DNA of 64,000 nt from Inhella proteolytica (lineage in GTDB: Bacteria > Pseudomonadota > Gammaproteobacteria > Burkholderiales > Burkholderiaceae_C). Each line of letters begins with the position of its first letter. Position 1 is the first letter of the stretch. Below are positions 1 through 64,000 of this stretch, piece after piece. Location of the stretch: the NCBI RefSeq assembly GCF_016093275.1, contig NZ_JAEDAK010000004.1, positions 62,001-126,000 on the forward strand, read 5' to 3'. The notes under the pieces are model-generated. The model made no database searches, was not told the origin of the DNA, and worked only from the letters and a program-made list of their open reading frames with translations. The translations under genes were made by a program, and so were the position numbers.

Positions 1-513
1 CTGACCAACAACGCCAGCAATCTGGACGGCCAGAACGGCGGCTTCACGGTATTCGGCCGCATCAGCACGCCCGGCATGGCCACGGTGGATGCGCTGGCCG
101 CGCTGAACACTGTCAATGCCGCCGGCTGCACGAATGCGCTGGGAAGCCAGGCCGGGGCGATGGGCGAGCTGCCACTGATCAAGGCCCTGAGCAGCCTGAG
201 CTGCGACGCCATCCGCAACGAGAACCTGGTAGTGATGCGCTCGGTCAAGGAACTGCCGAAACCCTCCGCCAGCTCCGACTCGGACCGCATCTTCAACTAC
301 CTGGAAGCCGCCTATCCGCAGTACGCGGCGCCGGCCAGTGCGCCCACGCTCAGCGCGCTGGGCTACACCTACCGCTACTACGCCAACACCCAGGCCTATG
401 TGGGCACCAAGGACGGCGAGGTCTTCTATCTGGTGCCGGCCCTCAGCAGCAACATCACGAAGCTGGCCTCGATGGCCGAGTTGCTGCAGCAGGCGGCTGC
501 GGCCGGCTACTGA
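1..513 (+). CDS. Peptidyl-prolyl cis-trans isomerase (cyclophilin type), C-terminal part
   Basis: The reading frame is open from base 1, so the start lies outside the window; 170 residues are visible. Residues 8-22 (NLDGQNGGFTVFGRI) match the NGGFTVFGRV block that closes the active-site barrel of cyclophilins, followed by the usual MATVDAL helix. Family members catalyse cis-trans isomerisation of prolyl bonds, usually in the periplasm or cytosol. After the cyclophilin end there are about 115 extra residues, including a tyrosine-rich stretch (GYTYRYYANTQAYVGTKDG) that resembles a small C-terminal repeat domain; its role is unknown. The convergent cupin gene begins right after the stop codon. 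Confidence 0.7.
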   Translation: MTNNASNLDGQNGGFTVFGRISTPGMATVDALAALNTVNAAGCTNALGSQAGAMGELPLIKALSSLSCDAIRNENLVVMRSVKELPKPSASSDSDRIFNYLEAAYPQYAAPASAPTLSALGYTYRYYANTQAYVGTKDGEVFYLVPALSSNITKLASMAELLQQAAAAGY

Positions 514-939
514 TCATGAAGGCTTGATCGGCAGCGTACCCGTGGGCCCGCTGCCCGTTTCCTGGTACTCCACCTCGCCGTCCTTGGCCCAGAGCCAATG
601 CGGCACCCCGGCCGGCGCCACGTAGAGCGCGCCGGCCGGCACCGCCACCCAGCGGGCCTCGTCCACCGCCCCGCCAAATCCCACGTAGAGCGTGCCCCGC
701 AGCACCGTGCTGTGGCGCGTGTCCGGATGGGTGTGCGGCGGGATGCGCGTGCCCGCCTCCAGCTGCACCCGCAGCACGTAGGGGCCGGCGCCCTTCTCGC
801 TGCCCAGCAGCCAGGCCGCGCGCAGGCCCGGCAGCTGCGGCGGGCTGAACCAGGGCTGTGCCTCGGGCCGGATGGGCTCCGGCTGCGCCGCGCAGCCCAG
901 GCTCAGGCACAGCCCCAGCAGCAGCACGGCCGGCCTCAT
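514..939 (-). CDS. Cupin-domain lipoprotein
   Basis: The product is 141 residues and opens with a lipoprotein-type signal (LLLGLCLSLGCAAQ, predicted lipidated Cys16). The rest is a single cupin barrel: motif 1 is seen in the stretch with PPHTHPDTRHSTVLRGTLYVGFG (His, His and Glu-position changes included) and motif 2 in VAPAGVPHWLWA. Cupins of this type usually bind a divalent metal, but the substrate cannot be read from sequence. Its ATG (937-939) overlaps the stop of the upstream 1385-residue gene (936-938), which implies translational coupling to that membrane protein. Confidence 0.7.
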   Translation of the reverse strand: MRPAVLLLGLCLSLGCAAQPEPIRPEAQPWFSPPQLPGLRAAWLLGSEKGAGPYVLRVQLEAGTRIPPHTHPDTRHSTVLRGTLYVGFGGAVDEARWVAVPAGALYVAPAGVPHWLWAKDGEVEYQETGSGPTGTLPIKPS

Positions 940-3900
940 GGCGCCTCGCCTTCGGCCGCAACCACCGTGGGCTTGATGAGGCGCGGCTTGGCGCGCCACA
1001 AGCCACCCGCGCTGAAGGCCCCCCAGGCCCAGCGCACCCAGCCCAGCACGGCCGCGGCCAGCCACAGCGCCCACAGCAGCATCGCCACGCGGTAGGCCCA
1101 GATCGGCAGGCTCAGCAGCCAGGCGCTGCGCTCCGCGCCGCCGCTCACGCGGTCGGCGTACCAGATCAGCTGCTGCGCGGTCGAGCCATTGCCCTGGATC
1201 AGCAGGTCCGGGTGGCCGAGCAGGCCCACCGACAGCGCGTGCAGCAGGGCCGAGACGGTGAACAGGGTCCACAGCAGCAACAGCAGCTGCAGGCCGTTGA
1301 ACTGCCAGCGCTTGAGCTCCACAGCGGCCAGGCGCTCGCGGGCGCGCAGCATCAGGAACCAGGCCAGGATGACCGCCAGGCCGGAGAGGCTGGCCGGCGC
1401 CACGCCCAGGCCCAGCAGCAGCCAGCCCCAGCCCTTCAACGGCAGGCCCTGCAGCCGGCGCAGACCGAAGGCCACCGCCGCCAGCAGCACCAGCAGCACG
1501 CCCCAGAACAGCACCGCCGGCCCCAGGGCCGGGCCGCCGCTCAGGCCCATGGCCAGCGCCACTCGGTCTTGCGGCACGGCCAGCACCAGGCGCTCGTTCA
1601 CGCCCTGCAGCTTGCCCAGGCCCAGCGGCATGCTGCGGAACAGGCCGCTCATGCCCTCGGGCTGGCGCCAGCGCAGCTTCAGCAGCTGCTGGCCCGGCGT
1701 CAGCGGCACGGTGATCGCGCCCTCGCGTGCCTGCACCGGCAGCGGCGCGCCGTTGAGCTGCAGCTCCAGCAGCTCGGCGCCGGGCGGCAGCTGCAGCCGG
1801 TGGTCCTGCCCCAGGCTGACGCGCAGGTTCAGCTGGCTGTTGTAGGTGCTGGCGCGCTGGCCGGGTTCAATCTCGGTGTGCAACGCGTCCAGCGTCAGGG
1901 TCTGGCCCTCCACACCCTGGGGCTTGCTGATGCGCAGCTGCATCTTCTCGCCCGGCCAGGGCTGCCACTGCGGCGCCCAGCGGCCGTCCTGCTGGTGCCA
2001 GATCGGCGCCAGGCCCTGCAGCTGCACCTGCCAGGCGGGGCTGGCGGCCAGGCTCCAGACCTCGATCTGCTGCGGCAGCGCGCTGGCCTGGAAGTCCAGC
2101 TGCGGCAGGGGTTTCAGCGTGCTGTTCAGCACCACTTCGTCCGCACCGCCCAGCTGCAGCAGCAGCTGGCCGTCCTGGACCTGGACGCCGGCCTCGGTGA
2201 CGGATTCACCCGGCAGCAGGGCGATCTGCACCGTCAGCGGCGCGCGGCTGGGGCTGATGCGCTGCACGCGCGTCAGCACCTGCCATTGCAGGCCCAGCTG
2301 CAGCTGGCGCTCCACCCGCACCAGCGGCGGCAGGGCGTCGCGCGGGGTGCCGCTGTCGCTGGTCTTGGTGGCTTGCGTGCCACCCTGCTCCCGCGCCAGG
2401 CGCAGCGCGCCGCTGGGCAGGCCGCGCGCATCCAGGCCGCTCAGGGCCCAGCCCTCCAGCTGGGTCTTGAGCTCGCGCAGTGGCAGCGGCAGGTTGATGC
2501 CGACGTCCTGCGCGCTGCCGGCATCCATCTCCAAGAGCACCTGGCTGACGCCGGCCGGCGCCAGCAGCCAGAGCTGGCCCTGTTCGTCGCGCCGGGTGGT
2601 GGCCGGCTGGCCGTCCAGGCTGATGCGCTCGGGCGCCCAGTTCGTGCCTTCACCCGGCAGCGGCAGGGCCACCGCCGCCTGGGCGTGCACCTCCAGGCGC
2701 AGCTGGATGCGGCCACCCTGTGCGCTCAAGAGCCCGCGCGCCAGCTCGGCGCAGCGGGGCAGGCAGGGCGGCGGCGGGTTTTGCTTAGCGCGCAGCTCGG
2801 CCAGCAGGGCCTCGCTGGGTTGCGGGAAGCTGGCCTGCGCTTCCGCCGGGGCGGTGTCGGCCAGGGCGGGCAGCGCTACCAGCATCAGCAGCAGAGCCAG
2901 CAGCCCAAGGCGCACGCCGCCACGCTGGCGCCCCGCCCGCCAGGCGGCCAGGCGTTGCTGCGCCTGCGGCCAGGCGCCGGTGGCCAGCGGCAGCGCGGCG
3001 GCCACCAGCAGCAGCAGGGCCAGCACGCGCAGCGCGCTCAGGGCCCAGGGCGGCAGCAGCCAGAGTGAGAGCGTTTGGCCGGCCTGCACCGGGCCTTGCC
3101 ATTGCAGGGCGTGGTTCTTCCAGCTCCAGTTGGGCAGACCGGGGCCGGTCTGGACGCGCGAACGCGGGTCCTGCTTGGTCAGGTCCTCCCGGCTGGCATA
3201 GGGGTTGGGCTTGCCTTCTCCAATGGACTTCATTTGCAAGGAGTCCAACGGCGCCGGAGATCGCATCTCCGCGGCCGGGGCCGGGGGTGACACCACAACG
3301 CTCGCTTCAACCTCGCCTTCTTCACGTCGCACAGGGGCCCGCCGCCGCTCCTGAGCCCAGCCGGTGCTGGTCGTCTCCAACTGCGGATGCAGTGCGAAGT
3401 GCACCTGGTCCACGCCGAAGCGAAGCATCAGCAGGGCCAGCAACACCATTGCCAGCCGCTGCGCCCGCACCACCCACACCGCCAAGGCCGCCCCGGCGGG
3501 CAAGGCCTGACGCAGCGCCAGCAGGGCCAGCAGGCCCAGCCACAGCAGCTGCGGCGGCGAGCCTTCCAGGTGCCAGGCTAGGCCCAACGCCACGCCGGTC
3601 AGCAAGCCCATGCGCCAGCCCAGCAACTTGCCGGCCCCCAGCGCGGCCAGCAGCAGGAAGAACAGATCCCAGAGCGTCCATAGAGCCACCCAGCTGCCCT
3701 GCGCATGGTCGACCCCGCTGGCATGCAGCAGCAGCCAGCCGGGCGGCAGACGCAACTGTGCATTGGCTGATTCAAAGTCCTGCGCCCAGCCGCTGGCCAG
3801 CAGGGCCGCACTGCGCGCCTGAATGCGGCTGTCGGCTTCGATCTGCACATTGGCATCGCGCAGCGCAAAGCCCACCGCGCCGCCGGCGCCCTGGGTCAGG

Positions 3901-5093
3901 GTCTGATCCGCACCGTTGACGGCGGCACGACCCAGCAGGCCCGGCGCCGGCATGTCCAGGCGGGTGGCGCGGCTGGCCTTGCCGCTGATCTGGTCCTGCA
4001 CCGTGTAGCCACCACCGTCGAAATCCAGCCAGAGCGTGCGGCTCAGGCGCAGCGCGTCGGCCTCGGGCTGCTCGGTGCCACGCCGGGTCTGCGCGAACTG
4101 CAACGCCTCGCCGGGCAATAGGCGGTAAGCCGGCAGGCTGCGCCAGTCCTCGGGCATCTCGACCTGGCGCGGATCCAGCGCCGCGCCGCCGCTGACCGAC
4201 ACCACGCGCAGCTCGTTGCGCGCCGCGAAGCTCCAGACTTCCTCGGCGCTGGCGCCACCCTGCGGGAGCTCCAGCTTCGCCAGCGGGGCCATGTGGCGGG
4301 CCTCCAGCTCCAGCGTCCACTGGCCGGGGCGGGCCTGCACGCGCAGGCTGCCGTCCGGCTGCAGGCGGGCCGGCAGCGGGCTGCGGATCTCGTGCGCCTG
4401 CCAGCCCGGCAGCAGGGCCAGCGGCAGGGTGATCTCGCGCGAGCGGCCGGCCACGCTCAGGCCGAACTGGGTGATGAGGCGGGCGGGGATGTCGTCGTCG
4501 AGCCGGCGCACGGTACGGATCGCCTCGCTGGCTTGGCCTTCGGTCTGAGCGCCCGCGCCGGGCGAGAGCAGCAGGCGGTCGTTCTCGTCCACGCGCTGGC
4601 GCAGGGCCTGGCCGTTCAGGCTGGCCTCCAGGCTGCCCAGGCCAGCCGGCAGCTGCAGATCCTGCGGCAGCGTGCGCCAGGGCAATCGGCCCTCCACGCT
4701 GTAGCGGCCGGGCGCCAGCCAGACGGTCGGGCGGCCCTCGATCTCGCTCACCGCCAGCGCCTGGCTGCCGGCCTTCACGTCCTGCGGCCACAGGCCCGGC
4801 TCGCCCGGCAAGACCACGCGCTGCGGCGCGCCCAGCACCTGCAGCTCCAGGCGGAAGCTGGCGCCGCCGGCCTCGGCCTTGAGGTTCAGGTGCCCGGGCC
4901 AGACGCAGGGCTGCTCGGCCTGGCCGTCAAAGGCCTTGGGGCAGCGCTCGGCCTGGTGGCCATGCCAGGCCCAGGGCAGCCAGTCCTGCAGGGCCTTGGG
5001 CAGGTCGTCGGGTTTCAGCGGCGCCTGGGCCGTGGCCAGCGTGCTCAGCAGCAGGCCGGCAGCCAGGGCCAGGGCTCGGATGGGTGTGGACAT
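936..5093 (-). CDS. Large multi-pass membrane protein with internal duplication, function unknown
   Basis: A 1385-residue protein with an N-terminal signal peptide (residues 1-23), a long beta-rich periplasmic region (about 24-465), a membrane block (about 468-566), single segments near 676-706 and 724-745, a second beta-rich region (about 747-1180) and a C-terminal membrane block (about 1186-1355). The segment near 724-745 ends LPALADTAPA and looks like a second signal sequence. The two beta-rich halves share order and wording: a Cys-pair start (ERCPKAFDG..PCVW and PPPPCLPRC), a WLAP/WLLAP turn, a VRRL/VERQL strand and an ALLPG strand. I do not recognise a catalytic motif. It is translationally coupled to the downstream cupin lipoprotein, so the two probably act together in the envelope. 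Confidence 0.75.
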   Translation of the reverse strand: MSTPIRALALAAGLLLSTLATAQAPLKPDDLPKALQDWLPWAWHGHQAERCPKAFDGQAEQPCVWPGHLNLKAEAGGASFRLELQVLGAPQRVVLPGEPGLWPQDVKAGSQALAVSEIEGRPTVWLAPGRYSVEGRLPWRTLPQDLQLPAGLGSLEASLNGQALRQRVDENDRLLLSPGAGAQTEGQASEAIRTVRRLDDDIPARLITQFGLSVAGRSREITLPLALLPGWQAHEIRSPLPARLQPDGSLRVQARPGQWTLELEARHMAPLAKLELPQGGASAEEVWSFAARNELRVVSVSGGAALDPRQVEMPEDWRSLPAYRLLPGEALQFAQTRRGTEQPEADALRLSRTLWLDFDGGGYTVQDQISGKASRATRLDMPAPGLLGRAAVNGADQTLTQGAGGAVGFALRDANVQIEADSRIQARSAALLASGWAQDFESANAQLRLPPGWLLLHASGVDHAQGSWVALWTLWDLFFLLLAALGAGKLLGWRMGLLTGVALGLAWHLEGSPPQLLWLGLLALLALRQALPAGAALAVWVVRAQRLAMVLLALLMLRFGVDQVHFALHPQLETTSTGWAQERRRAPVRREEGEVEASVVVSPPAPAAEMRSPAPLDSLQMKSIGEGKPNPYASREDLTKQDPRSRVQTGPGLPNWSWKNHALQWQGPVQAGQTLSLWLLPPWALSALRVLALLLLVAAALPLATGAWPQAQQRLAAWRAGRQRGGVRLGLLALLLMLVALPALADTAPAEAQASFPQPSEALLAELRAKQNPPPPCLPRCAELARGLLSAQGGRIQLRLEVHAQAAVALPLPGEGTNWAPERISLDGQPATTRRDEQGQLWLLAPAGVSQVLLEMDAGSAQDVGINLPLPLRELKTQLEGWALSGLDARGLPSGALRLAREQGGTQATKTSDSGTPRDALPPLVRVERQLQLGLQWQVLTRVQRISPSRAPLTVQIALLPGESVTEAGVQVQDGQLLLQLGGADEVVLNSTLKPLPQLDFQASALPQQIEVWSLAASPAWQVQLQGLAPIWHQQDGRWAPQWQPWPGEKMQLRISKPQGVEGQTLTLDALHTEIEPGQRASTYNSQLNLRVSLGQDHRLQLPPGAELLELQLNGAPLPVQAREGAITVPLTPGQQLLKLRWRQPEGMSGLFRSMPLGLGKLQGVNERLVLAVPQDRVALAMGLSGGPALGPAVLFWGVLLVLLAAVAFGLRRLQGLPLKGWGWLLLGLGVAPASLSGLAVILAWFLMLRARERLAAVELKRWQFNGLQLLLLLWTLFTVSALLHALSVGLLGHPDLLIQGNGSTAQQLIWYADRVSGGAERSAWLLSLPIWAYRVAMLLWALWLAAAVLGWVRWAWGAFSAGGLWRAKPRLIKPTVVAAEGEAP

Positions 5094-5162
5094 TTGAAGC
5101 TCCCCCTCAGGAGCGCGCCTTGTAGCTGATTCCCGGGGCGAAGTCGGGCGCGGCGGCGGCGC

Positions 5163-6266
5163 TCACGCTGCCACCACCCGGTTGCGACCGCTGCGCTTGG
5201 CCTCGTACAACGCCGCATCGGCGCGCTGCAGCAGCGTGGCAGCATCGTCGCCCTCGGCCATCCAGGCCAGGCCCACCGACACGGTGTTGTCCACCAGCGG
5301 CTCGCTGAGCAGCGGCTGGCTGGCCACGGCGGCGCGCAGGCGCTCGGCAATCTCCAGCGCCTTCTCGTGCGTGGCGCCGGGCAGCAGCACGCAGAACTCC
5401 TCGCCGCCGTAGCGGGCGCATTGGTCGCTGCTGCGCAGCTGGGCGCGCACGCGCTCGGCAAAGGTCTTCAGGGTGGCATCGCCCACCCCGTGGCCGTGAC
5501 GGTCGTTGACGGCCTTGAAGTGGTCGATGTCCAGCATCAGCACCGCCAGGCCCTCCTGGGTGGGCGGGCGCTGCAGCCAGGCGTCGAGCAGCTGATCGAG
5601 ACTGCGGCGGTTGGCCAGGCCCGTCAGTGCGTCGGTGGCGGCCTCGTGGGCCTTGCGTTCCAGGTTCTCGCGCAGTTGCTGGGCCATGCGCTCGTTGTCG
5701 ATCTGCAGGCGCAGGCCCTCAATGAGCCGCGCCGACACCGGCCGCATCAGCCAGAACAGCAGCACGTAGAACAGCAGACTGCCCGCCGTCAGCTGCCAGG
5801 CCGGCGCGCCCTGCCAGGCCGTGCTGGCGGCCAGCGGCAGCCAGTAGGCACCGAGCTGCCAGGCGTAGGCACGCAGATGGGTCAGGTAGGCCGTGGCGCT
5901 GATGGCACCCACGCCGCACATCAGGATGATCAGCCAAGCATCCAGCACCGGCGAGTGCCCGGCCACGGCCCAGGCGCACAGGCCCCAGCTGGCGCCATCC
6001 AGCACGGCGGCCAGGGCCAGGGCGTTGGCATCGCGTTCGCGCTGGGCGCCGCGCGCCAGGATGCGGTGCAACTGCAGCTGGCACAGCAGCCACAAGACTG
6101 CAGCGGCCGCCAGCCAGATCAGCAGGGGCCGGGGGCCGATCGGCTCCCAGGCCACCAGCAGCACAAAGGCCCATCCCGGTGGGGCGTTGCGCAGGAGCTG
6201 CTGCATGGCGCGCGCGCATTGCTCGAAACCGAGTTGTTCGGCGCGCGCGAAGTCTTGGGCGGGCAT
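5163..6266 (-). CDS. Membrane-bound diguanylate cyclase (GGDEF)
   Basis: The protein has 367 residues. About residues 25-185 hold five or six hydrophobic segments forming an N-terminal membrane sensor of MASE type; about 205-367 form a GGDEF domain. The active-site motif is intact as RYGGEEF, and an RxxD inhibitory site (RSSD) sits five residues before it, so product inhibition by c-di-GMP is expected. Metal-binding Asp is seen in LMLDIDHFKAVND. It converts two GTP to c-di-GMP. There is no EAL domain. The ATG at 6264-6266 is chosen because the membrane region follows within 25 residues. Confidence 0.9.
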   Translation of the reverse strand: MPAQDFARAEQLGFEQCARAMQQLLRNAPPGWAFVLLVAWEPIGPRPLLIWLAAAAVLWLLCQLQLHRILARGAQRERDANALALAAVLDGASWGLCAWAVAGHSPVLDAWLIILMCGVGAISATAYLTHLRAYAWQLGAYWLPLAASTAWQGAPAWQLTAGSLLFYVLLFWLMRPVSARLIEGLRLQIDNERMAQQLRENLERKAHEAATDALTGLANRRSLDQLLDAWLQRPPTQEGLAVLMLDIDHFKAVNDRHGHGVGDATLKTFAERVRAQLRSSDQCARYGGEEFCVLLPGATHEKALEIAERLRAAVASQPLLSEPLVDNTVSVGLAWMAEGDDAATLLQRADAALYEAKRSGRNRVVAA

Positions 6267-6306
6267 GGCGCCAGTATGGCGCCCGGCCTGGTCCGAAGGT
6301 CAATCC

Positions 6307-6681
6307 TCAGGCCTGCGCAGGGGGAGGGCTGGTCGGGGCGGCGGCAGGGCTCAGGGCCTGCGGCGCTTCCTCACCCACGAACAGCCACAGCGCCGCGTAG
6401 ACCGCCAGGCTGCAGCCGCCGAACATCAGGCCGACGACGAACAGGATGCGCCAGCCCCAGGAGGCCAGACCGGTCAGGCGTTCCAGACCGCCGCAGACCC
6501 CCGCCAGCCAGCGGTCGCTGCGGCTGCGGCGGAACTGGTTCAGGGTGGCGATCGGCGGCGGCAGCGTGGCGGAGCGGCCCTCTTCCAGCACGCGCGCCTT
6601 GGCGCGGACGAATTCGTCGGCGCTCAGATGGCCATCGCGGTGCAGGTCGGCCAGGCGTTGCAGGTCATCGGCGGGGTACAT
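6307..6681 (-). CDS. PspC-domain membrane protein with N-terminal SHOCT-like segment
   Basis: The product is 124 residues. The first 35 (DLQRLADLHRDGHLSADEFVRAKARVL) form a SHOCT-like short helical motif, often seen on membrane or oligomerising proteins. Residues about 55-105 are a PspC domain: a basic RSRSDRWLAGVCGGLERLTG lead followed by two hydrophobic stretches. PspC domains are inner-membrane parts of the phage-shock response in enterics; here no pspA is nearby, so only membrane localisation can be inferred. It lies 40 bp downstream of the start of the diguanylate cyclase on the same strand. Confidence 0.8.
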   Translation of the reverse strand: MYPADDLQRLADLHRDGHLSADEFVRAKARVLEEGRSATLPPPIATLNQFRRSRSDRWLAGVCGGLERLTGLASWGWRILFVVGLMFGGCSLAVYAALWLFVGEEAPQALSPAAAPTSPPPAQA

Positions 6682-6825
6682 GGTGAGGCTCCTGTGGTTC
6701 GCACCGGGGTTCGGTGTGACGGAACGATAGGAGGGGTGCTGCACCCGGCCAAGCGATGTGCGACGCACCGCCGTCCTACGCGACTGGGCGGAAAAAAGAG
6801 CCGACCAGTGGGATCTCCACGCCTG

Positions 6826-7689
6826 ATGGCGACAATGGCCGTACACCCTTCAGCTTCGCGGATCGCGCTTGACATGACGCCAAGCTTCTCGCTCTTCACG
6901 CAGGCATCGGCTGGCAAGATTCACCCGCCGCTGTGGACGCTGGTGCTTTCATGTTGCGCCGTGGCCTGGATCGTGGGCTTCCCACTCGGTCGACAGTTCG
7001 GCGCGAGCATCCTGGGCCTTCTGATCGCAGCGCTGCTCGGTGGCGCTCTGCTGGCGCTTTGGTCGCGTCCAGCCGCCTACCTTGAGTTGCCCATCGCCGC
7101 GCTCATGTGCAGCTTGAGTCTTTGGGGTCTGCTTGGCTTCCCATCTGCCCCCGGTGCACAAGGTTGGTTTGCGGTGCTCGTCATGGTCACCCTGTTTACT
7201 CTCGCCACCCATCTGGGAGCGTTCGGTTGCCGCAGGTATGGGCAAGCTGCCTTGAGACTGCTGCGCTTCGGTTTCGGCCAAACCGCACTGGCGGTCGGAT
7301 TGGTTCTGGGCACGATCAATAGCCTGTTCTTCGCCGAACCCTTCTGGTCATCCCCCTTGGGAGCGTGGATCCACATGTTGCGATGGGAGGTCCACCCCCT
7401 GGCCTTCATCATCGTCATCTGGTGGACAGCTGCCTTGGTGCTTGGCTACACCGCCGGTCTGTCCCTGCCGCGCCCCACGGCGACGCGCGGTGTCGCCCTG
7501 CTGGCCCTGCTGTGTGCCGCGCTGAGTCTCCGATCCGTCGAACCCTGGCTGCGAACGGATGTGGTCGCGCTGACGACGGGCGGGCAGCTGCCCCAGGCAT
7601 GGGTCATCGCCCCCGCTATCGCACTGTCAATCTGGTTGGCCGGTCGCCTGGGCGTGTGGGTGGGTACTGCTCGCGAGGGTAGGACATGA
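6826..7689 (+). CDS. Multi-pass membrane protein of unknown function
   Basis: Starting at the ATG at 6826 the product is 287 residues; an in-frame ATG at 6874 (MTPSFSLF) is an alternative and neither has a strong ribosome site. There are about eight hydrophobic helices with short loops and almost no soluble region, and the protein resembles Yip1-like or generic permease-type proteins without a diagnostic motif. Its last four bases overlap the ATG of the next gene, so the two are co-translated. GC content and codon use are visibly lower than in the flanking genes (more codons ending in A or T), as in the following gene, which suggests that the pair arrived together. Confidence 0.6.
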   Translation: MATMAVHPSASRIALDMTPSFSLFTQASAGKIHPPLWTLVLSCCAVAWIVGFPLGRQFGASILGLLIAALLGGALLALWSRPAAYLELPIAALMCSLSLWGLLGFPSAPGAQGWFAVLVMVTLFTLATHLGAFGCRRYGQAALRLLRFGFGQTALAVGLVLGTINSLFFAEPFWSSPLGAWIHMLRWEVHPLAFIIVIWWTAALVLGYTAGLSLPRPTATRGVALLALLCAALSLRSVEPWLRTDVVALTTGGQLPQAWVIAPAIALSIWLAGRLGVWVGTAREGRT

Positions 7690-8210
7690 CCTTGTTAACA
7701 GCTCTGGTGGCCTTGATGGCGCTTGCGACAGGCTGCAGCCAAGCTCTGGCGTGCAGCTGTGTGACGCCGCCGCCACTGGACGTGCAGGTGCGCACCGCCA
7801 TTGACGAACAAGCCTTGATCGCGCTGGTACAGATCATCCGCACCGAGCGTCGGAGCGCTTCGCTGGCTTTTACCGCCGAGCACTTGCTAGGCGAGGTTTC
7901 ACCCTGGCACGGCGCGAACTTCGTTCAGGTGAAGGTGGTGAAGAGCTGGGGGGCAGGAGTGGCCCCCGCTCAGCTGTTGCAGATTCACCGAGAGGACGGC
8001 GCCGCTTGTGGCTACGAGGCCTGGGCGCAATCCAACCGACACCTTGTGGTCCTCCATCGCACGCCCACATGGTGGATGGCGAGCCTATGCGGACCCAGCA
8101 GGCCTGAGTCTGAAGCAGGCGAGCTCATGAAGTTGCTGGATCAGGAAGCTCAACGGCGGAGAGATTCCTCGACGCCAGCCACACAAGTCAGTTCAGCACA
8201 CAGTCCTTAG
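7686..8210 (+). CDS. TIMP-like (CSCV) secreted or lipid-anchored protein
   Basis: The product is 174 residues. A hydrophobic N-terminus (LLTALVALMALATGCSQALA) precedes ACSCVTPPPL, the CxCxPP start typical of bacterial netrin-like/TIMP-like proteins. In eukaryotic TIMPs the same cysteine, once the signal peptide is removed, chelates the metal of metalloproteases; in bacteria the role is not known. The predicted strands (FVQVKVVKSW, LLQIHRE) and a later Cys pair (AACGY, ASLCG) fit the fold. Cys17 could alternatively be a lipobox cysteine. It overlaps the upstream membrane-protein gene by four bases. Confidence 0.6.
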   Translation: MTLLTALVALMALATGCSQALACSCVTPPPLDVQVRTAIDEQALIALVQIIRTERRSASLAFTAEHLLGEVSPWHGANFVQVKVVKSWGAGVAPAQLLQIHREDGAACGYEAWAQSNRHLVVLHRTPTWWMASLCGPSRPESEAGELMKLLDQEAQRRRDSSTPATQVSSAHSP

Positions 8211-8216
8211 CCTGTG

Positions 8217-8350
8217 TTCGGCCAGGCTTGCGAAGCCCTCAAGGCTTCGCCGTTGCTGGCTTGCCACCAGCTCCCCAGCCTGCGCCCGCGAGACGGGCGC
8301 AGTCCTTCGGCCGGGGTCGCAGGGTCCTCAGGACCCTGCTCGCTCCGGCC
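8217..8350. repeat. Intergenic hairpin element, copy 1 of the CGCCCG/CGGGCG family
   Basis: This lies between two convergent genes. Three hairpins follow each other: GCGAAGCC/GGCTTCGC (about 8230-8250), CGCCCG-CGAGA-CGGGCG (about 8283-8299) and GCAGGGTCC-TCA-GGACCCTGC (8319-8339). The middle block, from CAGCCTGCGCCCG to GCAGTCCTTCGG, reappears at 16256-16292 almost unchanged, while the outer stems differ in sequence but still pair. It may act as a bidirectional terminator or be a mobile palindromic unit. Confidence 0.65.
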
Positions 8351-9967
<1,617 letters not shown>

Positions 9968-10126
9968 GGGCGTGCTGCCCGAGGCAACGGGCGAATCTGG
10001 AAAAAGCCCGCGATTATCGGTTGCGGGTTTTCACCAAACCCCCGCCCGCCTTGCGGGTAACTCGGCTGGCGCGCCTTCCGTCACGCCGCCAGACTGCCCC
10101 GCTCTGCTCGATGCCTCGCTGATTCC

Positions 10127-11929
10127 ATGACCGCGCTCCCCCTCGACCCCACCGACACCCGCCGCTGGGCCTGGCTGCCCCCCATCGGCACGCCGGCCTA
10201 CTACACCCTGCTGGCCGCGGTGGGCATGCTGCTGCTGGGCCCGCTGGGTGGCGTGGCGGCCAGCTACATGAACTTCTCGCTCGGCTTCTATGTGGGCGGG
10301 CAGGTGCTGGCGGGCATCCTGGGTTCGGTCATCACCCTGGGCTACGGCCCGGCCGGGCGCCACGGCGCCAACTACATGCAGACCACCGCCGCCAGCGTGG
10401 CCGGCATGATGGCCATGAGCACCCTGCTGCAGGCGCGCGTGTGGATGGGCCTGCCCCCGGTGCCGACCTGGCAGCTGGTGGTCTACATGCTGTGCATCGG
10501 CATGCTGGGCGCGGGCGTGGGCATGCTGTACACGCCCATCCTGGTGGAGCGCATGAAGCTCACCTACCCCTCGGGCTTGGCGGTGGCCAACATCCTGCGC
10601 GCGCTCACCGACCCCGAGCTGCTGCGCCGCTCGGTGACGCGCCTGTTCGGCGGCATGGCCGCGGGCATTGGCGGCGGCGTGGCGGCGGCCAAGGTGGCAG
10701 CGCTGGGGGCCATCGAGATGAGCCTCTCGACCTTCGGCGCCGGCCTGATCGTGGGCGCGCGCATCACCATCCCGGCCATCACCTCGGGCCTGCTGTTCTG
10801 GGCGCTGACGCCGACCTTCGTCTCGATCGGCTGGCTGAACGCGGGCGAGCCCTTCCGCAAGATCGCCTTCCTGATCGCGCTCGGCATGATCCTGGGCGCG
10901 GCCATCATCGACATCGGCCTGATCCTCTGGCAGGCCCAGCGCCGGCTGCGCGGGCTGGACCCCAGCACCGAACAGGGAGCCGGCAGCGAGACCACCGGCC
11001 CGCGCCACAGCGTGCCGCGCCTGCTGGCCTGGGTGGGCGCCTGGGCGCTGGCCGTGGTGTTCTGCGGCCAGGCCTTCTTCGGCGTGCCCACCCTGCTGAT
11101 GCTGCTGGCCTTGGGCCTGGTGGCGATCTTCGTGATGGTCAACGGCATCTCGGTCGGCATCAGCGACTCCAACCCGATCTCCTCGGCCTTCGTGGTGGGC
11201 GTGATCGTGTTCGCCCTCACCGGCCTGAAGGACCCGGCCCTGGGCCTGATGGCCGCCACCGTGCTGCTGGTGGCCACCAGCGTGGGCTGCGACATGCAGC
11301 AGGACCGCAGCACCGGCTGGCGCCTGGGCAGCAACCGCGCGCTGCAGTTCCGCTTCCAGGTGGGTGGCATCCTGGTGGGCGCGCTGCTGGCGGTGGGCAT
11401 CGCCAACCTCTTCATGGCGGCCTACCCCATCCTGCGCCTGGACCAGACGGTGATGAGCGCCGATCAGCAGCCGGCGCAGTGGTCCTCGGCCATGACCTAC
11501 AAATTCGTCGGCGTGCTGCGCGGCCTCTCCGAACCCAACCCGCACCAGACGGTGGCCATCGTGCTGGGCATCGCCTTCGGCTTCGGCGTGGAGCTGCTGC
11601 GCAAACTCATCAAGCGCAGCGCGCGCTACCAGGCCTTCGTGGCGCGCGGCCGCGCGGGCTTCGCCACCGATTTCGCGGTCGACGCCTTGGTGCTGCCCAG
11701 CCCCTACGCCTTCAGCTTCGGCGGCTTCGTGAACCTGCCCACCTCGCTGTGGTTCGGCGCCGGCGGCGTGATCTCCAGCCTCATCAACACCTTTGCCAAA
11801 CGCAGCAAGGAAGACGAGGCCCTGCCCAGCGACATGAGCGCCACCTCCCTGGTGGGTGGCGGCCTGATTGCCGGCGATGCGCTGGCCGCGCTGGGCCTGG
11901 GCGTGGTGGGGCTGCTGAGCCTGCTGTAA
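10127..11929 (+). CDS. OPT-family oligopeptide transporter
   Basis: The product is 600 residues with about 14 to 16 hydrophobic helices. The stretches GGQVLAGILGSVITLGYGP, NYMQTTAASVAGM and YPSGLAVANILRALTD are typical of the bacterial branch of the OPT (oligopeptide/metal-chelate) transporter family, which couples uptake to the proton gradient in the inner membrane. The actual substrate (peptides or siderophore-like chelates) cannot be assigned. A small solute-binding-like gene starts 8 bp after the stop codon, so the two are probably co-transcribed, unusual because OPT carriers do not need a binding protein. Confidence 0.85.
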   Translation: MTALPLDPTDTRRWAWLPPIGTPAYYTLLAAVGMLLLGPLGGVAASYMNFSLGFYVGGQVLAGILGSVITLGYGPAGRHGANYMQTTAASVAGMMAMSTLLQARVWMGLPPVPTWQLVVYMLCIGMLGAGVGMLYTPILVERMKLTYPSGLAVANILRALTDPELLRRSVTRLFGGMAAGIGGGVAAAKVAALGAIEMSLSTFGAGLIVGARITIPAITSGLLFWALTPTFVSIGWLNAGEPFRKIAFLIALGMILGAAIIDIGLILWQAQRRLRGLDPSTEQGAGSETTGPRHSVPRLLAWVGAWALAVVFCGQAFFGVPTLLMLLALGLVAIFVMVNGISVGISDSNPISSAFVVGVIVFALTGLKDPALGLMAATVLLVATSVGCDMQQDRSTGWRLGSNRALQFRFQVGGILVGALLAVGIANLFMAAYPILRLDQTVMSADQQPAQWSSAMTYKFVGVLRGLSEPNPHQTVAIVLGIAFGFGVELLRKLIKRSARYQAFVARGRAGFATDFAVDALVLPSPYAFSFGGFVNLPTSLWFGAGGVISSLINTFAKRSKEDEALPSDMSATSLVGGGLIAGDALAALGLGVVGLLSLL

Positions 11930-11936
11930 TCCGCGC

Positions 11937-12803
11937 ATGAGCGCCCTGAGCCGCCGCCACAGCCTCTGCGCCCTGGCTGGGGGCGCGTGGGCGCTGGCGG
12001 CCGCCGCAGAGGGCGTGCTGCGCATGCCGGGGCCGCCGGTGTTTGCCGGCCAGCGGCCCTTTTTCCAGGGCGATCTGGCGCGCCTGGCGCTGAAAAAGGG
12101 CGGGCGTCCGGAGACCCTGCAGCTGCTGACCATGCCCACTTGGCCCCGTCAGGTGCGCGAGCTGCGCGACGGCCATGTGGACTTCGCGCCGCTGCCGGCC
12201 CATGCCGAGGCTTACGCCGAGTTCGGCCTGCGCCGGGTGGACTTCCCGATCCGTCGCGGCCTGCTGGGCCTGCGCCGCCTGGTGTGCCGCCGCGAGCGCC
12301 TGGCCGAGCTGGAGGCCCTGCCCGATCTGGCCGCGCTCAAGGCCCTGCGCCTGGGCTACGGCGCCGAGTGGGTGGACCGTCCGCTGCTGGAAGGCCTGGG
12401 ATTTCGGACCCTTCCCACGCGCAGCACCGACCACCTGTATGCCGCGCTGCTGGCGGGCGAGTGCGACTACCTGAGCCGCGGCGTGAACGAGATCGGCCCC
12501 GAGCTGGCGCACTACGACCCCGGAGGCCAACAGCTGGCCGCGCCGGCCCAGCGCCTGCTCTGGTACCCCCTGGACGACTGCTACTTCGTGCCCCAGCGCA
12601 ACGGCAGGCTGCACGAGGCTCTGACGCTCGGCCTGCAGCGCGCGCTGCAGGACGGCAGCTACCAGCGCCTGTTCCGCCGCCACTACGCCGCGGTGATCGA
12701 GCTGCTGGCCAAGGCCCGGGTGTGGACGGTGGAAGGCTACCCCCCGCCCACCGGCCTGCCCCGCGCCAGCTTCGACCTGCTACGCCACTGGCCCGCAGCG
12801 TAG
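11937..12803 (+). CDS. Periplasmic solute-binding-like protein
   Basis: The product is 288 residues with a twin-arginine-like N-terminus (SRRHSLCALAGG) and a signal region ending near AAAAEG. The body has the pattern of type-II periplasmic binding proteins (SBP_bac_3-like): RQVRELRDGHVDFAPLPA, a YGAEWVDRPLLEGLGFRT hinge and LYAALLAGECDYLSRGV. It lacks adjacent ABC permease genes. It may serve as a sensor or orphan binding protein; its placement 8 bp after the OPT gene suggests joint expression. It resembles in architecture the binding protein at 26555-27382 (same size, RR-type signal). Confidence 0.6.
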   Translation: MSALSRRHSLCALAGGAWALAAAAEGVLRMPGPPVFAGQRPFFQGDLARLALKKGGRPETLQLLTMPTWPRQVRELRDGHVDFAPLPAHAEAYAEFGLRRVDFPIRRGLLGLRRLVCRRERLAELEALPDLAALKALRLGYGAEWVDRPLLEGLGFRTLPTRSTDHLYAALLAGECDYLSRGVNEIGPELAHYDPGGQQLAAPAQRLLWYPLDDCYFVPQRNGRLHEALTLGLQRALQDGSYQRLFRRHYAAVIELLAKARVWTVEGYPPPTGLPRASFDLLRHWPAA

Positions 12804-12834
12804 GATCGCCCCACCCCCTGCCCCAGGAGCTTTC

Positions 12835-13629
12835 ATGAGCGACGCCAGCTTCAGCAAGTTCGTGCCCGGTTTCGAGTTTCTGCAAGGTCTGGTGAAGAAC
12901 GCCGGCACCGCCCTGCCCGGCATCGGCCAATGGGTCGCGCCCACGCTCAACCCCGAGGAACTGGGCAAGCGCATCGAGGAACTGCGCACCGTGCAGTTCT
13001 GGCTGGAGCAGAACGCCCGCATGCTGGCCGCCACCATCCAGGCGCTGGAGGTGCAGCGCATGACGCTCTCGACGCTGAAGACCATGAACGTGCCGCTGCA
13101 CGAGCTCAAGGAAGTGCTGAAGGTGCCCACGCCGGACATCTCCGCCTTCCCCGGCACGCTGCCCGGCATGGAGCCGGCCCTGCAGGCCGCGAACGTGGGC
13201 AAGAAGGTGGCCAAGGCGGCGGTGAAGGGGGCGGTTTCGGGCGCCAGCAAGGTGGCCAAGGCGGCCGCGGGCGAAAAGAAGGAGGCCCCGGCCCTGGGCG
13301 TGGACCCGATGCAGTGGTGGAACGCGCTCTCGCAGCAGTTCAGCCAGGTGGCGGCCAACGCCATGAAGGATTCCGCCACCGAGGCCGCCAAGGGTCTGGC
13401 GAGCAGTCTGGTCAAGCAGAGCATCGACGCCGCGGGCGACACCCTGCGCAAGGCTGCCAGCGTGCCGCAGGCGGTGATGGACGCGGCCGGCGGCATGGCG
13501 CGCAGCTCGGCCGGCAAGCCGGCGGCCAAGGCGGCTGCCGCGAGCCCCGCCCTGGCGCCCAGCCCTGCCAAACGCCCGACCAGCCGCCCAGCCAAGGCCG
13601 CCAAGAAGACGGCGCGCAAATCGGCTTGA
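12835..13629 (+). CDS. phaM: PhaM-type polyhydroxyalkanoate granule regulatory protein
   Basis: The product is 264 residues. The first 100 match the PhaM family (FVPGFEFLQGLVKNAG, NPEELGKRIEELRTVQFWLEQNARM, IQALEVQRMTL). The C-terminus is Ala/Lys/Pro-rich and histone-like (PAKRPTSRPAKAAKKTARKSA), the part that binds DNA. In Ralstonia, PhaM links polyhydroxybutyrate granules to the nucleoid and activates PHA synthase PhaC1. This implies that the organism stores polyhydroxybutyrate, which fits the 3-hydroxybutyrate cluster at 31.6-44.1 kb. The ribosome site CAGGAG lies seven bases before the ATG. The stop overlaps the glcD start by one base. Confidence 0.85.
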   Translation: MSDASFSKFVPGFEFLQGLVKNAGTALPGIGQWVAPTLNPEELGKRIEELRTVQFWLEQNARMLAATIQALEVQRMTLSTLKTMNVPLHELKEVLKVPTPDISAFPGTLPGMEPALQAANVGKKVAKAAVKGAVSGASKVAKAAAGEKKEAPALGVDPMQWWNALSQQFSQVAANAMKDSATEAAKGLASSLVKQSIDAAGDTLRKAASVPQAVMDAAGGMARSSAGKPAAKAAAASPALAPSPAKRPTSRPAKAAKKTARKSA

Positions 13630-15101
13630 TGGAGCGCGCCGAGCGCCAGCGCCAACTGCTTTCGCGGCTGCGCCCCATCCTGGGCGAGGCCGGCCTGGTG
13701 GCGCGCGCGGCCGGCTTCGGCCCCTACGAGAGCGACGGCTTCACCGCCTACCGCGAGCGCCCGCTGGCGGTGGCCATCCCTGAAGACGAGAAGCAGCTGC
13801 GCGCCGTGCTGCAGGTCTGCAAGGAGCTGGGTACGCCCATCGTGCCGCGTGGCGCCGGCACCGGGCTTTCGGGCGGCGCCATGCCACACCCGGAAGGCCT
13901 GTCGATCAGCCTGGCGCGCCTGAACCGCATCCTGGCCATCGACCCCGCCGCGCGCACCGCGCGCGTGCAATGCGGCGTGCGCAACCTCGCCATCAGCGAG
14001 GCCGCGGCGGCCCACGGCCTGTACTACGCCCCCGACCCGAGCAGCCAGATCGCCTGCACCATCGGCGGCAATGTGGCCGAGAACGCCGGCGGCGTGCACT
14101 GCCTGAAGTACGGCCTGACCCTGCACAACGTGCTGGGCGTGCGCGGCTACACGGTCGAGGGCGAGCCGATTGAGCTGGGTTCGATGCGCGGCGCGCTGGA
14201 CGCCGCCGGCCCCGACCTGCTGGCCTTGGCCATCGGCAGTGAGGGGCTGCTGTGTCTCGTCACCGAGGTGCTGGTACGCCTGACGCCCAAACCCGAAACC
14301 GCGCGCTGCCTGCTGGCCAGCTTTGCCGACGTGGCCCAGGCCGGTGCGGCCGTGGCGGCGCTGATGGCCGGCGCCATCACCCCCGCCGGGCTGGAGCTGA
14401 TGGACGGACCGATGACCGCCGCCGTGGAGGACTTCGTGCACGCCGGCTACGACCTCAGCGCCGCCGCCATCCTGCTCTGCGAGGCCGATGGCACGCCCGA
14501 GGCGGTGGAGGCCGAGATCGCCGCCATGCGCCAGACCCTGCAGGCCTGCGGCGCCACGCGCATCGATGAAAGCCGCGACGAGGCCGAGCGCCTGCGCTTC
14601 TGGAGCGGGCGCAAGAACGCCTTCCCGGCCAGCGGCCGCGTCAGCCCCGATTACCTGTGCATGGACGCGTCCATCCCGCGCGCCCGCCTGGCCGAGATGC
14701 TCAACGCCATCGCCAGCCTGCAGCAGCGCTGGCATCTGCGCTGCTTCAACGTCTTCCATGCCGGCGACGGCAATCTGCACCCGCTGATCCTGTTCGACGC
14801 CAAGGACCCCGACCAGATCCGCCGCGCCGAGGGCTTTGGCGCCGAGATCCTGGAGCGCGCCGTGGCCATGGGCGGCAGCATCACCGGCGAGCACGGCGTG
14901 GGCATCGAGAAGCTCGGCGGCATGTGCGTGCAGTTCAGCCGCGCTGAGCTGGAGGCCTTTCACGCCATCAAGAGCTGCTGGGACGCCGACGGCCGCCTGA
15001 ACCCGGGCAAGGCGATTCCGCAGCTGCACCGCTGCGCCGAGGCCGGCCAGCTCTGGGTGCGTGGCGGCCGCCTGCCCCACCCCGAGATCGAACGCTTCTG
15101 A
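13629..15101 (+). CDS. glcD: Glycolate oxidase FAD-linked subunit GlcD
   Basis: The product is 490 residues, close to the usual 499. It has the FAD-binding PCMH domain (VPRGAGTGLSGGAMP, SSQIACTIGGNVAENAGG) and the C-terminal FAD-oxidase domain with FNVFHAGDGNLHPLI and GEHGVGIEK, the conserved catalytic/iron-site His regions. GlcDEF oxidises glycolate (and D-lactate) to glyoxylate and passes electrons to quinone. The ATG overlaps the phaM stop as TGATG, and the stop overlaps the glcE ATG, so phaM, glcD and glcE are translationally coupled. glcF sits 2.4 kb further on. Confidence 0.95.
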   Translation: MERAERQRQLLSRLRPILGEAGLVARAAGFGPYESDGFTAYRERPLAVAIPEDEKQLRAVLQVCKELGTPIVPRGAGTGLSGGAMPHPEGLSISLARLNRILAIDPAARTARVQCGVRNLAISEAAAAHGLYYAPDPSSQIACTIGGNVAENAGGVHCLKYGLTLHNVLGVRGYTVEGEPIELGSMRGALDAAGPDLLALAIGSEGLLCLVTEVLVRLTPKPETARCLLASFADVAQAGAAVAALMAGAITPAGLELMDGPMTAAVEDFVHAGYDLSAAAILLCEADGTPEAVEAEIAAMRQTLQACGATRIDESRDEAERLRFWSGRKNAFPASGRVSPDYLCMDASIPRARLAEMLNAIASLQQRWHLRCFNVFHAGDGNLHPLILFDAKDPDQIRRAEGFGAEILERAVAMGGSITGEHGVGIEKLGGMCVQFSRAELEAFHAIKSCWDADGRLNPGKAIPQLHRCAEAGQLWVRGGRLPHPEIERF

Positions 15102-16204
15102 TGGCTGCCGACCCGCTGATCAGTCTGGCCGAGCGCGTGCGCGCCGCCGCATCCGAAGGCCATGCGCTGGAGCTGGTCGGCATGGCCAGCAAGCGCTTCT
15201 ACGGCGAAACCCCGCGCGGCACGCCCTGGGTGCTGACGCGCGAGCCCGAGCTGCGCGGCCTGCGCGCTTACGAGCCGGCCGAGCGCGTCGTCACCGTGGG
15301 TGCGGCCACACCGCTGGCCGAGCTGGAGGACCTGCTGGCACGCCACGGCCAGATGCTGGCCTGCGAGCCGCCGCGCTTTGGCGGCGAGGGCACGGTGGGC
15401 GGGCTCATCGCCACCGGCCTGGCCGGCCCGGCCCGCGCCTACGCCGGCGGCGTGCGCGACAGCCTGCTGGGCCTGACCTTGATCGACGGCCAGGGCCAAC
15501 TCCTGAAGTTCGGCGGCACGGTGATGAAGAACGTTGCCGGCTTTGACGCCGCACGCCTGATGGTGGGCGCGATGGGCACCCTGGGCTTGATCGCCGAGGC
15601 CAGCTTCAAGCTCAGCCCGCTGCCCGCCGCCAGCCTGACGCTGCGCTACGACCTGCCGCAGCAGGAGGACGGCCTGTACGCCATGCAGCAGGCCGCGCTG
15701 CAGGGCTTCCCCTTGAGCGCCAGCGCCTGGTGGAGCGGCCAGCTGCTGCTGCGCCTTTCCGGCGCGCCCGAGGCCCTGCAGGCCGCCGCACGCCGCCTGG
15801 GGGGCGATGCCCTGCCGGCCGAGCTGGCGGCGGCCTTCTGGGCCGGCCTGCGCCACCAGACGGACGAGTTCTTTGCCGGCGCCGTGCGCGCGCTGCAGGC
15901 CGGCAGCGGCATCTCGGTGTGGCGCCTGAGCCTGCCGGCCACCGCCCCCGAGCTGGCCGCGCCGGGCGAGCAGCTGGTGGAATGGGGCGGCGCGCTGCGC
16001 TGGCTGGTGACGCCGCTGAAACCCGCCGCGGTGCGCGAACTGGCCGAGCGCGTCGGCGGCCAGGCCACGCTCTATGCCGCGCTGGACAAGAATTGCCCCG
16101 TCTTCACCCCGGCCGAAGGCTTGCAGCGCCAGATCCGCCAGCGCCTGAAGGCGCGTTTCGACCCGAAAGGCATCTTCAACCCCGGCCGCCTGGGCCCGGA
16201 ATGA
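15101..16204 (+). CDS. glcE: Glycolate oxidase FAD-binding subunit GlcE
   Basis: The product is 367 residues, the size of GlcE. It carries a second PCMH FAD-binding fold (LVGMASKRFYG, PPRFGGEGTVGGLIATGLAGP, GGTVMKNVAGFDAARL) and the closing RLKARFDPKGIFNPGR motif. It pairs with GlcD in the glycolate oxidase complex; GlcE alone is not thought to hold the active site. It begins on the last base of glcD. The downstream 218 bp hold a hairpin-rich repeat, after which two unrelated genes separate it from glcF. Confidence 0.93.
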   Translation: MAADPLISLAERVRAAASEGHALELVGMASKRFYGETPRGTPWVLTREPELRGLRAYEPAERVVTVGAATPLAELEDLLARHGQMLACEPPRFGGEGTVGGLIATGLAGPARAYAGGVRDSLLGLTLIDGQGQLLKFGGTVMKNVAGFDAARLMVGAMGTLGLIAEASFKLSPLPAASLTLRYDLPQQEDGLYAMQQAALQGFPLSASAWWSGQLLLRLSGAPEALQAAARRLGGDALPAELAAAFWAGLRHQTDEFFAGAVRALQAGSGISVWRLSLPATAPELAAPGEQLVEWGGALRWLVTPLKPAAVRELAERVGGQATLYAALDKNCPVFTPAEGLQRQIRQRLKARFDPKGIFNPGRLGPE

Positions 16205-16209
16205 ATGGC

Positions 16210-16400
16210 CCACCCCCGAAGCGCCTGCGGCGCCTCCCACCGGGGGCTCATCCAGCCTGCGCCCGCAGGACGGGCGCAGTCCTTCGGAAAGGGGCGGCCG
16301 GCACGCCGGCCTTGCTCTTTCCTCAGCCAGTGGCCCGGCAGAGCCGGTTCCACGGTGGCACCCCATCGGCCAAGCAGCTTCGCCGGGGTGGTGTAAGCAC
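16210..16400. repeat. Intergenic hairpin element, copy 2 of the CGCCCG/CGGGCG family
   Basis: This copy has a stem GCGCC-TGC-GGCGC inside a CCCCC/GGGGG clamp (about 16214-16247), then CGCCCG-CAGGA-CGGGCG (about 16260-16276), the shared GCAGTCCTTCGG, and a GGCCGGC-AC-GCCGGCC hairpin (about 16298-16315), ending in CTTTCCTCAGCC. The tail (GGCCCGGCAGAGCCGGTTCC, then ACGGTGGCACC) recurs at about 20400-20431. Compared with 8217-8350 the stems vary but remain paired. It lies between glcE and pcp, both on the + strand. Confidence 0.65.
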
Positions 16401-16422
16401 AAGCAGTTGAAAATCCCCGGTC

Positions 16423-17064
16423 ATGGCGACCCGCAACACCGTGCTGCTGACCGGCTTCGAGCCCTTCGGCGGCGACCCCGTCAACAGCTCCTGGGAGACC
16501 GCACGCGCGCTCGACGGTGCGGAGCTTCCGGGCGGCGTGAAAGTGCGGGCCTTGCAGCTGCCCTGCCGCTTCGGCAGCGCCCTGGGCGCCCTGCACGACG
16601 CCATCCAGAGCCAGCAGCCGCGCCTGGTGCTGGCGCTGGGGCAGGCCAGCAACCGCCGCGCGCTCTCGCTGGAGCGGGTGGCCATCAATCTGATCGACGC
16701 CCGCATCCCCGACAACGACGCCGTGCAGCCCATCGACGTGCCGGTGGTGCCCGGCGGCCCGGCGGCCTACTTCGCCACCCTGCCGCTCAAGCCCATGCTG
16801 CAGGCCCTGCTGGCGGCCGGCTACCCGGCCGAACTGAGCTGCACGGCCGGCAGCTATGTCTGCAACCAGGTCTTCTACGGCCTGCAGCACCGGCTGCGCC
16901 GCACCGTGGTGCCGAGCGGCTTTCTGCACCTGCCCAGCCTGAGCGGGCCGGAGCCCGCCCTGCCGCTGGAGCGCCTGGTGAGCGGCACGCGCCTGGCGCT
17001 GGAAGTGGCGCTGCAGCCACCCGCCGCATTGGCGGCCGGCTTCAGCGCCGGGCAGATTTCCTGA
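16423..17064 (+). CDS. pcp: Pyroglutamyl-peptidase I
   Basis: The product is 213 residues, the family's usual length. It removes N-terminal pyroglutamate from peptides in the cytosol. The substrate loop is seen in TGFEPFGGDPVNSSWE, and the catalytic triad is in place: Glu in SLERVAINL, Cys in TAGSYVCNQVFYG and His in SGFLHLPSL. The convergent BAAT-family gene ends directly after its stop codon. It is inserted, with that neighbour, between glcE and glcF. Confidence 0.93.
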   Translation: MATRNTVLLTGFEPFGGDPVNSSWETARALDGAELPGGVKVRALQLPCRFGSALGALHDAIQSQQPRLVLALGQASNRRALSLERVAINLIDARIPDNDAVQPIDVPVVPGGPAAYFATLPLKPMLQALLAAGYPAELSCTAGSYVCNQVFYGLQHRLRRTVVPSGFLHLPSLSGPEPALPLERLVSGTRLALEVALQPPAALAAGFSAGQIS

Positions 17065-18429
17065 TCAGTTCAGCGTCGCAGCCCAGAAGGCCTTGAGGGC
17101 CGCGTGGCCTTCGGCCTGGGCGCGCGCGTTGGCGGCCGGTGTGCCGCCGTTCTTCATCAAGCCGTCGTTGTAGTGCGTGGTCGGGCCCGTGCCGGTGCCG
17201 CCCAGGAAGTGGCCGGCCTCGGCATGGCGCAGCAGCATGGTCTTCAGGCCGGGTACCTGGGCGCGGCGATCGGCAAGCGCCTGGGCCATGCGGCCACTGT
17301 CCCAGACCTGGTCGTCGTCGCCGCCGAGCAGAAAGACCGGCGCGGCGATGCGCTCCACCGGGATGCGCGCCTTCTCGATCTGCGCCGGCGTGGCGGCGGC
17401 GCGGCCCTTGTCCAGCGGACGGCGGATGACGATGGGCTCGCCCAGCGCCGCGCCGGCGAACTCCTGCTGGAAGTCCTTGTAGGGCACGAAGTCCAGCGCC
17501 TGACCCTGCCAGGCAAAGCTGGAGCGTTTGCCCGGCTCCACGCCCTCGCCCCAACCTTCCCACACCACATCGCTGGGCACGATGGCGGCAATGCCCTTGA
17601 TCCACGGCAGCCGGGTGCCGGCGATGAGCGCGAACTCGGCGCCCTTGCTGGTGCCCTGCACGCCGATGCGCGTGGCATCGACCTCGGGCTGTTCGGCCAA
17701 CCAGGCGCGCGCCTGCTCCAGGCGTTCGATCGGGATGTCGACGAAGTTCGCCGGCAGCTCCGGCAACTCGGGCGGCTGCATGCCGCTGGGGCTCCAGCTG
17801 CGCGGCGAGTAGTAGGGCAGGGCCAGCACCGCATAGCCCTGCGAGGCCCAGAAGGGCGCATCGCGGTTGATGGCCGAGCCGCCCTCGCTGCCGCCCAGCA
17901 GGATCAAGGCCGGCCGCTTGGCTGCGCCGGCACGGTGGGCGAACAAGGCGCCAGGGAAGCCGGCCGGCTTGCGGGTCTGCACATCGGGCAGGGCCTGCGT
18001 CAGGCGCAGCTCGGCCTGGGCCAGGGGCTTGCCTTCGGCGTCGTGCAGCTGGAACTGGATGCGGTTGAACACCGGCTCCTTCACCTCGCCGTCTTGCATC
18101 CGCATCGACCACAGCAGGCCGCGCACATCGGCCCCGGCGTAGCTGCCGCCGGGCAGCGGCGCCTGCGCTGTCAGGTCGACACGGCCCTGCGCATCGGCCT
18201 GGAAGCGGGCCTCGGACATGAAGCGCCGCACCGGGCCGCTGAAGGTGCGCACCGTGCGCTCGGCGCGCAGCGTGACGGTCTGGCCCGGCTGCAGATCGGC
18301 CAGCGCCAGTTGCAGCGGCTCGCCCGCCAGCACGGGCTGATGGGTGTTGGTGTCGATGCGCTGGGCGCAGACGGGAACCGACAGGGCCAGCAGGCCGGCG
18401 GCGAACAAGGCACGACGCAGAACGTTCAT
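17065..18429 (-). CDS. BAAT/acyl-CoA thioester hydrolase-family protein, secreted
   Basis: The product is 454 residues with a signal peptide (LRRALFAAGLLALSVPVCAQ). Residues about 30-150 form the N-terminal immunoglobulin-like BAAT domain; about 165-454 form the alpha/beta hydrolase. The nucleophile is Ser in GVQGTSKGAEF (about residue 260), the acid Asp lies in LLGGDDDQVWDS and the His in HAEAGHFLGG. Mammalian relatives conjugate bile acids or hydrolyse acyl-CoA; bacterial periplasmic versions have no established substrate, and acyl-CoA is unlikely outside the cytosol. The gene is antisense to the glc direction and splits the glycolate oxidase set. Confidence 0.82.
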   Translation of the reverse strand: MNVLRRALFAAGLLALSVPVCAQRIDTNTHQPVLAGEPLQLALADLQPGQTVTLRAERTVRTFSGPVRRFMSEARFQADAQGRVDLTAQAPLPGGSYAGADVRGLLWSMRMQDGEVKEPVFNRIQFQLHDAEGKPLAQAELRLTQALPDVQTRKPAGFPGALFAHRAGAAKRPALILLGGSEGGSAINRDAPFWASQGYAVLALPYYSPRSWSPSGMQPPELPELPANFVDIPIERLEQARAWLAEQPEVDATRIGVQGTSKGAEFALIAGTRLPWIKGIAAIVPSDVVWEGWGEGVEPGKRSSFAWQGQALDFVPYKDFQQEFAGAALGEPIVIRRPLDKGRAAATPAQIEKARIPVERIAAPVFLLGGDDDQVWDSGRMAQALADRRAQVPGLKTMLLRHAEAGHFLGGTGTGPTTHYNDGLMKNGGTPAANARAQAEGHAALKAFWAATLN

Positions 18430-18570
18430 CGGGGTCTCCAGATTGGAATGGGGGCGACTCTAGGAAGGCCCGTCATGCCCGGGGGTCCTGCCGCGACGAA
18501 TCGCCAGCGCGTGCGCCGAATCGCCAAAGCCACGGCCTAGGATGCAGGCCTCCCCGCCACCAGCCCCGGC

Positions 18571-19767
18571 ATGCACACCGAACTGGCCCCCGAACTTGCC
18601 CAGGACCGCCAGGCGCAGCGCGCGCGCGACCTGATCCAGTCCTGCGTGCACTGCGGCTTCTGCACCGCCACCTGCCCGAGCTACCAGGTGCTGGGCAACG
18701 AACTGGACAGCCCGCGCGGCCGCATCGCCCTGGTGCGCCAGCTGCTGCAGGGCGAAGCCGCCAGCGCCGCCACCCAGCAGCACCTGGACCGCTGCCTGAG
18801 CTGCCGCGCCTGCGAGACCACCTGCCCCTCGGGCGTGCGCTACGGCGAGCTGATCGACCTGGGCCGCGGCCTGGCCGACGCGCAGGCGCCCGCGCGGCCG
18901 CTGAAGGCCCGCCTGCTGCGCGCCCTGCTGGCGCGCTTCCTGCCCTCGCCGCTGTTCGGCCCTTCGCTGCGCCTGGGCCAGTGGCTGCGCCCGCTGCTGC
19001 CCGGCCGGCTGCGCCGCGCCGTGCCGCGCCGGCAGCGTGTGCTGCATCGCCCGGCCAAGGCCCAGCCGCGCCAGGTGCTGCTGCTGCGCGGCTGCGTGCA
19101 GCCGGCGCTGGCGCCCAACATCGAGGCCGCCACGCAGCGCGTGCTGGCGGTGCTGGGCGTGCAGGGCGTGCCCGTGGAAGGCTGCTGCGGCGCGCTGCGC
19201 GAGCACCTCGGCGCCCACGAAGCTGCAAGGCGCGACATGCAGGCCCTGGTGGCCGCCTGCGCGGGGCGCAGCGAGCCCATCGTCTCGAACGCCAGCGGCT
19301 GCGGGTTGATGGTCAAGGAGTACGGCCGCCACCTGCCCGGCGATGCCGCCGCGGCCGCCGTGGCCGAGCGCACCCAGGACCTGGGCGAATGGCTGCTCAG
19401 CCCCGCCCATCTGCCGCGCCTGCGCGCCGCGCTCAAGCCCGGCCCGCTGCCCAGCCTGGCCTGGCACCCGCCCTGCACGCTGCAGCATGGCCAGCGCCGC
19501 GCCGATCCGGTCGAGCAGGGCCTGCGCCAGCTGGGCTTCCAGCTGCAGCGCCCACGCGATGCGCATCTGTGCTGCGGCTCGGCCGGCACCTATTCGATCC
19601 TGCAGCCCGAGGTGGCGCAGGAACTGCGCGCGCGCAAGCTCGCCGCGCTGGACGAGCTGGGCGCCGAGCAGATCGTCAGCGCCAACATCGGCTGCATCAG
19701 CCACCTCAGCGACGCCAAGCCCGTGCGGCATTGGGTCGAGGTGCTGGCCGACCACCTGTCCGACTGA
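18571..19767 (+). CDS. glcF: Glycolate oxidase iron-sulfur subunit GlcF
   Basis: The product is 398 residues. It has two ferredoxin-type [4Fe-4S] motifs, CVHCGFCTATCP (about residues 26-37) and CLSCRACETTCP (about 76-87), followed by two CCG domains marked by EGCCGALREHLG and LCCGSAGTYS. It transfers electrons from the GlcD/GlcE flavins to the quinone pool at the inner membrane. It is 2.4 kb from glcE, interrupted by pcp and an opposite-strand hydrolase, so it needs its own promoter in the 18430-18570 gap. The ABM gene follows after 6 bp. Confidence 0.95.
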   Translation: MHTELAPELAQDRQAQRARDLIQSCVHCGFCTATCPSYQVLGNELDSPRGRIALVRQLLQGEAASAATQQHLDRCLSCRACETTCPSGVRYGELIDLGRGLADAQAPARPLKARLLRALLARFLPSPLFGPSLRLGQWLRPLLPGRLRRAVPRRQRVLHRPAKAQPRQVLLLRGCVQPALAPNIEAATQRVLAVLGVQGVPVEGCCGALREHLGAHEAARRDMQALVAACAGRSEPIVSNASGCGLMVKEYGRHLPGDAAAAAVAERTQDLGEWLLSPAHLPRLRAALKPGPLPSLAWHPPCTLQHGQRRADPVEQGLRQLGFQLQRPRDAHLCCGSAGTYSILQPEVAQELRARKLAALDELGAEQIVSANIGCISHLSDAKPVRHWVEVLADHLSD

Positions 19768-19773
19768 GCCCCC

Positions 19774-20112
19774 ATGCTGAAACTGCCGAATCCCTGCTAC
19801 GCCGTCATCTTCACCAGCCAGCGCCGCCCCGGCGACGAGGGCTATGCCGCCGCCGCCGAGCGCATGGCCGAGCTGGTCAAGCAGCAGCCCGGCTTCATCG
19901 ATGTGCGAAGCGTGCGCGGCGCCGATGGCCTGGGCATCACCGTCTCCTACTGGGCCAGCCTGGAGGCCATCACCGCCTGGCGCGCGCAGGCCGAGCATGC
20001 CGCCACGCGCGAGCGCGGCCGGGCGCACTGGTACGCGCATTACGAGCTGCAGGTGGTGAAGGTCGAACGCGCCTACGACTGGCAGTCCGAGGCCGCCGGC
20101 ACGGGCTCCTAA
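19774..20112 (+). CDS. Antibiotic biosynthesis monooxygenase (ABM)-domain protein
   Basis: The product is 112 residues and forms one ferredoxin-like ABM fold: YAVIFTSQRRPGDEGYAAAAERMAELVKQQPGF, GITVSYWASLEAITAWR and HYELQVVKVERAYDW are the diagnostic strands. Such small dimeric proteins include heme-degrading and quinone-forming monooxygenases, but most are of unknown role. It starts 6 bp after glcF and is likely in the same transcript. Confidence 0.8.
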   Translation: MLKLPNPCYAVIFTSQRRPGDEGYAAAAERMAELVKQQPGFIDVRSVRGADGLGITVSYWASLEAITAWRAQAEHAATRERGRAHWYAHYELQVVKVERAYDWQSEAAGTGS

Positions 20113-20144
20113 AATTCCGGGTTCTCCCCCAGTTCCTACCCGCC

Positions 20145-20348
20145 ATGAGCCAAGCCGTCATCGAAGTCAGCGCCCAGGACCTGCAAGGCCCCGGCGTGAT
20201 TGCCTGCCCCAATCCCAAGATGGCGCTGTGGAGCAGCCACCCCAAGGTCTACATCGACCTGACGCACGAGGGCCACAGCGGCCGCTGCCCCTACTGCGGC
20301 ACCGAATACAAATTGAAGGCTGGCGAAGCGCTGCCGCACGGCCACTGA
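20145..20348 (+). CDS. Zinc-finger (zf-CHCC) protein, NDUFS6-like
   Basis: This is a short gene of 67 residues, and the motif is decisive: VIACPNPKMALWSSHPKVYIDL followed by GRCPYCGTEY, giving Cys-His-Cys-Cys zinc ligands. The same fold is in the mitochondrial complex I subunit NDUFS6. In betaproteobacteria it is found as a stand-alone small protein of unsettled function. It lies 32 bp after the ABM gene on the same strand. Confidence 0.85.
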   Translation: MSQAVIEVSAQDLQGPGVIACPNPKMALWSSHPKVYIDLTHEGHSGRCPYCGTEYKLKAGEALPHGH

Positions 20349-20445
20349 CATGGTCCCCCCCGAAGTGCCTGCGGCACCTCCCCCCAGGGGGCGCCACCAG
20401 CGGCCCGGCAAAGCCGGCTCCGCGGTGGCACTTGATCGGGCCAGC
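20349..20445. repeat. Intergenic hairpin element, copy 3 (partial)
   Basis: The element starts right after the zf-CHCC stop. It has GTGCC-TGC-GGCAC inside a CCCCCC/GGGGG clamp (about 20356-20387), then GGCCCGGCAAAGCCGGCTCC and GCGGTGGCAC. The stem GTGCC/GGCAC replaces GCGCC/GGCGC of the 16210 copy with both sides changed, which preserves pairing. The CGCCCG middle block of the first two copies is missing here. Confidence 0.55.
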
Positions 20446-20482
20446 TCACAGCGTCGCCTCTGCCTCACATCAGAAAGCTGAC

Positions 20483-20929
20483 ATGCCACGTCGCGCTCCC
20501 TTGGCCGTGCTGATGGCCAGCCCGGAAGACATCGAGACCCAGTTCTACGAGGCCCTGCAGAGCGCCGACCTGGAACGCTTGGTGTCCCTGTGGGTGGGCG
20601 ACGAGGAGGTGCGCTGCCTGCACCCCGGCGGCCCGCTGCTGGTGGGCATCACCGCCATTCGCGCCAATTTCGAGGCCATGTTCGCGCGCGGCCCGGTGGC
20701 CGTGCAGCCCACCGAGGTGCGCAAGCTGCAGACCGAGCAGCTGGCCGTGCACCAGGTGCGCGAGCGCGTGCTGGTGCCCGGCCCCGAAGGCATGCAGGTG
20801 GCCTGGGTGTGGGCCAGCAATGTCTACCTGAAGACCGCCGAAGGCTGGCGCATGGTGCTGCACCACGCCAGCCCGGGCCAGCCCAACGACCAGCCGGAGC
20901 TGGCGCCGGGCAGCGGCGTGCTGCATTGA
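20483..20929 (+). CDS. SnoaL/NTF2-like protein (DUF4440 type)
   Basis: From the ATG at 20483 the product is 148 residues; an in-frame ATG at 20513 (MASPEDIETQFYEAL) may be the true start, since family homology begins there. The NTF2-like cone fold is seen in EALQSADLERLVSLWVGDEEVRCLHPGG, GITAIRANFEAMFA and GWRMVLHHASP. No catalytic residue set identifies a reaction. The stop codon overlaps the TTG start of the next hydrolase gene. Confidence 0.75.
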   Translation: MPRRAPLAVLMASPEDIETQFYEALQSADLERLVSLWVGDEEVRCLHPGGPLLVGITAIRANFEAMFARGPVAVQPTEVRKLQTEQLAVHQVRERVLVPGPEGMQVAWVWASNVYLKTAEGWRMVLHHASPGQPNDQPELAPGSGVLH

Positions 20930-21927
20930 ACCGGCTGCGCCGGCCGGCGCGCATCGCCGCCCCGCGCTGGCTGCCCGGCGGCCACGCGCAGACCATCTGG
21001 CCCAAGCTGTTCGCGCGCCTGCACCATGCGGCGCCGCCCGTGCTGCGGCGCGAGCGCTGGGACTCGCCGGACGGCGACTTCATCGACTGCGACTGGGTCG
21101 ATGCCCCTGACCCAGAGCGGCAGACACGCCCGCTGCTGGTGCTCTTCCACGGCCTGGAAGGCAGCTCGGCCAGCCACTACGCGCAGGCCTTCGCCAGCCA
21201 GGCGCAGCAGCTCGGCTGGGGCTGCGCCCTGCCGCATTTCCGCGGCTGCTCGGGCGAGCTGAACCGCGCGCCGCGCGCCTACCACTCGGGCGACTTTGCC
21301 GAGATCGGTTGGATGCTGGCCCAGCTGCGCGCCCGCCACGCCGGCCCCCTGCTGGCGGTGGGCGTGAGCCTGGGCGGCAACGCGCTGCTGCGCTGGGCCC
21401 AGGAGGCGGGCGAGCAGGCGGGGCAGACGGTGCGCGCGCTCGCCGCCATCTCGGCGCCGCTGGACCTGGCCGCCGCCAGCCAGGCCATCCACCAGGGCCT
21501 GAACCGGGTCATCTACACGCGCTACTTCCTGCGCAGCATGATCCCCAAGGCCCTGCAGCAGCTGCAACGGCACCCCGGTCTGTTTGACGGCGCGGCCCTG
21601 GCGCGCGCGCGCAGCCTGATCGAGTTCGACGAACTCGTCACCGCGCCGCTGCATGGCTTTCGCAACGCCGCCGACTACTACGCCCGCGCCAGCGCCGGCC
21701 CGCAGCTGGCGCGCCTGCGCGTGCCCAGCCTGGTGCTGAATGCGCGCAACGACCCCTTCGTGCCCTTTCACAGCATGCCGGCCCCGCGCCGCTACGAGCA
21801 AGCGCCCATCACGCTGTGGCAACCTGCGCACGGCGGTCATGTGGGCTTCCCCACCGGGCGCTGGCCCGGCTCGGCCCTGGGCCTGCCGGGCAGCGTCTGT
21901 GCCTGGCTGGAACAGCATCTGGAGTGA
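20926..21927 (+). CDS. YheT-family alpha/beta hydrolase
   Basis: The start is inferred to be TTG (20926-20928), overlapping the upstream stop; 333 residues follow. The order of motifs is that of the YheT/EMB8 family: PRWLPGGHAQTIWP near the N-terminus, VLFHGLEGSSASHYAQ (oxyanion loop), CALPHFRGCSGE, GVSLGGNALLRW with the nucleophile Ser, NARNDPFVP with the acid Asp, and HGGHVGF with the catalytic His. These cytosolic hydrolases are often placed as carboxylesterases; the substrate is unknown. Confidence 0.87.
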   Translation: MNRLRRPARIAAPRWLPGGHAQTIWPKLFARLHHAAPPVLRRERWDSPDGDFIDCDWVDAPDPERQTRPLLVLFHGLEGSSASHYAQAFASQAQQLGWGCALPHFRGCSGELNRAPRAYHSGDFAEIGWMLAQLRARHAGPLLAVGVSLGGNALLRWAQEAGEQAGQTVRALAAISAPLDLAAASQAIHQGLNRVIYTRYFLRSMIPKALQQLQRHPGLFDGAALARARSLIEFDELVTAPLHGFRNAADYYARASAGPQLARLRVPSLVLNARNDPFVPFHSMPAPRRYEQAPITLWQPAHGGHVGFPTGRWPGSALGLPGSVCAWLEQHLE

Positions 21928-21929
21928 GC

Positions 21930-22676
21930 ATGTCCCTCAGCGCCTACCGATCCAGCCCGGCCGAACAAGAACGCACACGCGACCTGTTGAGCCTGAGCCC
22001 GGGATCCGGACGGCGCGCCCTGGACATCGGCGCCCGCGACGGGCATTTCTCTCGCCTGCTGGCCGAACGCTTCCAAGAGGTCGTGGCGCTCGACCTGCAG
22101 CGGCCGGAGTTTGAACACCCCGGGGTCCTGACCGTGCAGGGCGATCTCACCGCGCTGGACTTCCCCGACGGCGCGTTTGACTTCGTGCTCTGCGCCGAGG
22201 TGCTGGAGCACATCCCCCCGCAACTGCTGCACCAGGCCTGCCACGAACTGCAGCGCGTCTGCAGCGGCCGGCTGTTGATCGGCGTGCCCAACGGGCAGGA
22301 CTTGCGCGTCGGGCGCACGACCTGCGCGCGCTGCGGGGGCTTCAACCCGCCCTGGGGCCATGTCAATCGCTTCAATGCCAGCAGCCTGGCGGCCCTGTTC
22401 CCCCAGTTCCGCGTCGCCGCCCACCATCTGGTGGGGCACACCCGCGAGCGCAGCAATGCGCTCAGCGCCTGGCTGATGGACCTGGCCGGCAACCCCTACG
22501 GTACCTATGCGCAGCAGGAGCCTTGCGTTCATTGCGGGGGCGGCATCGGCGCGCCCGCGCCACGCTCGCTAGGCCAGAAGGTGTTGACCAAGCTGGCCTT
22601 CTGGGCCCGCTGGCCCAGCGAAGCCCTGCACCCGCCGCGTGGCAATTGGCTGCACCTGCTGCTGGAACGACGCTGA
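21930..22676 (+). CDS. Class I SAM-dependent methyltransferase
   Basis: The product is 248 residues. Motif I is RALDIGARDGHFSRLLAE, motif II ends VALDLQRPEF, the motif III/IV region is FDFVLCAEVLEHIPP and post-motif LLIGVPNG is present. The C-terminal third carries two Cys pairs (CARCGGFNPPWGHVN and CVHCGGG) and a GHVNRFNASSLAALFP segment seen in sugar or lipid methyltransferases. The substrate is unknown. The stop overlaps the next ATG as TGATG. Confidence 0.8.
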   Translation: MSLSAYRSSPAEQERTRDLLSLSPGSGRRALDIGARDGHFSRLLAERFQEVVALDLQRPEFEHPGVLTVQGDLTALDFPDGAFDFVLCAEVLEHIPPQLLHQACHELQRVCSGRLLIGVPNGQDLRVGRTTCARCGGFNPPWGHVNRFNASSLAALFPQFRVAAHHLVGHTRERSNALSAWLMDLAGNPYGTYAQQEPCVHCGGGIGAPAPRSLGQKVLTKLAFWARWPSEALHPPRGNWLHLLLERR

Positions 22677-23188
22677 TGGATGACATCGTCAAGGCCGCGC
22701 TGGCCAAGTGGCCCCACGTGCCCGATTGCCGCGGCTGGCTGGCACTGGATGCACGCGGCGACTGGTACATGCGCGACGAGGCTTGCCAGCGCGCCGGCGC
22801 ATTCCCCCACCCCAAGGGCAGCGTGGTGCGGCACGACAAGCTGCGCGAGTTCATCCAGCGCAATTACGAGTCCGACGCGCAAGGCGCTTGGTACTTCCAG
22901 AACGGCCCGCAGCGCGTCTACGTGGAGCTGGAGGCCGCGCCCCTGGTGCTGCGCCTGCTGGACGACGGGCGCATCCAGGCCCATACCGGCGAAGAACTGC
23001 AGGCCCTGAGCTGCTGGCTGGACGAGCAGGGCTGGCTCTACCTGCACACCTCGCGCGGCCTGGGCCTGGTGCACAGCCAGGACATGGGCCTGGCGGCCGA
23101 GCGCATCGAACGCGGCGAATGGATTCCGCAGGACATTACCCGCGCCGAACTGCCGCAGCGCTTCGGCTTCCAGCTGCGGCCGGCATGA
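22676..23188 (+). CDS. Conserved Burkholderiales protein of unknown function
   Basis: The product is 170 residues and soluble. Opening residues DDIVKAALAKWPHVPDCRGWLALDARGDWYMRD and the block WYFQNGPQRVYVELEAAP are well conserved in betaproteobacteria as I recall them; the family carries a DUF number (I believe in the DUF2944-2946 range) that I cannot confirm. Repeated tryptophan/aspartate strands suggest a small beta-rich fold. It is coupled to the methyltransferase by a one-base overlap and is followed at once by a terminator hairpin. Confidence 0.65.
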   Translation: MDDIVKAALAKWPHVPDCRGWLALDARGDWYMRDEACQRAGAFPHPKGSVVRHDKLREFIQRNYESDAQGAWYFQNGPQRVYVELEAAPLVLRLLDDGRIQAHTGEELQALSCWLDEQGWLYLHTSRGLGLVHSQDMGLAAERIERGEWIPQDITRAELPQRFGFQLRPA

Positions 23189-23189
23189 A

Positions 23190-23215
23190 AAAAGCCGCCC
23201 GGTGGGGCGGCTTTT
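23190..23215. terminator. Bidirectional Rho-independent terminator
   Basis: A stem AAAAGCCGCCC paired with GGGCGGCTTTT around a four-base loop sits two bases after a + strand stop codon and 17 bases before the end of the convergent cytochrome gene. The A-run and T-run on either side let it work in both directions. Confidence 0.85.
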
Positions 23216-23231
23216 GCGGATGGGCCTGGAC

Positions 23232-23768
23232 TTACTGAGCGGCCGAGGCGGGGGCCGCCGGGGCCTTGGGTTCGTCGAACTTGCCGCCGCCCTGGTTGGC
23301 CATGTAGACCACGGCGCGGGCGATCTCGAAGTCGGAGAAATCGCCGCCACCCTGGGCGCCCATGGCGCCCTTGCCCTTCAGGGCCGAGTTGAGCAGGGCC
23401 TCGAAGCCGGTCTTCACGCGCGGGCCCCAGGCGGCGGCGTCCGCCAGCTTGGGTGCGCCGGCAGCGCCGGTGCCGTGGCAGGCCGAGCACTGGGCCTGGT
23501 AGACCTGCTCGCCGGTCTTCATGGCGGCCATGTCGCCCGCGGCCTTCACTTCCACATGCCCGATGGGCTTGAGGCGCTCGGCGATCTTCTCGGCTTCCAG
23601 GCTTTCACTGCCGGCGGCCGGCTTGAACTGCCCGGACACGTAATTGGCCAGCAGGATGATCACGACGATGGGCACCATGAAGGCGAAGAACACGGCCCAG
23701 GCCAGTTGCTTCGGGGTCTTGATGGGGCCTTCGTGGGAATCGTGGGCTTCGTGGGTGTCGTGGCTCAT
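23232..23768 (-). CDS. Membrane-anchored class I cytochrome c (c5-like)
   Basis: The product is 178 residues. A His/Asp-rich N-terminus (HDTHEAHDSHEG) precedes one transmembrane helix (LAWAVFFAFMVPIVVIILLANY, about residues 23-44). The c-type heme site is CSACHGTGAAGAPKL, with an axial Met probably in GAMGAQGG. It is a periplasmic electron carrier, and similar proteins in Burkholderiales accompany terminal oxidases. The N-terminal histidines may bind metal. It is single-gene here, ending at the shared terminator; the tRNA-Arg gene lies upstream on the other strand. Confidence 0.88.
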   Translation of the reverse strand: MSHDTHEAHDSHEGPIKTPKQLAWAVFFAFMVPIVVIILLANYVSGQFKPAAGSESLEAEKIAERLKPIGHVEVKAAGDMAAMKTGEQVYQAQCSACHGTGAAGAPKLADAAAWGPRVKTGFEALLNSALKGKGAMGAQGGGDFSDFEIARAVVYMANQGGGKFDEPKAPAAPASAAQ

Positions 23769-23860
23769 GCCGTCCTCTTGTGGCTCTTGTGTTTCGGACC
23801 CTCGAAAAGGGCGCGGAAGTATAGCGGCGTGCTTTAGCCCCTAGAATGGCCGGCTTCGCT

Positions 23861-23935
23861 GCGACCGTGGTGAAGTGGATATCATGCGGCCCTCCGAAGG
23901 CCGCGTCGCAAGTTCGATTCTTGCCGGTCGCGCCA
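23861..23935 (+). tRNA. tRNA-Arg (anticodon CCG)
   Basis: The cloverleaf can be folded by hand: acceptor GCGACCG with CGGTCGC (7 bp), D stem GTGA/TCAT, anticodon stem CGGCC/GGCCG around loop CTCCGAA giving anticodon CCG, T stem GCAAG/CTTGC with loop TTCGATT, discriminator G and an encoded CCA end. It reads the arginine codon CGG. No integrase or attachment-site duplicate is seen next to it. Confidence 0.95.
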
Positions 23936-24047
23936 CCTCTGCCGCTGGTTGAGCCAGCCTTCGCCTCCGAGCCCGCCTTGCCGCGGGCTCTTTGCTTCAT
24001 GCGTCCTGCGCATGGAGGCCCGCATGGGCTTCCGCTACGCTGCGCCG

Positions 24048-26351
24048 ATGCACGACGACACCCTGCCCCAAGCCGGCGCCGCGGAAGCCGCGCTGCGCGA
24101 AGCCGCCCTCGATTACCACCGCCTGCCCTCGCGCGGCAAGATCGCCGTGACGCCGACCAAGGCGCTGGCGAACCAGCGCGATCTCTCGCTGGCCTACTCG
24201 CCCGGGGTTGCCTATCCCTGCCTGGCCATCGAGGCCGACCCGAACTGCGCGGCCGAGTACACCTCGCGCGGCAACCTCGTCGGCGTCGTCACCAACGGCA
24301 CCGCGGTGCTGGGCCTGGGCGACATCGGCCCGCTGGCCGCCAAGCCGGTGATGGAGGGCAAGGGCTGCCTGTTCAAGAAGTTCGCCGGCATCGATGTGTT
24401 CGACATCGAGCTCAACGAGAAGGATCCGGACAAGCTGGTCGAGCATATTGCCGCGCTCGAACCCACGCTGGGCGGCATCAACCTCGAGGACATCAAGGCG
24501 CCCGAGTGCTTCTACGTCGAGCGCAAGCTCAAGGAGCGCCTGAGCATCCCGGTCTTCCACGACGACCAGCATGGCACCGCCATCATCAGCGGCGCTGCGC
24601 TCTTGAATGCGCTGGAGCTGGTGGGCAAGCCGATCGGTGCGATCAAGCTGGTGGTCAGCGGTGCCGGTGCGGCGGCCATTGCCTGCCTGGACGTGATGGT
24701 GGGCCTGGGCGTGAAGCGCGAGCACATCTATGTGATCGACTCCAAGGGCGTGATCCAGAGCGAGCGCGCCGATGCCGCCAAGCTGGACGAGAGCAAACAG
24801 CGCTACTGCCAGCAGACCCCCGCACGCACGCTGGCCGATGCCATGCACGGCGCCGACGTGTTCCTGGGCTGCTCGGCCGCCGGGGTGCTGAAGCCCGAGA
24901 TGGTGGCCACGATGGCTGCGCGCCCGGTGATCCTGGCGCTGGCCAACCCCGAGCCGGAGATCCGCCCCGAACTCGTCAAGCAGGTGCGCGACGACGCCAT
25001 CATGGCCACCGGCCGCAGCGACTACCCGAACCAGGTCAACAACGTCCTGTGCTTCCCGTACATCTTCCGCGGCGCGCTGGATTGCGGCGCCACGCGCATC
25101 ACCGAGGAAATGAAGCTGGCCTGCGTGCGCGAGATCGCCGCACTGGCCAAGGCCGAGATCAGCGACGAGGTGGCCGCGGCCTATGCCGGGCAGGAGCTGC
25201 ACTTCGGGCCCGAGTACATCATTCCCAAGCCCTTTGACGCGCGCCTGATCCTGCGCATCGCCCCGGCCGTGGCCGAGGCGGCCGCCGCCAGCGGCGTGGC
25301 CACGCGTCCGATCAAGGACCTGGAGGCCTACCGCCAATCTCTGAGCCGCTTCGTCTACCAGACCGGCCTGGTGATGCGCCCGGTGTTTGCCGCCGCCAAG
25401 GCGCGCAAGGGCCGCGTGATCTATGCCGAGGGCGAGGACGAGCGCGCGCTGCGCGCCGCCCAGGTGGTGGTGGACGAAGGCCTGGCCCGGCCGATCCTGA
25501 TCGGCCGCCCGGCGGTGATCGCCCAGCGCATCGCGCGCGCCGGCCTGCGCCTGGAGGTGGGCCGCGACATCGAGCTCGTCAACCCCGAGGACGACGCGCG
25601 CTACCGCGAATGCTGGGAGGACTACCAGCGCCTGATGGGCCGCGAGGGCGTCACCCCCAGCATGGCCAAGGCCGCGCTGCGCCGCTCGCACACCCTGATC
25701 GGCAGCATGCTGCTGCGCCGCGGTGATGCCGACGCGCTGCTCTGCGGCCTGGTGGGCCGCTTCGAGCAGCACCTCGACCATGTGCGCGACGTCATCGGCC
25801 TGCGCGAGGGCGCGCATTGCTTCGCCACCGTCAACGCCCTGCTGCTGGACGAGCGCACGCTCTTCCTGGCCGACACCTTCGTCAATGAGGAGCCAAGTGC
25901 CGAGCAACTGGCCGAGATCGCCGCGATGGCGGTGGACGAGTTGCGCCGCTTCGGCATTCCGCCCAAGGTGGCCTTCGTCTCGCACTCGATGTTCGGCAGC
26001 TCCACCCGCCCCTCGGCCAAGCGCATGCGCGAAGCCGCGAAACGCTTCAAGGCCCTGCGCCCGGGTGTGGCCTGCGACGGCGAGATGCACGGCGATGCCG
26101 CCCTGAGCGAGGAGATCCGCCGCAACTTCCTGCCCGAGACCACGCTCAGCGGCGAGGCCAACCTGCTGCTGCTGCCCAATCTGGACGCCGCCAACATCCT
26201 CTTCAATGTGCTGAAGATGACCGGCGGCCATGGCGTCACCGTCGGCCCCGTGCTGCTGGGGGCGGCCCAGCCGGTGCACATCCTCACGCCGTCGAGCACG
26301 GTGCGCCGCGTGGTCAACATGACGGCCCTGGCCGCGGCCGGCGCCCGCTGA
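24048..26351 (+). CDS. maeB: NADP-dependent malic enzyme (MaeB type)
   Basis: From the ATG at 24048 (MHDDTLPQ) the product is 767 residues, typical for MaeB. Residues about 25-160 form the malic domain ([40 protein letters not shown]), followed by the NAD(P)-binding domain ([34 protein letters not shown]) and, from about 430, a phosphotransacetylase-like domain without known catalysis. It decarboxylates malate to pyruvate with NADP. Upstream in-frame ATGs at 24012 and 24024 exist, but homology starts after 24048. Its stop overlaps an ATG that opens a short damaged-looking frame. Confidence 0.95.
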
Positions 26352-26554
26352 TGGCACCCGGGGCGCTGGGCCGGCGCGCGCTGCTGGGCCTGCTGCTGAG
26401 CGGCGGCACGGCGGTTCAGGCCCGGGTGGAGAGGCTACGCGCTCAAGGGCCCGTGTTGGAAAGACCACCAAGTGGTGGGCTGGTTTCCTCCCCGCACCGA
26501 GTTCCTGGCCGGCTGGACGGCCCCCCGCCACCCGGGCGCCCTGACCCTCCCCCG
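26351..26554 (+). pseudogene. Possible remnant of a secreted protein gene coupled to maeB
   Basis: An ATG overlaps the maeB stop (TGATG) and encodes a plausible RR-type signal peptide (GRRALLGLLLSGGTAVQA). Directly after it the frame turns Pro/Arg-rich and unlike protein, whereas a different frame reads GYALKGPCWKDHQVVGWFPPRTEF, which looks more protein-like. This pattern suggests a frameshift near 26425-26440 and loss of the 3' part where the opposite-strand binding-protein gene now ends. It could also be a chance frame in GC-rich DNA. Confidence 0.25.
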
Positions 26555-27382
26555 TCAGGCCGATCGCGCGGGTGTGCTCGCCGCACTCACCCCCTGCAAC
26601 CAGCGCTGCAAGGTGCGCGTCCAGCGTTCGGTGGCGAAGTGCTGCGCCGCCAGCGGGCCGTAGCGCGCCACCAGTTCGGGGTCGACATGGCGCGCAAAGG
26701 CGGGGAACAGGGCGCGGCGGGCGACGTCCAGCTGGCGCAGCTGCAGCGGGATGCCCAGCTGCTGGGCGCTCCAGCGCGGCGACTCGGGGTTGCTGAAGTA
26801 GCCGGCATCGAGCTGACCACGCGCCACGCGCGTGAGGATGGCGCGGTCCGCCTCGGTGGCGGACACCACGTCCCAGCGGATGTCCAGGCCTTCTAGATCG
26901 GGCGGCAGCAGCAGGCCCAGGGCGGTGCCCACGTGCTGACCCAGCAAATCGGCCGCCTGCACGCGTTCGCGCCGCAGCAGCGGGTGCCCGGGCCGCAGGG
27001 CCACGAAGCTGTCCATGAAGAGTGAGGCCTCGGCCGCGAACTGCAGTACGCGCAGGCCCGCCACCGACAGGGTGAGCAGTGGCGCGAGCTCGGCGCTACC
27101 GTCCAGCAGGCTGCGCTGCACGCGCAGCGCGGTCATCACGGGCAGCCAGTCGAACTGCACGCCCAGCAGTGGCGCCAGTTCGGCGTCCATGAACTCGCGC
27201 AAGGCGCCCTGGGGCGGCGCCGCGCGCTGCGCGATGACGTAGGGCGGCAGCGAATGGGTGGCCACCCGCAGGCGCGCACTGGCTTCCTGCGCCCCGGCCG
27301 CACCGAACAGGCCGGACAAGCCCGAAAGCCCGAACACCCAACCCGCGCCGCCCAGCAGCGCCCGACGGCGTGGCCAGAGCAT
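26555..27382 (-). CDS. Periplasmic solute-binding protein, amino-acid type (SBP_bac_3-like)
   Basis: The product is 275 residues. A twin-arginine-like signal (WPRRRALLGGAGWVFGLSG) leads to ARLRVATHSLPPYVIAQ, the standard first strand of type-II binding proteins, with RGQLDAGYFSNPESPRW and a LARYGPLAAQHF-type closing region. It has no ABC permease or ATPase nearby and may feed a sensor or an unlinked transporter. It is 68 bp downstream of the porin gene on the same strand and could belong to that transcript. Confidence 0.65.
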   Translation of the reverse strand: MLWPRRRALLGGAGWVFGLSGLSGLFGAAGAQEASARLRVATHSLPPYVIAQRAAPPQGALREFMDAELAPLLGVQFDWLPVMTALRVQRSLLDGSAELAPLLTLSVAGLRVLQFAAEASLFMDSFVALRPGHPLLRRERVQAADLLGQHVGTALGLLLPPDLEGLDIRWDVVSATEADRAILTRVARGQLDAGYFSNPESPRWSAQQLGIPLQLRQLDVARRALFPAFARHVDPELVARYGPLAAQHFATERWTRTLQRWLQGVSAASTPARSA

Positions 27383-27450
27383 GGGGCTGGCCGTGGCCAG
27401 CCCCGGGGTGGACGAGGCGCGGACCGCCGGGCGCCTTGGAGGCCGCCCGC

Positions 27451-28602
27451 TCAGAACGAGGTCTGCGCCGAGAAGGTCAGCATCTTGTGGTCGCCGAAGA
27501 AGTCGTACCAGGTGGTGCGGTCCTTGGAGACGTCGTACTGGCCTTTAAGCGCCCAGTTCTTGTTGAGGTCGTAGCGCAGCGCCACGCTGCGGCTGCGGCG
27601 CGCCTCGATGCCCTGCGGCGGGTTGCCGAAGGCGGTGCCCAGGTCCTTGGTCTTGTAGTTGGACTGGGTCAGCATCGCCGTCCAATCGCCCACGCGGTAG
27701 CCCACGCCCAGCAGGTAGTAGTCGTACTGGGCCTTTGAAGTGTCTTGCTTGAAGCGGTTGAGCTCGCTGCGCAGCAGCCAGTTGGCGCCGTCGTAGTTCA
27801 GCGAGAGGGCAATGATGGTGGTCTGCAGATTGGGCACCCAGACCGTCTCGGGCTGGTCGTCGTAGGCCGGCGTCCAGGTGTTGGCCTTGTGGCGCATCAC
27901 CATCACGCGGCCGTTCCATTCGTCTTTGGTGAGGGTGATGTAGGCGCCGTGGATGCCCTTCCACTTCTCGTTGGTCTTGGCGCCGTAATAGATTTTGGTG
28001 TTGTAGGGCGCGTTGTTGTGGGTGAAGCCGCCGGCCCAGACGTTGGCGTCCACCGTCACGCTGCCCCACTGGCCGCTGTAGGCGGCGTTGACGCCGTCGT
28101 AGGCGTAGATGGGCCAGCCGTAGACGTCTTGCGGCGGACGCACCCAGGGGTAGGCGGTGCCGATGTAGAGGAAGTCGGAGTAGTAGTACAGCGGGATGCG
28201 CTTGCGCCCGGCTTGCACGGTCCAGTGGTCGCTCACGGCCCAGGAGCCATAGGCCCAGTCCAGGGTGGGGCGGAAGTTGAAGTTGCCGGGCCGCGCCAGC
28301 ACCTGGGCGGTGGCGGAGATGCTGTCGCTGAAGTGCAGCGTGCCCTGCAGGCCGATCAGTGATTCCTGATCCGCCTGCCAGCCCTTGTCCTTCTCGTAGA
28401 CGCCCACGTATTCCCAGTTGGCGATGGCACAGGGGCAGTTCCAGTTGCCGGTGAGCGAGAAGGGCTTCTTGTCACCGGAGAGCACCTTGCCCACGGTGTA
28501 TTGGCCGAAGCCGCTGAAGTTGAAACGCATGCCCTCGGCCAGGGCCGGGGCGTTGGCACCGAGCAGGGCGGCGGTGACGGTGAGAGTGGCAAGCACACGC
28601 AT
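27451..28602 (-). CDS. Outer-membrane porin-like beta-barrel protein
   Basis: The product is 383 residues with a signal peptide (VLATLTVTAALLGANAPALAEG) and alternating amphipathic strands rich in Tyr and Trp, ending in Phe (MLTFSAQTSF), the signature for Bam-dependent barrel insertion. It does not match classical trimeric general porins closely; a CPCAIANWEYVGVYEKD loop contains a Cys pair. The Shine-Dalgarno AAGGAG overlaps the stop codon of the upstream binding-protein gene, so the two are translationally linked. Confidence 0.78.
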   Translation of the reverse strand: MRVLATLTVTAALLGANAPALAEGMRFNFSGFGQYTVGKVLSGDKKPFSLTGNWNCPCAIANWEYVGVYEKDKGWQADQESLIGLQGTLHFSDSISATAQVLARPGNFNFRPTLDWAYGSWAVSDHWTVQAGRKRIPLYYYSDFLYIGTAYPWVRPPQDVYGWPIYAYDGVNAAYSGQWGSVTVDANVWAGGFTHNNAPYNTKIYYGAKTNEKWKGIHGAYITLTKDEWNGRVMVMRHKANTWTPAYDDQPETVWVPNLQTTIIALSLNYDGANWLLRSELNRFKQDTSKAQYDYYLLGVGYRVGDWTAMLTQSNYKTKDLGTAFGNPPQGIEARRSRSVALRYDLNKNWALKGQYDVSKDRTTWYDFFGDHKMLTFSAQTSF

Positions 28603-28612
28603 GGTCGGCTCC

Positions 28613-29062
28613 TTACTTGATGTCGGCGATCACGCGCACGCTGGCGTCGACCAGCGAGGCTTCGATGTAGCCCACCATGTTCGGGTTGGCGGCCACGAGC
28701 TTCTTCACCGCGGCGCCGTCGCCCCCTTCCTGCGGAGGCTGGCCCTTGCCGGTGAACATGATGCGTGACCAGTAGGCCTTCATCTGCGCCTCCGTCTTGC
28801 CAGCGGCTTTTTGATAGAAGCCGGCGTAGGGCGGCGTGCCGGCCTTCTGGTCGATCGGCACGGCGCGCTCGCCATTCGGAAAGCTCTTGGCCGTGCCCAT
28901 GAAGATGGCGCTGAGCTCCTCGGCACTGAGCTTGGGCGGTGCCTTGCTGTTCGCGGCCACCACGGCCACCAAGTCAGCCGACTGGGCCTGCGCCCCCGGC
29001 AGAGCCGCCAGGGCGAGCAGCGCCCCCAGCACGCAACGACGTTCCCACGCAATTTCGTTCAC
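28613..29062 (-). CDS. PstS-like phosphate-type binding protein, small
   Basis: The start is GTG (29060-29062), five bases after a strong AGGAGG; 149 residues follow, with a signal peptide ending LPGAQAQ. The body has the compact PBP-like form: LSAEELSAIFMGTAKSFPNGE, AYWSRIMFTGKGQPP and NMVGYIEASLVD. Full PstS proteins are about twice as long; these short versions are frequent near porins or chemoreceptors, and their ligand is often unknown. No pstCAB is in the window. It is followed after 10 bp by the porin gene. Confidence 0.75.
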   Translation of the reverse strand: MNEIAWERRCVLGALLALAALPGAQAQSADLVAVVAANSKAPPKLSAEELSAIFMGTAKSFPNGERAVPIDQKAGTPPYAGFYQKAAGKTEAQMKAYWSRIMFTGKGQPPQEGGDGAAVKKLVAANPNMVGYIEASLVDASVRVIADIK

Positions 29063-29243
29063 AGCGACCTCCTGGAGTGCAAAGAACCCAGACCGGCACC
29101 GGGCCACCAGGGTGGTGGCGCGTGGGCTTATCTGATTCCTTCTTTGGAAGGAGGCGGCCTAGGGGAAGCGAGCATGTCGCGGGCATGCCGCAGTCGAAAT
29201 TGCTGCGGCGCACAATTACCCCCTTCAACGACCAGGAGCTGCC

Positions 29244-30023
29244 GTGCGACGCGTGGTGTTCAACCAGAAGGGCGGGGTGGGCAAGTCCACCATCACGACG
29301 AATCTGGCGGCGATTGCCGCCGCCCAGGGCCAGCGCGTGCTGCTGATCGACCTGGACCGCCAGGCCAACTCCAGCCGCTACCTGATGGGCGACACACCGG
29401 CCGCCGAAGGCACGGGCAGCGCGCCCTTCTTCGAGAGCTCGCTGAAGTTCAGCGTGCGCCCGGCCAAGCCCGGCGACTTCATCACCGAAACGCCGTTCGA
29501 GAACCTGCACCTGATGCCGGCCTCGGGCGAGCTCGACGAGCTGCACACCAAGCTGGAAAGCCGACACAAGATCTACAAGTTGCGTGATGCACTGCAGGAG
29601 CTGGAGGCGGATTACGACCAGGTCTGGATCGACACCCCGCCGGCGCTGAACTTCTATACCCGCTCGGCGCTGATCGCCGCGCAGGGCTGCCTGATCCCCT
29701 TCGACTGCGACGAGTTCGCCCGCCGCGCGCTCTACGAACTGCTGGAGAACGTGCAGGAGATCCAGGCCGATCACAACCCCGACCTGCAGGTCGAAGGCAT
29801 CGTCGTCAACCAGTTCCAGCCGCGCGCCAGCCTGCCGCAGCGCACCGTGCAGGCGCTGGTGGACGAAGGCCTGCCGGTGCTGCAGCCCTTCCTGAACAGC
29901 AGCGTGAAGGTGAAGGAAAGCCATGAGCGCGCGCTGCCCCTGGTGCATCTGGAGCCCAAGCACCCGCTGACGCTGGCCTACTGCCAGCTGTACGACGCGC
30001 TGGCCGAAGGCGACGCTGAATAA
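29244..30023 (+). CDS. ParA-family ATPase, orphan
   Basis: The start is GTG at 29244 after AGGAG. The product is 259 residues with the deviant Walker A KGGVGKST (residues about 9-16), Walker A' in LLIDLDRQANSSRYL and a Walker B-like WIDTPPALNFYTRSAL. ParA/MinD-type ATPases position cargo such as DNA, chemosensory arrays or carboxysomes. No parB or parS site is seen, so this is not a standard partition pair. The 3' end takes part in a long hairpin with the gap downstream (30003-30177). Confidence 0.85.
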   Translation: MRRVVFNQKGGVGKSTITTNLAAIAAAQGQRVLLIDLDRQANSSRYLMGDTPAAEGTGSAPFFESSLKFSVRPAKPGDFITETPFENLHLMPASGELDELHTKLESRHKIYKLRDALQELEADYDQVWIDTPPALNFYTRSALIAAQGCLIPFDCDEFARRALYELLENVQEIQADHNPDLQVEGIVVNQFQPRASLPQRTVQALVDEGLPVLQPFLNSSVKVKESHERALPLVHLEPKHPLTLAYCQLYDALAEGDAE

Positions 30024-30177
30024 GTCCCCGTGATGGCGCGCGCCCTGGCTTGGGATGGGATGCAAGGCGCAAAGCACAGCCATAGCCCCAGCTATGGCGA
30101 GCATATGCAACGCCGCAGCCCGCCCAAGCCAGGGATGCGCGACGCACGAGGGACTTGCTCAGCGTTGCCCTAAGGCA
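30003..30177. repeat. Long hairpin element with CATAGC-N4-GCTATG core, copy 1
   Basis: The arms at 30003-30054 and 30122-30177 pair over some 50 imperfect positions, and they reach into the last codons of parA and of the convergent arsR-type gene. The core carries GGCGCAAAGC, CAGC, CATAGC-CCCA-GCTATG (30081-30096), GCGAGCAT and TGCAACG. The same core recurs at 47652-47712 between unrelated arms that again pair with each other. Confidence 0.7.
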
Positions 30178-30850
30178 GGGGCCCGAACACCGCGCTCAGC
30201 CGCGCCGCGCCCAGCGGGCTGAGCCCGAGCGCACGTTCGCCCGCACGGGCCTGCAGCCAGCCCTGTGCCAGTGCGTGCTGCAGCAGGGCACGCGGCCAGG
30301 GGCCGGCGAGGTGGTCGCGGCGTTCGCTCCAGTCCAGGCAAGGGTGTGCCGCGGCGCGCGGGCGCAGCCCCCGCGGCCGCCAGGGGGCGGGGTCCATGTC
30401 CAGGCTCCGCAGGCCGCGCAGGCCTTGCTCGGTCAGCAGCAGACCCGGCTCCTCGGCCCGCAGCCAACCGCGCTCCAGGCACTGCGATGCCAGGCACACG
30501 CCCAGGCGGCCGGCCAGATGGCCGTAGCAGCGGCGTGCATAGCGCAGTGCGGGCTGGCCGGCCCAGGCCTGCTCGGCGCGGCCGCGGTCGGCCACCAGTT
30601 GCAGGGCCTGCAGGGCCTGCGCCACCTCGGCATCGGCGAGCCGGTAGTAGCGATGGCGGCCGCGCGGCTCGCAGACCAGCCAGCCGGCATCCAGCAGCTT
30701 GCGCAGATGCGCGCTGGCGGTGGCCGCGCCCACGCCGGCGGCACGCGCCAACTCACCGGCGCTGGCCAGCTCGCCGCTCAGCAGATGGCTGAGCATGGCG
30801 GCGCGGCTGGGGTCGGCGATCAGGGTGGCCAGGCTGGCAAGCGAGTTCAT
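30170..30850 (-). CDS. ArsR-family winged-helix transcriptional regulator
   Basis: The product is 226 residues, longer than minimal ArsR proteins. Residues about 10-90 form the HTH (IADPSRAAMLSHLLSGELASAGELARAAGVGAATASAHLRKLL; recognition helix near ASAHLRKLLDAG) with the wing at CEPRGRHRYYRL. The C-terminal half (DWSERRDHLAGPWPRALLQ) is typical of a subgroup that regulates small ABM/NIPSNAP operons. Metal-binding Cys pairs of classical ArsR are absent. Its ATG overlaps the stop of the upstream ABM gene, so it is probably autoregulatory within a three-gene operon. Confidence 0.82.
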   Translation of the reverse strand: MNSLASLATLIADPSRAAMLSHLLSGELASAGELARAAGVGAATASAHLRKLLDAGWLVCEPRGRHRYYRLADAEVAQALQALQLVADRGRAEQAWAGQPALRYARRCYGHLAGRLGVCLASQCLERGWLRAEEPGLLLTEQGLRGLRSLDMDPAPWRPRGLRPRAAAHPCLDWSERRDHLAGPWPRALLQHALAQGWLQARAGERALGLSPLGAARLSAVFGPLP

Positions 30851-31173
30851 CGGGGAGGCACTTGGGCGCGGTCGTGCAGGCCGTAGTCTCGGACCACCTC
30901 GGCCACGCGCAGCCGGTAGTCGGCGAACAGGCCGGCACGGCCCAGCGCCTGGGCGGCGCGGTGCTCGGGCTGCTCGCGCCAGGCCTTCACGCTGGCCTCG
31001 TCCTGCCAGAAGCTCAGCGAGAGCAGCCGGCCCGGCCGGCTCAGGCTTTCGAAGCGCTCAACCGACAGGAAGCCCGGCACGCGCTCCAGCTCGGCGCGTA
31101 GCGCGGCCGCCTGTGTCAGATAGGTCTCGCGCCCGGGGGCCGCGGGTTCGACTTCAAAGATCACGGCGAACAC
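30847..31173 (-). CDS. Antibiotic biosynthesis monooxygenase (ABM)-domain protein
   Basis: The start is inferred as GTG (31171-31173), two bases after the stop of the upstream gene; 108 residues follow. The ABM fold is seen in FAVIFEVEPAAPGRETYLTQAAALRAELERVPGFLSVERFES, LLSLSFWQDEASVKAWR and YRLRVAEVVRDYG. Proteins of this type are small dimers acting on aromatic or heme-like compounds, or of unknown function. It is the middle gene of the NIPSNAP-ABM-ArsR operon. Confidence 0.75.
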   Translation of the reverse strand: MFAVIFEVEPAAPGRETYLTQAAALRAELERVPGFLSVERFESLSRPGRLLSLSFWQDEASVKAWREQPEHRAAQALGRAGLFADYRLRVAEVVRDYGLHDRAQVPPR

Positions 31174-31175
31174 GC

Positions 31176-31487
31176 TCAGTCCGCCTGCACGGGTTCGGGA
31201 AAGCTGCGCCACTCGGCACGGATGAAGCGCTCGCGCGCAGCGAACTCGAAGTTGGCGCGTGCCTCCGGGTCGGCCTTCAGGCGGCTGCGATAGGCCTCGT
31301 ACGCGGCCAGGGAATCGAAGGAGATCAGGCCCCAGGCCTCGGTGCTGCTGCCTTCGTGCGGCAGCCAGTAGCCGAGCAGGCGGCCGCCCAGGCGCGGAAT
31401 GATGTGCAGCCAGGCCTGGGCATAGCGGCGGAAGTCTTCCTTGCGGAAGGGTTCGATCTCGTAGCGGATGAAGCAGGTGAGGGCCAT
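31176..31487 (-). CDS. NIPSNAP-family protein
   Basis: The product is 103 residues. NIPSNAP features are [44 protein letters not shown] and [21 protein letters not shown], ending [11 protein letters not shown]. The fold is a dimeric ferredoxin-like barrel related to ABM. The role in bacteria is unknown. It is the first gene of a three-gene operon and is divergent from the sigma-54 activator. Confidence 0.8.
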
Positions 31488-31651
31488 GGCGGGCTCCGGG
31501 TGGGTCTAGGCCCTCACTGTGCGGGCCGCGCAGGTCGGAACACTTCGGCCGTGAACGAAGCATGAGCCCACTGCTACAGCGGGCGCACAACCGTTGCCCT
31601 GGGCGAAGGCCCGATGGGCGGGGCCGCGGCGCTGGGGTTCAATGCGCCCCT

Positions 31652-33127
31652 GTGAACCCCGCAGTCCTCCCCGCCCCCACCCTGCCGGCCGATCTGGACG
31701 GCGTGCTGCGCCTGGCCGCGCAGTCCATGTTCGAGCACTTTGCCGTGGCCGCCACCGGCATGATGCTGCTGGACCGCGAGCACCGCATCGTCTGGATCAG
31801 CGAGGGCTACAAGCACTTTCTGCCGGCCCTGGGCTTCACACATGAATCGGAGTTCGTCGGCCGCCGCGTCGAGGACGTGGTGCCCGGCACCCTGCTGGCC
31901 GAGGTCATCGACAGCGACCGCCCCATCCTCGTCGACCTGCTGACCAACCGCGCCGGCACCTTCGTGGTGAGCCGCCTGCCCCTGCACGACGCGCAGGGCC
32001 AGGTCATCGGCGCCATCGGCCTGGTGCTGGCCGACCAGACCAAGCTGCAGCCGGTGGTGCAGAAGTTCGCCCACCTGCAGCAGCAGCTGGACGACGCACG
32101 CCGCCAGCTGAGCGAGCAGCGCCGGCCCAAGTACACGATCAGCAGCTTCATCGGCGTGAGCCCGGCGGCGCAGGAGGTGAAGCGCCAGGCGCGCAAGGTG
32201 GCCGCGCTCGATTCGAGCGTGCTGCTGCTGGGCGAGACCGGCACCGGCAAGGAGCTGCTGGCCCATGCCATTCACGCCGCCAGCCCGCGCGCCAGCAAAC
32301 CCCTGGTGGGCCTGAACATCGCTGCCATCCCCGACACCTTGCTGGAGGCCGAGCTGTTCGGCGTGGCCGGCGGTGCCTTCACCGGCGCTGACCGCAAGGG
32401 CCGCGAGGGCAAGTTCGCCATCGCCGACGGCGGCACCCTGTTCCTGGACGAGATCGGCGACATGCCGCTGGCGCTGCAGAGCAAGCTGCTGCGCGTGCTG
32501 CAGGAGCAGGAGTTCGAGCCCCTGGGCTCCAACACCGTACGGCGCGTGGACCTGCGCGTCATCGCCGCCACCAGTCGCGACCTACCCTCGATGGTGGCGC
32601 GCAACGAGTTCCGTGCCGACCTGTACTACCGCCTGGCCGTGCTGCCGATCCGCGTGCCGCCGCTGCGCGAGCGCCGCGAAGACCTCGAAGCCCTGGCCGA
32701 GGCGCTGGGCGAGGACATCGCGCGCCGCTCCGGCATGCCGCAGCGCACGCTGGAGCCCGACGCCCTGGCCCTGCTGGCCGCGCAGCCCTGGCCCGGCAAC
32801 ATCCGCGAACTGCGCAATGTGCTGGAGCAGGCCAGCCTGATGAGCGATGCGCTGCGCCTGGAGGCGCGGCATTTCGCCGGCCTGCTTCCAGGCGGCACGG
32901 CCGCCGCTGCGGCGCCGGGTGCGCCCGCCCGCATCAGCGCCCCGGCGGTCGACGCCACCGATCCGGCCGCCGCCCTGCGCCCCCTGCCCGAGCAGATTGC
33001 CGAGCTGGAACGCCGCGCCATCGCCGCCGCCCTGGCCCACACCCAGGGCAACAAGGTGGCCACGGCCAAGCTGCTGCGCATCTCGCGCGCGGCCCTGTAC
33101 GAGAAGCTGGCGCTGTACGGACTCTGA
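31652..33127 (+). CDS. Sigma-54-dependent activator (PAS-AAA+-Fis)
   Basis: From a GTG at 31652 the product is 491 residues; a longer frame from 31562 is possible. Residues about 20-145 form a PAS sensor domain (FAVAATGMMLLDREHRIVWIS), about 165-390 the AAA+ domain with Walker A GETGTGKE (about 194), the sigma-54 contact loop GAFTGA (about 241) and Walker B LFLDEIGDMP, and the last 40 a Fis-type HTH (NKVATAKLLRISRAALYEKL). It melts promoters bound by sigma-54 RNA polymerase on sensing a ligand. A palindrome and a -24/-12 promoter lie directly downstream, before livK, so its target is the next operon. Confidence 0.93.
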   Translation: MNPAVLPAPTLPADLDGVLRLAAQSMFEHFAVAATGMMLLDREHRIVWISEGYKHFLPALGFTHESEFVGRRVEDVVPGTLLAEVIDSDRPILVDLLTNRAGTFVVSRLPLHDAQGQVIGAIGLVLADQTKLQPVVQKFAHLQQQLDDARRQLSEQRRPKYTISSFIGVSPAAQEVKRQARKVAALDSSVLLLGETGTGKELLAHAIHAASPRASKPLVGLNIAAIPDTLLEAELFGVAGGAFTGADRKGREGKFAIADGGTLFLDEIGDMPLALQSKLLRVLQEQEFEPLGSNTVRRVDLRVIAATSRDLPSMVARNEFRADLYYRLAVLPIRVPPLRERREDLEALAEALGEDIARRSGMPQRTLEPDALALLAAQPWPGNIRELRNVLEQASLMSDALRLEARHFAGLLPGGTAAAAAPGAPARISAPAVDATDPAAALRPLPEQIAELERRAIAAALAHTQGNKVATAKLLRISRAALYEKLALYGL

Positions 33128-33155
33128 GCAGCTGTCCGGTTTCCGGACAGCTGCT
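33127..33155. promoter_or_regulatory. Perfect palindrome, candidate upstream activator site
   Basis: Two 13-bp arms (AGCAGCTGTCCGG and its exact complement) flank TTT. The palindrome starts on the last base of the activator stop codon and lies about 105 bp before the -24/-12 promoter, the distance expected for a sigma-54 activator site. It has no T-run, so a terminator role is less likely, though both could apply. Confidence 0.65.
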
Positions 33156-33245
33156 GTTGGCGCGTTCACCGGCCCTGTACGGAATCCGGGCAATCCAGCG
33201 CCTGATGGGCCATGGCCGCCCGGCAAAGTCCGGGTGAACCCGCAA

Positions 33246-33261
33246 TGGCACGGGGCTTGCA
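33246..33261 (+). promoter_or_regulatory. Sigma-54 (-24/-12) promoter of the liv-type operon
   Basis: The sequence TGGCACG-GGGC-TTGCA matches the consensus TGGCACG-N4-TTGCW at all fixed positions. The -12 element ends 54 bases before the livK ATG. Together with the upstream activator gene this is strong evidence for sigma-54 control. Confidence 0.88.
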
Positions 33262-33315
33262 CCCTTTGCGCCCAGCGCCGGCCCTGTCCCCGTGGGGCCG
33301 CCTTCAGGAGACCCC

Positions 33316-34509
33316 ATGCTGAACCGCCGCTCTCTGGCCCATACCGCGGCTGCCGCCGCCCTGCTTGCCCTCAGCTGCGCCGCCCAGGCCCAGGGCAAGG
33401 ACATCCGCATCGCCCATGTCTACAGCAAGAGCGGCCCGCTGGAGGCCTATGGCAAACAGACGCACACCGGCCTGCTGCTGGGCCTGCAGTACGCCACCGG
33501 CGGCACGATGACCGTGGCGGGCCGCAAGATCGTCGTGCTGGAGAAGGACGACCAGGGCAAGCCCGACGTGGGCAAGAACCTGCTGGCCGCCGCCTACGCG
33601 GACGACAAGGTGGACCTGGCCGTTGGCCCCACCAGCTCTTCGGTGGCCCTGGCCCTGCTACCGGTGGCCGAGGAGGCCGGCAAGATCCTGCTGGTGGAGC
33701 CCGCCGTGGCCGACTCCATCACCGGCGAGAAGTGGAACCCCTACATCTTCCGCACCGGCCGCAACAGCTCGCAGGACGCCATCGCCAACGCCGTGGCGCT
33801 GGACAAGCCCGGCACCCACATCGCCACCCTGGCGCAGGACTACGCCTTCGGCCGCGACGGCGTGAAGGCCTTCCGCGAGGCGCTCAAGACCGCCAAGCTG
33901 GTGCACGAGGAATACCTGCCCACCAGCACCACCGACTTCACCGCCGGTGCGCAGCGTTTGATCGACAAGCTCAAGGGCCTGCCGGGCCGCAAGATCGTCT
34001 TCATCCTCTGGGCCGGCGCGGGCAACCCCTTCAAGATCGCCGACCTGGACCTGAAGCGCCACGGCATCGAGATCGCCACCGGCGGCAACATCCTGCCGGC
34101 CATGACGGCATACAAAGCTTTCCCCGGCATGGAGGGCGCGGCCTACTACTACTTCGGCATGCCCAAGAACCCGGCCAACGAGTGGCTGGTGGCCAACCAC
34201 TACAAGCAGTTCAAGACCCCGCCCGACATGTTCACCGCCGGCGGCATGACGGCCGGCATCGCCATCGTCGAGGCGCTGAAAAAGACCGGCGGCGACAGCA
34301 AGACCGCCAAGCTGCAGGCCGCCATGAAGGGCATGAAGTTCCAGAGTCCGAAGGGCGAGATGTGGTTCCGCGCCGAGGACCACCAGGCCATGCAGTCGAT
34401 GTTCCATTTCAAGATCAAGGTGGACCCGGCGTTCGAGTGGGGCGTGCCGGAGCTGGTGCGGGAGATCAAGCCGGCGGACATGAGCATCCCGATCCGCAAC
34501 AAGTCCTGA
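33316..34509 (+). CDS. HAAT-family ABC transporter substrate-binding protein (LivK-like)
   Basis: The product is 397 residues with a signal peptide (LAHTAAAAALLALSCAAQAQ). The Peripla_BP_6 fold is plain in IRIAHVYSKSGPLEAYGKQTHTGLLLGL, DLAVGPTSSSVALALLP and AQDYAFGRDGVKAFREAL. The family binds branched-chain amino acids, amides, urea or short organic acids; the gene context here (3-hydroxybutyrate dehydrogenase and esterases) points to hydroxybutyrate-like acids. The ribosome site AGGAG is seven bases before the ATG, and the sigma-54 promoter is just upstream. Confidence 0.9.
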   Translation: MLNRRSLAHTAAAAALLALSCAAQAQGKDIRIAHVYSKSGPLEAYGKQTHTGLLLGLQYATGGTMTVAGRKIVVLEKDDQGKPDVGKNLLAAAYADDKVDLAVGPTSSSVALALLPVAEEAGKILLVEPAVADSITGEKWNPYIFRTGRNSSQDAIANAVALDKPGTHIATLAQDYAFGRDGVKAFREALKTAKLVHEEYLPTSTTDFTAGAQRLIDKLKGLPGRKIVFILWAGAGNPFKIADLDLKRHGIEIATGGNILPAMTAYKAFPGMEGAAYYYFGMPKNPANEWLVANHYKQFKTPPDMFTAGGMTAGIAIVEALKKTGGDSKTAKLQAAMKGMKFQSPKGEMWFRAEDHQAMQSMFHFKIKVDPAFEWGVPELVREIKPADMSIPIRNKS

Positions 34510-34516
34510 TCGCTCG

Positions 34517-34630
34517 GCTACTGCGCGACCACAGGCCGTCGTTGCGGGTCCTCCCGTGGATCCTCACGTACAGGAAGTACGTTCCGGTCCACGGGTCCCC
34601 CCGCGTCTAGTCCCGCGGCCGCTCGCTACG
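34517..34630. repeat. Long imperfect hairpin with CGTAC-AGGAA-GTACG core
   Basis: This occupies the gap between livK and livG. The core CGTAC-AGGAA-GTACG (34567-34581) is extended by GCGGG..CCCGTGGATC..A on the left and T..GGTCCACGGG..CCCGC on the right. It may attenuate transcription between the binding protein and the other transporter genes, so that livK is made in excess, as is usual in binding-protein operons. Confidence 0.6.
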
Positions 34631-34661
34631 CCTCGAACTCTGGAAACCCGAATTCACCAAC

Positions 34662-35405
34662 GTGCTCGAAACCCAAGACCTGACGATCCGCTTCGGCGGC
34701 CATGTGGCCGTCGACCGCGTGTCCTGCAGCTTCCAGCCCGGCACGCTGACGGCCATCGTCGGCCCCAACGGCGCGGGCAAGACGACCTACTTCAACCTCA
34801 TCAGCGGGCAGCTGCCCGCCAGTGGCGGGCGGGTGCTCTTGAACGGTGAGGACCTGACGCGGCTGAGCGCGCCGCAGCGCACGCGCCGGGGGCTGGGGCG
34901 GGCGTTTCAGCTGACGCAGCTGTTCCCGCACCTCACCGTGCTGGAGAACGTGCGCTTGGCGGTGCAGGCGCGTTGCGGGATGGGGCTGCGGCTGTTCTCG
35001 GTGTGGCTGCAGCATCGTTCGCTGATCGACGAATCCATGGCCTTGCTGGAGCGCGTGCGTTTGGCCGCGCGTGCTGACAGCCTGGCGGCGAGCTTGCCGC
35101 ATGGGGATCAGCGCAAGCTGGAAGTGGCGCTGTTGATGGCGCTGCAGCCCAAGGTCTATCTGTTCGATGAACCCACCGCGGGCATGAGCGTGGATGAGGT
35201 GCCGGTGGTGCTGGATCTGATTCGCGATCTGAAGCGCGAGGGGCGTCACACCATCCTTTTGGTGGAACACAAGATGGATGTGGTGCGTGAGCTGGCGGAT
35301 CGGATCGTGGTGTTGCACCAGGGGGCTTTGGTCGCGGATGGCGAGCCTGCTTCTGTGATGGCTTCGGCTGTGGTGCAGAACGCGTATCTTGGAGTGGCAG
35401 CGTGA
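34662..35405 (+). CDS. HAAT ABC transporter ATP-binding protein (LivG-like)
   Basis: The start is GTG at 34662; 247 residues follow. Walker A is IVGPNGAGKTTYFN, the signature is the LivG variant LPHGDQRKLEVALLM instead of LSGGQ, Walker B is VYLFDEPTAGMS, and the switch His is in LLVEHKMDVV. It powers uptake together with the LivF-like partner. A 565-bp repeat region separates it from livF, unlike most such operons. Local GC use near its 3' end is slightly less biased than in livK. Confidence 0.93.
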   Translation: MLETQDLTIRFGGHVAVDRVSCSFQPGTLTAIVGPNGAGKTTYFNLISGQLPASGGRVLLNGEDLTRLSAPQRTRRGLGRAFQLTQLFPHLTVLENVRLAVQARCGMGLRLFSVWLQHRSLIDESMALLERVRLAARADSLAASLPHGDQRKLEVALLMALQPKVYLFDEPTAGMSVDEVPVVLDLIRDLKREGRHTILLVEHKMDVVRELADRIVVLHQGALVADGEPASVMASAVVQNAYLGVAA

Positions 35406-35428
35406 GCTCGGTTGCTTGTTGCTCGTTG

Positions 35429-35541
35429 CAGCCCGCAGGGGCTTCACCCCTGCACCCGACCCGCATTTCTTTGCTGCGCCAAAGAAACGCGGGGCAAAGA
35501 AAGGCGCCAATGCGCACAGTCGCCCTAGGGGCGAACTGTGA
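35429..35541 (-). repeat. Three-hairpin intergenic element, copy A
   Basis: Read on the minus strand the order is a hairpin CAGTTCGCCCC/GGGCGACTG (35514-35541), then CATTGGCGCCTTTCTTTG, a hairpin CCCGCGTTTCTTTG/CAAAGAAATGCGGG and a hairpin GCAGGGG-TGAAG-CCCCTGC. It is the mirror image of copy B at 35837-35950, with changes on both sides of the stems. Confidence 0.7.
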
Positions 35542-35836
35542 TGGCGGTGCTTGGGCTCACACTGACACGAGCCCTCCTCTGACTTCGACGGTCAGGACGA
35601 CGAAGGCGCCCGGAGTACCGGTCGTCCCGGGCAGCGAGGACCATGGCCTCCGAGCTCCGAAGAACACACCCCCAACCAGCGCCCTGGGACACCCAGTTGC
35701 TCGTTGGGGGTCCGTTCATCGCAGAGAGCCCTTGATGGTTTGCAGTGGTCTAGACGGCCGGTACTCCGGCCAGCTTAGCGGGCAGGTTTTCGCAGTCCCA
35801 GGAGGGGTGTGGGAGCCATGTGAGCCGGACGTGCAG
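35542..35836. other. Unique spacer between the two inverted elements in the livG-livF gap
   Basis: About 295 bases without a convincing gene. Short frames exist on both strands but have neither ribosome sites nor protein-like composition. I see no transposase or target duplication. A short CCGGTACTCCGG palindrome lies near 35759. This spacer might be the loop of a large inverted-repeat structure formed by copies A and B. Confidence 0.5.
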
Positions 35837-35950
35837 TCGCGCGCCGCCTTAGGCGGCGTGCGTGCATTGGCGCCTTTCTTTGCCCCGCGTTTCTTTGGCA
35901 AGACAAAGAAATGCGGGTCGGGGTGTGGGGTTGAAGACCCCACGGGCTCT
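35837..35950 (+). repeat. Three-hairpin intergenic element, copy B
   Basis: On the + strand: hairpin GCGCCGCC-TTA-GGCGGCG (about 35840-35859), CATTGGCGCCTTTCTTTG, hairpin CCCGCGTTTCTTTG-GCAAGA-CAAAGAAATGCGGG, and hairpin GTGGGGT-TGAAG-ACCCCAC. Copy A has GCAGGGG/CCCCTGC in the last stem, so pairing is kept while bases change. It ends about 20 bp before livF. Confidence 0.72.
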
Positions 35951-35970
35951 CACTTCAAAGCACAAGCCCA

Positions 35971-36699
35971 ATGAGCCTGCTCAAACTCCAAGGCGTCCAC
36001 ACCCACATCGGCGCGTACCACATCCTCCACGGCGTCGACCTGGAGGTGCCCGAGGGCCAAGTGACCATGCTGCTGGGCCGCAATGGCGCCGGCAAGACCA
36101 CCACACTGCGCACCATCATGGGCCTGTGGCCGCACAGCCAGGGAACGATCGAATTCGCCGGCGGCAGGCACAAGCAAAGCACCCCCGAGATCGCCCAGCA
36201 AGGCATCGCCTATGTGCCCGAATCCATGGGCATCTTCAGCGACCTCAGCGTGGCCGAAAACTTGCTGCTCGCCGCAAGGCAAGCCAAGCGTTTGCAGGAC
36301 CTGGATGACGCACGTCTGACCTGGCTGTTCGGCCTCTTCCCCGCGCTGAAGACCTTCTGGCAATACCCCGCCGGCAAGCTCAGCGGTGGGCAAAAGCAGA
36401 TGGTCGCCATTGCCCGCGCACTGATCGAGCCGCGCCGCCTGCTGCTGATCGACGAGCCCAGCAAGGGCCTGGCGCCGGCCATCGTGCAGAACCTCATCGA
36501 GGCGCTGGGTGAACTGAAGAAGCAACAGACCACCGTGCTGCTGGTGGAGCAGAACTTCGCCATGGCCAAGGCCCTGGGCGACCGCGTGGCCGTGATGGAC
36601 GACGGCCGCGTGGTGCACACCGGGGCCATGCAGGAATTGGCCGAGAACGAAGTACTTCAGCAACGCCTGCTCGGCCTCTCACTCGGAGCGCATCAATGA
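35971..36699 (+). CDS. HAAT ABC transporter ATP-binding protein (LivF-like)
   Basis: The product is 242 residues. Walker A is LLGRNGAGKTTTLRT, the signature LSGGQKQMVAIARAL, Walker B LLLIDEPSKGLAP and the switch His is replaced by Gln in LLVEQNFAMA, as is usual for LivF. It forms the second nucleotide-binding subunit with the LivG-like protein. The stop overlaps the livH ATG by four bases. Confidence 0.94.
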   Translation: MSLLKLQGVHTHIGAYHILHGVDLEVPEGQVTMLLGRNGAGKTTTLRTIMGLWPHSQGTIEFAGGRHKQSTPEIAQQGIAYVPESMGIFSDLSVAENLLLAARQAKRLQDLDDARLTWLFGLFPALKTFWQYPAGKLSGGQKQMVAIARALIEPRRLLLIDEPSKGLAPAIVQNLIEALGELKKQQTTVLLVEQNFAMAKALGDRVAVMDDGRVVHTGAMQELAENEVLQQRLLGLSLGAHQ

Positions 36700-37712
36700 C
36701 CACCACCACCGCGCCGGCCGCCCTGCCACGCGAGCGCTTTGACATCGCGCCGCTGGCCCTGCTCGCCGGCCTGGCCCTGCTGGCCCTGCCGCTGATCGGC
36801 AGCCCCAGCTCCTGGGCCACGCTGACGCTCGCCGGGCTGGCCATGGGTCTGATCGTCTTCATCATGGCCTCGGGCCTGACGCTGGTGTTCGGCCTGATGG
36901 ACGTCTTGAACTTCGGCCACGGCCTCTTCATCGCCCTGGGCGCCTTCATGGCCACCACGGTGCTCTCCAGCTTGAGCGGCCTGGTCCACAGCCCGGATCT
37001 GGGGGCCAATCTGCTCGCCGTGGGCGCGGCCTGCCTGGTGGGCATGGGCGTGGCCGGCGCGGTGGGCCTGGCCTTTGAGCGCGTGCTGGTGCGGCCCGTC
37101 TACGGCCTGCACCTGAAGCAGATCCTCATCACCATGGGCGGCATGATCGTCGGCGAGGAGCTGCTGAAGATGCAGTACGGCGCGCAGCTCGTGCCCATCA
37201 CCCCGCCCGAGGGCCTGCGCGGTGCGCTGCTGTTCGGTGATGTGGCGCTGGAGCGCTTCCGCCTGCTGGCCATGGTCGTCGGTCTGACCGTGCTGGTGGG
37301 CCTGCTGTGGCTGCTGAACCGCACCAAGCTGGGCCTGCTGATCCGCGCCGGCGTGCAGGACCGCGAGATGGTGGAAAGCCTGGGCTACCCGATCCGCCGG
37401 CTGTTCATCGGCACCTTCGTCGCCGGCTCGGCGCTGGCGGGCCTGGGCGGCGTGCTCTGGGGCCTGTACCAGCAGGGCGTGACGCCGCAGATCGGCGCGC
37501 AGCTCAATGTGCTGATCTTCATCGTCATCATCATTGGCGGCCTGGGCTCCACCTTCGGCAGCTTCGTGGGTGCGCTGCTGGTGGGCCTGGTGGCCAACTA
37601 CACCGGCTTCCTGGCGCCCAAGCTGGCGCTGTTCTCCAACATCGCCTTGATGGTGGCGGTGCTGCTGTGGCGGCCCGAGGGCCTGTACCCGGTGGCGCGA
37701 AGGGCCGGCTGA
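36696..37712 (+). CDS. HAAT ABC transporter permease (LivH-like)
   Basis: The product is 338 residues with about eight or nine membrane helices. The LivH motifs GLALGLIVFIMASGLTLVFGLMDVLNFGHG-like (start near residue 45), a GLLIRAGVQDREMVESLGYPI cytosolic coupling loop and GGLGSTFGSFVGALLVGL are present. It forms half of the inner-membrane channel. It overlaps livF by four bases and shares its last base with the livM start. Confidence 0.94.
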   Translation: MTTTTAPAALPRERFDIAPLALLAGLALLALPLIGSPSSWATLTLAGLAMGLIVFIMASGLTLVFGLMDVLNFGHGLFIALGAFMATTVLSSLSGLVHSPDLGANLLAVGAACLVGMGVAGAVGLAFERVLVRPVYGLHLKQILITMGGMIVGEELLKMQYGAQLVPITPPEGLRGALLFGDVALERFRLLAMVVGLTVLVGLLWLLNRTKLGLLIRAGVQDREMVESLGYPIRRLFIGTFVAGSALAGLGGVLWGLYQQGVTPQIGAQLNVLIFIVIIIGGLGSTFGSFVGALLVGLVANYTGFLAPKLALFSNIALMVAVLLWRPEGLYPVARRAG

Positions 37713-38773
37713 TGGTCAAGACCCTGCTTTCGCACGATCTGCCGCGCAGCCGCCTGCTGGCCGCGCTCTTGATCGTCACCGTGCTGGGCCTCTTGGCCAC
37801 GCCCTTCCTGTTCCCCGGCACCAAGCCGATGAACGTGGCCGCCAAGACCCTGGTGTTCATCGTGCTGGTGGCCAGCTACGACCTGCTGCTGGGCTACACC
37901 GGCATCGTCAGCTTTGCGCACACGCTGTTCTTCGGCATCGGCGCCTACGGGGTGGCGATTGCGAGCCATCGCATGGGCCCGGGCTGGGACGCGGTGCTGC
38001 TCGGCGCGGGCGCGGCGCTGGGGGCCAGCCTGCTGCTCTCGCTGGTGATCGGCCTGGCCTCGCTGCGCGTCAAGGCGATCTTCTTCGCCATGATCACGCT
38101 GGCCGTGGCCTCGGCCTTTCTCACGCTGGCCTCGCAACTCAGCGAGTTCACCGGCGGCGAGGACGGCCTGAACTTCAAGGTGCCCGAGCTGCTGCGCCCG
38201 GCCACGGTGTTCCTGGATGAACCCCTGTTCGGTGTGGAGGTGGACGGCCGCCTGCTCAGCTACTACGGCCTGTGCCTGGCGGTGGCCGTGCTGGTGCTCT
38301 TGATGCTGCGCATCGTCAACTCGCCCTTCGGCCGCGTGCTGCAGGCCATCCGCGAGAACAGCTTCCGCGCCGAGGCCATCGGCTACCGCACAGTGGTGTA
38401 CCGCACGCTCTCGAACGTGCTGGCCGCGCTGTTCGCTTGCGCATCCGGCGTGCTGCTGGCGCTGTGGCTGCGCTATGTGGGGCCGGAGACGGCGATGTCC
38501 TTCGAGATCATGCTGGACATCCTGCTGATCGTCGTCATCGGCGGCATGGGCACGGTCTACGGCGCGGTCATCGGCTCGGTGCTGTTCGTGCTGGCGCAGA
38601 ACTACCTGCAGGACCTGATGCGCCTGGCGCAGGGGCCGCTGGCGGACGTGCCGGTGCTGGGCGCCATCACCTCGCCCGACCGCTGGCTGCTGTGGCTGGG
38701 CATGTTGTTCATCCTCTCTGTCTATCACTTCCCCACCGGCATCGTCGGAAAACTGAGATCACGCAAGCCATGA
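37712..38773 (+). CDS. HAAT ABC transporter permease (LivM-like)
   Basis: The product is 353 residues with about nine or ten helices. Motifs of LivM are ASYDLLLGYTGIVSFAHTLFFGIGAYG, the coupling loop GRVLQAIRENSFRAEAIGY and the closing IGGMGTVYGAVIGSVLF. It pairs with the LivH-like permease. ATG overlaps the livH stop as TGATG, and its stop overlaps the ATG of the following hydrolase by four bases, so that hydrolase is physically part of the transporter operon. Confidence 0.94.
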   Translation: MVKTLLSHDLPRSRLLAALLIVTVLGLLATPFLFPGTKPMNVAAKTLVFIVLVASYDLLLGYTGIVSFAHTLFFGIGAYGVAIASHRMGPGWDAVLLGAGAALGASLLLSLVIGLASLRVKAIFFAMITLAVASAFLTLASQLSEFTGGEDGLNFKVPELLRPATVFLDEPLFGVEVDGRLLSYYGLCLAVAVLVLLMLRIVNSPFGRVLQAIRENSFRAEAIGYRTVVYRTLSNVLAALFACASGVLLALWLRYVGPETAMSFEIMLDILLIVVIGGMGTVYGAVIGSVLFVLAQNYLQDLMRLAQGPLADVPVLGAITSPDRWLLWLGMLFILSVYHFPTGIVGKLRSRKP

Positions 38774-39606
38774 ACTCGCGCTACCTGCGCTGCCTGGGCC
38801 GTGAGCTGCACTTCATGGACTGGGGTGACCCGGCCAACCCCGAGGTCGTGGTGGCCTGGCATGGCCTGGCCCGCACGGGGCGGGACATGGACGAGCTGGC
38901 CGCGCAACTGGCGCCGCGCTTTCGCGTGATCTGCCCGGACACGATTGGCCGCGGCCTGTCGCAATGGAGCCCGCAGCCGCGCGACGAGTACTGCCTGGAC
39001 TTCTACGCCGAACTGGCCACCGCGCTGCTGGACCAGCTGGGCGTGGTGCAGACGCATTGGGTCGGCACCTCGATGGGCGGCGCCATCGGCCTCGTGGCCG
39101 CGGCCGGGCCGCTGCAGGGGCGCATCCGCCGCCTGGTGCTGAACGACGTCGGCCCCGAGCTGGCCGAGCCCGCGCTGGCGCGCATCCGCGCCTATGCCGG
39201 CCAACCGCCCGCCTTCGCCACGCTCACCGAGCTGGAGGGCTACTTCCGACAGATCTACGCGCCCTACGGCTGGTTGAGCGACACGCAATGGCGGCACCTG
39301 ACCGAGACCTCGGTGCGCCGCCTGCCCGACGGCCGCGTGACCCCGCATTACGACCCCGCGATGGTGGAGCAGTTCACCCACCACCCGGACGACTACCGCC
39401 GCTGGGCCGAGTGGGACCGCCTGAGCCTGCCGGTGCTGGCGCTGCGCGGCGTCGATTCCGACCTGCTGACGCCCGAGGTCTTCGAGGCCATGCGCGTGCG
39501 CGGCCCGCGCGCGCTGGGCGTGGTCATCGAAGGCTGCGGCCACGCGCCCGCGCTGAACACCCCCGAGCAGCTCGGCCTGATCGAGCGCTTTCTGATCGCC
39601 CACTGA
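38770..39606 (+). CDS. Alpha/beta hydrolase, candidate 3-hydroxybutyrate-oligomer esterase
   Basis: The product is 278 residues with no signal peptide. Oxyanion region VVAWHGLARTGRDMDELA, nucleophile Ser in WVGTSMGGAIGL, Asp in LRGVDSDLLTPE and His in EGCGHAPALN make a full triad. It is translationally coupled to livM and followed after 13 bp by 3-hydroxybutyrate dehydrogenase; the natural reading is that it splits imported hydroxybutyrate esters in the cytosol. The hydrolase at 43260-44102 is a clear relative (same WHGL/LHGL-TRxGRD opening, GTSxGG, RGxxSDLL and GHAP blocks). Confidence 0.82.
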   Translation: MNSRYLRCLGRELHFMDWGDPANPEVVVAWHGLARTGRDMDELAAQLAPRFRVICPDTIGRGLSQWSPQPRDEYCLDFYAELATALLDQLGVVQTHWVGTSMGGAIGLVAAAGPLQGRIRRLVLNDVGPELAEPALARIRAYAGQPPAFATLTELEGYFRQIYAPYGWLSDTQWRHLTETSVRRLPDGRVTPHYDPAMVEQFTHHPDDYRRWAEWDRLSLPVLALRGVDSDLLTPEVFEAMRVRGPRALGVVIEGCGHAPALNTPEQLGLIERFLIAH

Positions 39607-39619
39607 ATCTGGAGTTCCC

Positions 39620-40405
39620 ATGTCCCTGAACGGCCGCACGGCGCTGGTCACCGGTTCCACGCAAGGCATTGGCCTGGCCATTGCCGAAGCCCTGGCATGC
39701 GCCGGCGCGCAGGTGGTGCTGCACGGCATCGAAGCCGCCGAGCAAGGCCAGGCCGTGGCCGCGCGCCTGCAGGAGCAGACCGGCGCGCGCTGCGCCTACG
39801 TGCAGGCCGACCTGGCCGACGAAACCGCCGCCGCGGGCCTGGTGGCCGCCGCCGCGGCGGCGCTGGCGCCGATCGACATCCTGGTCAACAACGCCGGCAT
39901 CCAGCACACCTGCCCGATCGCCGAGTTCCCCGCCGCGCGCTGGAACGCCATCCTGGCCATCAACCTCAGTAGCGCCTTCCACACCATGAAAGCCGCCCTC
40001 CCCGGCATGCGTGCGCGCGGCTGGGGTCGCATCGTCAACATCGCCTCCGTGCACGGCCTGGTGGCCTCCGTCAACAAGAGCGCCTACCTGGCCGCCAAGC
40101 ATGGCCTGGTGGGCCTGAGCAAGGGTGTGGCGCTGGAGACGGCGGCTGAGGGCATCACCGTGAACTGCATCTGCCCGGGCTGGACGGACACCGCGCTGAT
40201 CCAACCCCAGATCGAGGCCCGCGCAGCAGCCTTCGGCGGCGACCGCCAGGCCGGCATCCGCGAGCTGCTGCGCGAGAAGCAGCCCAACCTCACGCTGCTG
40301 CCGCCCAGCCACATCGGCGAGGTGGCGGTGTTCCTGTGCGGGCCGGCGGCGGCGGGGATCACGGGGGTGGCGCTGCCGGTGGATGGGGGGTGGACGGCGC
40401 AGTAG
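39620..40405 (+). CDS. bdhA: 3-hydroxybutyrate dehydrogenase (SDR family)
   Basis: The product is 261 residues. NAD site TGSTQGIG, NNAG and the SDR triad Ser in NIASVHG with Tyr-x3-Lys in YLAAKHG are intact. The segment LLREKQPNLTLLPPSHIGEVAVFLCG and the C-terminal VALPVDGGWTAQ are typical of D-3-hydroxybutyrate dehydrogenases, which oxidise 3-hydroxybutyrate to acetoacetate. It ends the sigma-54-driven operon and is the best clue to the transported substrate. Confidence 0.88.
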   Translation: MSLNGRTALVTGSTQGIGLAIAEALACAGAQVVLHGIEAAEQGQAVAARLQEQTGARCAYVQADLADETAAAGLVAAAAAALAPIDILVNNAGIQHTCPIAEFPAARWNAILAINLSSAFHTMKAALPGMRARGWGRIVNIASVHGLVASVNKSAYLAAKHGLVGLSKGVALETAAEGITVNCICPGWTDTALIQPQIEARAAAFGGDRQAGIRELLREKQPNLTLLPPSHIGEVAVFLCGPAAAGITGVALPVDGGWTAQ

Positions 40406-40530
40406 GGCTTGCTGTCCACCGCTTCTTGAGCGCCTGCAGGGGCTTCACCCGACGCGCCGCTTTCACCTGCTGACCGCTGGCGGTTCGGCTGTTCGGCTGT
40501 TCGGCAGCCTCCCCTATGCCCAGCCGAGGA
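40406..40530. other. Gap after bdhA, no gene
   Basis: The stretch holds a piece of the short GGGGCTTCACCC motif that is also inside copy A (35440-35452), and TTCGGCTG-type short repeats near 40484-40508. I see no ribosome site or convincing frame, and no clear terminator. Confidence 0.4.
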
Positions 40531-40536
40531 GCACAG

Positions 40537-40645
40537 AAGAGCGGGCCCGCGCGCGTGAGCGCGCCTCGTGAACTGACTTGGCCCAACTGTCTGAACGGAG
40601 CGAACGCAGTGAGCGAAGTGAGTTTTGGGCCTGGGCCCGCTCTTC
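40537..40645. repeat. Branched inverted repeat with 13-bp perfect outer stem
   Basis: The outer arms GAAGAGCGGGCCC (40537-40549) and its exact complement (40633-40645) enclose a CGCGCGTGAGCGCGC hairpin and an inner hairpin with GGCCCAACT and AGTTTTGGGCC arms. The whole could fold as a branched structure in DNA or RNA. Confidence 0.65.
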
Positions 40646-40667
40646 GCGCACCGCAGGGAACCCCCGG

Positions 40668-40770
40668 CGCAGCCGGGGGCGCCGGCATCGGGGTCGCCTT
40701 TCTTGGCCTACCTTCTTTGGCGAAGCAAAGAAGGTAGGTCGGCTGCCGGGCCGAGACCCGGCGGGGTCTT
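40668..40770 (+). repeat. Three-hairpin intergenic element, copy C
   Basis: The order matches copy B: hairpin CCCCCGGC-GCA-GCCGGGGG, then CGCCTTTCTTGG, hairpin CCTACCTTCTTTG-GCGAAG-CAAAGAAGGTAGG, and hairpin GCCGGG-CCGAGA-CCCGGC. Stem positions differ from copies A and B on both sides, so pairing is retained. Confidence 0.7.
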
Positions 40771-40821
40771 TCGCACAACGCATGCGGCTCGTCTGTCCAC
40801 AAATCAGTCAGCGCCTGAAAA

Positions 40822-40851
40822 GCAGACAACCAGCCTCGCGCACCTGTCTGC
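40822..40851. promoter_or_regulatory. Inverted repeat, weak candidate activator site for the TonB-receptor promoter
   Basis: Arms GCAGACA and TGTCTGC are 16 bases apart, about 135 bp before the second -24/-12 promoter. The sequence is not clearly the same as the palindrome at 33127-33155, so common regulation rests on position only. Confidence 0.3.
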
Positions 40852-40971
40852 CCAGCAAACAAGCAATCACTCAGGCCCTTGCCTGCCGGCCTCCCGGTGA
40901 GCGTTCTGAAGGTCTCCAACACGCTTCCCGCTGATGGTTTTCCCGCGCTTTTAGGCACCGCACTCCAACTG

Positions 40972-40985
40972 GGCACGCCGCTTGC
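40972..40985 (+). promoter_or_regulatory. Sigma-54 (-24/-12) promoter of the TonB receptor
   Basis: GGCACG-CCGC-TTGC has the essential GG and GC pairs at exact spacing; only the first T of the consensus TGGCACG is replaced (by G). It lies 91 bases before the receptor ATG. It would place the receptor under the same sigma factor as the transporter operon. Confidence 0.7.
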
Positions 40986-41076
40986 GCTTGTCCACCCAGC
41001 GCCCAGCCGATCGACATCAGAAACCGGCGGGCGACCCGACACCGCCCGACCCCAACCGAACCCCGGAGACCACCCC

Positions 41077-43251
41077 ATGCGACCGATGACCCTGCTGCGC
41101 CTGCAACCCCTGGCCCTGGCCGCCGCCACCCTGCTGGGCACCCCCGCCCTGGCCCAGACCGCGCCGGCCACCGATGAAGCCACGCAGCTGGAGAAGGTCA
41201 CCGTCACGGCGCGCAAGCGCGAGGAGACGCTGCAGGACGTGCCCGTGGCCGTGACGGCGCTCACGGCCCAGAGCCTGGACCGCCTGGCGGTGCGCAACCT
41301 TGGCGACCTGCAAGGCCAGGTGCCCAGCCTGACCATCTACGCCGCACGCGGCAGCAACAGCACGCTCACCACCTTCATCCGCGGCGTCGGCCAGGCCGAC
41401 CCGCTGTGGGGCGTGGACCCGGGCGTGGGCATCTACCTGGACGATGTGTACATGGCCCGCCCGCAGGGTGCGCTGCTGGAGGTGTTCGACATCGAGCGCA
41501 TCGAGGTGCTGCGTGGCCCGCAGGGCACGCTGTACGGCAAGAACACGATTGGCGGCGCGGTGAAGTACGTATCGAAGGCGCTGGGCACCGCCACCAGCGG
41601 CAACGTGGCGCTCACCGTGGGCAACCACGGCCTGCTGCAGGCCAAGGGCATGCTGGGCGGCGCCACCGAGGACGGCCAGTTCCGTGCCCGCCTGGCCCTG
41701 GCCAAGAGCGACCGCGACGGCTACGGCAAGAACCTCACCGATGGGTCCGACGTGAGCAACCAGGACACCGGTGCGGCGCGCATCCAGGCCGGCTGGTTCC
41801 CTGAAGGCCTGCCGCTGAACGTCCAGGTCAGCGCCGACCGCACCCGTGACGACTCCAACATGCGCGGCTTCCAGCGCATGGCGGTGAACCGCTTCGACCC
41901 CGCCGCCACGCCCGCCAGCACCGGCCGCTACGACATCGCCAGCGGCATGCCGAACAAGAACTACACCCACGCCGGCGGCCACGCCATCACGCTGGGCTTT
42001 GATCTGGGCCAGGACTGGAGCGGCAAGCTCATCAGCGCCTACCGCAGCTCCGACACCGACACCTCGATCGACTTCGACGGCCTGCCCAACAAGATCGCCG
42101 ACGTGCGCGCGCTCTACAGCGACAGCTCGCGCAGCCACGAGCTGCAGCTTGCGCGCGCCGGCGGCGGCGTGTTCGGTCTCTACCGCTTCGAGGGCGAGGC
42201 CGGCGGTCAGGTGCTGAACAACTTCTTCAACCTGAGCTTTGGCGACACCCGTGGCCAGGTCTACACGAAGAGCAATGCCGCCTATGTGGACTGGGAGTGG
42301 GAGCTGAGCGAGGCGCTGAACCTCTCCACCGGCCTGCGCTACACCAGCGAGGAAAAGCGCGCCGTGGTGCTGAACCGCGCCTACAAGGACGCCACCTTCT
42401 CGGTGCCCATCGCCACCGTGTCCGACTTCGACAAGACCCGCAAGGTCAGCAACACCTCGCCCAAGCTCTCGCTGGGCTACGAGCTGAGCAAGGACACCAA
42501 GTTCTACGCCACCGCCTCGCGCGGCTTCAAGAGCGGCGGCTACAACATCCGCGCCAACGTCACCGCCGTGCCCTCGTCCAGCAAGCCCTTCGAGGACGAA
42601 ACGCTCGACTCCTTCGAGCTGGGCGCCAAGCTGCGCCTGGACGAAGGCCGGCTCGAACTGAACAGCGCCGTCTTCCACAACAAGTACAAAAACGTTCAGC
42701 TCTCGGTCTTCACCAGCTTCACCCAGGCCAACGGCCAGCCCGGCTTCTTCGGCGACTTCACCAACGCCGGCCGCGCCACGGTCAATGGCCTGGAGCTGGA
42801 GATGATCTGGCGCCCGACGCGCAACCTCACGCTGCGCGGCAACGCCTCGGTCATCGACGCGAAGTACGACGAGTACCTGGACCGCGGCGTCAACGTGGCT
42901 GCCCAGAAGAAGTTCAGCAACACGCCCAAGACCAGCGGCGCGCTGGACGTGGAGTACCGCCTGCCCTTCGCCCTGGGCGGCGAACTGCGCGCCCGCGCCG
43001 GCGTGAGCTACCGCAGCAAGGTCTACCCGACCACGGACCTGAGCGAGGTCATCGCCCAGCCCGGCTACAGCCTGTGGTCCGCCGGCCTGATCTGGGAGCG
43101 CGACCGCCACTGGACCTTCGCGCTGCAAGGCACCAACCTGGGCGACAAGGCCTACCGCACCGATGGCTACAACATCGCCGCGCTGGGCGTGCTGGACGGC
43201 TTCTACGGCGCGCCGCGCCAGGTCAGCCTGAGCGCTTCGTACCGCTTCTGA
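41077..43251 (+). CDS. TonB-dependent outer-membrane receptor
   Basis: The product is 724 residues with a signal peptide ending TPALAQ. A TonB-box-like start (QLEKVTVTARKREETLQDVP) leads into the plug domain (about residues 45-165: LQGQVPSLTIYA, IRGVGQ, IERIEVLRGPQGTLYGKNTIGGAV), followed by the 22-strand barrel ending in Phe (VSLSASYRF). It imports a ligand across the outer membrane with energy from TonB. The sequence type is the catabolic rather than siderophore class. Promoter and neighbours suggest an ester or oligomer of hydroxybutyrate as ligand. Confidence 0.93.
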   Translation: MRPMTLLRLQPLALAAATLLGTPALAQTAPATDEATQLEKVTVTARKREETLQDVPVAVTALTAQSLDRLAVRNLGDLQGQVPSLTIYAARGSNSTLTTFIRGVGQADPLWGVDPGVGIYLDDVYMARPQGALLEVFDIERIEVLRGPQGTLYGKNTIGGAVKYVSKALGTATSGNVALTVGNHGLLQAKGMLGGATEDGQFRARLALAKSDRDGYGKNLTDGSDVSNQDTGAARIQAGWFPEGLPLNVQVSADRTRDDSNMRGFQRMAVNRFDPAATPASTGRYDIASGMPNKNYTHAGGHAITLGFDLGQDWSGKLISAYRSSDTDTSIDFDGLPNKIADVRALYSDSSRSHELQLARAGGGVFGLYRFEGEAGGQVLNNFFNLSFGDTRGQVYTKSNAAYVDWEWELSEALNLSTGLRYTSEEKRAVVLNRAYKDATFSVPIATVSDFDKTRKVSNTSPKLSLGYELSKDTKFYATASRGFKSGGYNIRANVTAVPSSSKPFEDETLDSFELGAKLRLDEGRLELNSAVFHNKYKNVQLSVFTSFTQANGQPGFFGDFTNAGRATVNGLELEMIWRPTRNLTLRGNASVIDAKYDEYLDRGVNVAAQKKFSNTPKTSGALDVEYRLPFALGGELRARAGVSYRSKVYPTTDLSEVIAQPGYSLWSAGLIWERDRHWTFALQGTNLGDKAYRTDGYNIAALGVLDGFYGAPRQVSLSASYRF

Positions 43252-43259
43252 GAAGGCGC

Positions 43260-44102
43260 ATGGACTGGGTGCACCGCTTCTTCCGCAGCGACGACGGCCT
43301 GCGCCTGCACGTCACGGACTGGCCCGGCCCGCGCGCCGATGCCCCCGTGCTGCTGTGCCTGCACGGCCTGACGCGCAACGGCCGCGACTTCGAGCGCCTG
43401 GCGGCGCACCTGTCCCCGCGCTTTCGCCTGCTCTGCCCGGACCAGCGCGGCCGCGGCCTCTCGGCGCACGACCCCGACCCGAGCCGCTACCGACCGGACC
43501 GCTACGTGGCCGACATGCTGACCCTGCTGGACCAGGCGGCGATCGCGCAGGTGCAGGTGATCGGCACCTCGCTGGGCGGGATGATGGGCGTGATGCTGGC
43601 CGCCATGCAGCCGCAGCGCATCCAGGCCCTGGTACTGAACGATGTGGGGCCGGTGCTGGAGCCCGCGGGCCTGGCGCGCATTGCCGGCTATGTCGGCCAC
43701 CAGGCCGCGGCCACCCACCTGGCCGAGGCGGCGGCGCGCACCGCCGCCGTGCAGGCCCCGGTGTTCCCGGACTTCGGGCCGCAGGACTGGCAGCGCATGG
43801 TGCTGGAAACGCACCGCATCGAGGACGGCCAGTGGCTGCCCGACTACGACCCCGCCATCGCCCAGGGCCTGGCCAGCGGCAGCGCGGTGCCACCGCTGTG
43901 GCCGCTGTTCGAAGCCGCGGCTGCCACGCCGATGCTGCTGCTGCGCGGGGCGGAGTCGGACCTGCTGAGCGCCGGCACGGTGGCGGAGATGCAGGCCCGG
44001 CTGCCGAAGCTGCAGGCCGTGGAGGTGCCGAGGCGCGGGCATGCGCCGACGCTGATGGAGCCGAAAGCCTTGCAGGCGCTGGAGGGCTTCCTGCGGGCTT
44101 GA
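43260..44102 (+). CDS. Alpha/beta hydrolase, second candidate oligomer esterase
   Basis: The product is 280 residues without a signal peptide. The triad is Ser in VIGTSLGGMMGV, Asp in LRGAESDLLSA and His in RRGHAPTLME; the oxyanion loop is LLCLHGLTRNGRDFERLA and CPDQRGRGLS follows. It is similar throughout to the hydrolase at 38770-39606, so the two are probably paralogues with different chain-length preference. It starts 8 bp after the receptor stop and shares its transcript. Confidence 0.82.
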   Translation: MDWVHRFFRSDDGLRLHVTDWPGPRADAPVLLCLHGLTRNGRDFERLAAHLSPRFRLLCPDQRGRGLSAHDPDPSRYRPDRYVADMLTLLDQAAIAQVQVIGTSLGGMMGVMLAAMQPQRIQALVLNDVGPVLEPAGLARIAGYVGHQAAATHLAEAAARTAAVQAPVFPDFGPQDWQRMVLETHRIEDGQWLPDYDPAIAQGLASGSAVPPLWPLFEAAAATPMLLLRGAESDLLSAGTVAEMQARLPKLQAVEVPRRGHAPTLMEPKALQALEGFLRA

Positions 44103-44119
44103 GGGAGCGGGAGCTCAGC

Positions 44120-44146
44120 GGGCCAGCACCGGCTGCCGGCTGGCCC
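44120..44146 (+). terminator. GC-rich hairpin after the receptor-hydrolase unit
   Basis: Arms GGGCCAGC and GCTGGCCC with an inner CCGG/CCGG pair form a strong stem 17 bases after the hydrolase stop. There is no T-run, so termination may be weak or Rho-assisted. Confidence 0.5.
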
Positions 44147-44291
44147 GAAGTCCGCCCCAACCCTCACTCGCGGCACCCGGACCGCGCTTCGTCGCATCGC
44201 CCTCGTCTGCACGGCAGCACCCTGCCTACATTGGCTCGCAGAGGCCCGGTCGGCGCCTCCTGCCCTTCCCCTTGACCATGGAGCCCTGCAC

Positions 44292-44756
44292 TTGAAGCCC
44301 TTGATGACCTTGGCCCTGGCCGCCTGCTGCGCCACCCCCGCTGCCTTTGCGGCCCCGCCCGCCGGCTTGATGAACCTGAGCTGCGACGCGGGCGCTGCGG
44401 CCGAGGGCGCTGAGGCCCCGAACCTGCACGGCTCTTGGGACTTTTTGATGGTGCCGCGCGGCACCCCCAGTTTCGGGCTGATGTCGATCGGCTTCGTCGG
44501 CGCCGAGTACGGCGGCTCGCTGATGCCGGCGCGCACGGCGCCGGTGGTGCTGCGCAAGATCAGCCTGGACGGCCACAAGATCCAGATGGTGGTGGCCTCG
44601 CGCGAGGGCGATGTGCTGTTCGACGGCAGCCTCTCCGCCAAGGGCGACTTCATGTGCGGCACCGTGACGTACCACGGCGGCGAGTCCTTCCCGATGGTGG
44701 CGCAGAAGCGGCCCTCCGGCTACGCCTCGCCCTCGCAAGCGCAGCGCCGCTCTTGA
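44292..44756 (+). CDS. Small secreted protein of unknown function
   Basis: The frame opens at TTG (44292) or ATG (44304); about 154 residues. The signal peptide MTLALAACCATPAAFA is convincing. The mature part has a pair of cysteines (LSCDAG and DFMCGT) and strands such as LHGSWDFLMV, SLMPARTAPVVLRKI and GKIQ-type HKIQMVVASREGDVLF, resembling a lipocalin-like or DUF-type beta barrel that I do not recognise. It is convergent with the endonuclease gene 44 bp downstream. Confidence 0.55.
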   Translation: MKPLMTLALAACCATPAAFAAPPAGLMNLSCDAGAAAEGAEAPNLHGSWDFLMVPRGTPSFGLMSIGFVGAEYGGSLMPARTAPVVLRKISLDGHKIQMVVASREGDVLFDGSLSAKGDFMCGTVTYHGGESFPMVAQKRPSGYASPSQAQRRS

Positions 44757-44799
44757 ACGGATGCGCAGGTGGCGGCCGCGGGGCCACCACCCGCCAGGC

Positions 44800-46266
44800 T
44801 CACGGGCAGCCTGCGCCGAACAGCTCTTCCACCCAGGCCGGGTAGTCCACAAACGGGTTGCGGTTGCCCTGACGCTCAACGATGCGCGCGTGGCGGCGGA
44901 TCTCGAAGGCGTCCACCGGGTCCTGGCGGTGCCAGGTCACGAGGGTGCAGCGCTTGCCCAGGAAGTTGCCGCTGGTGCCAGTGTTGTCGGCCAGTTCCAG
45001 ATTGGGCACGCCGGTGGCGTCGTTGCCCTCATAGCGGATCGCCATGTAGAACATCATGCGGGCGATGTCGCCCTTCACCGCGGCGCGCGGCTCGAAGCTG
45101 TCGGCGTCGGTCAGGTTGCCGGGGGCCTCACCGATGGCGCTGCCGCCCCAGTCGAAGTCCTTGTTGCCGCGCGTGCTGTTCACCGTCACATCGGCCGGGC
45201 GCAGGTGGTGGATGTCGGTGTGCGCCCACTGCGCCTCGTCGGGGAAGCCATGGCTCTTGGGCCACACGTGTTCCCGGTTCCAGGCATCGGGGTCGGAGTT
45301 GCCGGAAGCATTGAAGGTCTTGGCCTGCGAGCGGCCGGTGTACAGCAGGATGACGTTGGCGCTGTTGGCCGGGTCCTCGTCGGTGTACTTGATGGCGTCC
45401 CACACTTCCGTGTAGGTCTTGCGCTGGTGGCCCAGGGCGGCGTGCTGGTTCAGCGAGGTGCGCAGCGCCAGGCCGGTCTTGCCGATGGCCTGCACGTAGT
45501 AGGTGGCAAAGCCGTCCCAGGTGGCACCGGTACCCGGCGGCGGCGTGCTGGCCGCGGTGTACTGGGCCTTGATGCTGACGCCCGAGAAAGCCTGGTAGCC
45601 GTACAGCCCGATGTAGTAGCTGGTGGCCTGCGGCTGCGCCCAGCTGCAGGATTCGTTGTTGCCGTTGACGAGCGGGCGGCAGTCGTAGGCGGTGCTGCTG
45701 GGCTCGGCGCCGGCGCGCACATACAGATCGGCCGCGCCGGTGCCGCCGCTGCTGCTGATGACGAGGTTCGTGGCGCCGGCCGGCACGTCGATGCGGTAGC
45801 GCAGCCAGGCGCCGGCGGCGGCGCCCTGGCCGGTCAGCTCCACGCCGTTCTGCAGCGTCACCGTGGCGGGCGGGGTGCTGGCCGCCGTGTAGTTGGCCAC
45901 GAGGCTGGCGCCGCTGTAGCTGCTGTAAGCCAGCACGCGCACGTAGTAAGTGGCGGCGCTGGGGCTGGCGAAGCTGCAGGTCTCGGCGTTGGTGCTGCCG
46001 TTGGACAGGCAGTCGTAGCTGCTGGTGGTGGCCTGGGAGCCGCGGCGCACGTAGAGGTCGGCGTCGCCCGTGCCGCCGCTGAGCTTGAAGCTCAGGGCCG
46101 TGGCACCGGCCGGCACCACGAGGCTGAAGTCGCGCGTACTGCCCTTGGTGGCCGAGAGGTTGGTGACCGCCACGCCCTTGGTCAGCGCGGTCTGCGCCAG
46201 TGCCGGCGCCAGCGCGCCCAAGGTGAGCCCCAGGGCCAGGGCCCATTTCGAAACGATCAGCCGCAT
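44800..46266 (-). CDS. Secreted endonuclease I with two PPC domains
   Basis: The ATG at 46264-46266 gives 488 residues with a signal peptide (WALALGLTLGALAPALAQ); an upstream ATG at 46299 is less likely. Two pre-peptidase C-terminal (PPC) domains follow (about 30-125 and 135-230), each with a GGTGDADLYVR/GGTGAADLYVR block and a CSFASP/CSWAQP strand. About residues 250-488 are the endonuclease I fold with the metal-finger motif NREHVWPKSHG (about 328). It degrades DNA outside the cell, probably for nutrient use. PPC domains at the N-terminus of a nuclease are less common than at the C-terminus of proteases. Confidence 0.88.
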   Translation of the reverse strand: MRLIVSKWALALGLTLGALAPALAQTALTKGVAVTNLSATKGSTRDFSLVVPAGATALSFKLSGGTGDADLYVRRGSQATTSSYDCLSNGSTNAETCSFASPSAATYYVRVLAYSSYSGASLVANYTAASTPPATVTLQNGVELTGQGAAAGAWLRYRIDVPAGATNLVISSSGGTGAADLYVRAGAEPSSTAYDCRPLVNGNNESCSWAQPQATSYYIGLYGYQAFSGVSIKAQYTAASTPPPGTGATWDGFATYYVQAIGKTGLALRTSLNQHAALGHQRKTYTEVWDAIKYTDEDPANSANVILLYTGRSQAKTFNASGNSDPDAWNREHVWPKSHGFPDEAQWAHTDIHHLRPADVTVNSTRGNKDFDWGGSAIGEAPGNLTDADSFEPRAAVKGDIARMMFYMAIRYEGNDATGVPNLELADNTGTSGNFLGKRCTLVTWHRQDPVDAFEIRRHARIVERQGNRNPFVDYPAWVEELFGAGCP

Positions 46267-46404
46267 GTCATGCCTCGACTTTTTTGCGAAGCCGCGCACC
46301 TTAGCGAGGGGTCGTGACGTTTGGGTTACCGCGCCGCCACAACACGGGTTTTCACACCTCCTTTTAGAGGAAGGACCTTCCCCATCAGGTTTTCTCGGGC
46401 AGGT

Positions 46405-47535
46405 TTACACCGGGGGGCGCCCGAGCAGCCAGGCCTGCAGAAAAGGGTCCTCGACCTGCGGCGTGCCGCTGCGCGTCAGCACGCCGAGCTTGCGCAGGCG
46501 CTCCAGCGCCGCGCGCACCTTGCCCACGGTGGGGGCGGCACCCACGCCGGGCAGCTGGCCGAGCTGCTGGCGCGTGGCCTGGCCCAGCGGCGCCTGGCCG
46601 GCGGCCACGGCGCGCGCCAGGCCGCGCTCCAGCGGGCCCAGGGTGTCGATGAGTGCGCGCCAGCCGGCCACGTGGCGTTCATCGGCCAGGTACTTGGCAA
46701 AGCCCCGCTGCACATCGGTTTCGCCCTCGGCGGACATGGACTTGACGACGTCGCGCATCAGTGCCGGCTTGTGGCCCAGGCGCTCGAACAGCTGGCGCAA
46801 GTCGTCCAGCAGCGGCTTGCGGCCCTTGTGCACGCGGCCGTACTGCTCGGCCAGAGCCTTCAGGAATTCGTCGCCCAGGGCCGGGAAGTTCAGCACCTGG
46901 GCGAAGTGGTACATCGGCGCGCCGGCGGTGGCCAGCAACTGGGCCAGCGCGTCGGGCGAGGAGCCGGTGAGCACCGCGTGCACCTGCTGGCGGCGCTTGT
47001 GCAGCACCGCGCGCAAGCTGCCGGCCAGGGCCTCGGCGCTGGCGGCCGAGCCCTCGGCCAGGGCCTGCGCCTCGTCCAGCATCAGCAGGATGGGGCGGCC
47101 GGCGGCGGCGTGCAGGCGCTGGATCAGGGCGTCAAAGCGCAGCTCGGGCGCCTCGGGCAGCTTGCGGCGGCTGGGGGCCGCGCCCAGGTCCACACTCACG
47201 CCCAGGGCGCTGAGCTTGGTCACCGGCGTCTTGGCCAGCTTGCCGGCAGCCTGGGCGGGCACGCTGGCATCGTCCAGCGCCTCTTCCAGCGCGTGGTTGA
47301 TGGCGGCCAGCGGCGCCCCGCGCTGCAGCCACAGGTCGGCGTACACCGGCAGCCAGCCGCGCTCGCGTGCGGCCGGCGTCAGGTCCTGATCCAGGAACCA
47401 GGTCTTGCCCAGGCGCCGCGGCCCGAACAGCGCCAGCGGCCGGCCCGGCTGAGAGGCCAGCAGGCCGAGGTAGCTGGCGGCCAGCTCGGGGCGCTGGATG
47501 CTGACGGAATCGAAATCGGCCTTCATCGTGGCCAT
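46405..47535 (-). CDS. Orphan AAA-type (STAND-like) ATPase
   Basis: From the ATG at 47533-47535 the product is 376 residues; other in-frame ATGs lie at 47526 and 47562. The P-loop is LFGPRRLGKTWF (about 36-47), Walker B ILLMLDEAQAL, a sensor-1-like VHAVLTGSSPD follows and the C-terminal third (QLPGVGAAPTVGKVRAALERLRKLGVLTR) is a winged helix. This is the archaeal-type ATPase/MoxR-independent group linked to signalling or defence. No partner gene is evident. The 3' side faces the nuclease start. Confidence 0.75.
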   Translation of the reverse strand: MATMKADFDSVSIQRPELAASYLGLLASQPGRPLALFGPRRLGKTWFLDQDLTPAARERGWLPVYADLWLQRGAPLAAINHALEEALDDASVPAQAAGKLAKTPVTKLSALGVSVDLGAAPSRRKLPEAPELRFDALIQRLHAAAGRPILLMLDEAQALAEGSAASAEALAGSLRAVLHKRRQQVHAVLTGSSPDALAQLLATAGAPMYHFAQVLNFPALGDEFLKALAEQYGRVHKGRKPLLDDLRQLFERLGHKPALMRDVVKSMSAEGETDVQRGFAKYLADERHVAGWRALIDTLGPLERGLARAVAAGQAPLGQATRQQLGQLPGVGAAPTVGKVRAALERLRKLGVLTRSGTPQVEDPFLQAWLLGRPPV

Positions 47536-47601
47536 TGTGGCGGCTTGCTGCTGCAACAACAATTGCTGCTTTTATCGCAACGCGCGGCAAGGGAGTCACT
47601 C

Positions 47602-47758
47602 AGAGCCTGAGGGCCTTTCGGACGAGCCCGAAAGGCGCACCAAAACGGCCCGGATCGAGGCGCAAAGCGCAGCCATAGCTCGGGCTATGGCGAGCATTTG
47701 CAACGAAGAGCTGGGCCGTTTTGGCGTGCAAGGCTTGGGCAAAAGGCTTTCAGGCTCT
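47602..47758. repeat. Long hairpin element with CATAGC-N4-GCTATG core, copy 2
   Basis: The arms at 47602-47651 and 47713-47758 pair (AGAGCCTGAGGGCCTTT with AAAGGCTTTCAGGCTCT; CCAAAACGGCCC with GGGCCGTTTTGG). The core repeats that of 30061-30120: GGCGCAAAGC, CAGC, CATAGC-TCGG-GCTATG (47674-47689), GCGAGCAT and TGCAACG. The right arm ends beside the arsA stop codon. Confidence 0.72.
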
Positions 47759-49536
47759 CAGACCAAGGCCTGCAGCGCCGCCACGCCCACCGGCGGCCGC
47801 GCCTGCCAGGGCAGCAAATGGCAGCGCCGCGCCAGGCCCTGGCGCACGCGCTCGATCTGCCGCGCCTCGCCCTGCAAGCGTGCGCGCAGCAGCGGGTCCT
47901 GCGTGCCGGTGGCCAGCAGGCTGCGGTTGATGACCCAGGCAAAGGGCTCGATGCCGGCGCGGCGCAGATCGTCCTGCAGCGCCGCGGCTTCGGACACCGG
48001 CGTGGGCTCGGGCAGGGCCACCAGCAGCACGCGCGTGTAGTCGGCGTCCTGCAGGCGCATCAAGGGGGTGACGATCTTGGCCGAGCCGCCCAGCTCGCGC
48101 GCCATCTGGCGGTGGTAGGCGCCAGTGGCGTCCATCAGCAGCAGGGTGTGCCCGGTGGGCGCGGTGTCCAGCACCACGAAGGCCGAACGCGCCTGCGCCA
48201 CGGTGCGCGAGAAGGCATGGAACACAGCCACTTCCTCGGTGCAGGGCGATTGCAGGTCCTCGCGCAACAGGGCGCGGCCGGCCTCGTCCAGGTCCTTGCC
48301 GCGGTGGGCCATCACCTTGTCGATGTACTGCGCGGTCTCGGCCTGCGGGTCGATGCGGCTCAGGCTCAGGTGCGGCAGCTCGCCACCCAGGGTCGCAGCC
48401 AGGTGCGCCGCGGGGTCGGTGGTGCTCAGGTGCACGGTGTGGCCGCGCTGCGCCAGGCCCACGGCCACGGCGGCGGCCACCGTGGTCTTGCCCACGCCGC
48501 CCTTGCCCATCACCATCACCAGGCCATGGTTCTGGCGGGCCAGTTCGTCCACCAGCGCGGCCAGGCCGGGCAGTTCGGCAGATGGCAGGGCCGCGGCTGG
48601 CGCCGGGATGGCTTCCGCCGGGCGCAGCAGGGCGCGCAGCGCGGCCAGGCCCAGCATGTCGAAGGCGCGCAGCGGCACCTCGCTGCGCGGCAACGCCGCC
48701 AGCGCGGGGGCGCAGCCGGCCAGCGCGGCCTCGCCCTGGGCCTGCAGGGCCTGGGCGGTGGCGTCGTCGGCAGCGCTGGCGCGGAACACGGCGTTGACGA
48801 TCAGGCGCTGGTTGCGCAGGCCCAGCTGCAGCAGCTCCTGCTGCGTGCGCGCGGCCTCGCGCAGAGCGGCGGCATCGGCACGCGCCACCAGCACCAGGGT
48901 GGTCTGGCTGGCGTCGGAAAGGGCAGCCAGGCCGGCCTTGAAGCGCTGCTCCTGCATCTTCAAACCCGAGTGCGGGCCCAGGCAGGAGGCGCCGCGGTCA
49001 TTGCCCTCCAGAAAGCCCGCCCAGGCCTTGGGCAGGCTGAGCAGGCGCAGGGTGTGGCCGGTGGGCGCGGTGTCGAACACCACATGGTCATAAGCGGCGG
49101 CGTCGCCCGCCAGCAGGCCGACGAACTCGTCGAACGCGGCGATCTCGGTGGTGCAGGCGCCCGAGAGCTGCTCGCGCACCTGCTCGCGCTGGCGTTCGCG
49201 CTCGGCCGCCGGGCCCTGCGGGTCAAGCTGCGCGAGCACGCGCTGGCGGTAGGCCTCGGCGGCGGCTTCGGGGTCGATGTTGAGCGCCCAGAGCCCCGGT
49301 GCGCCGGGGATGGCGCGCGGCTGGTGAGTAAGCGGCTGCTCCAGCATCTCGTCCAGATTGGAGGCCGGGTCGGTGCTGACCAGCAGCACGCGCCGGCCCG
49401 CATCCGCCAGGCCCAGGGCCACGGCACAGGCCAGCGAGGTCTTGCCCACGCCGCCCTTGCCGGTGAAGAACAGGAAGCGGGTGGCCCAGCGGGGCAGCTC
49501 GGCCTGGAGATCGGCAGGGGTGGCGTCGGTTTTCAT
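47758..49536 (-). CDS. arsA: Arsenical pump-driving ATPase ArsA (tandem form)
   Basis: The product is 592 residues with two ATPase halves, each with GKGGVGKT (about 26-33 and 344-351) and the DTAPTGHT signature. The metalloid-site cysteines of E. coli ArsA have counterparts in GACTTEIAAFDEF (Cys113 position) and SPCTEEVAVF (Cys422 position), which supports arsenite or antimonite binding rather than a tail-anchored protein role. ArsA normally energises the ArsB channel, but no arsB or arsD is seen here. It is divergent from the arsR operon and shares the control region at 49591-49636. Confidence 0.9.
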   Translation of the reverse strand: MKTDATPADLQAELPRWATRFLFFTGKGGVGKTSLACAVALGLADAGRRVLLVSTDPASNLDEMLEQPLTHQPRAIPGAPGLWALNIDPEAAAEAYRQRVLAQLDPQGPAAERERQREQVREQLSGACTTEIAAFDEFVGLLAGDAAAYDHVVFDTAPTGHTLRLLSLPKAWAGFLEGNDRGASCLGPHSGLKMQEQRFKAGLAALSDASQTTLVLVARADAAALREAARTQQELLQLGLRNQRLIVNAVFRASAADDATAQALQAQGEAALAGCAPALAALPRSEVPLRAFDMLGLAALRALLRPAEAIPAPAAALPSAELPGLAALVDELARQNHGLVMVMGKGGVGKTTVAAAVAVGLAQRGHTVHLSTTDPAAHLAATLGGELPHLSLSRIDPQAETAQYIDKVMAHRGKDLDEAGRALLREDLQSPCTEEVAVFHAFSRTVAQARSAFVVLDTAPTGHTLLLMDATGAYHRQMARELGGSAKIVTPLMRLQDADYTRVLLVALPEPTPVSEAAALQDDLRRAGIEPFAWVINRSLLATGTQDPLLRARLQGEARQIERVRQGLARRCHLLPWQARPPVGVAALQALV

Positions 49537-49590
49537 CCGCCCAGTGTGCGCGGCTCCCCACCCGCGCGGCCTTGATCTGCCTCAGCGGGC

Positions 49591-49618
49591 TTGACGGTTT
49601 CGATTCGCCTGCTACATT
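49591..49618 (+). promoter_or_regulatory. Sigma-70-type promoter of the arsR operon
   Basis: The -35 TTGACG (49591-49596) and the -10 TACATT (49613-49618) are 16 bases apart. The operator dyad begins two bases after the -10, so a bound repressor would block polymerase. Confidence 0.65.
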
Positions 49619-49620
49619 TC

Positions 49621-49636
49621 TTCGTAATTCGACGAA
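49621..49636. promoter_or_regulatory. ArsR operator, site 1
   Basis: Dyad TTCGT-AATTCG-ACGAA sits between the promoter and the arsR start codon (49663). The same arms with the same 6-base spacing recur at 50007-50024, which identifies it as a repressor site. Confidence 0.75.
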
Positions 49637-49662
49637 CACCGCAGAAACCCGCACCACCCGCC

Positions 49663-49983
49663 ATGGCCAAAGCCTGCGCCCCCGCTTCCTGCGCCCCCTC
49701 GCGCGCCGCCACCGACCTGGACGAAGCCGAGCTGGCCAGCCTGTGCAAGGCCCTGGCCCACCCGGCACGCGTGCAGCTGCTGCGCCACCTGGCGCACATC
49801 GACTCCTGCTACTTCGGCAACCTGTCCGACCTCACCGGCCTGGCGCCCTCCACCACCTCGCAGCACGTCAAGGTGTTGAAGGAGGCGGGGCTGATCGTTG
49901 GTTCATCGGAAGAGCAACGCACCTGCTACTGCGTCAACCCCGAACGCCTGGCGCTGCTCAAGCGCTGGGTCCAGGCCCTGTGA
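49663..49983 (+). CDS. arsR: ArsR-family arsenic-responsive repressor
   Basis: The product is 106 residues. The HTH is in KALAHPARVQLLRHLAH, LSDLTGLAPSTTSQHVKVLKEAGLIVG. Cysteines at 5, 10, 28, 49, 88 and 90 are available for As(III); the pairs C5/C10 and C88/C90 do not match the classic CVCDLC site and point to a variant sensor. It lies between two operator copies and heads the arsR-flavoprotein-MFS unit, so autoregulation with release by arsenite is expected. Confidence 0.9.
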   Translation: MAKACAPASCAPSRAATDLDEAELASLCKALAHPARVQLLRHLAHIDSCYFGNLSDLTGLAPSTTSQHVKVLKEAGLIVGSSEEQRTCYCVNPERLALLKRWVQAL

Positions 49984-50006
49984 GGGGCCTGTTTTTTTAC
50001 CCTCAT

Positions 50007-50024
50007 ATTCGTTATTCGACGAAT
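50007..50024. promoter_or_regulatory. ArsR operator, site 2
   Basis: Dyad ATTCGT-TATTCG-ACGAAT lies just before the ribosome site (AAGGAG, 50028-50033) of the flavoprotein gene. It may regulate an internal promoter or create a roadblock within the transcript. Confidence 0.7.
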
Positions 50025-50041
50025 TACTAAGGAGCCCCACC

Positions 50042-51475
50042 ATGCACCCCACGCCCTCTACCGCCCTTCCGGTCGCCGTCATCGGCGCCGGCCCCGTCGG
50101 GCTGGCTGCCGCCGCCCATCTGCTGCAGCGCGGCCTGCCCGTGCAGGTGTTCGAAGCCGGCAGCAGCCCCGCCGCGCACCTGCAGGGCTACGGCCATGTG
50201 CGCCTGTTCTCGCCCTGGCGCTTCAACATCGACCGCGCCGCCCGCGCCCTGCTGCAGCGCGAGGGCTGGCAACCCCCGGCGGATGAAGGCGCGCTGCCCA
50301 CCGCCGCCGAGCTGCGCGAGCAGTACCTGCTGCCGCTGGCGCACAGCGAGGCGCTGCGCCAGCGGGTGCAGTACGGCGCCCGCGTGCTGGCCATCAGCCG
50401 CCGCGGCGTCGACAAGGTCAAGACCCGCGGCCGCGAGCAGGCGCCCTTCGTGCTGCAGTGGCAGGGCGCGGAGGGCGTGCAGGAGTTCGAGGCCCGCGCC
50501 GTCATCGACGCCAGCGGCACCTGGGGCCAGCCCAACCCGCTGGGCGCCCACGGCCTGCCGGTGCCGGGTGAACGCGAGCAGGCCGCGCAGATCCAGTACG
50601 GCATGCCCGACATCCTGGGCGCCGAGCGCGGCCGCTACGCCGGCCGGCGCGTGCTGGTGGTGGGCGCCGGGCATTCGGCGGCCGGCAACCTCATCGCCCT
50701 GGCCCAGCTGGCCGAGGAGGTGCCCGGCACCGCCATCGTCTGGGCCGTGCGCGGGCAGGACCTGCGCCGCCTGTTCGGCGGCGGCAGCAAGGACGGCCTG
50801 CCGGCACGCGGCGCGCTGGGCGAGCGCCTGCGCGCCCTCACCGAGGCCGGCCGCCTGGAGCTGCACACCGGCTTCGCCATCGGGCGCATCAGCCCAGACG
50901 AAGCCGGCCGCCTGCAGGTGCACAGCGCGCACGATGCGCGCCGCATCGAGGGCATCGAGCAGATCGTCGCCGCCACCGGCGCGCGCCCGAACCTGGAGCT
51001 GGCGCGCGAACTGCGGATGCGCCTGGACCCCTGGCTGGAAAGCACCGAGGCCCTGGCCCCGCTGATCGACCCCAACGAGCACAGCTGCGGTACCGTGCGC
51101 CCGCATGGCCACCGCGAGCTGCAGCACCCCGAAGCGGGCTTCTACGCCATCGGCGCCAAGAGCTATGGCCGCGCGCCCAACTTCCTGATGGCCACTGGTT
51201 ACGAGCAGGCGCGCTCGGTGGCCGCCGCATTGGTGGGCGACTGGGCCGCCGCCGACGACGTGCAGCTGGAGCTGCCCGAAACCGGCGTGTGCTCGGTGGA
51301 CTTCGCTGCCGCAGCGGACCAAGCCCCGGGCGGCGCCTGCTGCGGCGGCCCGCCGGTGCAAAACGCCAGCGCCTGCTGCGTCAAGGATGAAGACGCCAAG
51401 GCCGCCGGCGCCACGGGCTGCGGCTGCGGCCCCGCCGTGGCCCGGCCCAAGGCCACCAGCGCCTGCTGTGGCTGA
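50042..51475 (+). CDS. NAD(P)/FAD flavoprotein with Cys-rich tail, arsenic-cluster type (ArsO-like)
   Basis: The product is 477 residues. An N-terminal dinucleotide fold VAVIGAGPVGLAAAAHLL (about 11-28), a second VLVVGAGHSAAGNLIAL and a late ATGARPNLEL site place it with flavin-containing monooxygenases and ArsO proteins. After about residue 425 comes a cysteine-rich tail with ACCGG, SACCVKDED, GCGCG and a terminal SACCG, which could bind As(III) and hand it to the enzyme or the pump. The reaction is not established; oxidation of a trivalent arsenical is possible. The MFS gene starts within its last codons. Confidence 0.8.
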   Translation: MHPTPSTALPVAVIGAGPVGLAAAAHLLQRGLPVQVFEAGSSPAAHLQGYGHVRLFSPWRFNIDRAARALLQREGWQPPADEGALPTAAELREQYLLPLAHSEALRQRVQYGARVLAISRRGVDKVKTRGREQAPFVLQWQGAEGVQEFEARAVIDASGTWGQPNPLGAHGLPVPGEREQAAQIQYGMPDILGAERGRYAGRRVLVVGAGHSAAGNLIALAQLAEEVPGTAIVWAVRGQDLRRLFGGGSKDGLPARGALGERLRALTEAGRLELHTGFAIGRISPDEAGRLQVHSAHDARRIEGIEQIVAATGARPNLELARELRMRLDPWLESTEALAPLIDPNEHSCGTVRPHGHRELQHPEAGFYAIGAKSYGRAPNFLMATGYEQARSVAAALVGDWAAADDVQLELPETGVCSVDFAAAADQAPGGACCGGPPVQNASACCVKDEDAKAAGATGCGCGPAVARPKATSACCG

Positions 51476-52667
51476 AGCGCGCGACACCAGCCTGGTGCTG
51501 CGCCTGGGCACGGCACAGACCCTGGCCTGGGCTTCCAGCTACTACCTGCCGGCGATGCTGGCGCAGCCGATGGCGCGCGAGCTCGGCCTGGCCACCGGCT
51601 GGGTGTACGGCGCGTTCTCGCTCGCTCTGGTGGTCTCGGCCCTGGTGGGGCCGCGCGCCGGGCATTGGATCGACCGCCACGGCGGCCGCCCCGTGCTGGC
51701 CACCAGCAGCCTGCTGTTCGCGCTGGCGCTGGCCGTGCTGGCGCTGGCGCCGAACGCCGCCCTGCTGCTGCTGGGCTGGGCGCTGCTGGGCCTGGCCATG
51801 GGCAGCGGCCTGTACGAGGCCGCCTTCGCCGCCCTCGTCTACCTGAAGGGCCCGCAGGCGCGCAGCGCCATCACCGGCATCACGCTGATTGCCGGCTTTG
51901 CCAGCACCGTGGGCTGGCCACTCAGCGCCGCGCTGGAACAGACCCTGGGCTGGCGCGCCGCCGTGGGCGGCTGGGCGGCGCTGCACCTGCTGCTGGGCCT
52001 GCCACTGAACCTGAGCCTGCCGCGCGGCCATGCAGCCGGTGTGGCCGATGTGGCTGCCCAGGCCGCCGCGCCCCCCCGGCCGCTGGAGCCGACCGCAGCG
52101 CCCGAACCCGCAGCGGAAGGCGGCCGGCTGATGCTCGCCCTCCTCGCCTTCGTGTTCGCCGCCACCTGGTTCATCAGCACCGCCATTGCCGTGCACCTGC
52201 CCGTGCTGCTGATGGCCAGCGGCGCCCCGCTGGCTGCGGCAGTGGCGGCCGGTGCGCTGGTGGGGCCGGCGCAGGTGGGCGGCCGCGTGCTGGAGTTCCT
52301 GGGCCTGCGCCGCCAGCACCCGCTGCGCACCGCGCGCTGGGCCGCCGCGGCGCACCCGCTGGGCGCGCTGGCGCTGCTGCTGCTGGGGCCGGCGGCAGCC
52401 CCGGCCTTTGCGCTGCTGCATGGCGCGGGCAACGGCATCCTCACCATCGCCAAGGGCACGCTGCCCCTGGCCCTGTTCGGCCCGGCCGGCTACGGGCGCC
52501 GCCAGGGCTGGCTGATGCTGCCCGCCCGCCTGGCCCAGGCCGCCGCGCCGCTGGCCTTCGGGCTGGCGCTGCAGGCCTGGGGTGTGCACAGCCTGTGGTT
52601 GTGCATCGGTCTGGCCGGGGCGGCGCTGGCAGCGCTGGCGTGGATCCGGCCGCCGCCGGGGGGCTGA
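51468..52667 (+). CDS. MFS transporter, probable arsenite/antimonite efflux (ArsK-like)
   Basis: The start is GTG at 51468, overlapping the flavoprotein gene by 8 bases; 399 residues with 12 predicted helices. The MFS loop GHWIDRHGGRPVLATSS and the opening TAQTLAWASSYYLPAMLAQPMARELG are typical of the subgroup found beside arsenic flavoproteins. The assignment to the ArsK group is from context and general resemblance, not a diagnostic motif. Its overlap with the flavoprotein and the upstream operators argues for arsenic-induced export. Confidence 0.72.
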   Translation: MAEARDTSLVLRLGTAQTLAWASSYYLPAMLAQPMARELGLATGWVYGAFSLALVVSALVGPRAGHWIDRHGGRPVLATSSLLFALALAVLALAPNAALLLLGWALLGLAMGSGLYEAAFAALVYLKGPQARSAITGITLIAGFASTVGWPLSAALEQTLGWRAAVGGWAALHLLLGLPLNLSLPRGHAAGVADVAAQAAAPPRPLEPTAAPEPAAEGGRLMLALLAFVFAATWFISTAIAVHLPVLLMASGAPLAAAVAAGALVGPAQVGGRVLEFLGLRRQHPLRTARWAAAAHPLGALALLLLGPAAAPAFALLHGAGNGILTIAKGTLPLALFGPAGYGRRQGWLMLPARLAQAAAPLAFGLALQAWGVHSLWLCIGLAGAALAALAWIRPPPGG

Positions 52668-53012
52668 GAGGTTGAGAGTTTTTCGCCTCCTTCTGCAAGT
52701 CCGACTGCGGCTTTAGGCTGGAAGTGGCCGGTCGAGTGAGGCCTGGCCGTCGTCGGCTCTCGACCCTCAGGCGACTTTCACACCATCGGTGCAACTCGGC
52801 CAAGCGCGCGATACATCCGTAAGCTTGGCCTCGCATCTCCTCGCCTGGGCGAGACGGGGGCTGCAAGCCATGTGCTCCCGTCCGGGAGCCGCCGCGCGGC
52901 TGTCCGAACTCGGCTAGGAGAAGGTGCCCCAGAGGATGTTCTAGCCAGAGCTAGGAAGGCCACCTATCACCTAGGATCCAACTGACCCACCCTCAGCTTC
53001 TGCGTACCTCAA
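52668..53012. other. Gap between the arsenic cluster and a low-GC gene
   Basis: A 345-base stretch with GC lower than its left flank. It contains one small hairpin (GCTCCCG-TC-CGGGAGC, 52874-52889). I see no gene, no terminator with a T-run, and no inverted terminal repeat. It probably belongs to the same foreign segment as the next gene. Confidence 0.45.
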
Positions 53013-54407
53013 GTGGCAACTCAGCCCGCTCGTCGTTCGAATGAAGAGTTCGCTGCCGCAGCACACAAAGTGCACGGCGATGCGTATGACTACAGCCGGG
53101 TCGATTACCGGAGCAATCGCACCAATGTGACGATCGTGTGCAAGCAGCACGGCGCGTTCGAGCAGACGCCGTCCAATCACCTGAGAGGAAGGGGATGCGC
53201 GAAATGCGCAAGTGCGGCTCAGGCCTTGAAACTGCGCAAATCCGACGCGGCATTCATTGAGCAGGCTCAAGCGATCCATGGGAGCAAGTACGACTACAGC
53301 CACGTCGAGTACGCGGGCGCGCTCAAGAAGGTCTTGATCGTCTGTCGGTTGCATGGGCCGTACTTCCAGAGACCGGACTCACACCTGCATGGCCAGGGCT
53401 GCCCGAAGTGCCGCGACACACTCGCCAGCGAACGAATGCGTTGGACAACCGAGCGCTTCTGTCGGGAAGCTCGGACACGATTTGGAGAGCGATTCACTTA
53501 CGCGGGTGTCGAGTACACCGATGCATGGACGCCAGTCGCAATTGACTGTCCGGTCCATGGCGAGTTCAAGCAGGCACCGGTGACACACTTGCTGTCCAAG
53601 TACGGCTGTCCGAAGTGCGCAGTGGAAGCGACACACGCCAAAGCGAGGCTTCCAACGGAGGACTTTTTGTTGAGGGCGCACGCCGTTCATGGCAATCGCT
53701 ACGGCTACGGCGGTATCTCGGTTGTCGACTCCAAGCACAAGGTCACGATCACGTGCCACGTTCACGGTGAGTTCCGGCAGAGCCCTTCGGACCATCTGGC
53801 GGGGAAGGGTTGCCCGAAATGCGGTAACGATTCGGCTAGGAACCGACAGCGGCAGACCGTCGAACGCTTTGTCGATCGTGCACGACAGGTGCACGGTGAG
53901 AAGTACGACTACTCGCTGATCGACTACAGCACCGCCAAGAAGCCCGTGAGGATCGTGTGCCCGGTGCACGGGGTGTTTGAGCAGACACCCGACATGCACC
54001 TGAAGTCTGGCTGCCGCCGCTGTGCGGACGACGCTCTCCCTGGCGCGTACACAGAGAGGCGGTTTAGTTCGGACGGTGCACTCGAGTCATCTGTTGGAAC
54101 GCTTTACTACGTAAAACTCAGCAGCGAAAGCGAGCAATTCTTCAAGGTTGGCATTTCCAAAAACAGCGCAAGCAAGCGATTCGCCGGGTATGGCACGGGC
54201 TATGGCTACCGGATTGAAGTACTGAAGGCAAGGCAAATCGCACTTGGCAAAGCTTATGAAATCGAGCAGCGAGTGCTGAGTGAATTTGGCGCGCTCCACC
54301 GATACACCCCGAGGAACCTGAGCAAGAGTGGGCGACGGTTCGGAGGACGCACGGAGTGTTTCGACACCCCGTTGCCAGAAAGCCTTATGCAACTGTTCGA
54401 AGACTAG
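53013..54407 (+). CDS. Five zinc-knuckle repeats fused to a GIY-YIG-like domain
   Basis: From GTG at 53013 the product is 464 residues. Five repeats of about 55 residues (about 11-65, 79-133, 147-202, 217-270, 285-337) each read F-x-(R/A)-A-x-x-x-HG-x-x-Y-x-Y, then V-x-I-x-C-x-x-HG-x-F-x-Q, then HL-x-G-x-GC-x-x-C, supplying C-x2-H and C-x2-C zinc ligands (for example C43, H46, C62, C65). Residues about 360-455 resemble a GIY-YIG/T5orf172-type nuclease: GTLYYVKL, FFKVGISKNSASKRF, EIEQRVLSEF and RRFGGRTECF. Such repeat proteins occur in phages and near homing endonucleases. GC is well below the window average and no ribosome site is obvious, so transfer is likely. Confidence 0.7.
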   Translation: MATQPARRSNEEFAAAAHKVHGDAYDYSRVDYRSNRTNVTIVCKQHGAFEQTPSNHLRGRGCAKCASAAQALKLRKSDAAFIEQAQAIHGSKYDYSHVEYAGALKKVLIVCRLHGPYFQRPDSHLHGQGCPKCRDTLASERMRWTTERFCREARTRFGERFTYAGVEYTDAWTPVAIDCPVHGEFKQAPVTHLLSKYGCPKCAVEATHAKARLPTEDFLLRAHAVHGNRYGYGGISVVDSKHKVTITCHVHGEFRQSPSDHLAGKGCPKCGNDSARNRQRQTVERFVDRARQVHGEKYDYSLIDYSTAKKPVRIVCPVHGVFEQTPDMHLKSGCRRCADDALPGAYTERRFSSDGALESSVGTLYYVKLSSESEQFFKVGISKNSASKRFAGYGTGYGYRIEVLKARQIALGKAYEIEQRVLSEFGALHRYTPRNLSKSGRRFGGRTECFDTPLPESLMQLFED

Positions 54408-54485
54408 GGCCAGGGGCACGACCCGCATGCTGGAGCGGTAGTCGGCACCCACCAGGCTGCCGTGCAAGCTGTCACAGGCCACTTC

Positions 54486-55690
<1,205 letters not shown>

Positions 55691-55694
<4 letters not shown>

Positions 55695-56407
55695 GCGGGG
55701 GCCTCGCTGCGGCGGGCGCTCTGGGCTTCGTCGCGTTCCAGGCGGCCGTCGCGGAAGTGCAGCACGCGCTGCGCCCAGGCGGCCATGTCGGGCTCGTGCG
55801 TCACCATCAGCACGGTGATGCCGCGCTCGCGGTTCAGGCCCTCCAGCAGGGCCATGATCTCGGCGCCGCGCTGGCTGTCGAGGTTGCCGGTGGGCTCGTC
55901 CGCCAGCAGCACGGCGGGGGCGCTCACCAGCGCGCGCGCAATTGCCACGCGCTGCTGCTGCCCGCCGGAAAGCTCCGCCGGCGTGTGCGCCTCCAGGCCC
56001 TGCAGGCCCACGGCCGCCAGGGCCTCGCGTGCGGCACGGCGGCGTGCGGCCGCGCTTTCGCCGCGGTAGAGCAGCGGCAGCTCGACGTTTTCCTGCGCGC
56101 TGGTGCGCGCCAGCAGGTTGAAGCCCTGGAACACGAAGCCGAACCAGCGGCGCCGCAGCAGCGCGCGCTGGTCGCGGCTGAGGCCCTGCACCTCAACGCC
56201 CTGGAAGCGGTAGCTGCCGCGGCTGGGACGGTCCAGGCAGCCGAGGATGTTCATGGCGGTGGACTTGCCCGAACCGCTGGGGCCCATGATGGCCACGAAC
56301 TCGCCGGCCTGGATGCGCAGGTCCACCCCGGCCAGCGCCACCGAGGCCGCCGCGCCGCTGCCGTAGACCTTGGTGACGCCCTGCAGCTCCAGCAGCGGCG
56401 CGTTCAT
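55691..56407 (-). CDS. MacB-type ABC transporter ATP-binding protein
   Basis: The product is 238 residues. Walker A IMGPSGSGKSTAMNILGCLD, signature LSGGQQQRVAIARAL, Walker B VLLADEPTGNLD and switch His in MVTHEPDMA are complete, and VFQGFNLLARTSAQENVELP is the LolD/MacB-type Q-loop region. It drives the mechanotransmission permease encoded next. It overlaps the adaptor gene stop by four bases (ATGA). Confidence 0.93.
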
Positions 56408-57687
56408 TTCGTGGCCTGCGCCAGGCCGGTGATGACGGCCATGCCGGGCTGCAGCTGCTCGCTTTCGACCTCGGTCTGGCGCCCGTCGCTGACCCCCGGG
56501 CGCACCGGCACGGCGCGCGGCTGGCCGTCCTGCAGCACCCAGAGCTGGCGCACCTGGCGGGTGTCGGTGCCGGCCGCGCGTGAAGCCCCTGCGCGCGGCG
56601 GGCGCGGCATCAGGCGGGCCATCACGTCGCTGCCGGCGCTGGGCTTGGGCGCGGCGCCGGCCTCGGGGTTGAAGCGCAGCGCGGCATTGGGCACCAGCAG
56701 CACGTCCTGGCGCTGCGCGGTGGTCACCCAGGCGGTGGCCGTCATGCCGGGGCGCAGGCTGAGGTCGGCGTTGTCCACCGTCAGCTCGGCCAGGTAGGTG
56801 GTGACGTTGTCCTTGGTGGTGGGCCCGTAGCCCACGCGGCGCACCTGGGCCGGGTACTCGCGCTGCGGGTAGGCGCTGACGCTGAAGCGCGCCACCTGAC
56901 CTTCGCGCACTTGGCCGACGTCGGCCTCGTCGATGGCGACGTCGAGCTTCATCGAGCGCAGGTCCTCGGCCAGGGTGAAGAGGGTGACGGCCTGCAGCGA
57001 GGCGGCCACGGCGTTGCCGGGGTCCACGGCGCGCGCCAGCACCACGCCGTCGATGGGCGCGCGCAGCGCGGTCTTGCGCAGATTGCTTTCGTCCGCCCGC
57101 AGCGCGGCCTCGGCCTGCAGCACCTGGGCCTGGGCGGCCGCGGCCTGGGCCTGCGCGCGCAGCTGCGCGGCGCGCACGGCCTCCAGTTCCTGCGCAGAAG
57201 GCAGCTGCCCGCCCGAGGCCTTCTGGATGGCCAGCTGGCGCTGCAGCGCGGCCTGGGTCTCGGCCTGCGTGGCCTCGGCCTGGCGCAGGCTGGCGCGCGC
57301 CGCGGCCAGGGCGGCGCGGGCGCCGCCCACCTGCTCGCGCAAGCGCGTGCTGTCCAGCTCGGCCAGCAGCTGGCCGCGCTGCACGCGGTCGTTCAGGTCC
57401 ACCAGCACGCGCGCCACGGTGCCGGAAAGCTCGCTGCCCACATTGACCTTCTTGGTGGGCTGCACGGTGCCGGTGGCGCTGACGCTGACGGTGAGCGAGC
57501 CGCGCGTGACTTGCGCCGTCTGGTAGCGCGGCGCGGGGGCGCTGCGCGGCCACAGCCACCACGCGGCCAGCGCGCCCAGGGCCAGCACGAGCAGCAGCCC
57601 GATGAGCGCACGCGGCCCGCGGCGGGCGGGCGCGCCCAGCAGGGCGTCCAGATCGGCCGGGGGCGGAGGGGAATCGGGCTGCGGCAT
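56404..57687 (-). CDS. MacA/HlyD-family periplasmic adaptor
   Basis: From the ATG at 57685-57687 the product is 427 residues; a TTG 15 bases upstream is an alternative. One membrane anchor (about 32-50), a biotinyl-lipoyl half (GTVQPTKKVNVGSELSGTV, about 75-95), an Ala/Gln-rich coiled coil of about 100 residues, the second lipoyl half (LRAPIDGVVLARAVDPGN) and beta-barrel domains follow in order. It bridges the MacB-type pump to an outer-membrane channel, which is not encoded here. Confidence 0.9.
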   Translation of the reverse strand: MPQPDSPPPPADLDALLGAPARRGPRALIGLLLVLALGALAAWWLWPRSAPAPRYQTAQVTRGSLTVSVSATGTVQPTKKVNVGSELSGTVARVLVDLNDRVQRGQLLAELDSTRLREQVGGARAALAAARASLRQAEATQAETQAALQRQLAIQKASGGQLPSAQELEAVRAAQLRAQAQAAAAQAQVLQAEAALRADESNLRKTALRAPIDGVVLARAVDPGNAVAASLQAVTLFTLAEDLRSMKLDVAIDEADVGQVREGQVARFSVSAYPQREYPAQVRRVGYGPTTKDNVTTYLAELTVDNADLSLRPGMTATAWVTTAQRQDVLLVPNAALRFNPEAGAAPKPSAGSDVMARLMPRPPRAGASRAAGTDTRQVRQLWVLQDGQPRAVPVRPGVSDGRQTEVESEQLQPGMAVITGLAQATK

Positions 57688-57791
57688 GGCGCGAAAGCTC
57701 AACGAGGGCAGAGGAGCGATCTTGCGGGCCGCGCGGCCGCCGCGGGCTGCGCCAAATCAAAGCCGGCCGCCGGGGCAGCGGCAAGCCGGCG

Positions 57792-58646
57792 TCAGCCGCC
57801 CGTGCGCAGCTGCTCCAGGTCGAGCAGCCAGCCGCGCCAGCGCTCGCGCGCCTTCTGCCACTGCGCCGGGCTGGCCTGCTGCAGCAGCGCCGGCAGGTCG
57901 GCATAGGTGCGCTCGCGCAGGGCCTGGGTGGCGGGGCCGCGCGCCTCGGGCAGGCGGGCGCCGCCCATCAGCAGCAGGCGCGTGCCGCCCTCCAGATCGC
58001 CCGCGGCCCAGGCGCGCAGGCCCTGTTCCGTCCAGGCCTGGCGCTGTGCGCGCTCCTGCCACAGCGCGACCGGGGCCGGGCCCCAGCTCTGGGCCTGGCG
58101 CTCGGCGGCGGTGCGCAGCGGCCGCTCCAGCCGGCCCAGCCAGCGCTCCAGGCTGTCCTTCAGCGCATCGGCGCGCTGGTCGGCATCGGCTTCGTCCTGG
58201 CGCCACTCCTGCAAGTGCTCGCGGCGGCGCTCGCTGTAGTGCTGCCATTGCTCGGGCCGCAGCGTGGCCAGCCAGGGGGCGGCCAGCGGGGCGGTGCGGC
58301 GCAGGGTGCGCTGCAGGGATTCATCCAGGCGCTGCTCCAGCGCCAGCAGCTCGGCGGTGTCCACGCGGCCGTCCTCCAGGCCGCGTTCGGCGGCGTGTAG
58401 CAGCGCCTGCCAGTGCGGCAGTTCCTCGCGCCGGTGCCAGCTGTGCAGCTCGGCCAGGGCCTGGTCCAGCTGCGCGCGCTGGTGGCTGTCGAGGTCGAAC
58501 TGGCGGTCCAGCCACCAGGCCGTCAGGCGCGCGGCCTGGTTGTAGGCCAGCTCCAGGCTGGAGCAGCTGGCCAGCAGCAGGCAGGCCCCCAGCACCAGGG
58601 CCAGGCGCCGCCAGCGGGGGATGGGGCCGGGATGCGCGTGCGACAT
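57792..58646 (-). CDS. DUF6279-like lipoprotein
   Basis: The product is 284 residues. The lipobox is LLLASCSSLELAYNQA (Cys about 27), followed by helices with a WWLDRQFDLDSHQRAQLDQALAELHSWHRREELP block that matches the DUF6279 family as I know it. The function is unknown; the helical fold and lipid anchor suggest an envelope role. It is separated from the adaptor gene by 104 bp on the same strand. Confidence 0.72.
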   Translation of the reverse strand: MSHAHPGPIPRWRRLALVLGACLLLASCSSLELAYNQAARLTAWWLDRQFDLDSHQRAQLDQALAELHSWHRREELPHWQALLHAAERGLEDGRVDTAELLALEQRLDESLQRTLRRTAPLAAPWLATLRPEQWQHYSERRREHLQEWRQDEADADQRADALKDSLERWLGRLERPLRTAAERQAQSWGPAPVALWQERAQRQAWTEQGLRAWAAGDLEGGTRLLLMGGARLPEARGPATQALRERTYADLPALLQQASPAQWQKARERWRGWLLDLEQLRTGG

Positions 58647-58803
58647 GGACGGATTGCACCAGCACCCGGCCCGCCCCGCCAAGCCGTGGGGGAACCGCCC
58701 ACGCCCCGCTCATCCCCGCCTGGCGCCGCTCGGCACCCAAGTTCCCGCGCGGGGCGCCGGCTTCGAAGAATGGCGCCACTCTCACCCGAAAGCCGAACAC
58801 GCC

Positions 58804-60768
58804 ATGCCCCGCCTCCTGCTCCTGACCGCCCTGCTCGCCCTGCACCTGGGGGCGCACGCCGCCGAACCCGTGCGCCCGCAGGACGACCTCTTCCTGGCCG
58901 CCAACGGCGATTGGCTGGCCCGCACCGAGATCCCGCCCGAGCGCAGCGCGGTGTTCGGCGCCGACCTGCCCGCCGCCGTGGACGCCCGCCTGCAGGCCCT
59001 GCTGGACGACCTGCAGCGCCGGCCGGCCCGCCAGGTGCAGCCCGGCAGCCCCGAGCAGCAGCTGCGCGACTTCCACGCCGCCCTGCTGGACACCGCCGCC
59101 ATCGAGCGCGCCGGCCTGGCGCCGCTGCGCCCGCTGCTGCGTGAGATCGCCGGCCTGCGCAACGTCCGCGAGCTGGCCGCCTGGCAGGGCCGCGCGCAGG
59201 GCCGGCTGCAGACGCCGATCTGGCTCTGGGGCGGCTTTGCCGATTTCCGCGACCCCGACACCCAGCGCGTGATGGCCTGGCAGGGCGGCCTGGGCCTGCC
59301 CGACCGGGCGCATTACCTGGACGAACAACGCTTCGCCCCCGAACGCGCCGCCTACCGCCGCTACCTGACCGAGCTGGCCCGCCTGGCCGGCATGCGCGAG
59401 CCGGCCCAGCGTGCCGACCGCGTGCTGGCGCTGGAAACCCGCCTGGCCGCCGCCCACGTACCGGCCGAGCAGGCGCGCGACCCCGCCCGCATGCTCAACC
59501 CCCTGACCCCGGCCGAGCTGCAGGCTGCCGCACCGGGCTTTGACTGGCCGGCCTTTGCCGCCGCCGCCGGCCTGCCGCCCGACCAGGCCCTGATGGTGAC
59601 CCAGCGTCCCGCCGCCGTGGCCATCGCCCGGCTGCACGCCGAGCTGCCGCTGCAGGACTGGCGCGACTACCTCAGCCTGCGCAGCCTGGACGAAGCCGCC
59701 CCGGTGCTGCCGGCCGCCTTCCGCGCCGCGCACTTCGCCTTCCATGGCCAGGCCCTGGGCGGGGCGCAGCAGCCGCAGCCACGGGCCCAGCAGGCGCTGG
59801 CGGCGCTGCGCAAGGCCCTGCCCGAGCCCCTGGCGCGCCTGTACGTGCAGCAGCACTTCCCGCCCGCGCAGCGCGAGCAGGTGCAGGCCATGGTGGGGCA
59901 GATCGTGGCCGCCTACCGCGAGCTGCTGCAGGCCAATGACTGGCTCTCGCCCGCGGCCCGGCGCGAGGCCCTGGCCAAACTGGAAGGCCTGCGCGCGAAG
60001 GTGGGCCACCCGGCGCAGTGGCGCGACACCACCGCGCTGCAGGTGCGCGCCGGCGACGCCCTGGGCAACCGCCAGCGCGCCCAGCGCTTCGACTGGGAGC
60101 GCCATGCGCGCGCCAACGGCCAGCCGGTGGACCGCGCGGCCTGGGCGATGTCCCCGCTGGAGGCCAATGCCTTCTACGACCCGATGCAAAACGAGATCAA
60201 CCTGCCCGCCGCGCACCTGCAGGCGCCCTGGTTCGAGCCCGAGGGCGACGACGCCGAGCACTACGGCGCGCTGGGCGCGCTGATCGCGCACGAGATCGGC
60301 CACGCCTTCGACCCGCTGGGTGCGCAGTTCGACGCCACCGGCCGCCTGCGCCCCTGGTGGACCGAGGCCGACCGCGCCGCCTACGAGGCCCGCTGCGCCC
60401 AGCTGGTGGCGCAGGCCGAGGCCTTCGAGCCCCTGCCCGGCCAGCGCCTGAACGGCCGCCAGACCCTGGCCGAGAACGCCGCCGACCTCAGCGGCCTGCA
60501 GGCCGCCTTCACGGCCTTCCGGCGCGCCGCGCCGGGCAACGCCGAGCCGGCCGCCGCGCAGCGCTTCTTCCTGAGCTACGCGCGCAGCTGGCGCGCCAAG
60601 TTCCGCCCCGAGGCGCTGCAGCGCCAGCTGGCCGAGGAGACCCATGCGCCGCACGCCTTCCGCGCCAACGGCGCCGCGCAGAACCTGGACGCCTTCCACG
60701 AGGCCTTCGGCACCCGCGCCGGCGATCGCATGTACAAGCCGGCATCCGAACGCATCCGTCTGTGGTGA
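58804..60768 (+). CDS. M13-family metallopeptidase (neprilysin-like)
   Basis: The product is 654 residues with a signal peptide (LLLLTALLALHLGAHA). The zinc site is HEIGH (about 496-500) with the downstream Glu in ENAADLSG (about 557-564); the substrate motif NAFYDP (about 455-460) replaces the usual NAYY. It ends in RIRLW, close to the family's C-terminal Trp. M13 peptidases cut short peptides in the periplasm or outside. Its stop overlaps the sensor-kinase ATG as TGATG. Confidence 0.92.
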   Translation: MPRLLLLTALLALHLGAHAAEPVRPQDDLFLAANGDWLARTEIPPERSAVFGADLPAAVDARLQALLDDLQRRPARQVQPGSPEQQLRDFHAALLDTAAIERAGLAPLRPLLREIAGLRNVRELAAWQGRAQGRLQTPIWLWGGFADFRDPDTQRVMAWQGGLGLPDRAHYLDEQRFAPERAAYRRYLTELARLAGMREPAQRADRVLALETRLAAAHVPAEQARDPARMLNPLTPAELQAAAPGFDWPAFAAAAGLPPDQALMVTQRPAAVAIARLHAELPLQDWRDYLSLRSLDEAAPVLPAAFRAAHFAFHGQALGGAQQPQPRAQQALAALRKALPEPLARLYVQQHFPPAQREQVQAMVGQIVAAYRELLQANDWLSPAARREALAKLEGLRAKVGHPAQWRDTTALQVRAGDALGNRQRAQRFDWERHARANGQPVDRAAWAMSPLEANAFYDPMQNEINLPAAHLQAPWFEPEGDDAEHYGALGALIAHEIGHAFDPLGAQFDATGRLRPWWTEADRAAYEARCAQLVAQAEAFEPLPGQRLNGRQTLAENAADLSGLQAAFTAFRRAAPGNAEPAAAQRFFLSYARSWRAKFRPEALQRQLAEETHAPHAFRANGAAQNLDAFHEAFGTRAGDRMYKPASERIRLW

Positions 60769-61853
60769 TGAGCGCCTCCCCCACCTTCTGGCCGCGCGAG
60801 CGCGGGCTCTGGCTCTACCACCTCGGGGCCTGCGCCGCGGTGGTGGGGCTCACCCTGCTCAGCGGCCGCGCCTGGGGCCCCATCAGCACCAGCCTGCTGG
60901 CCGCCACCACGGTCTGGCCCCTGCCCTTCACCGCCGCCCTGCTGCTGCTGCGCTGGCTCTACCTGCGCCGCGATGCCGGCGCCCTGCCCATCGGCCGCCT
61001 GGTGGCCTGGACGCTGCTGGCCTGCAGCCTGGCCGGCCTGGCCGTGGCCGCGGCCGTGCAGGCCCTGGTGCTGCCGCTGACGCTGCGCGAACTGCCGCCC
61101 GGCACCGCGCCGGGGCCGCTGCTGCTGCGCTGGGTCGTCAGCGGCGGCCTGCAGGCCCAGCTCTTCCTGTGCGCCTGGGCCTTCGTGTACATCGGCATCG
61201 ACACCCAGCGCCGCGCCCGCGCCGCCGAACTGGTGGGCCTGCGCCTGAGCCACAGCCTGCGCGAGGCGCAGCTGGCCCAGCTGGCCAGCCAGCTCAATCC
61301 GCACTTCCTCTTCAACGCGCTGAACAACCTGCGCTTCGTGGTGCACGAGGACCCGCCGCGCGCCGACGCCCTGGTGCTGGCGCTCAGCCGCCTGCTGCGC
61401 CACTCGTTGCAGGGCAGCCGGCGCGACACCCTGCCGCTGGCCGAGGAGCTGGAGGCCGTGCGCGACTACCTGGCCCTGATGCGCGTGCAGCTGGAAGAGC
61501 GCCTGCGCGTGGACTGGCAGCTCGCCCCCGGCCTGGAGCAGGCCGCCGTGCCGCCGATGCTGCTGCAGCTGCTGGTGGAGAACGCCATCAAGCACGGCCT
61601 GGAGCGCCTGCCCGGCGGCGGCCGATTGCTCATCGCCCTGCATGCCGAGGGCGGCCCGCTGCAGATCCGCGTGCGCAACGACTGCCCGGCCCCGCAGGGC
61701 CCGCAGCCCGGTGGCGCGCCCGGCCTGGGCCTGGGGCTGAACAATCTGCGCCAGCGCCTGCTGCTGCTCTACGGCCCCCGCGCCCAGCTGGAGGTGCAGG
61801 CCGGCACGGGCAGCTTCGAGGTGTGCGTGCAGCTGCCCCTGGAGACCGCATGA
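60768..61853 (+). CDS. LytS-type sensor histidine kinase
   Basis: The product is 361 residues. Four hydrophobic helices (about 15-150) lead to a His_kinase domain: H-box QLNPHFLFNALNNLRF (His about 177), N-box LLVENAIKHGLERLPGGG (about 268) and G-box GLGLGLNNLRQRL. It phosphorylates the LytTR regulator encoded next, with a four-base overlap. The signal is unknown. It is coupled upstream to the M13 peptidase, so the peptidase may be its first target or signal generator. Confidence 0.92.
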   Translation: MSASPTFWPRERGLWLYHLGACAAVVGLTLLSGRAWGPISTSLLAATTVWPLPFTAALLLLRWLYLRRDAGALPIGRLVAWTLLACSLAGLAVAAAVQALVLPLTLRELPPGTAPGPLLLRWVVSGGLQAQLFLCAWAFVYIGIDTQRRARAAELVGLRLSHSLREAQLAQLASQLNPHFLFNALNNLRFVVHEDPPRADALVLALSRLLRHSLQGSRRDTLPLAEELEAVRDYLALMRVQLEERLRVDWQLAPGLEQAAVPPMLLQLLVENAIKHGLERLPGGGRLLIALHAEGGPLQIRVRNDCPAPQGPQPGGAPGLGLGLNNLRQRLLLLYGPRAQLEVQAGTGSFEVCVQLPLETA

Positions 61854-62569
61854 CAAGCCCCCGCATCCGCACCCTGATCGTCGAGGACTCGCGCCTGGCC
61901 CGCGAGGGCCTGGTGCGCATGCTCGGCGCCTTCCCCGAGCTGGAGCTGGTGGGCCAGGCGGCCGACCTGGAGCAGGCGCTGGCGCTGACGCGCACCCTGC
62001 AGCCCGAGCTGCTGTTCCTGGACATCCAGCTGCCCGGCGGCAGCGGCTTCGAGCTGCTGGCGCAGCTGGACGAGGCGCCGCGCGTGATCTTCACCACCGC
62101 CTACGCCGAGCACGCCATCCGCTCCTTCGACCACCGCACCGTCGACTACCTGCTCAAGCCCATCGCCCCCGAGCGCCTGGCCCAGGCCGTGGCACGCCTG
62201 GGTGAGCCGGGCGGGGCCGCTGTGCGCCCGCCGCTGGAACGCGACAGCCGAATCTTCATCAAGGACGGCGAGCGCTGCCACCTGGTGAGCCTGGCGGAGA
62301 TCCGCTGCATCGAGAGCTGCAAGAACTATGTGCGCGTGCACTGGGGCAGCCAGCAGGCCTACGTGAAGCGCTCGCTCAACGCCGTGGAGGAGCGCCTGCC
62401 GCGCGGCCAGTTCTTCCGCGCCAACCGCCAGATGCTGGTGAACCTGAAGGCCGTGCGCGAGATCCGCGAGGCCCTGGGCGAGGGCTATCTGCTGAGCCTG
62501 GACGACGGCCAGCGCATCGAGCTCTCGCGCCGCAACGCGGCCGAGCTCAAGGCGCTGCTCAGTCTGTAG
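61850..62569 (+). CDS. LytTR-family response regulator
   Basis: The product is 239 residues. The receiver domain has TLIVEDSRLAREGL, the phospho-Asp in LLFLDIQLPGGSG (about 59) and Lys in DYLLKPIAPERL. Residues about 135-235 form a LytTR DNA-binding domain (IRCIESCKNYVRVHW, FFRANRQMLVNLKAVREI). It pairs with the LytS-type kinase. A convergent terminator-like hairpin follows. Confidence 0.93.
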   Translation: MTSPRIRTLIVEDSRLAREGLVRMLGAFPELELVGQAADLEQALALTRTLQPELLFLDIQLPGGSGFELLAQLDEAPRVIFTTAYAEHAIRSFDHRTVDYLLKPIAPERLAQAVARLGEPGGAAVRPPLERDSRIFIKDGERCHLVSLAEIRCIESCKNYVRVHWGSQQAYVKRSLNAVEERLPRGQFFRANRQMLVNLKAVREIREALGEGYLLSLDDGQRIELSRRNAAELKALLSL

Positions 62570-62595
62570 GGCCTGTTCATACGACGCCAGGCCCT
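62568..62595. terminator. Hairpin between convergent genes
   Basis: Arms AGGGCCTG (62568-62575) and CAGGCCCT (62588-62595) flank a 12-base loop, exactly between the end of the response-regulator gene and the end of nadC. No T-run follows. Confidence 0.5.
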
Positions 62596-62598
62596 GGC

Positions 62599-63465
62599 TC
62601 AGAGCGGGCCGAGCACCCGCATCGAGTAGTCGGTCGCCTTCAGGTCCTTGGTCAGGGTGCCGAGGCTGATGCGGTCCACGCCGGTTTCGGCAATGCCGCG
62701 CAGCTGCTCCAGGGTGACGCCGCCGCTGGCCTCCAGCAGCGCGCGGCCCTGCGTCAGCGCCACCGCCTCGCGCATGCCTTCGAGCGTGAAGTTGTCCAGC
62801 AGCACGCTGGTGGCGCCGGCCTCCAGCGCCTCGTGCAACTGGTCCAGGTTCTCCACCTCGATCTGGATGCCCACGCCGCTGTTCAGCGCCTGCGCGGCAC
62901 GCAGCGCAGCGGCCACGCCGCCGGCCGCGGCGATGTGGTTCTCCTTGATCAGGATGCCGTCGTACAGGGCCAGGCGCTGGTTCGCGCCGCCGCCCACGCG
63001 CACCGCGTACTTCTGCGCCAGCCGCAGGCCCGGCAGGGTCTTGCGCGTGTCCAGCACCACACAGCCCCTGGGGTTGGGGCTGGCGCCTTCGATCGCCTGC
63101 ACATGCAGGCGCGTGCGCGTGGCCACGGCCGAGAGCGTCTGCAGGAAGTTCAGCGCCGGGCGCTCGGCGCTGAGCAGGGCGCGGCCATCGGCCTCGATGT
63201 CGAGGATCACCTGATCGGGCTGCATGGCGGCCCCTTCGGCCACATGCCAGGTCAGCTGGCAGCTCGGGTCCAGGGTCTTGAACACGCCCTCGAACCAGGG
63301 CTGGCCGCAGCACACCGCGGCCTCGCGGCAGCGCACCTGGGCGCGCACGCGCTGGTTGGCGGGCGTGAGCCGCGCGGTCCAGTCGGCCACGCCGATGTCT
63401 TCGAACAGGGCGTCGCGGATGTTGCGGGCGCGCGCCTCGCCCAGGGTCTCGTTGTGGTCAAACAT
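62599..63465 (-). CDS. nadC: Nicotinate-nucleotide pyrophosphorylase (quinolinate phosphoribosyltransferase)
   Basis: The product is 288 residues, the standard length. Family blocks are AERPALNFLQTLSAVAT, LDTRKTLPGLRLAQKYAVRVGGG (phosphoribosyl pyrophosphate site), LIKENHI and ASGGVTLEQLRGIAETGVDRISLG. It makes nicotinate mononucleotide from quinolinate in NAD synthesis. It overlaps the upstream FAH-family gene by eight bases. The ATG is at 63463-63465. Confidence 0.95.
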   Translation of the reverse strand: MFDHNETLGEARARNIRDALFEDIGVADWTARLTPANQRVRAQVRCREAAVCCGQPWFEGVFKTLDPSCQLTWHVAEGAAMQPDQVILDIEADGRALLSAERPALNFLQTLSAVATRTRLHVQAIEGASPNPRGCVVLDTRKTLPGLRLAQKYAVRVGGGANQRLALYDGILIKENHIAAAGGVAAALRAAQALNSGVGIQIEVENLDQLHEALEAGATSVLLDNFTLEGMREAVALTQGRALLEASGGVTLEQLRGIAETGVDRISLGTLTKDLKATDYSMRVLGPL

Positions 63466-64000
63466 GGGCCAGCTCCAGGCGCAGCGACGGCAGGCCGTCG
63501 ATCGCGCAGTCCACCACATCGCCCGGCTTCAGCGCGGCCACGCCGGCGGGCGTGCCGGTGTAGACCAGATCGCCCGGCTGCAGCGCATAGAACTCGCTCA
63601 GGCGCGCCAGCAGCTCGGGCACGGACCAGATCAGCTGGGCCAGATCGCCCTGCTGGCGCGACTGGCCGTTGACGCTCAGCGTGATGGCGCCGCGTGTGGG
63701 CAGTTCGCCTTGCAGCGGCAGCAGCGCGCCGATGACCGCCGCATGGTCGAAGCCCTTGGCCACGTCCCAGGGCTTGCCGCCGGCCTTGGCCACGGCCTGC
63801 AGGTCGCGCTTGGTCAGGTCGATGCCCACGCCATGGCCCCAGATCGCGGCCGCCGCCTGCGCGGGCGTGGCCTGCTTGAGCGGCGCACCCAGGGCGATCA
63901 CCCACTCCACCTCGTGGTGCAAATCCTGCGTGGCCAGCGGCCAGGGCAAGGCGCCCTGCGCGGCTGGCTCAAAGACGGCATCAGCCGGCTTGCTGAAGAA
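63458..64000 (-). CDS. Fumarylacetoacetate hydrolase-family protein, N-terminus outside the window
   Basis: The frame is open to the right edge, so the first residues are missing; about 180 are visible. The FAH fold shows in HHEVEWVIALG, the metal-site region IWGHGVGIDLTKRDLQ and DLVYTGTPAGVAALKPGDVV. Members include acylpyruvate hydrolases and 2-oxo-diacid decarboxylases; the visible part is closest in pattern to the YcgM/FAHD1-like acylpyruvase group. The downstream overlap with nadC implies one transcript. Confidence 0.85.
   Translation of the reverse strand, partial: FFSKPADAVFEPAAQGALPWPLATQDLHHEVEWVIALGAPLKQATPAQAAAAIWGHGVGIDLTKRDLQAVAKAGGKPWDVAKGFDHAAVIGALLPLQGELPTRGAITLSVNGQSRQQGDLAQLIWSVPELLARLSEFYALQPGDLVYTGTPAGVAALKPGDVVDCAIDGLPSLRLELAHV

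Follow-up and report, generated by a model that had tools for sequence, protein, structure and literature searches.

The ten neighbouring genes described here seem likely, judging from sequence and genomic context, to form a regulon by which the cell scavenges 3-hydroxybutyrate (3HB) oligomers set free from polyhydroxybutyrate (PHB), a polyester that is both a natural storage polymer and a commercial bioplastic. How soluble PHB products enter cells is, to our knowledge, poorly described. In the proposed scheme, an activator would sense a 3HB-related signal, bind a palindrome close to TGTCTGAAATTCAGACA at sites recognized by their conservation, and fire two sigma-54 promoters. A TonB receptor would bring scarce oligomers through the outer membrane, as suggested by the promoter type and activator sites that it shares with the importer, its linked hydrolase, and its linkage to bdh. 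A HAAT-type ABC transporter with depolymerase and oligomer-hydrolase neighbours in relatives would then import oligomers, and probably monomer too, across the inner membrane. Two cytoplasmic α/β hydrolases, akin to a bdh-linked, PhaY2-like group, would cut the oligomers to (R)-3HB, and a dehydrogenase (BDH), recognized by its family score and active-site residues, would oxidize this to acetoacetate. If this is true, an importer, an outer-membrane receptor and their common switch can be named for PHB products, a DNA signature becomes available for finding the regulon in other genomes, and PHB users divide into those that finish digestion extracellularly and those that import whole oligomers. 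The features in the window (the whole 64-kb stretch of DNA analysed) are:

31652..33127, + strand, sigma-54-dependent activator (bEBP): AAA+ domain with GETGTGKE and GAFTGA, Fis-type HTH; GTG start codon uncertain
33133..33149, no strand, palindromic putative activator site TGTCCGGTTTCCGGACA, 113 bp upstream of the -24 element; third best in 64 kb
33176..33192, no strand, putative activator site TGTACGGAATCCGGGCA, 70 bp upstream of the -24 element; best in 64 kb
33246..33261, + strand, first sigma-54 promoter TGGCACGGGGCTTGCA: TGGCAC-N5-TTGC, zero mismatches
33316..34509, + strand, livK-like periplasmic binding protein (PF13458)
34662..35405, + strand, livG-like ATPase (GTG start)
35408..35970, no strand, interspersed near-palindromic repeat
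35971..36699, + strand, livF-like ATPase
36696..37712, + strand, livH-like permease
37712..38773, + strand, livM-like permease
38770..39606, + strand, hydrolase 1, an α/β hydrolase with a GTSMG serine motif
39620..40405, + strand, D-3-hydroxybutyrate dehydrogenase (bdh): TIGR01963, 312.3 bits vs a cut-off of 307.05
40794..40810, no strand, putative activator site TGTCCACAAATCAGTCA, the weaker of the pair before the second promoter
40812..40828, no strand, putative activator site CGCCTGAAAAGCAGACA; second best in 64 kb
40971..40986, + strand, second sigma-54 promoter GGGCACGCCGCTTGCG, one mismatch
41077..43251, + strand, TonB-dependent outer-membrane receptor: plug (PF07715) and barrel (PF00593)
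43260..44102, + strand, hydrolase 2, an α/β hydrolase with a GTSLG serine motif, of the receptor-linked clade

Every gene that a first-pass annotation had named at 31652-44102 was found with its reading frame open; its count of nine becomes ten. The coupling it had seen between a hydrolase and livM corresponds to an ATGA overlap (hydrolase 1 starts at 38770, livM ends at 38773), and the two hydrolases it had called paralogous share 39% identity across 271 aa (E value 1e-46 or better). The ten neighbouring genes are probably co-expressed. A Pfam search of the activator at 1e-3 found no N-terminal sensor domain.

The importer has a Peripla_BP_6 binding protein, two ABC ATPases and two BPD_transp_2 permeases, the same full set as HAAT/LIV ABC transporters. 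It differs from these in that genes for polyester degradation are conserved beside it and two residues of its ligand site have changed. It is highly improbable that the system simply transports branched-chain amino acids or urea and that the enzymes adjoin it by accident. The top HMM families do carry those names, and the window LivK retains Ser79 and Glu226 of E. coli LivJ, but all five transporter proteins score below the curated amino-acid/urea family cut-offs (livK 62 vs 477 bits), PHB-degrading genes are conserved neighbours, and Thr102 is replaced by Val and Tyr202 by Ala or Pro in the window protein and three relatives. These four LivJ positions are those we take to bind the amino acid. 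The nearest solved binding proteins are 3n0x and 3nnd; a literature search by the locus tag presumed to be that of 3n0x gave no match, and the part of PMC3223731 available to us names neither entry.

Evidence on the substrate comes from the neighbours of the importer in relatives. The context loci were chosen by hand, not at random, and the importer adjoined hydrolase 1 in 26 of the 29 examined with long flanks; this block is thus conserved, and a lack of conserved neighbours had been named beforehand as grounds for rejecting a role in 3HB-oligomer import. A PF10605 3HB-oligomer hydrolase lay near hydrolase 1, with gaps of ≤1,435 bp, in 28 of the 33 genomes having both (a count that used 42 of 45 genomes, the weak matches in G074, G086 and G139 being omitted). 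In 20/25 genomes, the same strand carried a type-2 PHB depolymerase homologue at most 10 kb away, with gaps up to 7.6 kb. Because the PF10605 hydrolase and the depolymerase homologue sit in the relatives' importer block, PHB fragments are the substrates pointed to, and the import and breakdown of 3HB oligomers proposed in the first-pass annotation gains support. The window's own genome has no detectable PF10605 protein, and its depolymerase candidate scores slightly below the NCBIfam cut-off (272.9 vs 280).

No signal peptide was seen by eye in hydrolase 1 or 2, and in a tree each falls in a clade of its own, that of hydrolase 1 linked to the importer and that of hydrolase 2 to the receptor. 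We propose that hydrolase 1 is a cytoplasmic 3HB-oligomer hydrolase. PhaY1 and the PF10605 family serve the same pathway step and, as noted, adjoin hydrolase 1 in 28 genomes, but neither window hydrolase matches the PF10605 profile. The features of PhaY2-type enzymes are present: an α/β hydrolase domain, a serine motif, and kinship to a bdh-linked clade. Among the matches listed, a hydrolase paralogue of that clade adjoins bdh in 53 of 66 cases (66 listed paralogue rows set against 57 hand-picked bdh rows), and 12 of the remaining 13 are in genomes without a bdh match. We infer that this bdh-linked clade is PhaY2; hydrolases 1 and 2 differ from it in forming clades of their own, so that their kinship to PhaY2 is indirect. 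In the portions of the sources available, PhaY2 of Cupriavidus necator (H16_A1335) is, like the window hydrolases, a single-domain α/β hydrolase of ~280–290 aa, and the homologous gene of Azohydromonas lata encodes an α/β hydrolase in 870 bp (PMC3430594, PMC11767486).

Besides passing its family cut-off, the window dehydrogenase has Q95, S143, H145, K153, Y156, K160, Q197 and W258, presumably the substrate and catalytic residues of BDH.

The transporter might instead import 3HB monomer or free hydroxy acids generally, the hydrolases serving intracellular PHB turnover or another ester, so that oligomers are never imported. If secreted, the PF10605 hydrolase that many relatives have next to the importer would already yield monomer, and the bdh-linked hydrolase paralogue, away from any importer, suits an intracellular role. 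We nevertheless consider this unlikely, because a monomer importer requires no esterase of its own, whereas hydrolase 1 overlaps livM and adjoins the importer in nearly all loci; moreover, the separate hydrolase–bdh pair in the same genome (L088) could handle intracellular turnover.

The substrate range could also be wider, taking in (R)-3-hydroxyalkanoates at large or oligomers of mixed polyesters, with 3HB not the main substrate. Four alphaproteobacterial plasmid clusters pair this HAAT system with a different hydrolase and with genes whose annotations read AMP-binding ligase, MaoC-type dehydratase and enoyl-CoA hydratase (checked with Pfam in one cluster of the four), and such acyl-CoA genes suit longer or varied 3-hydroxyacids. 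In favour of 3HB oligomers, one alphaproteobacterial plasmid has the same cluster plus a sigma-54 regulator and BDH. Against this, the BDH, short-chain-length depolymerase and 3HB-oligomer hydrolase families indicate C4 units in the window's lineage, where a mainly non-3HB diet is accordingly a minority prospect.

Both -24/-12 promoters claimed in the first pass were located (33246 and 40971). The first is the sole mismatch-free match in a scan of the 64 kb. Allowing ≤2 mismatches gave 87 matches against 113.6 expected, which is below chance, so that lone weak matches are uninformative. On a 12-point sigma-54 score, six sites on both strands of the window reach at least 10, including both promoters. 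Sites scoring at least 10 were found upstream of livK in 22/30 loci and upstream of the receptor in 7/12, against 3.1% of random stretches; because of this conservation, both promoters are more than chance matches. The locus thus has what a sigma-54 regulon calls for, namely a GAFTGA activator, -24/-12 promoters, and an upstream palindrome at typical distance.

The palindrome was modelled from 30 livK upstream regions of other genomes, with the window excluded from the training rows. A strict palindrome search matched the window only, and the degenerate form was obtained by scanning with the window's own palindrome; the training seed, the livK match at L062, was itself found in that way. With this model, the three top matches in the 64-kb window all flank the two promoters; TGTCCACAAATCAGTCA and CGCCTGAAAAGCAGACA (40794..40828) lie about 160–180 bp upstream of the second -24 element, and TGTCCGGTTTCCGGACA (33133..33149) can also fold into a strong hairpin. 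Thresholds were set on random stretches drawn from the same loci with real sites included, which makes them stricter. Upstream of livK, 31/32 regions exceeded the 5% threshold and 19/32 the 1% threshold, which is no test since 30 of the 32 were training rows; the window's livK, outside the training set, has the palindrome at 5%. Receptors were likewise not used in training, and 14/18 had the palindrome at 5% and 3/18 at 1% (the receptor of L064 was dropped because its upstream region is incomplete). Control genes gave 1/26 for the activator, 0/33 for livG, 0/33 for hydrolase 1, 0/8 for bdh and 0/32 for livF at 5%. Spacing from palindrome to -24 element was 67–192 bp in 28 livK upstream regions. 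The receptor and the importer therefore share their putative control sites, and probably belong to one regulon.

The palindrome was not found at a held-out alphaproteobacterial livK (L102), in distant clusters L086 and L087, whether at livK or at the receptor gene, or at the oligomer-hydrolase genes of L059, L097 and L098, the three that were examined. Distant cluster L085 has one receptor-upstream site barely above threshold (6.9 vs 5.8), and a detached depolymerase gene (L096) has one scoring 8.1, both without a sigma-54 site. Because the palindrome is missing from most of the distant clusters examined, we restrict the regulon claim to the window's family.

The receptor has plug and barrel domains and, from its N-terminus read by eye, a signal peptide. 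Searches for it scored 2 to 7 candidates per genome, so that absence below means 'not found'; L060 and L120, apparently the same contig to judge by length and gene identities, were never both in one count. The first-pass annotation had proposed co-occurrence of its nine genes across Burkholderiales as a check. The ten genes were seen joined in only 4/20 receptor genomes, all of this genus; elsewhere they form two separable modules, activator–importer–hydrolase 1 and bdh–receptor–hydrolase 2. Inhella gelatinilytica has the complete set of ten. The receptor is beside the importer block in 13 of the 20 genomes and beside hydrolase 2, with or without bdh, in four more; three have no marker gene within the stretch examined. 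bdh travels with the receptor, and the receptor–bdh–hydrolase 2 module occurs in L048, L121 and L126. A receptor link of hydrolase 2, or of a hydrolase of its clade, is seen in two families; in another family a distant receptor (38%), hydrolase and HAAT system occur together, and a grouping of this hydrolase with hydrolase 2 has support of 100/99, although the branches are long. In the five plasmid records examined out of seven, relatives of the receptor (34–39%) lie beside other hydrolases, amidohydrolase or MFS genes, so that specificity for PHB does not extend to the receptor group at large. A search of viral contigs with six peptide patterns found no receptor relative.

The receptor could alternatively be a bystander to 3HB use whose cargo is an iron chelator or some other nutrient. 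Most of its top matches among solved structures and NCBIfam families are receptors for siderophores, colicins or haem, and the palindrome is weak or absent upstream of some receptors, 3 of the 7 unlinked from the importer lacking it even at 5%. Its presence in the other four (L045, L123, L124, L126) argues against a bystander, as do the palindrome and sigma-54 promoter common to receptor and importer and the movement of receptor, bdh and hydrolase 2 as a module. By domain, there is also no iron-uptake or siderophore-synthesis gene among the ten, the receptor's own family aside, and we regard the bystander role as quite unlikely. A receptor for 3HB oligomers would be a new outer-membrane gate for polyester fragments if confirmed: we know of no TonB receptor for hydroxybutyrate oligomers, and the open-access titles and abstract openings listed, a scope outside which most subscription papers fall, mention no transporter of 3HB oligomers, whether of the ABC or the TonB kind. 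The TonB receptor for a lignin-derived aromatic, reportedly named DdvT, has a substrate class different from polyester oligomers. From the part of its description available, that receptor is a precedent for carrying an organic catabolic substrate (PMC6874591).

The nine receptor genomes in a 150-genome sample had no detected PF10605 hydrolase, compared with 34/74 other genomes having hydrolase 1 (Fisher p = 0.009, uncorrected for ancestry, with weak G074, G086 and G139 counted as positive, of which only G139 has hydrolase 1). Importer-linked depolymerase matches of at least 53% identity occurred in 24 genomes, none of them a receptor genome. The lack of detected PF10605 in receptor genomes suggests uptake of whole oligomers. 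A speculative extension, to which we give less than even credence, is that receptor and HAAT system make up a two-membrane 'polyester utilisation locus' in which whole oligomers are cut only in the cytoplasm, receptor species being scavengers that gave up the PF10605 hydrolase and importer-linked depolymerase. Were this so, nothing would be lost to neighbours and the fragments would be made by others (compare selfish glycan users). Counting against the proposed role of the receptor, general porins should let 3HB dimers and trimers through, so that a receptor is not strictly needed.

Separately, the window holds two elements that the first-pass annotation did not mention, the palindromic activator site and the 563-bp repeat that lies between livG and livF.

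The first-pass annotation had placed a cluster, counted as nine genes, in one region of the window and read it as serving import and breakdown of 3-hydroxybutyrate (3HB) or its oligomers; the region has ten genes:

31652-44102, + strand, ten intact genes: act, livK, livG, livF, livH, livM, hydrolase 1, bdh, TonB receptor, hydrolase 2

Open frames and domain searches confirmed this content: the activator is of the sigma-54 type, livKGFHM make up a complete HAAT-type importer, both hydrolases are of the alpha/beta class, bdh encodes a 3-hydroxybutyrate dehydrogenase and the receptor is TonB-dependent. The predicted function was supported by comparison with relatives. Hydrolase 1 starts within the livM stop (38770/38773), and 8 bases separate the receptor stop from the start of hydrolase 2. 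Both hydrolases keep G-x-S-x-G and a C-terminal GHAP, and no signal peptide was seen by eye in either. At the locus (L060) of the nearest named relative found, Inhella gelatinilytica, gene order is identical and hydrolase 1 matches at 92%.

The genes stand together in the window as the single cluster originally proposed, but conservation across genomes divides them into two modules. Hydrolase 1 orthologues (≥58% identity) occur in 83 of 150 family genomes, and livKGFHM adjoins them in 26 of 29 loci with long flanks, which were picked rather than random (the exceptions being L058, L059 and L067). The receptor was found in 9/150 and 20/399 family genomes in two samples; outside the family, 3 of the 299 genomes of the Burkholderiales sample have a relative of it at 39-40%. 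Thirteen of the 20 receptors adjoin activator and importer, three have only bdh and hydrolase 2 (one of these on a 9-kb contig), one has only hydrolase 2, and three have no marker gene nearby in the stretch read; hydrolase 2 lies directly 3' of the receptor in 9/20. Judged by conservation (L048, L121, L126), bdh belongs to the receptor module. All ten genes occur together in four genomes, each of this genus (the window, L040, L120 and L122); no receptor match was found in genus member G149, and G653 has the second module only, on a short contig. In two of the three distant order members the genes for the receptor, for a hydrolase that clusters with hydrolase 2 and for the importer (livKGFHM) are consecutive, and in the third those for receptor and importer are; thus receptor and importer, with the hydrolase in two cases, remain together at 38% receptor identity.

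Sigma-54 sites scoring at least 10 of 12, a level reached by 3.1% of random stretches, were present upstream of livK in 22/30 loci and of the receptor in 7/12 (0/3 among distant ones), and upstream of the control genes in 1/20 (activator) and 0/4 (bdh). Eleven further receptor loci, one of which (L120) is apparently the same contig as L060, gave 7/11 for the receptor and 6/7 for livK. A palindrome, the proposed activator site, was trained on 30 livK upstream regions with the window excluded (consensus TGTCTGAAATTCAGACA). At a 5% background threshold the window's livK and 14/18 receptors had it upstream; controls gave 1/26 (act), 0/33 (livG), 0/33 (hydrolase 1), 0/8 (bdh) and 0/32 (livF), and the livK total of 31/32 consists mostly of training sequences. 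At 1%, the values were 3/18 for receptors and 19/32 for livK. Within the 64-kb window, the three top-scoring matches (33176, 40812 and 33133) each lie a short distance before one of the two sigma-54 promoters. In 28 livK upstream regions the palindrome precedes the -24 element by 67-192 bp, a distance typical for the enhancer of a sigma-54 activator of this class. In seven loci the receptor is not linked to the importer within the stretch read; four of these have the palindrome (L045, L123, L124, L126) and three gave no match (L048, L049, L121), which argues that the receptor-importer link is partly regulatory and not only positional.

In relatives, the importer block contains two additional genes. 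One encodes a 702-729 aa protein, three examples of which match PF10605 (3HB-oligomer hydrolase) at 982-1044 bits; the other encodes a 509-556 aa protein, two examples of which match the NCBIfam type-2 short-chain-length PHA depolymerase at 375-379 bits (cut-off 280). Using 42 of the 45 PF10605 genomes, PF10605 and hydrolase 1 co-occurred in 33, on the same strand and ≤1,435 bp apart in 28 of these. Of 31 genomes with a homologue of the L062 depolymerase, 25 also have hydrolase 1; in 20 of these the two genes lie within 10 kb on the same strand. A Mariluticola halotolerans plasmid carries the same gene set: the five importer components (binding protein, two ATPases, two permeases) are accompanied by a sigma-54 regulator, a 3-hydroxybutyrate dehydrogenase and a hydrolase that shares 51% identity with hydrolase 1. 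Of four amino-acid-binding residues of E. coli LivJ, Ser79 and Glu226 are kept in the window's LivK-like binding protein, but Thr102 and Tyr202 are absent. Together, the PHB-degrading neighbors, the plasmid gene set and the changed LivJ residues favor PHB products over amino acids as the importer's cargo.

Several loci have a chemoreceptor gene between activator and livK or adjoining them; that in L042 (12274-13923) matches Pfam PF17200 and PF00015 and has a single Cache domain, and tblastn matches occur in L046, L047, L051, L052, L054, L062 and L064. This chemoreceptor might sense 3HB or its oligomers. On alphaproteobacterial plasmids (L103-L106), the same HAAT importer lies beside a different alpha/beta hydrolase and genes annotated as TetR, enoyl-CoA hydratase, AMP-binding ligase and MaoC-type, possibly a CoA-based route for (R)-3-hydroxyacids.

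A tree of 59 hydrolase sequences gave three groups: importer-linked (39 sequences, 98/84), which the M. halotolerans enzyme joins at 100/99; bdh-linked (nine, plus two from genomes without a bdh match, 96/91); and receptor-linked (six, 99/99), which two other-family enzymes join at 100/99. The deeper order, and the other-family join to the receptor-linked group, need care; long branches (about 0.4 to 1.7) separate the groups, and some joins carry a warning from the tool. In 53 of the 66 matches listed, the bdh-linked paralogue and bdh are neighbors on opposite strands; of the other 13, 12 come from genomes in which no bdh match was found. One such divergent pair (L088, C43:80271-81937 of the own genome) comprises an additional hydrolase (42%) and an additional bdh (59-60%), and pairs of this type are present in many family genomes. 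Two reports describe the C. necator oligomer hydrolase PhaY2 and an Azohydromonas homologue encoded by an 870-bp alpha/beta hydrolase gene (PMC3430594, PMC11767486). We infer that all three groups would cut 3HB oligomers.

PF10605 matches were found in 0/9 receptor genomes versus 34/74 other hydrolase 1 genomes (p = 0.009, uncorrected for ancestry). Depolymerase matches at ≥53% identity, present in 24 genomes, were likewise not found in the nine receptor genomes; weak matches occur in the own genome (37%) and G021 (34%). The own-genome depolymerase candidate (326 aa) has an N-terminus that looks secreted and scores 272.9, just under the NCBIfam cut-off of 280. This distribution may be read as two styles, digestion outside with import of small units versus import of oligomers with digestion inside.

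The transport operon of this strain contains the first of two repeats:

35408-35970, 563-bp near-palindromic element separating livG and livF
about 40480-40775, repeat of a different family (about 290 bp), between bdh and the receptor promoter

The livG-livF gap is about 8 bp at the I. gelatinilytica locus and about 110 bp at that of G021, and the element may affect livFHM expression. Including this copy, it occurs at 24 places in the own genome over at least 250 bp (85-100% identity); counted with reverse and short matches, the search gave 71 rows. For the about 290-bp repeat, the own genome gave 40 other matching rows, with the top one at 96%.
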